DNA of 40,813 bases, taken from NCBI GenBank assembly GCA_945905295.1, contig CAMDPX010000043.1:1-40813 (forward strand), read 5' to 3'. The stretch comes from Planctomyces sp. SH-PL62 (GTDB taxonomy: Bacteria; Planctomycetota; Planctomycetia; Planctomycetales; Planctomycetaceae). This document shows positions 1 to 40,813 of this stretch, piece by piece (position 1 is the first letter of the stretch; the number at the start of each line of letters is the position of its first letter). The notes under the pieces were generated by a model, which was not told the origin of the DNA, did no database searches, and worked only from the letters and a program-made list of their open reading frames with translations. The position numbers and the translations under genes were made by a program.

Positions 1-58
1 AATTGCCGAGGCAATTTTGAAATTTGAACGCCCGACCCCAATTCACCAGCCAAACGAA

Positions 59-87
59 AAGAGCCTGCCGAAATTCGACAGGCTCTT
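59..87 (-). terminator. Rho-independent terminator of the DUF11-like gene
   Basis: A perfect 9-bp stem (AAGAGCCTG / CAGGCTCTT) encloses an 11-nt loop. Read on the minus strand it is followed by a short T-rich stretch, and it lies about 67 nt past the stop codon of the minus-strand gene ending at 154. A separate small palindrome (AATTGCC-GA-GGCAATT) occupies positions 1-16. Confidence 0.7.
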
Positions 88-153
88 CAGATTGGCTCAC
101 GCTGGGGACCGAAGGGTTTCGGTTCTCTCTCCCTCACTCGCGATGCCGCATAT

Positions 154-2028
154 CTAGCGCAGTTTGGCTTGGAACGTAATCACGCCGCCGGTGTGTCCGG
201 CCAGCGGGCTGTCGAGTTCAAATCGCAGAATGTGGCTCCCTTCGCCGTTGTCATCGACGTTGATCGAGCCGGGCAAGTCGCTGGTCGCGCTGTCGTCGAT
301 GTATTCCAAACGAGGCGTCAGGTTGTCGATCAGGCGCACGAACCGCAGCTCGCGGTCGCCGAGGTTGTCGAAACGAATCGTGAACGTGATCACGTCGCCC
401 GGCTTGGCGGCATCTTTGTCGGCCAGCTTGACGAGTCGTAGTCGGCCGGGTTGTTTGTGCCCTTCGTCGGAGCCGTTCAACTCGGCCACTTTGAACATGG
501 CGTAGACTTCTTGAGCGGCGGACAGATTCGCAACGAGCACCGGGTTGAGGTCTCGAGTCCAAGCCGCGGCCGCGTTCATGCCGCCGTGCAGCCGAGCGGT
601 TTCGTTTTGTCGAATCTTGCCGTCGTGCAGGAATTGAACTCCCTCGTACACGTTCAGCAACTTGGTGTGCTGCGTGACGATCTTGGCACTCGAAACGTCC
701 TTGCGAGTCGTCTGGCTGAAGATGCCGCTGGCTCGTGATCTCATACGGACGCCTTGCAGGCGGTCGCGTTGCAGTCCGGTCTGGCTGACCATTTTTTGAC
801 GCAAGGCGGCACCATGCACGTCGTCCAGGTTGGTGGCGACGCGCTGCACGTTGAAGCCTTCTCGAATGCCGTGAACCGTGCGGACCGCGGCGAAGCGCGG
901 GGCGTAGATCGCGACTCGGTTCGATGCTTTGACCTTGCGGTTCCCTTTGTGGTCTTGGAACTCGGCAACGGTGTCTTCGGTCTCGACACCGACCATGATG
1001 TCGCGGTCGTAATGCACGGGGTAATCACGGTCGCCACCGTCGAAGAGATACTCGTCCGGGTATTTGTCGGCGAGCGATGGATCGGCGGCGATGAGGCCCT
1101 CTCGGTTCTGTTGGAACTTCGGGCGAGTCGCCTCCTGGGCATCCGCATGAGAGGCCAGTTGGATGCGCGGTTCGGCGGCGGTGAAACGGGGTCGGGAGTC
1201 TTTTTCCGAGCGGCCATTGGGGGTGGCGTCTGTTTTCGATGCGGATTGGCCGCTCGGAAAAAGACTCCCGACCCCTTTGCTGGCGAGCACCGGCGCACCG
1301 TTGCCGAAGAACGCGCCCTGCGTTTCGTTCGCGGCGGGAATGCGACCGCCGAGCCGAATCAGTGCGAGCGGGCGGCCGGACTTGTCGGCCTCTTCGATGA
1401 GGTTGGCTCGTGCGTTGACGGTGCGGACGGCGATGTCGCTCGTCAGCTCGAACGGCAACGCGAGTTGTGGCTGCTCGACGTACACGACCTTCGTGACCAT
1501 GCGACCTTCGATCGCCGCTTCCAACTCTTCGATGGTGAATGACAGCGGCATCGCAAACGTGTCGGTATGACCGGCCGGCGGATGCAAGCGGTCGAGCACT
1601 TCGACCGACGGGTACAGCTCAATGCCTGGAAACTCCGGCATGTCGCTGAGCATGAGGCGGTATGACTGACCGACGGCGAGCTTCACTTGCACGGACTCTT
1701 TCACATCGTCGCGTGAGCCAACGAACCAAGTGACTTTGCCTTCCGACGGGAACTCGACACGCACGGGTTGAAATTCGATGCCGTTGACTCGGCCAGCGAT
1801 GCGGACCCACTCGGCCCAGGTGCCGGGAGGGACGCGATGGTCCATGAGCGGGTACGGGGGATTGTCTGCTCGATTTTGCGCGTGAGCCGTGTCGGTGAGC
1901 GAGCCACACACGAGCATCAATCCCATCAACATGCCGACCAGCCGGCAGTGTCGCAGCGCGGCCCACAGATCGGTGATTAAACCGAGCCGGCGCAGACACA
2001 ACAGTTCGGGAAGCAGGCTGGCGCACAT
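154..2028 (-). CDS. exported protein with C-terminal DUF11-like domain
   Basis: Predicted exported surface protein of about 624 aa. The start is ambiguous. I use the ATG at 2028; a TTG at 2064 extends it by 12 codons, and an ATG at 1932 would give a compact signal peptide ending in AHA before Q. The last ~90 residues resemble a DUF11 domain (KPGDVITFTIRFDNLGD, then LIDNLTPRLEYIDDSA), a beta-sandwich common in bacterial surface proteins. The N-terminal ~170 residues are similar to the next upstream gene (2233-3363): both have an FVG(S/P) segment, a TKV(V/I)Y motif and a following region ending in an L-R-(L/V)-G stretch. A 28-bp-arm palindrome lies in-frame at roughly residues 252-280. No enzymatic motif is visible. 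The function is unknown, with a structural or cell-envelope role likely. Confidence 0.75.
   Translation of the reverse strand: MCASLLPELLCLRRLGLITDLWAALRHCRLVGMLMGLMLVCGSLTDTAHAQNRADNPPYPLMDHRVPPGTWAEWVRIAGRVNGIEFQPVRVEFPSEGKVTWFVGSRDDVKESVQVKLAVGQSYRLMLSDMPEFPGIELYPSVEVLDRLHPPAGHTDTFAMPLSFTIEELEAAIEGRMVTKVVYVEQPQLALPFELTSDIAVRTVNARANLIEEADKSGRPLALIRLGGRIPAANETQGAFFGNGAPVLASKGVGSLFPSGQSASKTDATPNGRSEKDSRPRFTAAEPRIQLASHADAQEATRPKFQQNREGLIAADPSLADKYPDEYLFDGGDRDYPVHYDRDIMVGVETEDTVAEFQDHKGNRKVKASNRVAIYAPRFAAVRTVHGIREGFNVQRVATNLDDVHGAALRQKMVSQTGLQRDRLQGVRMRSRASGIFSQTTRKDVSSAKIVTQHTKLLNVYEGVQFLHDGKIRQNETARLHGGMNAAAAWTRDLNPVLVANLSAAQEVYAMFKVAELNGSDEGHKQPGRLRLVKLADKDAAKPGDVITFTIRFDNLGDRELRFVRLIDNLTPRLEYIDDSATSDLPGSINVDDNGEGSHILRFELDSPLAGHTGGVITFQAKLR
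1188..1275. repeat. in-CDS palindromic element, 28-bp perfect arms
   Basis: Positions 1188-1215 and 1248-1275 are perfect reverse complements (28 bp) separated by 32 nt. The element lies inside the DUF11-like gene and keeps its frame open, encoding a low-complexity Ser/Gly/Lys-rich linker. It is probably an inserted repeat, because the flanking protein sequence reads on as the conserved domain on both sides. Confidence 0.85.
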
Positions 2029-2094
2029 GAGAGGGGCGAGCTCAACAGGGAGGGAGGCGAACAATCAAGGCGAGCGTGGCGAACTCTTGTCACA

Positions 2095-2212
2095 AACCCC
2101 ACCGAGCTTGCCTCGGTGGTTTTCAGGCTTTTGCACTACGCAACGATTTGCCTCAAGGGCGTTCGCTCGTAGTGCAGAGGCCCGATTCCACCGAGGCAAG
2201 CTCGGTGGGGTT
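2095..2212. repeat. nested palindromic repeat, family A copy 1
   Basis: Perfect 25-bp outer arms at 2095-2119 and 2188-2212. Each arm contains its own mini-hairpin (CCACCGAG cttgc CTCGGTGG). A second inner pair, GCACTACG / CGTAGTGC, lies near 2133-2177. A close copy sits at 8171-8283. The element starts 67 nt upstream of the DUF11-like gene and ends 20 nt before the stop codon of the neighbouring paralog at 2233. Confidence 0.9.
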
Positions 2213-2232
2213 GGTGCTATGTTGCTGAATCA

Positions 2233-3363
2233 TTACCGATTGACGTTCCAATTCGGTTGCGAGACTTGGCCCGGTCCGTAGAGCGGATGCTTCTCGGTGT
2301 ACTCGACATGGCGGACCGGCTTGGGCAATCGCATGCCGGGTTCGTGTTTCACGTCGATTAACATGTGATCGACGGGATCAGGCAGTTCGGTCTTGGTCAG
2401 GTTGCGAACGGTGTGCGACTTGAGTCCGGCCGGTGCTCCGAACGGCAAGTGCGGCGGGCCGGGCAAGCCAATCGGAGTCGCGGTGTTCGGCATACCCCAC
2501 ATCGGGACGCCATTCATTCCGGCGACGGGGCCGTTCGGACCACCGGGGCCGCCGACGATCATGGGGCCAGGGACTCCGGCATAGCTGTTGCCGCTCACTT
2601 CGACCGGCACGGGCGGGACGATCTCACCCTTCTCGCCGTCGGCGTAGTAGCTGACTTGTTGTAGACCGTTGTCGAACTCAGCCGTCTGTTCGCCGGCACC
2701 TTGCTGTTCGAGGTTCTTGTTACCGACTCGCAAGACGACCATGATCGTGCCGCGGCGATCGGCTTCGGAAACCGGATCGACACCCGGATCAAGCCGCGTC
2801 GAAGACAGCGTCTCGACACCAGCGATCGCCAGTTCTTGGAACTTCGGGTCCGGCAGGTAGATGACCTTGGTCACGAAGTTGTTCGATTCGATTTGATCGA
2901 GATCTTCATCGGTCAGTTCGATCGGCACGCTGTTGTGGCTGAGGTACGCATCGGTCGTCGGATGACCGGGGTAGACTTGCAGCGTCGGATACAGCGTCAG
3001 CCCTTCGCGGCCGGTCACGCTGGTCAGCTTCAGCCGGAAGGTCGCCCCTTGCGAGAACTCCCAACGGGCTGGCGAGACCAATTGGTTCTCGGCGTATCCC
3101 GGACCAATCTTCCAGCCGATCTTCATTCCGATCGGACCGACGAAGCGGACCTGCGTGCTCGACGCCTGGAAGGCGCGAGCCTGTGCCTGTCCCATCGACG
3201 CGAAGATCGCCGGGTGCGGCAGATCAACCATCGGGCCGGGGCGAGCCATCATCGCCGCGGGCGGAGCAACATACTCCCCCTTGTCGATCAATTGCTGCCC
3301 ATCAACCTGGCAGCCAAAGCAGACTACCACCAACGTTCCGAGAGCCAGAAAGTAATATCTCAT
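2233..3363 (-). CDS. exported protein, paralog of the DUF11-like neighbour
   Basis: Exported protein of about 376 aa with a hydrophobic N-terminal segment ([18 protein letters not shown]). The cysteine could be lipidated, but the lipobox is not canonical. I start at the ATG at 3363; the codon before it is GTG. Residues ~70-225 align by eye with the first ~200 residues of the downstream minus-strand gene, including an [12 protein letters not shown]-like segment and [12 protein letters not shown]. The C-terminal third is rich in Gly/Pro/Met (about residues 260-315), looks disordered and lacks the DUF11-like domain. The gene order and shared domain suggest the two proteins arose by duplication and act together in the envelope. 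No specific function can be assigned. Confidence 0.75.
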
Positions 3364-3607
3364 CACGAGTCCCTTCGACCTGAGACGGTCATGCTCCCCG
3401 ACCTTGGGGTCGCCCTGCTGACAAGCTGGAACTAAACTCCCGCCGCGATTCGTTCATCTCTGAGCCGGTCTCTTCGCCGGCAGTTCTTGCCACTGAAGAC
3501 CGCACGCTGAACTCGAATGCCGTGTTGGCACTCTCCTCCGCGACACATTGATAATTTCGGTTCTGCCCGATCCGAATCTTTGGCAAATCCGGCATCTTCG
3601 AGGCGAT

Positions 3608-4531
3608 ATGAAAAGTCTTCCCAAGTTCACAGCTTCCGTCATCGCCCTGGTCGCCGCCGTTTACTGGCTGGCGGGAACCTCGCTGCTCGGTTTTCAGGAG
3701 CAAACGGGCAAGGGAAAGGCGACGGTGCTCAAGCCGGATCGCTCGGCCGATGCGCCTGGTGCCGAATCGCCCGAAGCCAAGACGACACTCGACCAAGCTC
3801 GGCAACGATTGCTCCGTTACCAATCCATCAAAGCCAAACTGACCGAGACCGTCGCGCTGAGCAGCCGCCGCTTCACCGTCAACGGGAGCTACCTGCAAGG
3901 GAGCGGAGCTGACTTGAAGCTGCGGCTCGAATTCCAAGTGAAGCTGGGTGACACGGAAGGCTCGATCCTGGAGGTCTGCGACGGCCAAGTGCTCTGGACC
4001 CAGCATCACGTTGGCGGAGAGGTCCGTATTTCGCGCCGCGACGTGCGGCAGATTTTGAAAGCCGCTGCCGACAACGGCTACACCGACAATCTCGTCACCG
4101 TGGACCTGGGCTTCGGCGGACTCCCCGGCTTGTTTGCGTCGATCGAGCAGTCGATGCAGTTCGACCAATTCAAAGAAGACACCGCCGACGGCCACAAGCT
4201 GACCGTGATCGAAGGGGGTTGGCGAGCCAACATGCTCAAGGTCTGGCAAGGCAACAATCCCAAAGCCCCACTTCCCGATTACGTCCCGTCGCGCGTCCGC
4301 ATCTATTTCGACAGCGAGTCGTTGTTTCCGCGCCGCATCCTGTACCTCAGCCGCAACGCCGATCAACGTCTGCGTCCGATGGTCAGTCTCGACTTCACCG
4401 AGATCGAGACCGACATTGTAATCCCTGCCGCCAAGTTCAAATTCGCGCCTCCCGACGGCGTCTTTCCCGATGACCTGACGCCGAAGTTCTTGGAACAGAT
4501 CAAGCAACGTAAACAGCTCGGCGGCAATTGA
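3608..4531 (+). CDS. LolA-like exported protein
   Basis: About 307 aa. The start is the ATG at 3608, preceded by a GAGG sequence; in-frame upstream codons from 3548 are probably untranslated. An N-terminal signal anchor (residues ~8-30) is followed by a linker, then a region resembling the LolA/outer-membrane-lipoprotein-sorting fold (roughly 60-300): it begins with an AR-Q-RLLRYQSIKAKLTE stretch and continues as alternating beta strands. LolA-like proteins bind lipidated or hydrophobic ligands in the periplasm, but many planctomycetal members have no proven role. The stop is 4 nt before the VWA gene, so the two are very likely co-transcribed and may act together. Confidence 0.75.
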   Translation: MKSLPKFTASVIALVAAVYWLAGTSLLGFQEQTGKGKATVLKPDRSADAPGAESPEAKTTLDQARQRLLRYQSIKAKLTETVALSSRRFTVNGSYLQGSGADLKLRLEFQVKLGDTEGSILEVCDGQVLWTQHHVGGEVRISRRDVRQILKAAADNGYTDNLVTVDLGFGGLPGLFASIEQSMQFDQFKEDTADGHKLTVIEGGWRANMLKVWQGNNPKAPLPDYVPSRVRIYFDSESLFPRRILYLSRNADQRLRPMVSLDFTEIETDIVIPAAKFKFAPPDGVFPDDLTPKFLEQIKQRKQLGGN

Positions 4532-4535
4532 CATC

Positions 4536-5558
4536 ATGCAGACCGCGCCCGAACTCAAACTCGGCTCTGGCGTCGACGACGGCCGCGATCGGATCGACGT
4601 GGTTGTGCCGAGTTGGCTGCTGTCGATCGCAACTCACGTCGTACTGTTCTTCGCGATGGCGATGATCCTGCGCGGCTGCTCGACATCGGGATCGGTTGGA
4701 CCGAAAGCGGGGGACGCCCAGTTTCGTGAAATTGGACTGCACGTCGCGCGCGACGTCGTCAACCCGCCAAATGACAACGCGGACGCGAACCCCAACGAAG
4801 CGATGACGCGCGATGCTGGTCTCCCTCAGCCCGAGAAGTCGGTGCTCGGCGATGACGCTTCGATCAACGACTTGCTCAGCCTGCCGACCGACTCGCGCTT
4901 GCCGGTGATCGGTGCCGGCCGGCCCGCATCGCTGCGCACTCCCTCGGACGCGAAAGACCTCATCAAGTCCTCCGGCCGACGCAATGCCGGTGGCGACGAA
5001 GCCTCTGGATTGGGCGAGACCACTTTCTTCGACATCGCCGCCAAGGGGAATCGCTTCATCTATGTCGTCGATCGCTCCGGCAGCATGTACGACCACGGAG
5101 CCATCCGAGTCGCCAAGGAAGAACTCGTCGTCAGCCTCGCGGCCCTGGAACAAACGCAACAGTTCCAAGTTCTCTTCTACAACCAGAAGCTGTTGGAAAT
5201 GAGCGGCAACGACGACCGCCCGCAGATGCAGTGGGCGACCGAAATCAACCGCACGTTCGCCCGAAATTTTATCTCCAGCGTGCAACCCGATGGCGGCACC
5301 GATCACATGCCCGCCTTGAAGAAAGCCCTGCGTTATCAGACCGACCATCTCTTCTTTCTGACCGACGCCGATCAGCCGGTCCTATCCGCTCGCGAGATCA
5401 ACGAAATCAAGACGCTCAACGCCGGTCGCACGAAAATTCACTGCGTCGAATTCGGCAAAGGCCCGGAACTCTCTGGTGACAACTTTCTGAAGAAGCTCGC
5501 CCGCGACAACGGCGGCACCTATCGCTACCGCGACGTGACCCGCTTCGGCGCTCGTTGA
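4536..5558 (+). CDS. membrane-anchored von Willebrand factor A domain protein
   Basis: 340 aa. One membrane segment (about residues 24-46) follows a short cytoplasmic N-terminus. A disordered linker leads to a VWA domain from about residue 172 to the end. The metal-ion-dependent adhesion site is present: DRSGS at 179-183, a threonine in GGTDHMP at about 256, and an aspartate in LTDAD at about 277. Such domains bind protein partners through a divalent cation, here presumably outside the cytoplasmic membrane. It is co-transcribed with the LolA-like gene 4 nt upstream. No MoxR ATPase or BatB-type partner is nearby, so it is not a standard Bat/MoxR operon. The ligand is unknown. Confidence 0.88.
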   Translation: MQTAPELKLGSGVDDGRDRIDVVVPSWLLSIATHVVLFFAMAMILRGCSTSGSVGPKAGDAQFREIGLHVARDVVNPPNDNADANPNEAMTRDAGLPQPEKSVLGDDASINDLLSLPTDSRLPVIGAGRPASLRTPSDAKDLIKSSGRRNAGGDEASGLGETTFFDIAAKGNRFIYVVDRSGSMYDHGAIRVAKEELVVSLAALEQTQQFQVLFYNQKLLEMSGNDDRPQMQWATEINRTFARNFISSVQPDGGTDHMPALKKALRYQTDHLFFLTDADQPVLSAREINEIKTLNAGRTKIHCVEFGKGPELSGDNFLKKLARDNGGTYRYRDVTRFGAR

Positions 5559-5567
5559 TGAATTGGA

Positions 5568-5643
5568 AAAGAGCCCGACGAATGAAAGGAGACGACGAAT
5601 TGTTGGCAGCATTCGTCGTCTCCTTCCATTCGTCGGGCTCTTT
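5568..5643 (+). terminator. long hairpin after the VWA gene
   Basis: The two arms 5568-5600 and 5611-5643 pair almost perfectly over about 33 bp (AAAGAGCCCGACGAATG... / ...CATTCGTCGGGCTCTTT) around a 10-nt loop. On the plus strand the hairpin runs into TTTCTTT, so it can act as an intrinsic terminator for the LolA-VWA pair, 9 nt after its stop. It may equally be one more member of the dispersed palindromes. Confidence 0.75.
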
Positions 5644-5697
5644 CTTTGAAGCCATTGCGTTGCCCTCTGCGCAGCCGCTCGCCATCATCGCCGCACT

Positions 5698-6459
5698 ATG
5701 ATTCTCGATCTCTTCAAACTGGATGGCCGAGTCGCCGTCGTCACCGGTGGCCGGCGCGGGTTGGGTCAGTCGATGGCCTGGGGACTTGCCGAAGCGGGCG
5801 CGGACATTGTCTGCATCTCGAAGCACGGCCAAGCGGACGAGACTCGGCGATTGGTTGAATCCGCCGGCCGGCGGTTCTTCGACATTCAAGCTGACCTCTC
5901 CGAACCGGATCAGCGGCGCGGCCTGATTGACAAGGCCATCGCACTCGCCGGGCATGTGGACATCCTCGTCAACAACGCCGGTGACGGATTCCGACAGCGT
6001 CCCGAAACATTCCCGGAAGAGGCTTGGCGACGGCAACTCGAACTGCACGTCACCGCGATGTTCGATCTCAGCCAGCAAGTGTATCCACACATGCTGCGTA
6101 AAGGCCGAGGCAAGATCATCAACATCGGCAGCATCATGTCCTTCGTCGCGGGCTTGAACATCCCGGCCTACGCTGCCGCCAAGCACGCAATTGCCGGGAT
6201 GACCAAATCGCTGGCGGTCACCTGGTCCTCGCAAGGGATCAATGTGAACTGCATCGCCCCCGGTTACTTTGAGACCGACATGGCCAGCCCGCTTCGCACC
6301 GATCCGATCCGAGCACCTCAGATCCTCGACCACATCCCTTGCGGACGCTGGGGCCGCCCCGATGAACTCGCTGGCCTTGCGGTGTATCTCGCGTCGGACG
6401 CCAGCAATTACATGCACGGGAGCGTCGTTGTGATTGATGGTGGTTGGTTGGCGCGGTGA
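5698..6459 (+). CDS. SDR family oxidoreductase (KduD / gluconate 5-dehydrogenase-like)
   Basis: Classical short-chain dehydrogenase/reductase of 253 aa, full length for the family. The cofactor-binding motif TGGRRGLG is at 16-23, NNAG at 92-95, the catalytic Ser at about 145 (GSIMS), and Tyr158 and Lys162 in YAAAK. The N-terminal FKLDGRVAVVTGG form and the C-terminal GS-VVIDGGW ending resemble 2-deoxy-D-gluconate 3-dehydrogenase (KduD) and gluconate 5-dehydrogenases, so a sugar-acid substrate is likely but not proven. It reduces or oxidises a carbonyl/hydroxyl with NAD(P)(H) in the cytoplasm. It stands alone, separated from the upstream VWA gene by a hairpin and convergent with xseB. Confidence 0.9.
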   Translation: MILDLFKLDGRVAVVTGGRRGLGQSMAWGLAEAGADIVCISKHGQADETRRLVESAGRRFFDIQADLSEPDQRRGLIDKAIALAGHVDILVNNAGDGFRQRPETFPEEAWRRQLELHVTAMFDLSQQVYPHMLRKGRGKIINIGSIMSFVAGLNIPAYAAAKHAIAGMTKSLAVTWSSQGINVNCIAPGYFETDMASPLRTDPIRAPQILDHIPCGRWGRPDELAGLAVYLASDASNYMHGSVVVIDGGWLAR

Positions 6460-6473
6460 GTTGAATCCAAGAC

Positions 6474-6565
6474 GCTTCGCACACGGATGCGAGAGGCGCA
6501 CACGGATGGAGCATTGGCAATTTTGCGGTTCATCCGTGTGCGCCTCTCGCATCCGTGTGCGAAGC
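6474..6565. repeat. 35-bp perfect inverted repeat between convergent genes
   Basis: Positions 6474-6508 and 6531-6565 are perfect 35-bp reverse complements with a 22-nt loop. Each arm also contains the direct repeat CACACGGATG twice. It lies between the SDR stop (6459) and the xseB stop (6580), where it could end transcription from both sides. No U-tract is evident. Confidence 0.9.
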
Positions 6566-6579
6566 CCCGACAAATCCGC

Positions 6580-6942
6580 TCAAAACAAAAACCCCGAATC
6601 TGATTCATCCACCGCAGGCACCGGATCAGGAATCGACTCCGGCTTCGCCTTCCGAGCCCGCCGCCGCCCCGCAGTCGGAGCATCAGCATCTGCCGTCGCG
6701 CTGGCATCAAACGGCTCCGTCAGCGGCGATCCATCCGCTTTCGCGCCCACCAGCAGTTCGATCCGTTGCTCCGCTTGCTCCAACGTCGCATTGCACGTCT
6801 TGAGCAACGTCACGCCCCGCTCAAAGCGAGCCAGCGATTCTTCCAGTCCAACGCTGCCGTTCTCCAGATCGGAGACGATTCGTTGCAACTCGGCGAGAGC
6901 GGCTTCAAAGGTCGGTGTTTCGGTGGCGGGAGTCGCGGGCAT
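6580..6942 (-). CDS. xseB: exodeoxyribonuclease VII small subunit
   Basis: 120 aa. Residues ~10-68 form the helical-hairpin core of XseB (FEAALAELQRIVSDLENG, then LEESLARFERGVTLLKTC). The family is usually about 70-85 aa; the extra ~45 residues are a basic, Ala/Pro/Asp-rich tail (RRRARKAK) that looks disordered. XseB assembles on XseA to form exonuclease VII, which degrades single-stranded DNA from both ends in repair. It lies 9 nt downstream of xseA and is clearly co-transcribed with it. Confidence 0.93.
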   Translation of the reverse strand: MPATPATETPTFEAALAELQRIVSDLENGSVGLEESLARFERGVTLLKTCNATLEQAEQRIELLVGAKADGSPLTEPFDASATADADAPTAGRRRARKAKPESIPDPVPAVDESDSGFLF

Positions 6943-6951
6943 CGGAGTCGT

Positions 6952-8169
6952 TCATTCAATAGCGGGAGATTCGACACGGCTGATGAGTTCGCCGTGGGCG
7001 AGGATTGTCGTGATTCGTTCGCCGTTTGCCAGTTGGTTCGGAGCGGTCACGATCTCACCCGACTCGGTCCGCCGCGTGATCGAATAGCCTCGCCCCAGCA
7101 CCTTTAACGGGCTGAGCGCATCGAGCGTCGCGGCGACCAGATCGAGTTGCTGCTTCGAGACAACCGCTCGCTGCCGCACCGCGCGACGCAGTCGCACGTC
7201 GAGATCATCCAACCGCGTCAACTCATCATGCACCCGCTGAAACGGCCGAGCGATCACGCGCCGCGCCGCTAGTCCATCCAGCTTCAACCGAGCTTGCTTC
7301 GCTCGATTGGTCAGACCACTCGCAAGTCGCTGTTGCAAGTTGTCGAGCGCTCGCCGCACCTCGGCACGATCGGGAACAACACGCTCACCCGCTTCGCTGG
7401 GAGTCAGTGCTCGAACGTCGGCGACGAGATCGGCAATCGTGACATCAATCTCGTGACCCACCGCACTGATGACCGGCAACTTGCAGGCAGCGATCGCACG
7501 AGCCACGACTTCCTCGTTGAACGCCCACAAGTCTTCGAGACTTCCGCCACCTCGGCCGCAGATGACAACATCAACGTCCGGCAAACGATGCACGTTGCGC
7601 AGCGCGGTCGCGATCTCTTGCGCGGCACCCTCCCCTTGCACTTTGACCGGCACGATCACGAGATCGGCCGCGTGCCAGCGACGCGTGATGACTTGAATCA
7701 TGTCCCGCACCGCCGCTCCCGACGGACTGGTGATGAGCGCGATGCGTCGCGGAAAACGCGGGATCGGCCGCTTGCGGTTCGGACTGAATAACCCCTCGGC
7801 TTCCAGCTTCGCGTGCATCTGCCGAAACGCGAGTTCGAGAGCACCGACTCCCTGCGGGATCAATTGTCGCACAATGACCTGATACGACCCGCGCGGCGCA
7901 TAGACCTCGACCGAACCATTGACGACCACTTGCAGGCCATCATGCAGATCAAAGCGAAACCGCGAAGCCGTGTTCCGCCACACCACCGCCGAAAGCTGCG
8001 AGCCTTCATCCTTCAGTGTGAAATAGACGTGCCCGGAGTTCGCCTTCAAGCAATTGGAGACCTCACCACTGACCCAGACCTCCGGCAAATTGCCTTCGAT
8101 CAAGTCTTTGATCTCGCCGGTCAGCTCGGAAACGGTTTGGATTTGTGGGGGCATCAGAAGATCAATCAT
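6952..8169 (-). CDS. xseA: exodeoxyribonuclease VII large subunit
   Basis: 405 aa from the ATG at 8169; a GTG directly before it at 8172 is possible. The N-terminal OB-fold (about 10-105, TVSELTGEIKDLIEGN and VWVSGEVSN) binds single-stranded DNA. The central catalytic domain carries the conserved TSPSGAAVRDM and GRGGGSLEDLWAFN motifs and the GHEIDVTIADLVAD-R-TPS segment. A coiled-coil stretch and a C-terminal LGRGYSIT motif complete the family pattern. It forms exonuclease VII with XseB, encoded 9 nt downstream. The start codon lies against palindromic element 8171-8283, which separates it from moaA. Confidence 0.95.
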   Translation of the reverse strand: MIDLLMPPQIQTVSELTGEIKDLIEGNLPEVWVSGEVSNCLKANSGHVYFTLKDEGSQLSAVVWRNTASRFRFDLHDGLQVVVNGSVEVYAPRGSYQVIVRQLIPQGVGALELAFRQMHAKLEAEGLFSPNRKRPIPRFPRRIALITSPSGAAVRDMIQVITRRWHAADLVIVPVKVQGEGAAQEIATALRNVHRLPDVDVVICGRGGGSLEDLWAFNEEVVARAIAACKLPVISAVGHEIDVTIADLVADVRALTPSEAGERVVPDRAEVRRALDNLQQRLASGLTNRAKQARLKLDGLAARRVIARPFQRVHDELTRLDDLDVRLRRAVRQRAVVSKQQLDLVAATLDALSPLKVLGRGYSITRRTESGEIVTAPNQLANGERITTILAHGELISRVESPAIE

Positions 8170-8170
8170 C

Positions 8171-8283
8171 ACCCCACCGAGCTTGCCTCGGTGGTTCCAG
8201 GCTTTTGCACTACGTCCCGATTCGCACCATTTTCAATCGCCGTAGTGCAGAAGCCCTAAACCACCGAGGCAACCTCGGAGGGG
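8171..8283. repeat. nested palindromic repeat, family A copy 2
   Basis: Same architecture and closely similar sequence to 2095-2212: outer arms with the ACCCCACCGAGCTTGCCTCG block and its slightly diverged complement, plus the inner GCACTACG / CGTAGTGC pair. It fills the moaA-xseA gap, beginning 11 nt after the moaA stop and ending 1 nt before the xseA start. Confidence 0.9.
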
Positions 8284-8293
8284 CTTGTGTTGT

Positions 8294-9289
8294 TCAACCG
8301 CCAATTGAATACATCGCGCGTTTCGGTTGAATGAACTTCGCCGTGTTGATTTGATGGCCTTCCCATTTGGCGGCGACGCAGGACTTGATCGCTTCGGCGA
8401 TCGCGGCGCCCGAAGCTCCGTCGCGCAACAGGCCGCGGACGTCGGTCTCTTCGAGGCTGAAGAGGCAGTTGCGAATCTTTCCGTCGGCGGTGATGCGGAA
8501 GCGGTCGCAGTTCATGCAGAACGGTTGACTGACGCTCGCAATGAATCCGACGTGGCCGACGCCGTCTTCGAAGACGAACTCGGTCGCGGGTGCGTGCGGG
8601 TTTTGATCGGGGATCGGGATCAGCGGCATGATCTCGGCCGAGAGCCGTTCGATGATCTCGTGAGCAAACAGGACTTTGTCACGCTCCCAAGCGTTGTCGG
8701 CGTCGAGCGGCATGAACTCGATGAAACGCAGCTCGACGCCGGTCTCTCGCGCGAACTTGCCGAACGGCACGATCTCATCCTCAGTCATCCCGCGCACCGA
8801 GACGGCGTTGATTTTGACCGGATCAAAGCCGACTCGTTGAGCGGCTTGAATCCCTTCGATGACTTTCTCATACCCCTCGCGGCGTGTGATCTCTTTGAAC
8901 TTCACCGGATCGAGTGCGTCGAGCGAGACATTGATCCGCCGCAGCCCCGCGTCCCACAACGCTTGAGCTTGCTCGGCCAGCAGGATGCCGTTGGTCGTGA
9001 TGCCGATGTCGTGAACTCCGTCGATCGCGGCAATCATCTCGACCAGCTTGTGCAGGTCTTTGCGAACGAGCGGTTCGCCACCGGTCAGCCGCACTTTGTT
9101 GACGCCCAGGCCGACGCAGACGCGGGTGAAGCGTTCCATCTCCTCGAACGTCAGCAGGTCTTTGCGATCCATGAACTGCACGTTCTCGGCGGGCATGCAG
9201 TAGAAACAACGGATGTTGCAGCGGTCGGTGACGCTGATGCGGAGATTCGTATGTTCGCGGCCGAACGAATCGACCAATTGTGGTGTCAT
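8294..9289 (-). CDS. moaA: GTP 3',8-cyclase (molybdenum cofactor biosynthesis)
   Basis: 331 aa. I use the ATG at 9289; the upstream in-frame ATG at 9316 lies inside palindromic element 9304-9379 and would add nine repeat-encoded residues. This is a radical SAM enzyme: the first [4Fe-4S] cluster is bound by Cys24, Cys28 and Cys31 (CNIRCFYC), and the SAM-binding TGGEPL is near 69-74. The second cluster, which holds GTP, uses Cys258, Cys261 and Cys275. The protein ends in GG, needed for activity in known MoaA. It converts GTP to 3',8-cyclo-7,8-dihydro-GTP, the first step of molybdopterin synthesis. It is encoded downstream of moaE and moaD on the same strand. MoaC is not in the window. Confidence 0.95.
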   Translation of the reverse strand: MTPQLVDSFGREHTNLRISVTDRCNIRCFYCMPAENVQFMDRKDLLTFEEMERFTRVCVGLGVNKVRLTGGEPLVRKDLHKLVEMIAAIDGVHDIGITTNGILLAEQAQALWDAGLRRINVSLDALDPVKFKEITRREGYEKVIEGIQAAQRVGFDPVKINAVSVRGMTEDEIVPFGKFARETGVELRFIEFMPLDADNAWERDKVLFAHEIIERLSAEIMPLIPIPDQNPHAPATEFVFEDGVGHVGFIASVSQPFCMNCDRFRITADGKIRNCLFSLEETDVRGLLRDGASGAAIAEAIKSCVAAKWEGHQINTAKFIQPKRAMYSIGG

Positions 9290-9303
9290 GGCTTCTTCTG
9301 CTT

Positions 9304-9379
9304 GTAGTGACCGCATTCATGCGGTCGTTCCTGCGTCGTGAGCGTGTTACCCGTCGGACCCGATGAATCGGGTCACTAC
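9304..9379. repeat. GTAG...CTAC nested palindrome, family B copy 1
   Basis: Bounded by GTAGTG and CACTAC. The left half folds as GACCGCAT-TC-ATGCGGTC and the right half as GACCCGAT-GA-ATCGGGTC, giving a three-way structure. A related copy is at 33746-33817. It begins 3 nt from the moaE stop and ends 14 nt from the moaA start. Confidence 0.9.
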
Positions 9380-9382
9380 GAG

Positions 9383-9796
9383 CTATGAGCCGGGATGGAC
9401 CCATTCGGTGCTGCCGTCGCTCCAGTTTTCTTTCTTCCAGATCGGGACCACTTCTTTGAGCCGGTCGATGAGGAATCGTCCCGCGTCGAACGCCTGATGT
9501 CGATGGGGGCAACTCACGGCGACCGCCACGCTGACGTCGCCCAATTCGAGATGTCCCAACCGATGCACGATTCCCGCCTCAATCACCGGCCAGCGTGCGC
9601 GGGCTTCGGCTTCGAGTTCCTTCAGCTTCGCTTCCGCCATTTCCGGATACGCATCGTAATCCAGCGCGACGGTTTGTCGTCCCTGAGTCATTTCGCGAAC
9701 CGTGCCGAGAAACAACACGACCGCACCGGCCTGAGTCGATCGGACCGACTCGGTCAGCGCGGCGAAGTCGATGGGAGTGTGAGTGAGTTGGATCAT
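9383..9796 (-). CDS. moaE: molybdopterin synthase catalytic subunit
   Basis: 137 aa from the ATG at 9796; an ATG at 9817 would add seven residues not typical of the family. Characteristic MoaE motifs are AGAVVLFLGTVRE near the N-terminus, LDYDAYPEMAEAKL, IVHRLGHLELGDVSVAVAVS, CPHRHQAFDAGRFLIDRLKE and the catalytic lysine region VPIWKKE. With MoaD it transfers sulfur to cyclic pyranopterin monophosphate to make molybdopterin. It lies between moaD and moaA in direction of transcription, but an opposite-strand toxin-antitoxin pair separates it from moaD, so it may need its own promoter. Confidence 0.95.
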   Translation of the reverse strand: MIQLTHTPIDFAALTESVRSTQAGAVVLFLGTVREMTQGRQTVALDYDAYPEMAEAKLKELEAEARARWPVIEAGIVHRLGHLELGDVSVAVAVSCPHRHQAFDAGRFLIDRLKEVVPIWKKENWSDGSTEWVHPGS

Positions 9797-9950
9797 TATT
9801 GGGTTGGAATTGGGCATCGAAGACGATTATTGAGAGCGAGACTAACGGGCAGACATTGGCCGCTCAATTCACGAGTCCTGTTTTCAGTCACTCTCCTCGA
9901 TACTAGACTCATTCGCGAAGACACAGCCCAAGTCTCATTGTGAGGCAATC

Positions 9951-10190
9951 ATGGTTTCTCCGAATACCGATTTGCTGACTGAAGAATGGGAGCGAATTCG
10001 TCATTGGCCGGACGAGCAGCGCCGTGAGTTGTTGACTCGATTGTTGCGGTCTTTGGGGACGCCCTCGACAAACACAATATCGAGCGTCAGCCCGTCGCAA
10101 TTAATCGGAGCGTGGGCAGTCCCGTCGCCGCCGTCTGATGCGGACGTTGATCGGATTATCGACGAGGAACGATTTCGAAGGTGCGGCTGA
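9951..10190 (+). CDS. putative antitoxin of a PIN-toxin pair
   Basis: 79 aa, acidic C-terminal half, no membrane segment. I do not recognise a named family. The assignment rests on size and position: its TGA (10188-10190) overlaps the ATG of a PIN-domain gene (10190-10192), the tight coupling typical of VapBC-type operons. The N-terminal helix (LTEEWERIRHWPDEQRRELLTRLLRSL) could be a DNA-binding or dimerisation element. The C-terminal region (SDADVDRIIDEERFRR) resembles the toxin-wrapping acidic tail of many antitoxins. The pair is inserted, opposite in strand, within the moa gene run. Confidence 0.75.
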   Translation: MVSPNTDLLTEEWERIRHWPDEQRRELLTRLLRSLGTPSTNTISSVSPSQLIGAWAVPSPPSDADVDRIIDEERFRRCG

Positions 10191-10621
10191 TGCGGGTTTT
10201 GCTGGACACAGACGTATTGCTCGATTCCCTGCTACAACGGCCGCCCTGGCATGCGGAGTCCGATGAGATTCTTCGCCGAGCCGCTGGCAGCGAAGTTCAC
10301 CTTGCCGTCGTGAGCCTAACCCTGGCAAACCTATTTTATGTCGGACGACGCATCGTGGGAGCCGAGCGTGCGAGAGCAGAAGTTCGCCGTATTGTGATGA
10401 CCTTTGACGTTCTGCCGGTCGACCGTCAGACCATTCTCGATGCCGACGCGTTGCCTGGCGCGGATTTCGAAGTCAACATTCAAATTGCGGCCACGAAGTC
10501 CGCAAACCTGGATGCGATTGTCACACGAAATACACAAGACTTCTCGGCCAGCACGATTCCGGTTTGGACTCCGTCGGAGCTGCTTGGCCGGCTCACATCG
10601 CCAACAACTATCCGCCGCTGA
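10190..10621 (+). CDS. PIN-domain ribonuclease toxin (VapC-like)
   Basis: 143 aa from the ATG at 10190. A GTG at 10181 is in frame but the TGATG overlap with the upstream antitoxin favours 10190. The PIN fold is indicated by the N-terminal VLLDTDVLLD (first metal-binding aspartates), a central LTLANLFYVGRR segment and the C-terminal ANLDAIVTRNTQDF. PIN toxins cleave RNA using clustered acidic residues and Mg/Mn. The usual FEDA motif reads FEVN here, so one acidic position may be lost while the glutamate is kept. The 3' end overlaps moaD (opposite strand) by 14 nt, consistent with a module inserted between moaD and moaE. Confidence 0.82.
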   Translation: MRVLLDTDVLLDSLLQRPPWHAESDEILRRAAGSEVHLAVVSLTLANLFYVGRRIVGAERARAEVRRIVMTFDVLPVDRQTILDADALPGADFEVNIQIAATKSANLDAIVTRNTQDFSASTIPVWTPSELLGRLTSPTTIRR

Positions 10622-10853
10622 CCGGCGGAAAGACGGCCAGATCCGTGCGGCCGGCGACTGGTGTGGTGGGAGCAGCGTAATCGTTGCCGACCGCGATGAG
10701 CAGGCTCGACAGGATCGGTTCCAAAGCGGGAACTCGTTCGCCGAGCGCGATACGCAGATCGGTGGCGGTCGCGGAATCGGGGAGGTCGAGTTCCAGCGCT
10801 GGCGATCCCGCGAGGTCACGGGCACGAGCGAATAATTTCAAAACAGTTTTCAT
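10608..10853 (-). CDS. moaD: molybdopterin synthase sulfur-carrier subunit
   Basis: 81 aa, full length for MoaD. It is a ubiquitin-like fold with the N-terminal VLKLFARARDLAG strand and the C-terminal diglycine (FPPVSGG). The diglycine is thiocarboxylated and delivers sulfur to the MoaE active site. Its ATG overlaps the TGA of the upstream FAD/Fe-S oxidoreductase (ATGA at 10850-10853), so the two are translationally coupled. Its 3' end overlaps the convergent PIN toxin gene by 14 nt. The partner moaE lies about 0.8 kb downstream beyond the toxin-antitoxin pair. Confidence 0.93.
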   Translation of the reverse strand: MKTVLKLFARARDLAGSPALELDLPDSATATDLRIALGERVPALEPILSSLLIAVGNDYAAPTTPVAGRTDLAVFPPVSGG

Positions 10854-13800
10854 GTGACGACGAGTTTCTTGGTGGCTTTCTGAAGGCGTTGCCGAATCTC
10901 CGGCATCAGCCCGTAAGACAACGCGAGCAACTTAATCGGGTGCAGCGTCGGTGTGGTCGTGCCCTGCTCCATCTGCATCTTGCAACTGCTGCATTCGGTC
11001 AGGCCGATGTTGATGTCGGTCGTGCGCATGTGCTCGATCAGATCGTGGCCGATGCGCAGCGAAGCGTCAAAGTTCTCGCGAGTCAGGCCGAACGCGCCGG
11101 CCATGCCGGAGCAGCCTTTCTCGATGGAGAAAACCTCCAGTTCGGGAATCCGCTCCAGCAGCTTGAGCACCGGGCTGCCGTGCTGCAAGGCTTTCAGATG
11201 GCACGGCGTGTGATAACTGGCGGTCAGCTTGAGCGGACCGAAATCGGTGCGGAGCTGATCCTTCGCAAGCAGTCCCGCGAGGAAGTCGGTCGCCTCGACG
11301 ACTTGATCCGCGACAACCTGCACGTCGGGATGATCGAGCAGTCGCGGATATTCGTATTTCAGACAGAGGGCAGCGGCTGGTTCCGTGCAGATGATCGACA
11401 CCCCTTCGCGCGCGAGTTCGGACAACTCGCGGACGTTTTGCTCGGCAACTTTGCGAGCAGCGTCGAGGTCGCCGGCCGAGATCATCGCCATTCCGGAAAC
11501 GGTTTGATCTTCCGGGACATGCACGCGCACGCCGTTGTGTTCCAGGATCGCCAGGAACGCTCGGCCGAGTTCCGGGTCGTGGTAGTTCGCGAAGTGATCG
11601 ACGAAATACACAACCGGCTTGTTCTTTCCGAGTTCTTCCGGGAACGCGGTCAGCTCGCGCGAGACCGAATCCAGCAGCGACTTGCGGGCGAACGTCGGCA
11701 GCTTGCGTTGCCGATGAATGCCGACAAACCGTTCCAGCAGCCAGCGCGTCGTCGCGTTGTTGAGTCCCCGATTCACGAACCAACTCAACATGCAGCCGAT
11801 CGTACCGAACGAGTGCGCTCGCGACAGCAACCAGTGAGCGCGGTCGAGTCCGTGCTCGGCGACGTTCGCGGCCTTCGCCTCGATCATCATCTGCGAGACG
11901 TTGACGTTCGCCGGACATTCGAGTTCGCACTGCTTGCAGTTGAAGCACAGATCAGCGATCCGCTTCATCGCCTCCGATGCGAAATCCTGAGGCGACACAC
12001 GCCCGGTCACAAAGTTGCGAACGATGTTCGCCTTCGAGCGTGGCGAGGCTTCCTCGGTCGGATCGGCGCGGAAGAACGGACACATCCGCAGGTCGGGAGA
12101 CTGCGTTCGGCACATGCCGCAGCCATTACACGCCGCGGCCTCTGCGAGCAGTTCTTCCGGCGTCCATTTCAATTGCAGCTCGATCAAGGGTCGCATCTGA
12201 GTGGCACGCCCTGAGTCATCGAAGGGCGTGGAGCCGCTGACCACGCCCTTCGATGACTCAGGGCGTGCCACCCCCATTTGCGCAACGATTGCAGACGAAG
12301 GTCGCAGATTCTTGACGGTCAGATGCGGATCGTCGCTGACCTTCTTACCGGGATTCATCAAGTGCAGCGGATCGAAGACATCTTTGACCTGCTGAAAGAC
12401 TCGGTACAGCGATCCGTATTGCGAGCGCAGAAAACTGGTTCGCGAGAGTCCGTCACCGTGCTCGCCGCTGATCGTGCCGCCGACGTCGAACACCGCTTGA
12501 TAAAGATCGCGAGCGATCGCTTCGAGCCGCGGCGCGTCAGCCGGCGTCGGGTTCGGAAGAAACGGCCGCAGGTGAATCTGTCCCGCCGCCGCGTGCGAGT
12601 ACACCGACGCGATGACCTCATGCTTCTGCAACACCTTTTGCATCCGGCCGAGATACTCGCGGAGCTTCTCCGGCGGAACCGCGATCGCCTCCACAAACGG
12701 TTGCGGCCGAGTCGCCCCCTTCACACGGTTCAGGTGCGGGACCACTTTGCGGGGCAACGACCACAACAACTCGACGGAGTCGTAGTCGTAAGCGTCCGCC
12801 GCCAATTGGCCGTCAAATCGCTGGGCCGTCTCGACCGCGAAGCGAATTCGGTCGCGAGCTTGTGCCTCGCTGAAGCCGGTCTGCTCGACGATTAACGCGG
12901 CTTCGGCTGTTTGCGGGATGATGTGCGTGAAGAAGGCGTCGGCTTCTCTCGCGAGCGTCAGCAATCGCCGGTCAAGCAGATCGCACGCACTGGGAAGTTG
13001 ATCGCTCAAGGCATGGACCGCGTCGATCGCGGCATCCATGCTCGCAAAGAACAGCAGCGCGACGCCTCGGCCGGTCGGCAGCGGGGCGGTGTGCAGCGTT
13101 GCGGACGTGAACAGCCCCAGCGTCCCTTCCGACCCGACCAGCAACCGCGCGGCGTGCAGATGCGTGCGCGATAACACACCACGCAAGTAATACCCGGAAC
13201 AGTTTCGCGGGATCGGCGGCTGCTTCTCACGAATCAAACTCTCGTTCTCGGATAACAACCGAGCCAATCGGCTAACGAGTCCGCGCCGCACCTCGGATTC
13301 GGTCGCCTTCAAGCCCGCATCGCTGCTGCCGCCGAGCAACGTCGCTGCCAACGCCGTTACGCCGTCTGTGACCGCTCCCAGCGGATCGCTCAGCAACGAT
13401 TCGACCGCCGGCTTCGCAATGTCCTTCGGCGGCAACTCGCCTTCGAGCGGCTCATTTCCCAATTCGAGACACTGCCCGCCGGCCAAAACGATCTCGACCG
13501 ACCGCACATGATCGCGCGTCGAACCGACTCGCATCGACCGCGAGCCCGCCGCATCCGTCGCCAACATGCTGCCGATCGTCGTGATCGCGGGGTTCGACGG
13601 GTCCGGCGGGAAATACTGTCCGCGATCACGCAGCACGCGATTCAGGTCGTCCAGCACGACCCCCGCTTGAACTCGCACCGTGTCGGGACCGATCTGCTCG
13701 ATCTTCGTCAGATGCCGCGAGCAATCCACAATCAGCCCGCGTCCCAGCGCTCCGCCCGTCACACTCGAACCGGCCCCGCGCGGGATCAACGGAATCTTCT

Positions 13801-13987
13801 TCTCGGCCGCGTACTTCGCGAGAGCGACGACGTCGTCACGATCTTTGGGAAACGCGACCCCCAGCGGTTCGATCTGATACCAACTGGCATCGCTGGCAAA
13901 CATCGCCACCGAGAGCGCGTCTACGGCCAGTTCGCCCGCAAACACGCCCGACAGATCTTCGACGATGCGCTGCCGTTGTTCGTGCAT
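10850..13987 (-). CDS. FAD-linked oxidase fused to Fe-S / CCG-domain protein (D-lactate dehydrogenase-like)
   Basis: 1045 aa. The N-terminal FAD-binding PCMH domain (about 20-240) has PRGAGSSVTGGALG and PPDPSNPAITTIGSMLATDAAGSR. An FAD-oxidase C-terminal domain (about 290-550) ends with SGEHGDG and MNPGKKV. An iron-sulfur region follows, with CNGCGMC and CFNCKQCELECP cluster motifs (about 619-695). The rest is a GlpC/LldE-like region with two CCG repeats (YHTPCHLKAL; CSGMAGAFG; TECSSCKMQ). This is the GlcD+GlcF-type fusion that oxidises D-2-hydroxy acids such as D-lactate at the membrane and passes electrons onward. A 71-bp palindrome is inserted in-frame at residues ~573-596, in the linker between flavin and Fe-S halves. 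It is coupled to moaD by a 4-nt overlap. Confidence 0.9.
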   Translation of the reverse strand: MHEQRQRIVEDLSGVFAGELAVDALSVAMFASDASWYQIEPLGVAFPKDRDDVVALAKYAAEKKIPLIPRGAGSSVTGGALGRGLIVDCSRHLTKIEQIGPDTVRVQAGVVLDDLNRVLRDRGQYFPPDPSNPAITTIGSMLATDAAGSRSMRVGSTRDHVRSVEIVLAGGQCLELGNEPLEGELPPKDIAKPAVESLLSDPLGAVTDGVTALAATLLGGSSDAGLKATESEVRRGLVSRLARLLSENESLIREKQPPIPRNCSGYYLRGVLSRTHLHAARLLVGSEGTLGLFTSATLHTAPLPTGRGVALLFFASMDAAIDAVHALSDQLPSACDLLDRRLLTLAREADAFFTHIIPQTAEAALIVEQTGFSEAQARDRIRFAVETAQRFDGQLAADAYDYDSVELLWSLPRKVVPHLNRVKGATRPQPFVEAIAVPPEKLREYLGRMQKVLQKHEVIASVYSHAAAGQIHLRPFLPNPTPADAPRLEAIARDLYQAVFDVGGTISGEHGDGLSRTSFLRSQYGSLYRVFQQVKDVFDPLHLMNPGKKVSDDPHLTVKNLRPSSAIVAQMGVARPESSKGVVSGSTPFDDSGRATQMRPLIELQLKWTPEELLAEAAACNGCGMCRTQSPDLRMCPFFRADPTEEASPRSKANIVRNFVTGRVSPQDFASEAMKRIADLCFNCKQCELECPANVNVSQMMIEAKAANVAEHGLDRAHWLLSRAHSFGTIGCMLSWFVNRGLNNATTRWLLERFVGIHRQRKLPTFARKSLLDSVSRELTAFPEELGKNKPVVYFVDHFANYHDPELGRAFLAILEHNGVRVHVPEDQTVSGMAMISAGDLDAARKVAEQNVRELSELAREGVSIICTEPAAALCLKYEYPRLLDHPDVQVVADQVVEATDFLAGLLAKDQLRTDFGPLKLTASYHTPCHLKALQHGSPVLKLLERIPELEVFSIEKGCSGMAGAFGLTRENFDASLRIGHDLIEHMRTTDINIGLTECSSCKMQMEQGTTTPTLHPIKLLALSYGLMPEIRQRLQKATKKLVVT
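12201..12271. repeat. in-CDS palindrome with 31-bp perfect arms
   Basis: Arms 12201-12231 and 12241-12271 are perfect reverse complements with a 9-nt loop. Each arm has an internal mini-hairpin (CGCCCT...AGGGCG). It is inserted in the interdomain linker of the FAD/Fe-S oxidoreductase with the reading frame intact, encoding a peptide that includes ARPESSKGV and PFDDSGRAT. Confidence 0.9.
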
Positions 13988-14011
13988 GGGATTGAAAACG
14001 ACGTCCAGATT

Positions 14012-14482
14012 TCACTTCGGCCGGCTGGCGTCCTCCAACCGGATCGCCTCTTGCCGGTAACGCTCATGAGTTTCGAGGTTGAACCGCTCGTGCCGCCCAT
14101 CCAGCGACGCGTGGCGATGCCGTGAGCCGCACCGATAACACACCAACACGTCTCGCATCAAAGTGTAAAGCACCCCATCCAGCAACGCGAACAGCAGCAA
14201 CACGCCGATCGCCCACTCCGGCATCATGAACCACCAGAAGATCGTGCTCACCAACGCCCCAATGGCGACCATCAGTACTCCCACTCGTTGTGGGAAATCT
14301 TTCTGCCGCCAAATGTCCTCGCAGCCACAAACCAGACAGTTTTCTGGGTCATTACCGGAGCGATTCTCCACCGCAATCGGCCGCTGCCACGAACAATTCG
14401 GACAACGTAAATCGGTCGCATCGGCAACAACCTCGACGAGGCTGTTGACATGACACGCCGGACATTCAAAGACGATCCACAT
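14012..14482 (-). CDS. zinc-ribbon membrane protein, unknown function
   Basis: 156 aa. CPAC and CPNC (residues ~8-34) form a zinc-ribbon pair; a CLVCGC motif follows near residue 50. Two adjacent hydrophobic segments at roughly 70-110 (VGVLMVAIGALVSTIFWWF and EWAIGVLLLFALLDGVLYTL) should be membrane-spanning. A further CYRCG motif lies after them, then a charged tail. This suggests a membrane-anchored metal-binding protein with several Cys pairs on the cytoplasmic side. Its stop lies 24 nt before the FAD/Fe-S oxidoreductase start, so they are probably co-transcribed. The role is unknown. Confidence 0.75.
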   Translation of the reverse strand: MWIVFECPACHVNSLVEVVADATDLRCPNCSWQRPIAVENRSGNDPENCLVCGCEDIWRQKDFPQRVGVLMVAIGALVSTIFWWFMMPEWAIGVLLLFALLDGVLYTLMRDVLVCYRCGSRHRHASLDGRHERFNLETHERYRQEAIRLEDASRPK

Positions 14483-14489
14483 GAGTCAT

Positions 14490-14528
14490 CTCAAATTTCA
14501 AATTTCAGATTTCAGATTTCAGATTTCA
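14490..14528. repeat. ATTTCAGATTT tandem simple repeat, copy 1
   Basis: An AT-rich tract of repeated (A)AATTTCA / GATTTCA units stands out from the GC-rich surroundings. It begins just upstream of the zinc-ribbon gene and covers the stop codon of the membrane protein gene ending at 14526. A related tract occurs inside the PSCyt1/DUF1553 gene at 27531-27576. Confidence 0.85.
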
Positions 14529-15407
14529 CAACGGCAGCTTCGTCTCGCTGAGCAGCAACGCCGCCGTCATGTCTCCGATGAATGCCAAGATGACGCCGAC
14601 AAACAGCACCCCGGTCGCGGCCTGCGTGTTGCGATATTTCATGATTCGCCACACCATCAGGCTGACTACAAGTGGTCCAAAGATTCCCGCTAGCCAGCGG
14701 AGTCCAAGCCATGTACTCGGCGCGGCCGACAATCCAACGAGTCTTCCATCCGCGTCTTCCACCCCGCCCAAAAACATCAGCAAGATGACGGCGGAAACCA
14801 CGAAGCGAAACATACTCGCGATCCCCAAATGCAGATTGACTCGCTTCAACGGCTCAACCGACATCGTCGGGGCCGTGAGATACCAGTGACCGAGCAACAT
14901 GCCAACCACCACACTGCCAAGCACTCCAGCATTCGTGAATTCGGACACGATTGCTAAGAACGCTGGGCAAGCCGAGGAAACGGCAGGCACACCGTTTCTC
15001 ACGATCATGTCTCCCCAAGAAATGATGAATCCATCGTGCCCAGCAGCGGCGAACGGAGCGATCAACTCACCACCGGAAAAAAAAAGAATTCCGAAGCCGA
15101 CTACCCCACCGCTGGTTCGACGCTCCAGAGTCCACAGGACTGAGCCGACGAAACCCAAGCCAGCGATCACGCTCGATGGCAGCGCCGCCGCCAACGGCGA
15201 CGGAAGAGCTGAAACCAACTCACTCGAACCTGCATCACGAATGGCCGACTGCGCCTCCATCGCCATGCTCAAAGCCGCGAGCGTTCCCAGTCCCATCACA
15301 ACCAGCATCTGAATGCGAAAGAAACCGGACGTCAATTGCCGGCGCGGCATTAGCGCCCACATCAGGCTCATGCCGCAGATCAGACGCAATGCAAACTGAG
15401 CGATCAT
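14526..15407 (-). CDS. polytopic integral membrane protein, unknown
   Basis: 293 aa with about seven or eight hydrophobic segments (for example LICGMSLMWALM, MLVVMGLGTLAALSMAM, SSVIAGLGFVGSVLW, VVGFGILFFSGG, VLGSVVVGMLLGHWYLTA, FRFVVSAVILLMFLGG, LRWLAGIFGPLVVSLMVW, TGVLFVGVILAFIGDMTAALLL). A conserved-looking GHWYLTAPTMSVEPLKR loop and a histidine in VNLHLGIAS may be ligand-binding. I do not recognise the family, and no cofactor motif proves a respiratory role. It is 43 nt upstream of the zinc-ribbon membrane gene on the same strand. The start codon is 2 nt from palindromic element 15409-15487. Confidence 0.8.
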   Translation of the reverse strand: MIAQFALRLICGMSLMWALMPRRQLTSGFFRIQMLVVMGLGTLAALSMAMEAQSAIRDAGSSELVSALPSPLAAALPSSVIAGLGFVGSVLWTLERRTSGGVVGFGILFFSGGELIAPFAAAGHDGFIISWGDMIVRNGVPAVSSACPAFLAIVSEFTNAGVLGSVVVGMLLGHWYLTAPTMSVEPLKRVNLHLGIASMFRFVVSAVILLMFLGGVEDADGRLVGLSAAPSTWLGLRWLAGIFGPLVVSLMVWRIMKYRNTQAATGVLFVGVILAFIGDMTAALLLSETKLPL

Positions 15408-15408
15408 C

Positions 15409-15487
15409 GTAGCCTGACTCTCCGAGTCGGGTGCCTTGTCTTCGGGGATCTCATGGTCATGCGCCCCGACTCGGAGAGTCGGGCTAC
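15409..15487. repeat. GTAG...CTAC nested palindrome between folE and the membrane protein gene
   Basis: Outer arms of 23 bp (GTAGCC... / ...GGCTAC) match with a single G-T wobble. Each arm carries a small hairpin (GACTC-tcc-GAGTC). It has the same termini as families B and C. It begins 6 nt after the folE stop and ends against the start of the membrane protein gene. Confidence 0.88.
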
Positions 15488-15493
15488 GGTGGG

Positions 15494-16084
15494 CTACCGC
15501 TGATTGATCAGCGACATGACTTCGGCTCGGCTGGATTGATTCGTCAGGAACAACCCGCGAACCGCGCTGGTGATGGTGATGCTGCCCGGCTTGCGGACGC
15601 CGCGGATCGTCATGCAGGAATGCTCGGCTTCCAGCACGACGACCACTCCTTTCGCATCGAGCTCGCGATGCAAGAGATCGGCAATCGTGTGCGTCATTCG
15701 CTCTTGAACCTGCGGCCGGCGCGAGACTTCATCGACCACACGAGCCAGCTTGCTCAGCCCGGCGATCTTGCGGTTGGGCAAATAGCCGACGTGAGCCTTG
15801 CCGATAAACGGCAGCAAATGATGCTCGCAAACACTGTTGAAGGCGATGTCCCGCACGAGCACCAATTCGTCGTAGTCCTCGATAAAGAACTTCTGAAGGT
15901 GCCGCGCCGGGTCCGTGTGCAAACCGGAGAAAAGTTCGGCGTACATCCGCGCGACTCGGGCGGGCGTTTCGAGCAGGCCGTCGCGGTTCGGGTCTTCGCC
16001 GACCGCTGCCAGAATCTCTCGAACCGCCCGTTCGATACGCGGCAAATCCACAGTCGTCGGTGTCTCAGAGTTGTCGCTCACCAT
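15494..16084 (-). CDS. folE: GTP cyclohydrolase I
   Basis: 196 aa, full-length type I enzyme. Zn ligands are Cys86 and His89 in [10 protein letters not shown], and Cys157 in [38 protein letters not shown] and RPQVQERMT are further family signatures. It converts GTP to 7,8-dihydroneopterin triphosphate, the entry point to tetrahydrofolate (and to preQ0/tetrahydrobiopterin) synthesis in the cytoplasm. It lies between a palindromic element (3' side) and a hairpin that ends the upstream globin gene, so it is probably transcribed alone. Confidence 0.96.
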
Positions 16085-16104
16085 GTGATTTCCTGGAAAC
16101 AGAA

Positions 16105-16135
16105 CGCCGTCGGAGCGGGCTTCCGTTCCGACGGC
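16105..16135 (-). terminator. hairpin downstream of the globin lipoprotein gene
   Basis: A 10-bp GC-rich stem (CGCCGTCGGA / TCCGACGGCG) with a short loop. On the minus strand it is followed by TTCTGTTT, a weak T-tract, 41 nt past the stop of the 16176-16766 gene and 20 nt before folE. Confidence 0.6.
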
Positions 16136-16175
16136 GGGTCAATGAATTTGGTTCGAGATCGCGATCAAACCGCGG

Positions 16176-16766
16176 CTACTTGACTTCCACAATGTCGCCT
16201 TGAGTCGATCCCACGATCTTCATCAGCTCCGCTTGTTCCTTGGCGGGAACCTTGAACTTGTCGAGCGTCGCCTTGAGGTCTCCGGCGAGGGCTCCGAACT
16301 CCGCTGTCGTGATCTTCATTCCGGCGTGCAACGACTTCATGTCCTTGCCCGTATATTTTTGCGGACCGCCGGTCAGTGCTCCAATGAGATTCACCAAATT
16401 CGTCTTCAGCTTGGCAACATTGGCCTCGCTGGCCTCCCATTCCTTGATCCCCTTGCGGGTGAAGTTCACCTTTGGGTTGCCAGCGGCTCGCCCCACGAAG
16501 TCATCCACCACCGCCTTCACCGCCGCCTCGCCACCCAGCCGCTCGTACAACGACGCCACTTTTTCCATTGGGGGAGCCGGCACCGAGGGAGCCGTCATCG
16601 GTGCAGGTGCAATGCTCGTACAATTGATCGAACAGCAGGTGATCGCAACCGGTTGGCAGCAGGTCGGTGCCGCACAAACCGGTTGTGGGCAGCACGAGTG
16701 CCATGTGCGATGTTGCGGGCAGCCAGTCAGGGTGGCCAACACGGTTGTCAAAAGCAGTGCGTTCAT
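16176..16766 (-). CDS. cysteine-rich lipoprotein with truncated hemoglobin domain
   Basis: 196 aa with a good Shine-Dalgarno (GGAAGG) upstream of the ATG. The signal peptide ends in lipobox LTGC, Cys16 being the likely lipidation site. A cysteine-rich segment follows with eight further Cys between residues 25 and 49, several as CC pairs. Residues ~70-196 form a group-I-like truncated hemoglobin: LYERLGGEAAVKAVVDDF, LTGGPQKYTG and the probable heme-binding His147 in LHAGMKIT. The usual Tyr at helix position B10 appears to be Val91, which would change O2/NO chemistry. A globin outside the cytoplasm, tethered to lipid and preceded by a metal-binding-like Cys cluster, suggests periplasmic redox, NO or heme handling; this is inference. 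It is monocistronic. Confidence 0.88.
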   Translation of the reverse strand: MNALLLTTVLATLTGCPQHRTWHSCCPQPVCAAPTCCQPVAITCCSINCTSIAPAPMTAPSVPAPPMEKVASLYERLGGEAAVKAVVDDFVGRAAGNPKVNFTRKGIKEWEASEANVAKLKTNLVNLIGALTGGPQKYTGKDMKSLHAGMKITTAEFGALAGDLKATLDKFKVPAKEQAELMKIVGSTQGDIVEVK

Positions 16767-16992
16767 GAGGTGTCCTTCCTTAACTGATTGAAGACTCGAT
16801 TTGCTGTTCGGAACTCACATCGGTTCCGACATCACGATTTGCGAGGCGGATTGTACGACTTTCGATTTCGACGGGCCATGCTCCGAACGTCGTTCCCTTC
16901 TCGGTCTTGCAACTCAAGGCCCCAGCAATATACTCCCGCCTCCCATCGCGGAACGCTGGGCTGATTTTCGTTTGAAAAAGGGTGTAAACGTC

Positions 16993-17259
16993 ATGAGTCG
17001 GAAGTGCGACATTTGCAATCGAATCGCAGGCCGAGGCAATTCCAAGGTCGAACGCGGTAAGGCCAAATACCTCGGTGGCAACGGTCGCAAGACGACCGGT
17101 ATCTGCAAGCGACATTACTTCATCAATCTCCAAACCGTGCATATCGAAAAGCCGGAAGGTGGGGCGATGACGTCTCGCGTTTGCACCAAGTGCATCCGCA
17201 GCGGAGCCGTCCGCAAGAGCGTGAAGCGGAAGCCGTTCACGCTGGCTGAGAACAACTAG
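16993..17259 (+). CDS. rpmB: 50S ribosomal protein L28
   Basis: 88 aa beginning at the ATG at 16993; in-frame codons upstream to 16801 are not part of the protein. L28 is recognised from CDICNRIAGRGN, KYLGGNGRKTTGICKRHYF and the basic C-terminus. It is the zinc-ribbon (Cys+) form: C5-x2-C8 and C64-x2-C67 are present, with an extra Cys38. It stabilises the large ribosomal subunit. A classical terminator follows 28 nt after the stop. The 226-nt gap on the 5' side, divergent from the globin gene, must hold its promoter, but I see no clear -35/-10 pair. Confidence 0.93.
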   Translation: MSRKCDICNRIAGRGNSKVERGKAKYLGGNGRKTTGICKRHYFINLQTVHIEKPEGGAMTSRVCTKCIRSGAVRKSVKRKPFTLAENN

Positions 17260-17287
17260 ACGGCGAACGAGTTCTCTCGAATTTCTC

Positions 17288-17315
17288 AAACCCGGTTCCT
17301 CCAGGAGCCGGGTTT
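17288..17315 (+). terminator. Rho-independent terminator of rpmB
   Basis: The stem AAACCCGG... / ...CCGGGTTT with a short loop is followed by a run of Ts (GGGTTTTTGTG), 28 nt after the rpmB stop. Confidence 0.88.
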
Positions 17316-17322
17316 TTGTGTT

Positions 17323-17405
17323 GTAGGTCAGGCTTTCCAGCCTGACCCGAACGCTCCCCCATAACGCCGATTGCCGATCGAGTTAGCCAGGAAAGGCTGA
17401 CCTAC
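17323..17405. repeat. GTAG...CTAC nested palindrome, family C copy 1
   Basis: Bounded by GTAGGTC and GACCTAC. The left half folds as GGTCAGGCT-ttcc-AGCCTGACC. A close copy is in the PSCyt1/DUF1553 gene at 25443-25523. It ends 9 nt before the gatC start. Confidence 0.9.
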
Positions 17406-17414
17406 GGAGCCATC

Positions 17415-17714
17415 ATGGCCGAACCGCTCACGAAAGAAACCGTCACGAAGGTCGCCCACCTGGCGCGACTGAAATTATCAGGCGCGGAACTCGACCTCTT
17501 CACGACACAGCTTGGCCAGGTGCTCGGCTATGTCGAGTTGCTCAACGAGCTCGACACGACCGCCGTTGAGCCGATGGCGCACGTCGCCGACATCGCCAAC
17601 GTCTTCCGGGATGACGAAGTGCGTCCTTCTCTGCCGCGAGCCGCCGCGCTCTCGAATGCTCCCAAGACCGACGGCAAGTTCTTCGTCGTCCCACAGATTC
17701 TGGAAGAGGGGTAA
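17415..17714 (+). CDS. gatC: aspartyl/glutamyl-tRNA amidotransferase subunit C
   Basis: 99 aa, full length. [17 protein letters not shown] and the helical region ending [12 protein letters not shown] match GatC, as does the later [17 protein letters not shown] segment. GatC wraps around GatA and stabilises the GatCAB complex that amidates Glu-tRNA(Gln) and Asp-tRNA(Asn). It overlaps nothing and is followed 4 nt later by gatA, so they form an operon. gatB is not in the window. Confidence 0.95.
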
Positions 17715-17718
17715 CAAC

Positions 17719-19179
17719 ATGCCCGCTCTCACTTCTTCGGCGGTGGATTTGATCGCTCAGCTCGACTGTGGCGAAACAAGCTCCCTCGCTTTGACGGAAA
17801 CCTGTCTGCAAACGATTTCCGCTCAGGACGCAAACATTCGCGCGTTTCTATCGACGAACGCCGAAACCGCGCTCGCGCAGGCGAAGGCGATCGACGAGAA
17901 ACGCAAATCTGGCCAGCCGGTTGGCAGGCTTGCCGGATTGCCGATCGCGATCAAAGACAACATGTGTACGCTCGGCGTGAAGACGACCTGCGCCAGCCGC
18001 ATCCTCGAAAACTTCGTCCCGCCGTATGACGCGGGAGTTGTTGAGAAACTCAAAGCGGCCGACGCGGTGCTGGTCGGTAAGACGAACCTCGACGAGTTCG
18101 CGATGGGTTCCTCGACAGAGAACTCGGCGTTCCAAGTGACTCGCAATCCGTGGAAATTGGAGCACACCGTCGGCGGATCGAGCGGCGGATCGGCAGCAGC
18201 GGTCGCCGCGCGGATGGTGCCGTTGTCGCTCGGTTCCGACACGGGCGGTTCGATTCGTCAGCCGGCTGGCTTCTGCGGAGTCGTCGGGATGAAGCCGACG
18301 TATGGCCGAGTCTCGCGGTACGGGCTAATTGCCTACGCGAGTTCGCTCGATCAGATCGGCCCGTTCGCGACCGATGTCGCCAGCGCGGCGTTGTTGTTGG
18401 AGGTCATCTCCGGTCACGACAACCGTGACTCGACCAGCGTGGATCGGCCGGTGCCGGAGTATTCGCAAACGGTCGAACAACCACTGACCGGGCTGCGAGT
18501 CGGCATCGCTCGCGAGCACTTCGTCGAAGGACTCGACCGCGAAGTCGAAGCGGCGATCAAGCAGTCGCTCGACGTGTATCGTTCGCTCGGAGCCGAGATC
18601 GTCGAGCTATCGCTACCGCATTCGAAGTACGCCATCGCGACATACTACTTGATCGCGGCGTCCGAGGCGTCGAGCAATCTGGCTCGGTTCGACGGCGTGC
18701 ATTACGGGCATCGCGCGGCGAAGTTCGACAACTTGATCGACATGTACTCGGCCAGTCGCGGCGAGGGTTTTGGTCCGGAAGTGAAACGCCGCATCATGCT
18801 CGGCACGTACGCGCTCTCGGCCGGCTACTACGACGCCTATTACCTGAAGGCATTAAAAGTCCGCCGCCTGATCCGCCGCGACTTCGACGCCGCGTTCGAG
18901 CGTTGCGACATCCTCGCCTCCCCCGTCGCCTCGACCCCCGCGTTCCGGCTGGGCGAGTTGGTCAACGATCCGCTGGCAATGTACCTCTCCGACATCTACA
19001 CGATCAGCGCGAACCTCGCCGGCATCCCCGGCCTGTCGCTCCCCTGCGGCCTCAGTTCGACCGGCCTCCCCATCGGCCTGCAACTCCTCGCCTCACCGTT
19101 CGAGGAAGAAAAACTTCTTCGCGTCGCCCGCATGTTCGAGCATGCCACGGATTGGCACACGAAGAGACCGCCTGCATAA
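17719..19179 (+). CDS. gatA: aspartyl/glutamyl-tRNA amidotransferase subunit A
   Basis: 486 aa. The start at 17719 has a GAGGGG Shine-Dalgarno in the end of gatC. Amidase-signature enzyme with the catalytic triad Lys79 (AIKDN), Ser154 (GGSSGGS) and Ser178 ([12 protein letters not shown]). It releases ammonia from glutamine and passes it to GatB for transamidation of misacylated tRNAs, so the organism uses the indirect route for Gln-tRNA and/or Asn-tRNA. Length and motifs are normal for GatA. No terminator is obvious after it. Confidence 0.96.
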
Positions 19180-19517
19180 CGTCCACGGGGGTGGGTCGCC
19201 CACGACCCAGCAGGAGGATTGTCTTGTTCGGTGGCATTGTTCCCTTCAAGGAGCAACGAGACGAACTCCTCAGTCATGCGGTAAATCTTCGAGCATTTGC
19301 CTTCATGAACAACACGGACAATGCCGGCGTCTTCAATCCTGTCAACTTCGTTTTGAAGATGTTGGTGCGTGTTGCCGAGGTTGTCCCTGCCGTCGTTGAA
19401 AAGTTGGCGGTGGGTCAAGCAAACTCCAAATCGGAAAACAGACGGTTGCTATGCACGAACGCAACTTCAAAACGAGAGTTCCGGAAAACGAGAGTGCCGG
19501 GGGCGTTGGTTTGAGAA
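19180..19517. other. 338-bp intergenic gap with possible winged-helix remnant
   Basis: No complete gene is visible between gatA and the DUF1501 gene. On the minus strand, around 19418-19245, an open frame reads GNTHQHLQNEVDRIEDAGIV then a short wing-like stretch and KIYRMTEEF. This faintly resembles a winged-helix (ArsR/MarR-like) DNA-binding domain, but it has no credible N-terminus and runs into gatA. It may be a degraded regulator gene or chance. No palindromic element of the dispersed families is present. Confidence 0.35.
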
Positions 19518-20972
<1,455 letters not shown>

Positions 20973-21010
20973 GTTGAATTTCGATGGAGAGAGGGCCATA
21001 AACAGATCAG

Positions 21011-21787
21011 TCATTTCGCCGATGCCTTCAACGACTGACGAACCCAGGTTCGTTCGGCGGGACGCAATTTCGGCACGACGTCGGTCGTGTAATCCAGCGA
21101 GTAGCGATAGCCTGCTCGTTCGTAGGTTTCGTTGAACGCGAGCTGCAATTCCAATTTCACGTCGGCATCGCCCGGAGACAGCGGAATCGGGATCTTCGGC
21201 AGCGGATGATTCAACGGCCAGGCGTAGACTTGAGCCTTCATCCGCCGAGTCCCCTTGCAGATGAACACGAAATAGTCGCCGCGCGGCAACGGTTCGACCG
21301 TTGGCAGCCGCGAGCCGCCTCGCAACAAGTCGAGTTCGACCACGTTGATTGCCGATTGCAGGTACGCATCCCGCTTCTCTAAGTAGGCAGATCGCCCGCC
21401 GCGCTGATTCTTGTTCCAGGGAGACAGCAACTCGATCACCGTCACAATTTCTCGGTTGTGCATCGACCGCACCGTCAGGTACGGCCGCTTGACCACCTGC
21501 GGCTTCGGCAAGGTACGAGTCACCGGTTTGACGGCCACCGCCACGCCTCCATCCGGTCCACCAGTCCATTCTCCACTTTCCTCGACTGACAAATCCGGGA
21601 CCACAATGCGATCAACGTCACCCTCGTCACCTCGCACCAAGGTGACGGACTTCTCGACGTTCACGAAGTAGTCGGGCAGAAGTGTTGGGACCAATCGTTC
21701 GCGAAGCCGAATGATGAAGTCCGTGTGAAAATCGGACCAACACTGCCCCTCGATAAACGGGTCCATTCCTGGAAACGGCGATGTCAT
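21011..21787 (-). CDS. DUF4058 family protein
   Basis: 258 aa, close to full length. It starts with the family hallmark SPFPGMDPFIEGQCWSDFHT and has the conserved VIELLSPWNK motif, the YLEKRDAYLQSAINVVELDLLRGG region and an RGDYFVFICKG segment. The restriction-endonuclease-like core (VIELLSP..NK, E and K residues) is suggestive, but catalysis is unproven. No signal peptide is present, so it is cytoplasmic. It is 33 nt after the G8 gene; its stop overlaps a possible DUF1501 start by 4 nt. Function unknown. Confidence 0.88.
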   Translation of the reverse strand: MTSPFPGMDPFIEGQCWSDFHTDFIIRLRERLVPTLLPDYFVNVEKSVTLVRGDEGDVDRIVVPDLSVEESGEWTGGPDGGVAVAVKPVTRTLPKPQVVKRPYLTVRSMHNREIVTVIELLSPWNKNQRGGRSAYLEKRDAYLQSAINVVELDLLRGGSRLPTVEPLPRGDYFVFICKGTRRMKAQVYAWPLNHPLPKIPIPLSPGDADVKLELQLAFNETYERAGYRYSLDYTTDVVPKLRPAERTWVRQSLKASAK

Positions 21788-21820
21788 GGCAAACCTCCCG
21801 CTTGATTGACGCGACTCAGT

Positions 21821-24151
21821 CTACTGGCCCGCGATCCGATGCGGCAGACGTTCCGCGTTGCCGGCGGAGTCCGTGGCGGAACTGACTAACTCTTTGACAC
21901 TGAGGTCTCCCGTTTTCAAGACGACTTCCCATTCCGCAAAGTTGTCGCGCACCGATTTCGCCCTCGCGCCGTTGACGGTGACTTGCTTGATCTCGCCGTT
22001 GTCCTCTGCCCAGCCGCGAATCAGCCAGCCGTCGCTCGTGCGAGTGACCGAAGTGATTATCGTGGATGGCGGCAGGTCATCGATCGGGTCGAGCAGTTGC
22101 GGGAAGAGGATGTCGCGAACTTCGAGGACTCGCGATTCATCACCGGTCAGCGGCGATTCGGACTTGTAGGTGGCTGGCTCGGTCTTCACTTCGCCGGACT
22201 TGGCGCTGACGACTCGCGCGTGGCGGCCGGAGCCGTAGAAGTCGTGCAGGATGACTGGCACGCTGGTCGGCGTCTTCGGTTGCGGACGTGGGCCGCCGCC
22301 GAGGTTCACCAACGCTCGGCGGTTGTTGTCTTGGCGGTTGATGACCTGCACGTTGCGAATGTGCGTCTCGGCTGAACCGGTCGGGTTGTGATCGGTGATC
22401 TGGATCAGTGGCATCGAACTGTTGTGGTGGCCGGAGAACGTCAGGCCGTCGACCGTGAGGTTGCCGTATTGAATGCTGTCGTCATCGTGGCCACGATTGA
22501 ACGGCTCGGCGTCGCCATGTTTGGGCGACTGCGTGATCGACATGTTGCGATAGACGTGGCGATCGAAGTTCGGGTGATAGACGCCGTAGATCGAGTTGTA
22601 GATTTTCATTCCCTCGACCAGCACACACGGAGCCTGCACGCGGAAGGCGTAATGGATCTCCCAGATCTTGGTGTTCCGCAGCACGAACGGGTGCTTCGCG
22701 TCCGGGCCGACGCGGTTGACTCCCTGGCCGAGATTGACGCCGTACAGGCCGTCGCAGTGAGCTTCGTTGTCCTCGAACCGCACGAACGGCAGCGTGCGGA
22801 TGTCGGTGGGCTTCGATTCGCCGCTCGCGTCTTGCACCGGCAGCGTCAGCTTGAGGGCGCTCGTCTCGGTCGCTTCGAAGAAATAGCCGTAGTGATTGTT
22901 TTCGCAGCTCACGTTTCGCGTGAACGTGTTGAGGCTGTTGGCCCACCAGAAGCCGGCTCCGTCGTTTTGATCGAACGGCAGCACTTGTTTCGGCAGCTTC
23001 TTGCCGTCCATCGCCTGCACGGCGAGATTGCGGTCGAGAATGTTCTGCACCTCGGTCCCGTCTTCCATAAAGTAACCGTGGCCGATGCTGCGGTAGCCGA
23101 CGCAATCGCGAACGACGAGATAGTTCGTGCCGTGAATCGTCAGCCAGCGGTTGTGGCTGTTGTGAATCGACGCTCCGATGACCGAACTGCCGCGCATCGT
23201 GTTGCCGACCAAATGAAAGTGCAGCGCGTATCGGCCGAGCGTGTCCTTCTTGCCGAGATGCCGGAACTCGGCATAGCTGATCGAGCCAGCGGAACCCTTG
23301 TGATACATCGTGTGCCCGCGAATGCCCTCAGGATTCGCCGATTCAACAATCACGTTGCGACTGAGGTTCGCGACCTCGCCACGAAATTCGCCTTCGCCGA
23401 GATGCTCACGCATCAGCGGTTCATTCAGCAGAAGTTTTCCGCCAGCGCCGTCGATCGCCGTCACGGTCCGCTCTTCCGTTTCGAGTTTGTCAGTCCCCTG
23501 CCCGTTGTCACGCCCAAGATGCGTGGCCGTGATGATGACTCGATCGCCGATTCGCCAGCCGGTCACCGATTCAGACAGCGTGACAGCAGCGTCTCCCTTC
23601 TTCGAGGTCGCACCGAGTTTCACCCACGTCCGGCTGAGCGGCGCTCCATGAAACTCCATCCGCCCGCCGCAGCAGACAATCGCCGGACAGGACTGCTTGT
23701 CTTGCCCCTCAAACGGCACGAGCCGAATCAGCGCCGTGTGCTTGGCATCAATCGGCTTCTCCGGAGTGCCAACCAATAACGCCGGTCGTACCGCACCGGC
23801 CGGCAAGTCTTCGATGTGAGCGTCGCAATCAAAGCCCTCTTCGGTGGGCTCGTCGCCGAATTCGATCTTCAGCACGCCGACATCCAGCCGAGTGTCCTTG
23901 TTCGCCGCGAACGTCAGTGTCCCCGCGACGCACACTGCTCGGATCGGCGTCTCCGACTTCACGTCGTAAACGACCACATGCCCCGGCCGCACATGCACGC
24001 GAGCGCCCGCTTCCGGGACTTTGCCACCTTCCCAAGTCGCGGCGGCCGACCACGCGCCGCTGCCGGCGGAACGCGTCCACGTCTCGGCTGCGTCTGCCGA
24101 AATACCAATCACGAGCACAGCGACGAGCATCAGACCGGGGACAAGTTTCAT
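21821..24151 (-). CDS. exported G8-domain parallel beta-helix protein (CEMIP/TMEM2-like)
   Basis: 776 aa from the ATG at 24151, which begins a good signal peptide (MKLVPGLMLVAVLVIGISADA). Residues ~25-160 form a G8 domain (WSAAATWEGGKVPEAGARVH, then GHVVVYD). Residues ~200-640 form a right-handed beta-helix with CEMIP-like motifs: RYALHFHLVGN at about 308-317, RWLTIHGTN at about 335-343 and GHGYFMEDGTE at about 357-367. A C-terminal Ig-like domain follows (SVTRTSDGWLIRGWAEDN). Animal CEMIP and TMEM2 degrade or bind hyaluronan, so an extracellular polysaccharide is the likeliest target; activity here is inference. It lies in a run of exported proteins, 66 nt after the unknown 180-aa gene. Confidence 0.88.
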   Translation of the reverse strand: MKLVPGLMLVAVLVIGISADAAETWTRSAGSGAWSAAATWEGGKVPEAGARVHVRPGHVVVYDVKSETPIRAVCVAGTLTFAANKDTRLDVGVLKIEFGDEPTEEGFDCDAHIEDLPAGAVRPALLVGTPEKPIDAKHTALIRLVPFEGQDKQSCPAIVCCGGRMEFHGAPLSRTWVKLGATSKKGDAAVTLSESVTGWRIGDRVIITATHLGRDNGQGTDKLETEERTVTAIDGAGGKLLLNEPLMREHLGEGEFRGEVANLSRNVIVESANPEGIRGHTMYHKGSAGSISYAEFRHLGKKDTLGRYALHFHLVGNTMRGSSVIGASIHNSHNRWLTIHGTNYLVVRDCVGYRSIGHGYFMEDGTEVQNILDRNLAVQAMDGKKLPKQVLPFDQNDGAGFWWANSLNTFTRNVSCENNHYGYFFEATETSALKLTLPVQDASGESKPTDIRTLPFVRFEDNEAHCDGLYGVNLGQGVNRVGPDAKHPFVLRNTKIWEIHYAFRVQAPCVLVEGMKIYNSIYGVYHPNFDRHVYRNMSITQSPKHGDAEPFNRGHDDDSIQYGNLTVDGLTFSGHHNSSMPLIQITDHNPTGSAETHIRNVQVINRQDNNRRALVNLGGGPRPQPKTPTSVPVILHDFYGSGRHARVVSAKSGEVKTEPATYKSESPLTGDESRVLEVRDILFPQLLDPIDDLPPSTIITSVTRTSDGWLIRGWAEDNGEIKQVTVNGARAKSVRDNFAEWEVVLKTGDLSVKELVSSATDSAGNAERLPHRIAGQ

Positions 24152-24217
24152 GGCAAACTCGCTTTCGATGATGGGGGGCTTGCGAAGACCTTTTTTACGC
24201 CGACCGAGGCGCACAAT

Positions 24218-24760
24218 CTAACGAATCAACTTCATGGAAATACCGCTCGTGGCAGCCGCAACAGTCTCTGAGATTCTCGCCATCAGTGACTGTGTGGTCT
24301 TGCGGCGAGATTTGTTGTCAAAGATGTATCGGATCTTGGATTCCAAGAATTTCGGAAAGTCATTCGGGGAAAGTTCCGCTTTCAGTTTCTCGCTCAAACG
24401 CAAAAACGCGAGTGCCGCATTGAACGCTCCGACGTGGCACTCAAACCAAGGAACGGTTCCTTGTTTCATCAGGTTGCCCAATGATTGCCGTACTTCATCA
24501 GACGGCATTCCTCGGCCAATCGGCTCAATAAGTTGGTTCAACTGGTCTGTGAGGTTCTTATTTTCGGACGGCCAGACTGCCATCAGAAAACTCGTGTCGA
24601 TTGGATTCGTCATTAACGGGTCATCTTCCAAAATGGGAAACACACCAAATGCGAACAAACGGACTTCGCTCCCGGTTCCTTTCGCGATCCGCAGAAGGTC
24701 ATTGCCCGTGACCGCTGGACGCGGCGAATAAACGACGATTTGATTCGGAGGACTCGCCAT
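24218..24760 (-). CDS. hypothetical protein, 180 aa
   Basis: I do not recognise a family. The protein has no signal peptide or membrane segment. It is mixed alpha/beta, with a long helical region near residues 105-150 (NAALAFLRLSEKLKAEL, then FPKFLESKIRYIF), and ends in a basic tail. The N-terminal part (PNQIVVYSPRPAVTGNDLL) contains no catalytic motif. It starts 16 nt after the PSCyt1/DUF1553 stop and ends 66 nt before the G8 start, so it is probably co-transcribed with exported proteins although itself cytoplasmic. Base composition is slightly more AT-rich than its neighbours. Confidence 0.7.
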   Translation of the reverse strand: MASPPNQIVVYSPRPAVTGNDLLRIAKGTGSEVRLFAFGVFPILEDDPLMTNPIDTSFLMAVWPSENKNLTDQLNQLIEPIGRGMPSDEVRQSLGNLMKQGTVPWFECHVGAFNAALAFLRLSEKLKAELSPNDFPKFLESKIRYIFDNKSRRKTTQSLMARISETVAAATSGISMKLIR

Positions 24761-24776
24761 TCATCTTGCTCGGCAA

Positions 24777-27700
24777 TTACTCGCGTGTCACCACTTCATC
24801 CAGATTCAACAATACGTTCGCCGTCAACGTGTACGCCGCCAACTCGGCAGAGTCGAGCGACGCCCCCGCTTTGCTTTCACCGAGCACAATCAGTTGCTGA
24901 GCCGCACCAGCATCCTGTCGAAAGCGAGCGAGATCGTCGTTCAAGCCGCCAACAAGCACCGCCAATTCCTCGTCCGTCGGCGAACGTGACGTCACCCAGC
25001 GGAAGGCAAATCGGAGGCGCGACTCCGGCGTCGCGCCGCCGTCGGTCAGCATCCGCTCGGCCAGCTTTCGAGCGGCTTCGACGTAGGTGATCTCGTTGAG
25101 CAGCGTCAGCGCTTGCAGCGGCGTATTGGTGCGAGAGCGTTTGACGGTGCAGATCTCACGGCTGGGAGCATCAAACAGCAACATCGCTGGCGGCGCAGCC
25201 GTTCGTTTCCAAATCGTGTAGAGCGTGCGGCGATACAAGCCGTCATTCGTGTCGTGCTTGTAGCCGCGCAAGTCTCCGTAGCGCGAGGTCTCGTCCCACA
25301 CGCCGTCGGGCATGTATGGCCGGACGCTCGGCCCGCCTAGTTTTTCGATGAGCAATCTGCTGGCGAAGAGCGCTTGATCGCGCAGAGCTTCGGCCGAGAG
25401 CCGTACTCGCGGGCCGCGCGAGAGCAGACGGTTGTCCGGATCGTAGGTCAGGCTTTCCTGCCTGACCCGTTGCGCGTTCGACGTCGGTTGTACGTTCGGG
25501 TCAGGTTGGAAAGCCTGACCTACGGAAGACTGCCGATACGTCGCGCTCATCACGATCAGCTTTTGCAGTCGCTTCATGTCCCAGTCGGTCATGAACTCGA
25601 CGGCCAGCCAATCGAGCAAATCCGGATGCGACGGGTACTCGGCTTGCGAGCCGAGGTTTTCGGTCGTCTTCACCAACCCGTTTCCGAAGAAGCGTTCCCA
25701 CGCGCGGTTGACCCACACGCGAGCGGTCAGCGGGTTCGTTGGTGAGACGATCCACTTGGCAAGGTCGAGACGGTTCATCAGCCGGGGGGCGCTAGCCCCG
25801 GTTGAATCGTTCTGAACCGGGGCTAGCGCCCTGCGGCTGATCGCTTTTTCGTCGATGAGTGCGGCCGGCAACGCCGCTGTGACTTTCTCACCCCGTTTGT
25901 CGTACTCGCCGCGAATCAGAATGAACGCCTCGCGCGGCGGTCCTTCTTTCATGATCATGACGTTGGGCGTCTTCGCAACGAGATCGTCGCGCGACTTCTT
26001 GGCCGACGCGACGGCGTGCTCCGCTTGCTTGAGCGGGCTATCGACGTTCGCTCTGAAAAACTTTTCGAGCTCCGCTTTCTGTTCCGGCGAGCGTTTGTCG
26101 GCGGCGAGTTCCAGGATTGCCTTGAGCGACTCCGGAAACTTCGCGCCGTCGAGCTTCACAGTGCTCGGCGGCAATGACGTGAATGACAATCGGAAGCGGC
26201 CGATGTTGTGTTGCGTCAGCGCCTCGTGCTTGAGCCGCACGGTCAGCGTCGCGTTCGCCGGCACCGTCAACGGTGATTCCAGCAAGAACATCGCCGAGGT
26301 CGGATCGCGGCGTGTCGGACCATCAACCGCCCAGCCGTTGGACGGGGCATCGTCGAGCACGAGACCGATCTCCCAGCCTTTTTGCGAGTACGTCGCTTCG
26401 GCTCGGACAAACTTCGCGACCAGCGGCGACGGCAGATCCGGCGACGTGATTTCCGCTTCGACGCGAGACAGCACAAAGTTGCCGTTCGAGAATCGGCCGA
26501 GCGATTTCATCGGCAGCGAATCGTCCGGCAGCGTGTCGAGCAACAGGCCGCTGAACTGTCCGGCCGCGATCGGCGCGCTGAGCGTGTAGACGTCATGAGG
26601 CGGATTCGTCCCTGATGCTAGATAGCTTCCGTCCGGTTGCTTGGTCAGCGCCGCTCCGCCCGCAGACTTCACATCGTTCGGTTGCAGTGGAGACCAGACG
26701 GCGACCGGTTTGTCTTTCAGCAACTTCTCACGAAAGTCCGGCTCCCACGCGGTGATCAATTCGGGGAGTCGCTTCGCTTCCTCCGCGACACGAGCATTCG
26801 CGACGACGATCAACTCGTCGAGCCGCTTCAATTCCGCCTCTTGCTCGGCGGTCGGGGCCGAGATGGTCGGCTCGGTGTTCTTCGATTCGCCTTGCAGCGT
26901 GCCGCTCTCGGTGACGTTATTGAAGAACGCGAACATCGAATAGAAATCGCGCTGGCTGATCGGGTCGTATTTGTGATCGTGGCAGCGGCAGCAATTGAAG
27001 GTCAGGCCGAGCCATGTGATCCCGGTTGTCTCGACGCGGTCGATCACCGTTTCGACGCGCCATTCTTCGGCGATCAAACCACCCTCGCCGTTGAGCCGGT
27101 GATTGCGATTGAATCCGGTCGCGACGATTTGCGATTGAGTCGGATTCGGCAACAGGTCTCCGGCGAGTTGCTCGATCGTGAATTGATCGAACGGAATGTT
27201 GTCGTTGAAGGCGTTGATGACCCAGTCTCGCCACGGCCATTGAAAGCGGCTGCTATCGACTTGAAAGCCGTTGCTGTCGGCGTACCGCGCCATGTCGAGC
27301 CACGGCCGAGCCATTTGCTCGCCGTAGCGCGGCGACTTGAGCAAGCGATCGACGACTTTCTCGTAAGCGTTATCCGACGTGTCGGCGAGGAACGCATCGA
27401 CTTCGCTGGGGGTCGGCGGCAGGCCGGTGAGGTCGAGTGTGACTCGGCGGATGAGTGTCGCCTTGCCGGCTTCAGGGGACGGTCGCAGCTTTTCACGCGA
27501 GAGACGATCGCGGATGAAGGAGTCGATGGGATTTGAAATTTGAGATTTCAAATTTGAGATTTCAGATTTCAAATTCGGGACAGCGGGGCGAACCGGCGAA
27601 AGGAATGCCCAGTGGCCTTGGTACTCGGCACCGTCAGCAATCCAGCGTTTGAGCAATTCGATCTGTGCTGGCGAGATCTTCTTTCCGGAGTTGGCAGGGG

Positions 27701-27986
27701 GCATCCGCACGTTGTCGTCGCTCGACAGCAATCGCTTGATCAGTTCGCTCTCGTTCGCCTTGCCGGGGGCGATCGCAATGGCTCCCGATTCGGCCGGCTT
27801 GAACGCGATCTCTTGGACGTCCAGCCGCAGGCCCGCCTTGCGTTGCTTCTCGTCCGCGCCGTGACATTGAAAGCAAGCATCCGCCAGGATCGGCCGGATG
27901 TCGCGGTTGAAGGAGACTGGATCGGCGGCGGGGAGGGCAGCCGTGCAGAGAGCAACGGTGAGAACCGCAGTCAGCAAACGACACAT
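24777..27986 (-). CDS. PSCyt1-DUF1549-DUF1553 exported cytochrome-like protein
   Basis: 1069 aa. The signal peptide is LLTAVLTVALCTAALPAAD. The Planctomycete cytochrome C domain has CFQCH (Cys38, Cys41, His42), a c-type heme site; MPP follows as possible Met ligand region. DUF1549 covers about 150-360 (RRVTLDLTGLPPTPSEVDAF, WLDMARYADSNG) and contains CCRCHDHKYDPI. DUF1553 occupies roughly 700-1060 (LAKWIVSPTNPLTARVWVNR, SPTDEELAVL). Proteins of this type sit in the periplasm beside DUF1501 proteins and are thought to serve polymer degradation or electron transfer; the reaction is unproven. Three repeat elements (27531-27576, 25777-25841, 25443-25523) lie inside the frame. It follows the metalloprotease gene and is co-oriented with it. 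Confidence 0.93.
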   Translation of the reverse strand: MCRLLTAVLTVALCTAALPAADPVSFNRDIRPILADACFQCHGADEKQRKAGLRLDVQEIAFKPAESGAIAIAPGKANESELIKRLLSSDDNVRMPPANSGKKISPAQIELLKRWIADGAEYQGHWAFLSPVRPAVPNLKSEISNLKSQISNPIDSFIRDRLSREKLRPSPEAGKATLIRRVTLDLTGLPPTPSEVDAFLADTSDNAYEKVVDRLLKSPRYGEQMARPWLDMARYADSNGFQVDSSRFQWPWRDWVINAFNDNIPFDQFTIEQLAGDLLPNPTQSQIVATGFNRNHRLNGEGGLIAEEWRVETVIDRVETTGITWLGLTFNCCRCHDHKYDPISQRDFYSMFAFFNNVTESGTLQGESKNTEPTISAPTAEQEAELKRLDELIVVANARVAEEAKRLPELITAWEPDFREKLLKDKPVAVWSPLQPNDVKSAGGAALTKQPDGSYLASGTNPPHDVYTLSAPIAAGQFSGLLLDTLPDDSLPMKSLGRFSNGNFVLSRVEAEITSPDLPSPLVAKFVRAEATYSQKGWEIGLVLDDAPSNGWAVDGPTRRDPTSAMFLLESPLTVPANATLTVRLKHEALTQHNIGRFRLSFTSLPPSTVKLDGAKFPESLKAILELAADKRSPEQKAELEKFFRANVDSPLKQAEHAVASAKKSRDDLVAKTPNVMIMKEGPPREAFILIRGEYDKRGEKVTAALPAALIDEKAISRRALAPVQNDSTGASAPRLMNRLDLAKWIVSPTNPLTARVWVNRAWERFFGNGLVKTTENLGSQAEYPSHPDLLDWLAVEFMTDWDMKRLQKLIVMSATYRQSSVGQAFQPDPNVQPTSNAQRVRQESLTYDPDNRLLSRGPRVRLSAEALRDQALFASRLLIEKLGGPSVRPYMPDGVWDETSRYGDLRGYKHDTNDGLYRRTLYTIWKRTAAPPAMLLFDAPSREICTVKRSRTNTPLQALTLLNEITYVEAARKLAERMLTDGGATPESRLRFAFRWVTSRSPTDEELAVLVGGLNDDLARFRQDAGAAQQLIVLGESKAGASLDSAELAAYTLTANVLLNLDEVVTRE
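25443..25523. repeat. GTAG...CTAC nested palindrome, family C copy 2 (in-CDS)
   Basis: Shares GTAGGTCAGGCTTTCC-type left arm and GCCTGACCTACGGA-type right arm with 17323-17405. It is 81 nt long (27 codons) and lies inside the DUF1553 half of the 24777-27986 gene, encoding a VGQAFQPD-containing insert without a stop. Confidence 0.92.
25777..25841. repeat. GGCGCTAGCC palindrome, family D copy 1 (in-CDS)
   Basis: 65 bp with arms GGGCGCTAGCCCCGGTT / AACCGGGGCTAGCGCCC and outer ATCAGCCG / CGGCTGAT. A near-identical 65-bp copy is at 30791-30855. It is inside the PSCyt1/DUF1553 gene, in frame. Confidence 0.92.
27531..27576. repeat. ATTTCAGATTT tandem simple repeat, copy 2 (in-CDS)
   Basis: An AT-rich run of ATTTGAAATTTGAGATTTC-like units, strongly resembling 14490-14528. 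On the coding strand it specifies NLKSEISNLKSQISN between the PSCyt1 and DUF1549 domains of the 24777-27986 protein. Confidence 0.88.
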
Positions 27987-30718
27987 AATTTTCTCGCGGG
28001 CGGGGAGGAACGATTACTGTGGGAACAGCGTGCTGGAGTCTTTGGCAAAGGATTTCTTGGGGTGAAGTTCTCTTCGTAGCGGACGGAGTTCGAAATGCGA
28101 ATGCCGCCGAAGCGAGCGGCACAGGCGGGCCGGTCGCGCGAGCAGCCGAACTTCCAGGGGGATGACGAGGCTAAGGCAGCGGCCTCGGTGGCTCGGCTGC
28201 CGAGTCGGCCGTCGACGTACATGCTGATCTCACCCTGCTTCTTCACGATCGCGATGTGATGCCACAGTCCGTCGTTGATCGGTGCTCCGGCACCGCTGCC
28301 TCCTTCGCCGCCACCTTTCTTGATGCTCAGGTTCGGTGCTCCGCCATCGACGTGAGCGATGATCGAAGCGTCGCCGACGTTGTGGCACTTCGACAACAGC
28401 GTGCCGCGCGGGGTGCGGGTCGAGACCCAGAACTCGATGGTGAAGTAATCGCCGGGAGAGAAACGATCGGTTCCGGGGATCGTTGCTCCGGCGGCGTTGC
28501 CGTTGGTGGCGACAAACGAGGGGCCGAACATTTTGACGAATCGCTGATCGACCTTTTGGAGAGTCTCGGCCTTGCCGATCTCGGGAGCTTTCGCGATCGC
28601 TTCCTGCCACATCTGGTCGGCGCGGTCGCGGGCGATCGGGCGGATCGGGTCTTTCTCCCGTTCACCCGCCTCGAACCACTCGTCGCCGAGTTGCAGGAGA
28701 TCGCTCGACAGCTTGTCCGTTTTGAGTTCTCGCTGAGCGATCGGTGCCCAAACCTTGTCGTTGGCCTTCGCCAGCATCGGCAGTCCGCGTGCGAGATCCT
28801 GTTTGAAGAAGCAGACAAACTTGCCCCACGCAAGATTCGCGGCGGGATCGTCCGGGCTGTTCTTGAGTGTGTCGCGTGATGGCCGAGCAGCCTCGAAGGC
28901 ATCGCGAATCACGGCCATGCGTTTGCCCGTCGCAAGAGCGTCGTCTTTCAACGGTTTGAAGTTGGGCTTCACCAGTTCTGTGGCGGCCGTTTGCAGAGCT
29001 TTGACGGCAGTCCCGTAGTCCTCGGCCCGTACCGCTTCGTCAGCGAGGTCTTTGTATTTGGCGAGCAGCAGCGTTGCTTCCTCCGCGGTTTTCGCCGGGG
29101 GAGCAGCCGCCAGCGCCGTGATTTTCAGAGGCAAGACATCGACGAAGAACCGGTCGTCGAGTCCTTTGATGGCAATCAAGGCCAGGTCCAACTGACCGGC
29201 TTGAGCGGCGTTGGTCGCGGCTTCGTTCAACAACGCAAATGTCATCGCCGGATCGCCGGCCTTCTCCGCATTTTCGATGAGCGTCCGAGCCAGCGTTCCT
29301 TTCTGTTCGGGCTTCTTGGCTTTGACGTACTCGGATTTGAATTGTTCTTTGACGGCTTTCTTCGCCGTCTCTTGCTGAGCGGCGGTCGGAGCCGGCAGCT
29401 TCTTGGCGGCCGCCTGATAGGCGAACTGGGTGCTCGATTTGTCGATCGGCTTGTCGTCCGATTTCTGCTCGGTGACGAACGGAACCATTCGCGGCAGGAT
29501 CTCCTCATCGCCGTCGAAGAACCGCAATCCGCGAATGACCAAGGTGCGGCTGCTGCCGGCTTGCAGCCGCAGCGACCATTGCTTCGATTCGACCGGCTCG
29601 AAGCGGACCAATTCATCGACCGACTTCAACGGTTGCTCGGCCGCAATCAGTCGTTTGCCGTCGTCGCGAGCTTCCAGACGCATGGCGGTCGCGTTGTGAT
29701 CGATCCCGCTGTGCTGCGAATGAATCGCCAGACCAGAGAGCCGGACGCGCATCGGAAACGTGAACTGCAACTCGGCGAAGCCATCCGGCAGCGGCTTCGA
29801 ATGCCACATGGTGTTGTTGTCGTAGGTGATGCCGGGACCGGCGCTCGGTTTGATTTCCTCGCGAACGATGCTGACAACCTTGCTGCCGACATCCTCGCCG
29901 CCGCTGGTCGTGACGCGCGGATAAAAATCGGGATGCCCCGGCAACTCCATCGGGCCGAGCGGGATGATCCGCTTGGAAATTGTGTACCCGGCCGGCACAT
30001 GCTTCAGCGGATCGAACGTCGTCTTGGGAAAGACGCGGTCGTTGAGTGCGAGTGCTCGGCGGTCTTCGGGAATGAGGATGCCGGGAGTCGCACTGGGCTG
30101 CTTTCCCTTGTTGTGATGCTTTGGGTTGTACGACATCAGCGAGTCGTTCTTCTGCATGTCGTAACCGTAGACATCAACGTGCGGCAGCCCGAATGCGTGT
30201 CCCAATTCGTGCTGGAGCGTGCATTGATAGTGCTCGTTCTGAGTCAGCTCGCCCGACGAGATGTGCAACATCCCGCCGCCGGTGTTCATGCCGCCGTTGA
30301 TCGTCCGCCCGCCACCTTCCGGAAACCGATCCTTCGAGTTCATGAACATGATGCAGAAAACGTACGGGCATTGAAACCGGCTGACTTGGAAGTGACCGAG
30401 CAGTTCGGCAACGAGATCGGGTGCTCCCCGCTCGCGCGCGTTGCGGTAGTACTCGAGCGGTCGCTGTCCCTCGACGACTTCGACGCCCAGCTTGGCGATG
30501 TGAAACGTGTCGCCGAGCAGCTCTTCGTAGCGCTTTTGCGACCACTGAATGTGCTCGATGAAGAGCTGCCGTTGCTCGTCCGTGGGGGACGGCTCCCCTT
30601 TCGGGACGAACGCCACGGGCATCACGCTGACTCGTTCCGGCAGCGAGTAGTCGGCCGCCGACACCGGCACGGCGGAGGCAAACAGCAGAATCAAAAGCAC
30701 GCTCAGAATGCGCATCAT
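27971..30718 (-). CDS. exported metalloprotease with LamG domain; 3' end probably frameshifted
   Basis: 915 aa as it reads. The ATG follows a strong GGGAGGGG. Signal peptide residues 1-21. A zincin motif HELGHAFGLPH (His170, Glu171, His174, His180) and a Met-turn SLMSYN around Met195 indicate a secreted zinc metalloprotease. Middle regions (~290-420) look like carbohydrate-binding or F5/8-type beta-sandwich, then helical repeats. A LamG/concanavalin-like domain lies at ~735-860 (EFWVSTRTPRGTLLSK, WHHIAIVKK, MYVDGRLG). After ENFTP the open frame turns unlike the family; adding one base at the GGGG run 28059-28062 would give KKSFAKDSSTLFPQ and a TAA at 28014-28016, removing a 16-nt overlap with the next gene. 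First gene of the 19.5-30.7 kb cluster. Confidence 0.85.
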   Translation of the reverse strand: MMRILSVLLILLFASAVPVSAADYSLPERVSVMPVAFVPKGEPSPTDEQRQLFIEHIQWSQKRYEELLGDTFHIAKLGVEVVEGQRPLEYYRNARERGAPDLVAELLGHFQVSRFQCPYVFCIMFMNSKDRFPEGGGRTINGGMNTGGGMLHISSGELTQNEHYQCTLQHELGHAFGLPHVDVYGYDMQKNDSLMSYNPKHHNKGKQPSATPGILIPEDRRALALNDRVFPKTTFDPLKHVPAGYTISKRIIPLGPMELPGHPDFYPRVTTSGGEDVGSKVVSIVREEIKPSAGPGITYDNNTMWHSKPLPDGFAELQFTFPMRVRLSGLAIHSQHSGIDHNATAMRLEARDDGKRLIAAEQPLKSVDELVRFEPVESKQWSLRLQAGSSRTLVIRGLRFFDGDEEILPRMVPFVTEQKSDDKPIDKSSTQFAYQAAAKKLPAPTAAQQETAKKAVKEQFKSEYVKAKKPEQKGTLARTLIENAEKAGDPAMTFALLNEAATNAAQAGQLDLALIAIKGLDDRFFVDVLPLKITALAAAPPAKTAEEATLLLAKYKDLADEAVRAEDYGTAVKALQTAATELVKPNFKPLKDDALATGKRMAVIRDAFEAARPSRDTLKNSPDDPAANLAWGKFVCFFKQDLARGLPMLAKANDKVWAPIAQRELKTDKLSSDLLQLGDEWFEAGEREKDPIRPIARDRADQMWQEAIAKAPEIGKAETLQKVDQRFVKMFGPSFVATNGNAAGATIPGTDRFSPGDYFTIEFWVSTRTPRGTLLSKCHNVGDASIIAHVDGGAPNLSIKKGGGEGGSGAGAPINDGLWHHIAIVKKQGEISMYVDGRLGSRATEAAALASSSPWKFGCSRDRPACAARFGGIRISNSVRYEENFTPRNPLPKTPARCSHSNRSSPPARKLCVVC

Positions 30719-30790
30719 CCCCTCCCAATCGCTGGAGTCGAAGTGGAAGCCATCTTAGTCAAATGGAACGGCCGAACGCAGCCGTCCGCG

Positions 30791-30855
30791 ATGAGCCGTT
30801 GGGCGCTAGCCCCGGTTCGGACAACACCAACCGGGGCTAGCGCCCAGCGGCTGAT
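30791..30855. repeat. GGCGCTAGCC palindrome, family D copy 2
   Basis: 65-bp element nearly identical to 25777-25841, with the same GGGCGCTAGCCCCGGTT / AACCGGGGCTAGCGCCC arms. It lies in the 230-bp gap between the divergent metalloprotease and hemW genes. Confidence 0.92.
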
Positions 30856-30948
30856 CGGAAAGTGACTGCAACCTCAATCCTGAGCCTCTTTGACAATCGC
30901 CCCTCAGCGGCACCACATTGACGCACCACCTTCTTTGAGACTTGCTTG

Positions 30949-32088
30949 ATGACCGCCCCAATCTTCGCCGAACCGCGTGCCGCTTATCTGCATGTTCCGT
31001 TCTGCGCGCATCGCTGCGGATACTGCGACTTCACCTTGCTGGCCGGGCGAGACGACTTGGCGGGCGAGTACCTGCGAGCCCTGGAATTGGAACTTCAGCA
31101 ACTCGAGCGTCCGCGCGAAGTGGACACGCTCTTTTTCGGCGGGGGGACGCCGACGCATCTTGCGGAGTCCGAGCTGGCTCGGCTGTTGGATTTGGCTCGC
31201 GAGTGGTTTCGACTCGCGCCCGGCGGTGAGTTCTCGGTCGAAGCGAACCCCGCCGGGCTGACCGATGAGAAACTGCGGCTGATGGCCGCCGCCGGAGTCA
31301 ATCGCGTGAGCCTCGGCGTGCAGTCGTTCGACGAGGGATTGCTCAAGCTGCTGGAGCGAGATCATCGCGAGGCGGAGATCCTCGACACGGTCGCTCGGCT
31401 GCGAGAACGATTTGAGAACTTCTCGCTCGATCTGATCTTCGCGTTGCCCAGTCAGACGCTGGCTCACTGGCGAGAGACTTTGCGCCGCGCGATCGAACTA
31501 CAACCGACGCATCTTTCGACCTACGGCCTGACGTTCGAGAAAGGGACCGCGTTCTGGTCGCGGCGGGAGAAGGGAGCGATCGAGCAACTCCCCAACGAAC
31601 TCGAACGGGACATGTACGCCGCCGCGATGGACGACCTCGCCGCCGCCGGCTTCGAGCAATACGAGATCAGCAACTTCGCTCGGCCCGGATACCGCTGCCG
31701 ACACAATCAAACGTATTGGCGAGCACTCCCCTATTTGGGCTTCGGCCCCGGAGCGGCTCGCTACATCAACGGCCGGCGCGAATCCAATCACCGCAGCACG
31801 ACCACCTGGATCAAGCGTGTGCTCGGCGGACTGAGCGGCGTCGCGATGAGCGAGGAACTCGCCCCGGACCATCGTGCTCGCGAGGCCATCGTGCTCGGCC
31901 TGCGGCAACTCGACGGGATTCGCCGTGCTGAGTTCCGAACGCTGACGGGCTTCGATCTCGATTCGCTCGCGAGCGAGACCATCACTCGCGAAGTCGCCGC
32001 GGGACGGATCGAGGACTTCGGCGAAGGCATCCGCATCACTCACGAGGGACGGTTCTTTGCCGACCCCGTGATGATCGCGTTTCTGTAA
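30949..32088 (+). CDS. hemW: radical SAM heme chaperone HemW-like protein
   Basis: 379 aa from the ATG at 30949; a TTG codon directly precedes it. The radical SAM motif is CAHRCGYCDF near the N-terminus, followed by LFFGGGTPTHL, EANPAGLT, GVNRVSLGVQSFD and LDLIFALPSQT, all typical of the HemN/HemW family. The C-terminal HemN-type domain has YEISNFARPGYRCRHNQTYW and YLGFGPGAARY. HemW transfers heme to respiratory proteins; true coproporphyrinogen III oxidase (HemN) has an extra Cys in its cluster motif, so chaperone is the likelier role. It stands alone on the plus strand, divergent from the metalloprotease. Confidence 0.93.
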   Translation: MTAPIFAEPRAAYLHVPFCAHRCGYCDFTLLAGRDDLAGEYLRALELELQQLERPREVDTLFFGGGTPTHLAESELARLLDLAREWFRLAPGGEFSVEANPAGLTDEKLRLMAAAGVNRVSLGVQSFDEGLLKLLERDHREAEILDTVARLRERFENFSLDLIFALPSQTLAHWRETLRRAIELQPTHLSTYGLTFEKGTAFWSRREKGAIEQLPNELERDMYAAAMDDLAAAGFEQYEISNFARPGYRCRHNQTYWRALPYLGFGPGAARYINGRRESNHRSTTTWIKRVLGGLSGVAMSEELAPDHRAREAIVLGLRQLDGIRRAEFRTLTGFDLDSLASETITREVAAGRIEDFGEGIRITHEGRFFADPVMIAFL

Positions 32089-32192
32089 CGATCCCAATTG
32101 ACCGTTTCTTCCGGGCAGAGTTACAACCCCGACACTCTTCACGAAGGTGAGTTCTCGTCTTCGTTTTCCGTTCGCCGTCCATTTGTCATGGC

Positions 32193-32199
32193 AAGGAGG
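32193..32199 (+). promoter_or_regulatory. strong Shine-Dalgarno deciding the methyltransferase start
   Basis: AAGGAGG, 5 nt before the ATG at 32205. Such a perfect site is uncommon in this window, where many genes lack one. Confidence 0.85.
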
Positions 32200-32204
32200 C
32201 CATC

Positions 32205-32948
32205 ATGGGCTGGACTCGTCTGTTGGGTTCCGCAGTTTCCTCGGTGCCATTGCCGCGTGCTGTCGTGCGGCATCTGTTGTTTGCGCACCAGATCGGCATG
32301 GGCTCGCGAGTGCTCGACGTCGGCTGCGGGCAAGGCGAGCTGGTCCACTTTCTCGACGACTTGGGGATGGACGCCGTCGGCTTGGATGAATCTCCGGACA
32401 ACGTCCAATGGGCGGCCGAACACGAGCCGCGCTCCGACTTCCAACTCGTGACCACGCCCCCCGAAAAATCGCTCGAACACATCGCCAACGACGAACCGCT
32501 CGATCTGATCGTCGTGCGCCATCTCACCAGCTACGACGGAAACTTGTTCTGCTCATCGAGCTTCCAAGCCACGGCCAAGATGTTGCAGCACTTGCGGCCC
32601 AATGGCTGGTTCACGTTCCTCGTGCATCGCGATACCAGCCGCCGCGAAGCCAACGCCTCACACGAAGTGAGCTGTTTTGCTCGGCATTTGTCGTTCTTTC
32701 CAGGAACCTGCCGCGTGTCGCACTTCGCCGACTGCGAACTCTCCACGATCGCCAGCGACTGGCTGCACTTGCATCGCCATCACGGCGAATTCCTGGTGGC
32801 GTCGCTGCGAGTTCCACATGTGGCCCTGTCTGCCGACGAATGGCAGCGTCTGGCCAACCAAGCCGCCAACAGCCGCGCCGGCTGCTGCTGTCCGTGGGCC
32901 GATCGCGGCGATGAAAAACGCGGGAGCGATGAACGCCGCGCTGCGTGA
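32205..32948 (+). CDS. class I SAM-dependent methyltransferase
   Basis: 247 aa with a perfect Shine-Dalgarno. The SAM-binding motif is VLDVGCGQGEL (residues ~36-46), with GLDESPDNVQWA as motif post I, LDLIVVRHLTSYDG as motif II/III region and a LRPNGWFTFLVHRD strand. The C-terminal part carries a CCCPWADR cluster, perhaps a metal site. The substrate is unknown. It lies 116 nt after hemW with no visible terminator, so the two might be co-transcribed. It converges on the ExbB-like gene. Confidence 0.88.
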   Translation: MGWTRLLGSAVSSVPLPRAVVRHLLFAHQIGMGSRVLDVGCGQGELVHFLDDLGMDAVGLDESPDNVQWAAEHEPRSDFQLVTTPPEKSLEHIANDEPLDLIVVRHLTSYDGNLFCSSSFQATAKMLQHLRPNGWFTFLVHRDTSRREANASHEVSCFARHLSFFPGTCRVSHFADCELSTIASDWLHLHRHHGEFLVASLRVPHVALSADEWQRLANQAANSRAGCCCPWADRGDEKRGSDERRAA

Positions 32949-32986
32949 GCATTCTCGACCTCACGTGGCCATCCGTGAAACAACCT

Positions 32987-33058
32987 GGCGAGCGCGGCGG
33001 CGTCAGCCCCCCGGTGCATTCGCCAAAAGACCGGAGGGCTGACGCCGCCCCGCTCGCC
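32987..33058. repeat. 28-bp-arm palindrome between convergent genes
   Basis: Arms GGCGAGCGCGGCGGCGTCAG... and ...CTGACGCCGCCCCGCTCGCC pair over about 28 bp with two mismatches and a 16-nt loop. It begins 38 nt after the methyltransferase stop and lies 4 nt from the stop of the opposing ExbB-like gene (33063). Confidence 0.88.
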
Positions 33059-33062
33059 TGCT

Positions 33063-33740
33063 TCATTCCTGGCCGCGTAAGTCTTTCGCGGCTTGAGTCG
33101 CCGCCGACATCGCCAACTCGCGTTTCGCACGAGCCACCATGTCGCGCACATGGTCGCGATTCTCGGAGAGCCGCGCGAACGCTGGCTCGATCCAGCTATT
33201 CAGAAAGATCAAGACGACCGCCGCCGCTAGACCTGAAAACGTCGCCCAAATCGACTCGCCGAAATTGCGAACGATCGCGTTGACCGTCGCACTTCCCGAC
33301 TGATCCGTTTGCAGCGCGGCCCCGATCGCCAGCACCGTGCCGAGAATCCCGGCCATCGGATATGCCTCGATCATGGATCGCCAGACGTTGTAGATCGTCT
33401 CGAACCGCATCGCGTGCAGGTAACGGCGCTTCTCGTCGAGGATGCTCATGCGAATCGCCAACTCTTGCCGCTCGGAAGATCGAGCGGGGATGTCCAACGC
33501 ATCCTTCACGTCGGCCAAAAATGCCTCGATCTGATCCGAAAACGCCAAGCTGCGATCTAACACGCTGCGATGTTTCAACCCGCGCGTGAAGTCATCCAGC
33601 GTCTGCGCGATTGCTCGCAGATTGTGCCGATACGCCATCCACAGCATCACGAAGATCACCAAGTGCGTGATGAACGCACACAGGATGACCGGCGTCGAAA
33701 GCTCAGACAGTCGCTTCAGAAGTTGGGCGGAAAAGTGCAT
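33063..33740 (-). CDS. MotA/TolQ/ExbB-type proton channel protein
   Basis: 225 aa from the ATG at 33740; an upstream ATG at 33758 lies in the adjacent repeat and is unlikely. It has an N-terminal membrane segment (~12-35, TPVILCAFITHLVIFVMLWM), a cytoplasmic helical stretch, and two C-terminal membrane segments (YPMAGILGTVLAIGAAL; SIWATFSGLAAAVVLIFLNSW) that match the TolQ/ExbB proton-channel core. Such proteins use the proton gradient to power outer-membrane or envelope work with an ExbD/TolR partner, which is not encoded here. It is downstream of metW on the same strand. Confidence 0.85.
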   Translation of the reverse strand: MHFSAQLLKRLSELSTPVILCAFITHLVIFVMLWMAYRHNLRAIAQTLDDFTRGLKHRSVLDRSLAFSDQIEAFLADVKDALDIPARSSERQELAIRMSILDEKRRYLHAMRFETIYNVWRSMIEAYPMAGILGTVLAIGAALQTDQSGSATVNAIVRNFGESIWATFSGLAAAVVLIFLNSWIEPAFARLSENRDHVRDMVARAKRELAMSAATQAAKDLRGQE

Positions 33741-33745
33741 GGCTT

Positions 33746-33817
33746 GTAGTGTCCGCATTCATGCGGTCGAACGCGAGGTAACGGTCGTGGCTTTGGCCGG
33801 ATAAATCCGGCCACTAC
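33746..33817. repeat. GTAG...CTAC nested palindrome, family B copy 2
   Basis: Outer GTAGTG / CACTAC as in 9304-9379, inner hairpins GTCCGCAT-TC-ATGCGGTC and GGCCGGAT-aa-ATCCGGCC. It starts 5 nt from the ExbB-like start codon and ends 7 nt from the metW stop. Confidence 0.9.
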
Positions 33818-33824
33818 GAGCGCC

Positions 33825-34451
33825 TCATACCCCCAGCCGCTCCAAAACGTAAAGGGCACTTTCGGCTCGCAGGTTGGCGGCCCAGGCGTCGGGGACCGCT
33901 CGGCGTTTGATGATCGGCAGCTCGCGGATGATGCGGAAGTTCTGCTGCTCACACAGGCCGCGGAAATCTCGAAGCGTCATGAAGTGGATGTTCGGACTGT
34001 TGTACCACTCGTAGGGAAGCGATTCGGTGATCGGTGCCCGACCCTGCCAGAGCACCTGAAATCGGACTTGCCAATAGCCGAAGTTCGGCACAACGACCAA
34101 CCCGCGCCGAGCGACACGCAGCATCTCTTCCAGCACGAACTGCGGCCGCTGCACCTGCTGCAACGTCTGACTGAGCACCGCGAAGTCGAACGACTGATTC
34201 GGAAACTCCGACAGCCCCGCATCGAGGTTCGCTTTGACGGCCGGCACGCCGCGCTCAATCGCCCCCAGGAGATGCTCGGCATCCAGATCGACGCCTTGCA
34301 CGTTGCAGCCATGCTCGTCGCGCAGCCGCGCGAGCAGTCGGCCGTCGCCGCAGCCCAAGTCGACGACTCGGCTGCCACGATCCACATGCTGCAAGATGAT
34401 CTCGTCCGTCAACGCCGCCGTCGGATCCGGCATGCAATATCGCTTGGGCAT
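33825..34451 (-). CDS. metW: MetW-like methyltransferase-fold protein (methionine biosynthesis)
   Basis: 208 aa, full length for MetW. SAM-binding-like motif RVVDLGCGDGRLLARL (~28-43), GVDLDAEHL, FDFAVLSQTLQQVQRPQFVLEEMLRV and the family-specific SLPYEWYNSPNIHFMTLRDFRGLC are present. MetW works with MetX (homoserine acyltransferase) in many bacteria to supply methionine precursor; metX is not in the window, so its usual partner lies elsewhere. It sits between two palindromic elements, downstream of the cyanophycinase-like gene. Confidence 0.92.
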   Translation of the reverse strand: MPKRYCMPDPTAALTDEIILQHVDRGSRVVDLGCGDGRLLARLRDEHGCNVQGVDLDAEHLLGAIERGVPAVKANLDAGLSEFPNQSFDFAVLSQTLQQVQRPQFVLEEMLRVARRGLVVVPNFGYWQVRFQVLWQGRAPITESLPYEWYNSPNIHFMTLRDFRGLCEQQNFRIIRELPIIKRRAVPDAWAANLRAESALYVLERLGV

Positions 34452-34468
34452 GAAGCCTCCTGAGGAAT

Positions 34469-34537
34469 CCGTACCGCGACCGTCAGGGAGCGGCCCGGTC
34501 GATCACGATCGGCCGCTCCCTGACGGTCGCGGTACGG
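34469..34537. repeat. 27-bp perfect inverted repeat upstream of metW
   Basis: Positions 34469-34495 and 34511-34537 are perfect reverse complements (CCGTACCGCGACCGTCAG...) with a 15-nt loop. It begins 17 nt before the metW start and 8 nt after the stop of the cyanophycinase-like gene. Confidence 0.9.
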
Positions 34538-34545
34538 TAATGAGT

Positions 34546-35376
34546 TTATCGCGTCGCCGAAGAATCCACCTTCCGACGGCAACACAAATCGAACACGTCG
34601 CCGGGTGACAGCAGTTCGTATTTTTGATCGGCTGCCTTCGGCCAGTAGCGGTCGTGAATGACGACCTGGCTCGCGCCGATCACTTTGAAGCGGCGGCCGG
34701 TAACGACGATCGCCGTCCCTTCGTCGATGCCGATGCCCAGCAACCCCGGATAGGTGTCGAGGACTTCGGCGAGGTCGTTCTCTCGCTTGCGAGCGATCAC
34801 ATGCTGGTCGATCGCCGTGCAGGACATGAAGCCGAAGCCGATCTCGTGTCCCTTCGCCATCATGACCGTGTTCCCTTCGGGAGCACCGCGTACGAGGTAC
34901 GAACCCTGAATCGTCGCCCCCGCCGAACTGCCGCCGATCACGCCGCCGCGAGCCAGCACGCAAAACAATTCGCAATGCGTGCGAGTACCCAGATACGAAT
35001 CGGCCAGCCGCCATTGTCGCCCGCCATCAATCCAGACTCCCTTCGCACGTCGCAGCGGAGCGACAAACTCTTCCGTGTTCGCCACCGCTCGGTCGCGCGT
35101 ATGCAAGACCGTGATGTCCTTCGCTCCCGCGCGAGCCAGAAAACTCCTTGCCACGTATTTCTCGCCCCAGTCCTCCCCCGCATTCGCGCCGGGAACGATG
35201 ACGAATGGCGAGTCGATCCCGCCGGCTCGGTCCACGAATTCTTGAACAAGCTCTTTCCCCATCCGGCCGCCGCCGACAATCAGCAGCGATCCGTTTTGTG
35301 GTCCCATCGATTGCGCGGACGCGGTCGAGACCAACAGCCAGCCGCAAAGACACACTGTTGCCAAGGCAGTTCGCAT
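34546..35376 (-). CDS. secreted cyanophycinase-like S51 peptidase
   Basis: 276 aa from the ATG at 35376, which begins a signal peptide (MRTALATVCLCGWLLVSTASA). The S51 family is shown by SLLIVGGGRMGKELVQEFVD, an IVPGANAGED segment, the nucleophile Ser151 in VIGGSSAGATIQG, and LGIGIDEGTAIVV with GRRFKVIG. Cyanophycinases cleave cyanophycin (Arg-Asp polymer), but exported members may act on other beta-aspartyl peptides. No cyanophycin synthetase is nearby. It is followed by metW 94 nt later, separated by a palindromic element. Confidence 0.88.
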   Translation of the reverse strand: MRTALATVCLCGWLLVSTASAQSMGPQNGSLLIVGGGRMGKELVQEFVDRAGGIDSPFVIVPGANAGEDWGEKYVARSFLARAGAKDITVLHTRDRAVANTEEFVAPLRRAKGVWIDGGRQWRLADSYLGTRTHCELFCVLARGGVIGGSSAGATIQGSYLVRGAPEGNTVMMAKGHEIGFGFMSCTAIDQHVIARKRENDLAEVLDTYPGLLGIGIDEGTAIVVTGRRFKVIGASQVVIHDRYWPKAADQKYELLSPGDVFDLCCRRKVDSSATR

Positions 35377-35409
35377 GAAGTCACCTAAGTCTCCGAGCGC
35401 AGGAAAAAA

Positions 35410-35436
35410 CCTCTGGCGATTCCGCATCGCCAGAGG
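35410..35436 (-). terminator. Rho-independent terminator of the beta-propeller gene
   Basis: A perfect 11-bp stem CCTCTGGCGAT / ATCGCCAGAGG with a 5-nt loop. On the minus strand it is followed by TTTTTT, 57 nt past the stop of the 35494-36504 gene. The plus side also has a short T-run. Confidence 0.85.
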
Positions 35437-35493
35437 CTTTGAACCAATAGGTCACATAGGACGAATAAGTCGTATGAGTCCTATCTCAAACGG

Positions 35494-36504
35494 CTACAGC
35501 CCCGAATCAAACTTCACGAGTGACCCCGCCGGCTTGTCGCTCCCTTCGGCAACGGTGCCGAAGACGGCGACGTACAGCACGCCGTTCTTGTCGAACGCGC
35601 ACGCCGTCGGCTTGTCGAGGCTGGCGATCTTCACCGCCTTGATCGAATCACCGTCGATGTCCAGGCGGAACAGTCCGCCCGCTTTCGGATCGCTCCACGA
35701 GTAATCGGTCGCGTACAGCTTCTTGGTCTTCGGGCTGTAGGCCAGACCGGCGATGTCGTTCAGGCCGGTCTTGTAGTTCTTCTTGAGCTTGCCCGTTTCC
35801 GGATCGTAGATCGACAGCAGGCTGTCACCCGGCGGAGTCGAGACCTCGCCCATCTGGCCAACCACGAGATCCTTGCCGTCCAGCGAGAAGATGACCGGCA
35901 CCGGAGCATCGACTTCGGTGGCGACCTTGGTGGCGATCGACAACTTCAACGCACCCGGCTTGCCGTTGGCGGCGGTGCTCTTGGCGATCCAGCCTTTGGT
36001 GTCGTCGCCGTTGCAGGTGATGAAGATCGACTTGCCGTTGGAGGCGACTCCGTAGAAGTTGCCTTCGCCCTTCGCAGATTCTTCGCTGGCCTTGATCGGG
36101 CCGAGCGTCGCGACGGCGGCGTCCTCTTTGATCGGCGGATGAGCCGCGTCCTTGCCGACCTTGTAGATGCGGACCAATTCATCGCCGTCCAGCCGGCTGC
36201 CGTCGCCGACGATCAAGTGCTCGTCATCCCAAAACGCCAGGCCGAGAGGCCCGATGTTGTACTTCGGACCTTTGCCGTAGATGTCGGTCGGGAACCCGCT
36301 GATCTCGACATGCGCCTTGCCGCTCTTGGGATCGAAGCGGTGTACGCCGCTGTGAGCCGCAATAAAGACATGCCCGGTCGCCGCCTGCACCGCGACGCCG
36401 CACGGATTGTCGATGCCGCCCAACACCGTCGTCGGCTTCGCATCTTGAGCGACCGCCGTCAGAGCGATCGAACCACACAACAAAAACGCCATTGATCGAA
36501 GCAT
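35494..36504 (-). CDS. exported beta-propeller (SMP-30/NHL-like) protein
   Basis: 336 aa from the ATG at 36504, with GAAAGG upstream; earlier in-frame codons up to 36645 are doubtful. A signal peptide (LRSMAFLLCGSIALTAVA) is followed by repeated four-stranded blades with G-L-A / D-G-L motifs: NPCGVAVQAATGHVF, GPLGLAFWDDEHLIVGD, NFYGVASNGKSIFIT, DIAGLAYSPKTKKLYATD, KPTACAFDKNGVLYVAV. This resembles exported SMP-30/gluconolactonase or NHL-type propellers of Planctomycetota. No catalytic residues can be defined. Monocistronic, with a terminator downstream. Confidence 0.82.
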   Translation of the reverse strand: MLRSMAFLLCGSIALTAVAQDAKPTTVLGGIDNPCGVAVQAATGHVFIAAHSGVHRFDPKSGKAHVEISGFPTDIYGKGPKYNIGPLGLAFWDDEHLIVGDGSRLDGDELVRIYKVGKDAAHPPIKEDAAVATLGPIKASEESAKGEGNFYGVASNGKSIFITCNGDDTKGWIAKSTAANGKPGALKLSIATKVATEVDAPVPVIFSLDGKDLVVGQMGEVSTPPGDSLLSIYDPETGKLKKNYKTGLNDIAGLAYSPKTKKLYATDYSWSDPKAGGLFRLDIDGDSIKAVKIASLDKPTACAFDKNGVLYVAVFGTVAEGSDKPAGSLVKFDSGL

Positions 36505-36593
36505 GAGAAAAACCTTTCGTTGGGACCACAAGCGGGAAGCCTGCGGTTGGGGGGATTCGGTGATATCGGGACAGTCACTGTGATGTTGCCGCA

Positions 36594-37238
36594 CTAACTT
36601 TTCAAACGTGGTGCGAGCTTGGTGAGTCCAAGTTCGTCGATCCAATGTTGCGGTTTGTTAATTCTCTGTCGATCAGCGAAAAGCTTGCAGAGGTCGTTGA
36701 CTTCTTTCCAAGCTCCATCCATGTCATCGGTCAAATAGAGAACCAGGGCATTGGTCTCAGTGGGGCGGAACAAATTCGACCAGCGATGTTGCTGGTAGGT
36801 TCGGACACTTTCAATTTGGCCTAGCTCCACTGCGAGTTGCTCGAATCGAGAACGCAATCGTTATTTGTTTGCATTTGCATCCGCATTTTCTTCGTTCACA
36901 CCGACGGTCCAACTTGCCGATGTTTCCGCGTAAAGATGCTCCAACCTCCATCGCTGCCCACGTTCATCGCACTCGCATTCCCTCGGTTTTTCAAGAATCT
37001 CAAACTTTCTCTGCCGGCAAATCTCATCAAACGCCAAGCCCACGTTCACATAAAACTTCTTCTCCGACGATGACGAACCGTGGCTCGATTGAATGTTGAC
37101 AACCTGCACTACCTCACCAAGTCGGCGATGATAGTTGCGTGCCGACTTCCGAAAACCAATTCGCTTCAAAATGGGCGTCACCGCGAATTGAACAATCGCA
37201 TCCAATAACTCTTCCGAAGGGTCTTTGTCGCCAGCCAT
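36594..37238 (-). pseudogene. DUF4304-like gene split by an in-frame stop
   Basis: The 5' part (37238-36861, 125 codons) reads SEELLDAIVQFAVTPILKRIGFRKSARNYHR... and KKFYVNVGLAF, a clear DUF4304-type core. It ends at TAA 36861-36863. The same frame continues at once as RLRSRFEQLAVELGQIE and runs 87 codons to a stop at 36594, ending with a WIDELGLTKLAP segment that fits the expected C-terminus. The interruption is therefore a single nonsense codon, not a frameshift. It may be a decayed gene, a sequencing error, or recoding. No signal peptide. Function of the family unknown; a cytoplasmic immunity or regulatory role is possible. It begins the accessory patch beside the peroxidase fragment. Confidence 0.75.
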
Positions 37239-37269
37239 TTCGATCTGTTTACCCCAAACTCATTATTGG

Positions 37270-37410
37270 TTACTTCGGCAACTCCGGAGCCTTGTGGTCC
37301 GGGTAGTCGGGGCTGCTGAGTCCTTCAGTCATGAACTTCACCAAGTCGGCCTTCTCCGTCGGGGCGATCTTGATGTTGAAGATTGCTTTCGTCGAGCCAT
37401 GCGGCATCAT
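37270..37410 (-). pseudogene. fragment of the di-heme peroxidase 3' end
   Basis: About 100 nt from the stop codon (TAA at 37270-37272) inwards match the end of the 39612-40622 gene with few mismatches, encoding IFNIKIAPTEKADLVKFMTE and then the same tail ending PELPK. Upstream, WLDE is still recognisable but a 1-nt insertion breaks the frame, and homology stops near 37410. It is in direct orientation to the intact gene, on the far side of the toxin-antitoxin/Rpn patch. Confidence 0.85.
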
Positions 37411-37428
37411 CTTCCGGCTCTCCAGATT

Positions 37429-37743
37429 TTATTGGTCCCGCCGACGCGCTTTCCAATAGTTGGGCTTCCGGCGGGAATGCGTGATCGACCAAATGTGAAC
37501 GATGTCGTTGATCACCTCGTAAATGACCAAGTACGGAAACCGTGGCAGAACCACTCGTCGAACATCGCCGTCGCCGAACCATGTTTCGAGTCGTGAGGCG
37601 CGATTCGGATCCGATTCAATTCCAGCCATCGCGGCATCGACGGTTGCAAAGAACTCCAGTCCGAGGCCCTCTCGCTGCTTCTCGTACCATCGCGCGGCGG
37701 CTCGCAATTCGTGCTCCGCTTTCGGATGAATCTGGAGGATCAT
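37429..37743 (-). CDS. ParE/RelE-type toxin
   Basis: 104 aa. Fold motifs HPKAEHELRAAARWYEKQ, FFATVDAAMAGIESDPNRA, then RRVVLPRFPYLVIYEV and SITHSRRKPNYWKAR are typical of ParE/RelE superfamily toxins, which inhibit gyrase or cut mRNA on ribosomes; which one is not resolved. The ATG at 37743 overlaps the antitoxin stop (ATGA), and the antitoxin is transcribed first, the usual order. It lies next to the peroxidase fragment. Confidence 0.9.
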   Translation of the reverse strand: MILQIHPKAEHELRAAARWYEKQREGLGLEFFATVDAAMAGIESDPNRASRLETWFGDGDVRRVVLPRFPYLVIYEVINDIVHIWSITHSRRKPNYWKARRRDQ

Positions 37744-37982
37744 GCCTGCCTCGGAGAACGCAACTCGTGCAGTATTTCAGCACGGACGTCGGACCAATTT
37801 CGCATGGTCGTTTCGCCTCGCAGCACTTCGTCCCGACGCGACTGAATCTCGGCCATCCAGGCTTGATCGTCGGCGTCATCAAAGTCGTTGGGATGCAAGC
37901 TGAAAAGAACTTCCGCAGCAACTTCCGCTCGCTCGGCAGTCGGCAACTGCAAAACTTGTTGGATCAATTCTTGAACGGCCAT
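37740..37982 (-). CDS. addiction-module antitoxin
   Basis: 80 aa. AVQELIQQVLQLPTAERAEVAAEVLFSL is the recognised N-terminal form of small addiction-module component proteins (TIGR02574-like), with a C-terminal acidic/basic region (RRDEVLRGETTMRNWSDV). It overlaps the ParE-type toxin start by 4 nt, so the two form a coupled operon and should neutralise each other. The DNA-binding role of this class is not certain. Confidence 0.87.
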   Translation of the reverse strand: MAVQELIQQVLQLPTAERAEVAAEVLFSLHPNDFDDADDQAWMAEIQSRRDEVLRGETTMRNWSDVRAEILHELRSPRQA

Positions 37983-37996
37983 GCGGCATCACCTTC

Positions 37997-38623
37997 CTAG
38001 GACTTGAGAGCCGGCGTCGCCAAACGCGAACCGGTCGCTTTGTTGGGATCGGTCACAACCGGTTGCTTCGCGGCCGAACCAAGGGCGATCAAATCGGCAA
38101 GATGCCTCTCGCAGACGGCGAGCAACGCATCGTCTTCCACCACGCCCAGCGATTGGCCATCGAAGTCTTCGGAAAGAAATCCCAAATGGGCCAGCATTTG
38201 GCCAACGCGGCTATCGGGAGACAACTCGCAAATGCGCGCGAGCTTGTCGAGGACCGCTTGCCGAACAACAAACGGTGCTCTCTTGGGAGCCAGCCATGTG
38301 TCCCACGAGTCGCAGTCCAAGATCCGGTCGATCAGAGAATCCAGCAGATCCATGTCTGTGATGCTGTTGAATCGACCGAGGATCACGGCGGACGGTTCGC
38401 CGAATTGCTTTGTGCCCCACTTCAAGAGCGTTTTTTGCAACCGCTCTCTGCCACCTTCTTCAAAACCAGACTTCATCTTCACCGCGATATCAAGCTGCTG
38501 AAAATAGCGCACTTCAAAACGCTCACGGTCCTGCCGATCCACCGGAGGATTCGAACGCTCCCTGAGGAATTCGTCGGCGCGTCGCATCCAATAAGTCTCG
38601 TCATTGACATTGAGGCGACTCAT
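37997..38623 (-). CDS. DUF4351-like companion of an Rpn nuclease
   Basis: 208 aa from the ATG at 38623; earlier in-frame codons to 38779 lie inside the Rpn gene in another frame. The ATGA overlap with the Rpn gene stop indicates translational coupling. The central region (QKTLLKWGTKQFGEPSAV, then LDSLIDRILDCDSWDTWLA) resembles the DUF4351 module found at the C-terminus of many Rpn-like proteins. The remainder is mostly helical and unlike anything I recognise. Its ending LATPALKS is probably disordered. Function unknown; a regulatory or targeting partner of the nuclease is inferred. Confidence 0.72.
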   Translation of the reverse strand: MSRLNVNDETYWMRRADEFLRERSNPPVDRQDRERFEVRYFQQLDIAVKMKSGFEEGGRERLQKTLLKWGTKQFGEPSAVILGRFNSITDMDLLDSLIDRILDCDSWDTWLAPKRAPFVVRQAVLDKLARICELSPDSRVGQMLAHLGFLSEDFDGQSLGVVEDDALLAVCERHLADLIALGSAAKQPVVTDPNKATGSRLATPALKS

Positions 38624-39546
38624 TCTTGGTTCCCATCGAACAGCGAATCCCAAGTCGAGCAGTCCAAGGCACGGTCTCGCAGCGCTTTCAATTGCGATCG
38701 AGTGTTGATGGCCTCCAATCGTGCCCGAATGTTCGCGGGGGGCGGCCCTAGCCGCAGGGCACCAATTTCGACCACCCATTCACGAGCCTCAGAGACTCGA
38801 CCAATTTCAATTCCCTTTTCGATGCCAGTTTCCTCGGCGTCAGCGATGTTCGTCGCTTGGTCGCGGAGAAATCGTTGGCGGGCTTCGTACTGGTGGCGTT
38901 CGAGTGTGTCGTGTGACATTTTCTGAAGTACCTCCGTGGCGAGACGGACTTCCGGGATTTGCAACGCAGCGGGCAATGCGGCCGGGTCGAGTTCTGCTCC
39001 GTGTTGCAGAAAGTAGGTCCAGCGTTCGATGTCGGTCGTCAACTCGGCGGCTGACTTGTGGAACTTCGGCAGTTCAAAAACATGGAGTTGCCAGTGGTCG
39101 CTGAACCGAACTTTGGTCGTCAGGTCCAGCATTTCGTAGAGGCCATGATAGCCAGTCGTCTGCGGGCAAAGCACGTCGTTGATGAAACAAATCACGATCA
39201 CCGGACGCAACAACTTCCACTTTTCACCTTCCACCAACTGCTGCGAGTAATTCTTGGCCAAGTAATACAACAGCCGCTCCGGAAAATACTGATGTCCGAC
39301 CATCTGCATTTCGATCAGGAATTCGCGGCCGCTTTCGTCACGGGCCTTCACGTCCAAAATGATCTGCCGGTCTTCGACGGACTCCTTGTGACTAAACGGG
39401 TTGAGGATTCTGATGCTGACGATCCGCTGTTTCCCTGACAGATTCAGGACCGCGTTCAGTAAGTTCGGCGTGATCGCCAGACACTCTTTGCCGGCGAAGA
39501 CTCGCTTGAAGGCGATGTCCACTTTCGGGTCGATGCCGGTTTCCAT
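38620..39546 (-). CDS. Rpn family recombination-promoting nuclease / PD-(D/E)XK transposase-like
   Basis: 308 aa. It starts METGIDPKVDIAFKRVFAG, typical of Rpn/PDDEXK-family putative transposases (TIGR01784-like). The catalytic core is ILDVKARDESGREFLIEMQM, with D and the E-M-Q motif of the PD-(D/E)XK fold, followed by YFPERLLYYLAKNY. Rpn proteins promote RecA-independent recombination and act as DNA endonucleases in E. coli. The C-terminus (ARLEAINTRSQLKALRDRALDCSTWDSLFDG) is DUF4351-like, echoing the coupled downstream gene. It lies between the intact peroxidase gene and the peroxidase 3' fragment, so it may have helped the patch to arrive. Confidence 0.88.
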   Translation of the reverse strand: METGIDPKVDIAFKRVFAGKECLAITPNLLNAVLNLSGKQRIVSIRILNPFSHKESVEDRQIILDVKARDESGREFLIEMQMVGHQYFPERLLYYLAKNYSQQLVEGEKWKLLRPVIVICFINDVLCPQTTGYHGLYEMLDLTTKVRFSDHWQLHVFELPKFHKSAAELTTDIERWTYFLQHGAELDPAALPAALQIPEVRLATEVLQKMSHDTLERHQYEARQRFLRDQATNIADAEETGIEKGIEIGRVSEAREWVVEIGALRLGPPPANIRARLEAINTRSQLKALRDRALDCSTWDSLFDGNQE

Positions 39547-39560
39547 GCGGAGTTGCTCCC

Positions 39561-39607
39561 GTAGCGGGCGATTGGCCGATCAGCCCACGTTCTGGCGAAC
39601 GCGGCTA
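39561..39607. repeat. short GTAG...CTAC element after the peroxidase gene
   Basis: 47 bp from GTAGC to GGCTAC, with weak internal pairing (GGCCGATC... and CGTTC...GAACG). It starts 14 nt past the Rpn start codon side and ends 4 nt from the peroxidase stop. The termini match the larger GTAG...CTAC elements, but the arms are poorer. Confidence 0.6.
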
Positions 39608-39611
39608 CGAA

Positions 39612-40622
<1,011 letters not shown>

Positions 40623-40754
40623 GGCGTGGCTCCTTCAACGGGGGGCGGTGACATTAACCCGCTTGCCCACGTTTGCAAGCTCCGCGAGTTCGACCTCGCG
40701 CGGCTCGACCCGCTATTCTGTGAAACAGTGTTGATGACGACAAATGTCTTTGGC

Positions 40755-40813
40755 GAGCCGGCGGGCGTTAGCCCCCGGACGTGTCGATCGTCGCAATTTG
40801 TCCGGGGGCTAAC
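40755..40813. repeat. GGGCGTTAGCCCCCGG palindrome, truncated by window end
   Basis: The left arm GGCGGGCGTTAGCCCCCGGAC pairs with the right arm GTCCGGGGGCTAAC before the window ends. It resembles family D (GGGCGCTAGCCCCGG) but is not identical. It lies about 130 bp upstream of the peroxidase start. Confidence 0.78.

Follow-up and report, generated by a model that had tools for sequence, protein, structure and literature searches.

A lectin-less planctomycete homologue of CEMIP and TMEM2 with a conserved candidate active site in its predicted beta-helix

The gene at 21821..24151 (minus strand; ATG at 24151, stop at 21821) of the window, the whole stretch of 40,813 nucleotides that was analysed, encodes a 776-aa protein that, on sequence comparison and structure prediction, is almost certainly homologous to CEMIP and TMEM2. 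It is best regarded as a minimal, apparently exported member of the G8/CEMIP beta-helix superfamily. Overall, the reading that we cautiously favour is that of an exported polysaccharide-active enzyme with a candidate site in the middle of the helix. A sequence-only reading of this DNA, which left the strand unstated, had pointed to this open reading frame, to a signal peptide, a G8 domain and three motifs, and to a resemblance to the vertebrate proteins; all of these were recovered here, and the resemblance proved to be one of homology.

Both Pfam domains scored above their curated cut-offs. The G8 domain (PF10162; residues 39-179; 23615..24037, minus strand) scored 49.9 bits (E = 3.6e-13; cut-off 22.9), and the CEMIP beta-helix (CEMIP_beta-hel, PF24606; residues 279-467; 22751..23317, minus strand) scored 137 bits (E = 1e-39; cut-off 27.3). 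He et al. (2006) is reportedly the original G8 paper. A profile search of the genome to which the window belongs (8.6 Mb, 476 contigs) placed the G8 domain identically and gave 1.3e-39 for the beta-helix; it returned one match to each domain, both in this gene. The N-terminus (residues 1-22; 24086..24151, minus strand) resembles a signal peptide, judged by eye and by its low pLDDT: the candidate MKLVPGLMLVAVLVIGISADAAE comprises MK, a hydrophobic stretch and ADA/AE, and the MKLV start is also present in the close relative L061. At the other end lies a beta-rich region (residues 690-776; 21824..22084, minus strand), probably a sandwich from the strands of the model, with a weak Ca_tandemer match (E = 0.13). 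The motifs HFHLVGN, TIHGTN and GHGYFMEDG occupy residues 311-317, 338-343 and 357-365, respectively.

When the single sequence was searched against the PDB with phmmer, the TMEM2 ectodomain (8c6i_A) was matched at 7.6e-21, and the sole other match listed had an E-value of 0.59. The TMEM2 and Pfam scores lie well outside what chance would produce. A 24-sequence profile raised the TMEM2 match to 3.3e-34, again as the only significant PDB relative. An AlphaFold2 model was built from a 50-sequence alignment (mean pLDDT 90.5, pTM 0.91), and the comparison with TMEM2 that the sequence-only reading had proposed was carried out on it. TMEM2 ranked first in Foldseek (6.7e-21) and was the best fold match in VIA-align, with a Z of 28.8 over 585 aligned residues (3.6 A, 21% identity). 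Since TMEM2 was both the sole significant sequence relative in the PDB and the best fold match, homology rather than mere likeness is indicated. CEMIP itself (KIAA1199/HYBID) gave its name to the Pfam beta-helix model whose cut-off the protein exceeded, and the likeness to it is by way of that model. In the AlphaFold2 model, the chain is one right-handed parallel beta-helix, with the G8 domain forming its first coils and running continuously into the remainder, as in TMEM2, followed by the C-terminal beta-rich region.

The next fold matches, at Z 17-24, were an alginate epimerase/lyase (8ja4, Z 24.0), phage tailspikes, AlgG, AlgE4, polygalacturonases and PL6 lyases. A small number of non-enzymes, among them PfbA and a pertactin-containing entry, were matched as well. 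These neighbours have in common the right-handed beta-helix, and function is not implied by this shared fold. Among the best 50 of 53 matches in a viral library (E ≤ 0.001), those with names were mostly phage depolymerases, tail spikes and tail fibres; a search of phage records gave no match.

TMEM2 (CEMIP2), a human cell-surface protein, shares the G8 domain and CEMIP beta-helix with the 776-aa protein and has in addition a lectin-like insert after the third turn, a domain X, a second lectin-like domain and a membrane anchor, according to the available part of PMC10206443. The bacterial protein is without the insert, and its C-terminal beta-rich region is short. Between the end of its G8 match (residue 179) and the point at which homology to the helix restarts (191) lie 11 residues, where TMEM2 has 171 (chain positions 165 and 337 match the edges of the gap). 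TMEM2 residue numbers were obtained by adding 82 to the chain position, given the 23-residue vector tag described in the same portion of PMC10206443, and the unpaired Cys554 agrees with this conversion. Mutation of R265, D273 or D286 in TMEM2 is reported there to abolish activity (PMC10206443, available part). All three map inside the stretch that is missing here, together with the lectin-like domain that carries them, which rules them out as catalytic residues shared by all members of the family. As that domain is absent, the 776-aa protein is not classed as a CEMIP/TMEM2 hyaluronidase, and any activity on hyaluronan is putative.

Conservation was assessed in an alignment of 142 sequences, consisting of the window protein, 60 and 80 relatives from two sources and the corresponding stretch of TMEM2. 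Fragments L104 and L157 were excluded from the count, which left 114 close relatives (58-96% identical to the window core) and 24 distant ones (23-35%). Ten pairs among the close relatives had identical cores, some contigs being common to both sources, so that 104 distinct cores were represented. H280 (23312..23314, minus strand; TMEM2 H519) was present in all close relatives and in each of the 23 distant relatives with a residue at that position. The Y308-x-x-H311-x-H313 motif (23213..23230, minus strand; TMEM2 Y547, H550, H552) was likewise invariant in the close group, and its residues were kept in 24, 24 and 23 of the 24 distant sequences, respectively. E363, which lies with H358 and D364 in GHGYFMEDG (23057..23083, minus strand; TMEM2 H603, E608, D609), was found in 100% of the close and 23/24 of the distant relatives, and H340 in TIHGTN (23123..23140, minus strand; TMEM2 H585) in 100% and 19/24. 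Expressed as percentages, close to distant conservation was 100/96 for H313 and E363, 100/79 for H340, 100/75 for E367, 100/83 for W402 and 98/76 for R335 (17 distant relatives with a residue there); H358 was kept in just nine of the 24. TMEM2 has the identical residue at all eleven positions (280, 308, 311, 313, 335, 340, 358, 363, 364, 367 and 402; R580, E612 and W666 complete the set in its numbering). All six of H280, Y308, H311, H313, H340 and E363 were present together in TMEM2, in 114/114 close relatives and in 17/24 distant ones, the other seven each missing one.

Plasmid-borne relatives, found by tblastn in ten records that were all inspected, narrowed this set. Residues were counted in ten proteins from nine of the records; the tenth record, H6, was omitted because its gene is split in the annotation. 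H280, Y308, H311, H313, E363 and E367 were retained in 10/10, position 340 was His in five and Gln in five, and R335 was present in four. The six Rhodobacterales plasmid proteins examined all lacked R335, H358 and W402, and five of them lacked H340. Given these losses and those in the distant relatives, the firm core comprises H280, Y-x2-H-x-H and E363. One of the plasmid proteins, WP_068422758 on the SH-PL62 plasmid pPL62-1, is a member of this family (50.3% identity across 64% of the query) and keeps the conserved set except for Ser at 364; its gene context differs from that of the window gene.

DSSP assigned strands to residues 279-283, 310-316, 337-343 and 360-362 of the model, with E363 just after the last. 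Read as successive coils, these strands would stack the conserved side chains, and from the strand spacing and the alternation with hydrophobic residues, H311 and H313 are expected to face outward. The mid-helix patch formed by H280, Y308-x2-H311-x-H313 and E363, which H340 and R335 often join, is the most likely active site; alternatively, the patch may have a structural or metal-binding role.

The plasmid records also supplied a genetic setting. Seven of the ten, all from Rhodobacterales (Salipiger, Rhodobacteraceae S2214, Antarctobacter, three Leisingera and Ruegeria), had glycosyltransferase genes around or beside the relative; they cannot be counted as independent cases, since some are close kin, and clusters of this kind may in any event be common on such plasmids. 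Export or chain-length genes occurred in six of the seven stretches fetched (not Antarctobacter), and sulfotransferase and GH16 genes in six of the seven records (not Ruegeria). The Antarctobacter stretch showed only a lipopolysaccharide biosynthesis protein, and the relative there sits at the edge of the cluster, adjoining a transposase. No exopolysaccharide cluster was present in the remaining three records, from Planctomyces, Croceibacterium and Vitreoscilla. In view of the residue losses in Rhodobacterales, the members with an exopolysaccharide context have a reduced residue set. In the plasmid of Leisingera sp. NJS201 (L215, 11875-18566), two short G8 open reading frames with the same protein accession lie about 3.7 kb apart and are followed by hypothetical and calcium-binding open reading frames; they resemble a split or duplicated single gene among exopolysaccharide genes.

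The Rhodobacterales context supports a putative role in polysaccharide cleavage or binding, which is plausible, and that the protein is a carbohydrate-active enzyme of some kind is fairly probable. Such an enzyme would most likely be exported and act on an acidic, uronate-containing or sulfated extracellular polysaccharide; its natural substrate is probably not hyaluronan but an exopolysaccharide of bacterial or environmental origin. It may cleave or tailor this substrate by Tyr/His acid-base chemistry, like the beta-helix lyases and C5-epimerases, or through a metal bound by three or four His and Glu. Lyase or epimerase chemistry on uronates is a possibility to which we give somewhat less than even weight. 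A bolder version, put forward tentatively, is that the lectin-less core is an endo-acting depolymerase of acidic exopolysaccharides, representing a new lyase or hydrolase family, and that H / Y-x2-H-x-H / E would also be the active site of CEMIP and TMEM2 (TMEM2 H519, Y547, H550, H552, E608). A GH88 enzyme would be expected if unsaturated uronides were made. GH88 was found in 15 of 29 genomes with the family and 23 of 72 without it (one-sided Fisher p = 0.053, uncorrected for genome size or relatedness), and this marginal co-occurrence counts against the degradative-lyase version.

A non-catalytic protein for carbohydrate binding or adhesion, with the beta-helix serving as scaffold and the His/Tyr/Glu patch as a structural or metal site that fixes loops, is the strongest competitor, although we consider it rather unlikely. 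Some of the large distant relatives are adhesin-like (surface or secreted) with RTX repeats (L096), and PfbA and the pertactin-containing entry among the PDB matches are not enzymes. In one study, purified TMEM2 ectodomain lacked hyaluronidase activity (PMC10206443, available part), which favours such a role and counts against any enzyme version. Set against this, the Tyr, the Glu and three His of the patch, on coils read as successive, were near-invariant down to 23-35% identity, a pattern that in our judgement is more typical of catalysis, and the exopolysaccharide and GH16 gene setting suits an enzyme.

The polysaccharide-active enzyme that we favour could also be a C5-epimerase-like one that tailors a self-made exopolysaccharide and does not degrade it, an alternative that we regard as improbable. 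The alginate epimerase/lyase was the second-best fold match, with AlgG and AlgE4 at Z 21, and the Rhodobacterales members lie among biosynthesis genes; no biosynthesis gene was named in the window, where a scan of 22 open reading frames (including the CEMIP-like gene) gave no polysaccharide enzyme or glycosyltransferase above cut-off beyond that gene's own domains. AlgG, AlgE4 and 8ja4, which are mannuronan C5-epimerases or alginate epimerase/lyases, have the right-handed beta-helix in common with the 776-aa protein (Z 21-24) and were absent from its PDB sequence-search matches. The catalytic residues of AlgE are given in the available part of PMC7385640 as Tyr149, Asp152, His154 and Asp178, and Y-x2-H-x-H resembles the Y149-x2-D152-x-H154 spacing of these enzymes; H311 would occupy the position of the Asp, provided that the two motifs are equivalent. 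When a fragment model of residues 298-480 (pLDDT 79.9) was compared using VIA-align, the AlgE4 and AlgG end points disagreed on the register, so that the coil correspondence was not fixed, and the TMEM2 control row was about 19 residues off at its N-terminal end relative to the sequence alignment. For these reasons, the AlgE-like motif is only a lead. AlgG-type relatives were sought with NF038177: there was no match in the own genome, and in 294 genomes of the phylum there were weak matches in 22 and none over the cut-off; four of the matching open reading frames were read and had the appearance of generic beta-helix repeats. The PL6 lyases, which we take to include chondroitinase B, have the beta-helix fold in common with the 776-aa protein at Z 17-19. 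Chondroitinase B is named as the nearest glycosaminoglycan lyase for TMEM2, in which only one of its two Ca-binding Glu residues is conserved (PMC10206443, available part).

A strict hyaluronidase or glycosaminoglycan hydrolase, as reported for CEMIP and TMEM2, is very unlikely despite the homology and the residue set held in common with TMEM2, because the lectin-like domain with R265, D273 and D286 is absent and because the titles of several relatives suggest lakes or groundwater (Erken, LacPavin, Baikal, NC_groundwater), where hyaluronan would not be an obvious substrate.

Both the enzyme status of TMEM2 and CEMIP and the location of their active site are disputed in print, and PMC10206443 (available part) leaves the TMEM2 active site without an assignment. 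Intrinsic activity of TMEM2 was reported by another study (PMC10474455), CEMIP activity is said to require living cells (PMC11764312), and the TMEM2 dispute is itself stated in PMC12254123, in each case in the available part of the source. A lectin-less bacterial homologue offers a smaller, soluble test object for this dispute, and setting it beside TMEM2 reduces the candidate site to some six residues, open to mutation in either protein. Should the bacterial protein prove active, it would represent a novel type of enzyme that cleaves or tailors polysaccharides; its relatives occur in Planctomycetota, in records carrying a Verrucomicrobiota label and, in Rhodobacterales, among exopolysaccharide genes. 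The earlier suggestion of an unrecognised type of enzyme holds in part. The family is recognised by domain models and public records, Pfam having both domains and seven of the ten plasmid records calling the relative a 'G8 domain-containing protein'; these names come without a function, and no bacterial G8/CEMIP protein with a described function was seen among the titles and abstract openings of the open-licence literature.

Within the same family, 29 of 101 genomes had CEMIP_beta-hel, as did 30 of 392 genomes of the phylum sample, 27 of the latter with matches over the cut-off. Of 393 candidates in a scan of named genomes, 350 proved to be relatives. The best 80 of these were retained; most carry the label Planctomycetota and some Verrucomicrobiota, and several of the record titles are doubtful. 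Both domains were found in one of 14 control genomes, that of Deinobacterium chartae. A midpoint-rooted FastTree core tree (97 sequences, 216 columns) placed TMEM2 among distant bacterial groups, away from the clade of the window protein. Its clade with L069-L073, L075, L080, L086, L102, L103 and L108 had a support of 0.965, and the nearest node 0.289.

The upstream neighbours of the gene encode a 180-aa protein without a Pfam family (24218..24760, minus strand) and a PSCyt1/PSCyt2/PSD1 protein (24777..27986, minus strand). Downstream are genes for a DUF4058 protein (21011..21787, minus strand; PF13267, 2.4e-69) and a DUF1501 protein (19518..21569, minus strand; PF07394, 1.2e-158, residues 257-682), whose true start is probably inside the open reading frame. 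The DUF4058 gene lies directly between the CEMIP-like and DUF1501 genes. Among the closest relatives (L110, L112, L113, L130 and others), a PSCyt/PSD1 gene precedes in several, with DUF1501 then following in some. The cluster of exported planctomycetal proteins that the sequence-only reading had described is thus present, but as the own genome has 122 PSD1 and 130 DUF1501 matches, these neighbours are little informative and were given little weight as a clue to function. In another planctomycete subfamily, a DUF1559 pseudopilin gene, a small gene and the CEMIP gene followed each other in nine loci, some of them close kin (L050, L055, L059, L060, L076-L078, L081 and L087); the scan of the small and DUF1559 proteins covered a single pair. 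The annotation of plasmid pPL62-1 has the same order (DUF1559, hypothetical, G8). DUF1559 families are very numerous in planctomycetes.

Two further genes of the window were observed. The 3' end of a gene at 27971-30718 (minus strand) overlaps the start of the PSCyt/PSD1 gene; its 915-aa product has a signal-like start, a metzincin-like HELGHAFGLPH, weak Peptidase_M66/M10 and F5/8 type C matches and a C-terminal Laminin_G_3 domain. At 38620-39546 (minus strand), a PD-(D/E)XK nuclease family transposase is encoded (PF12784, 4.2e-53).
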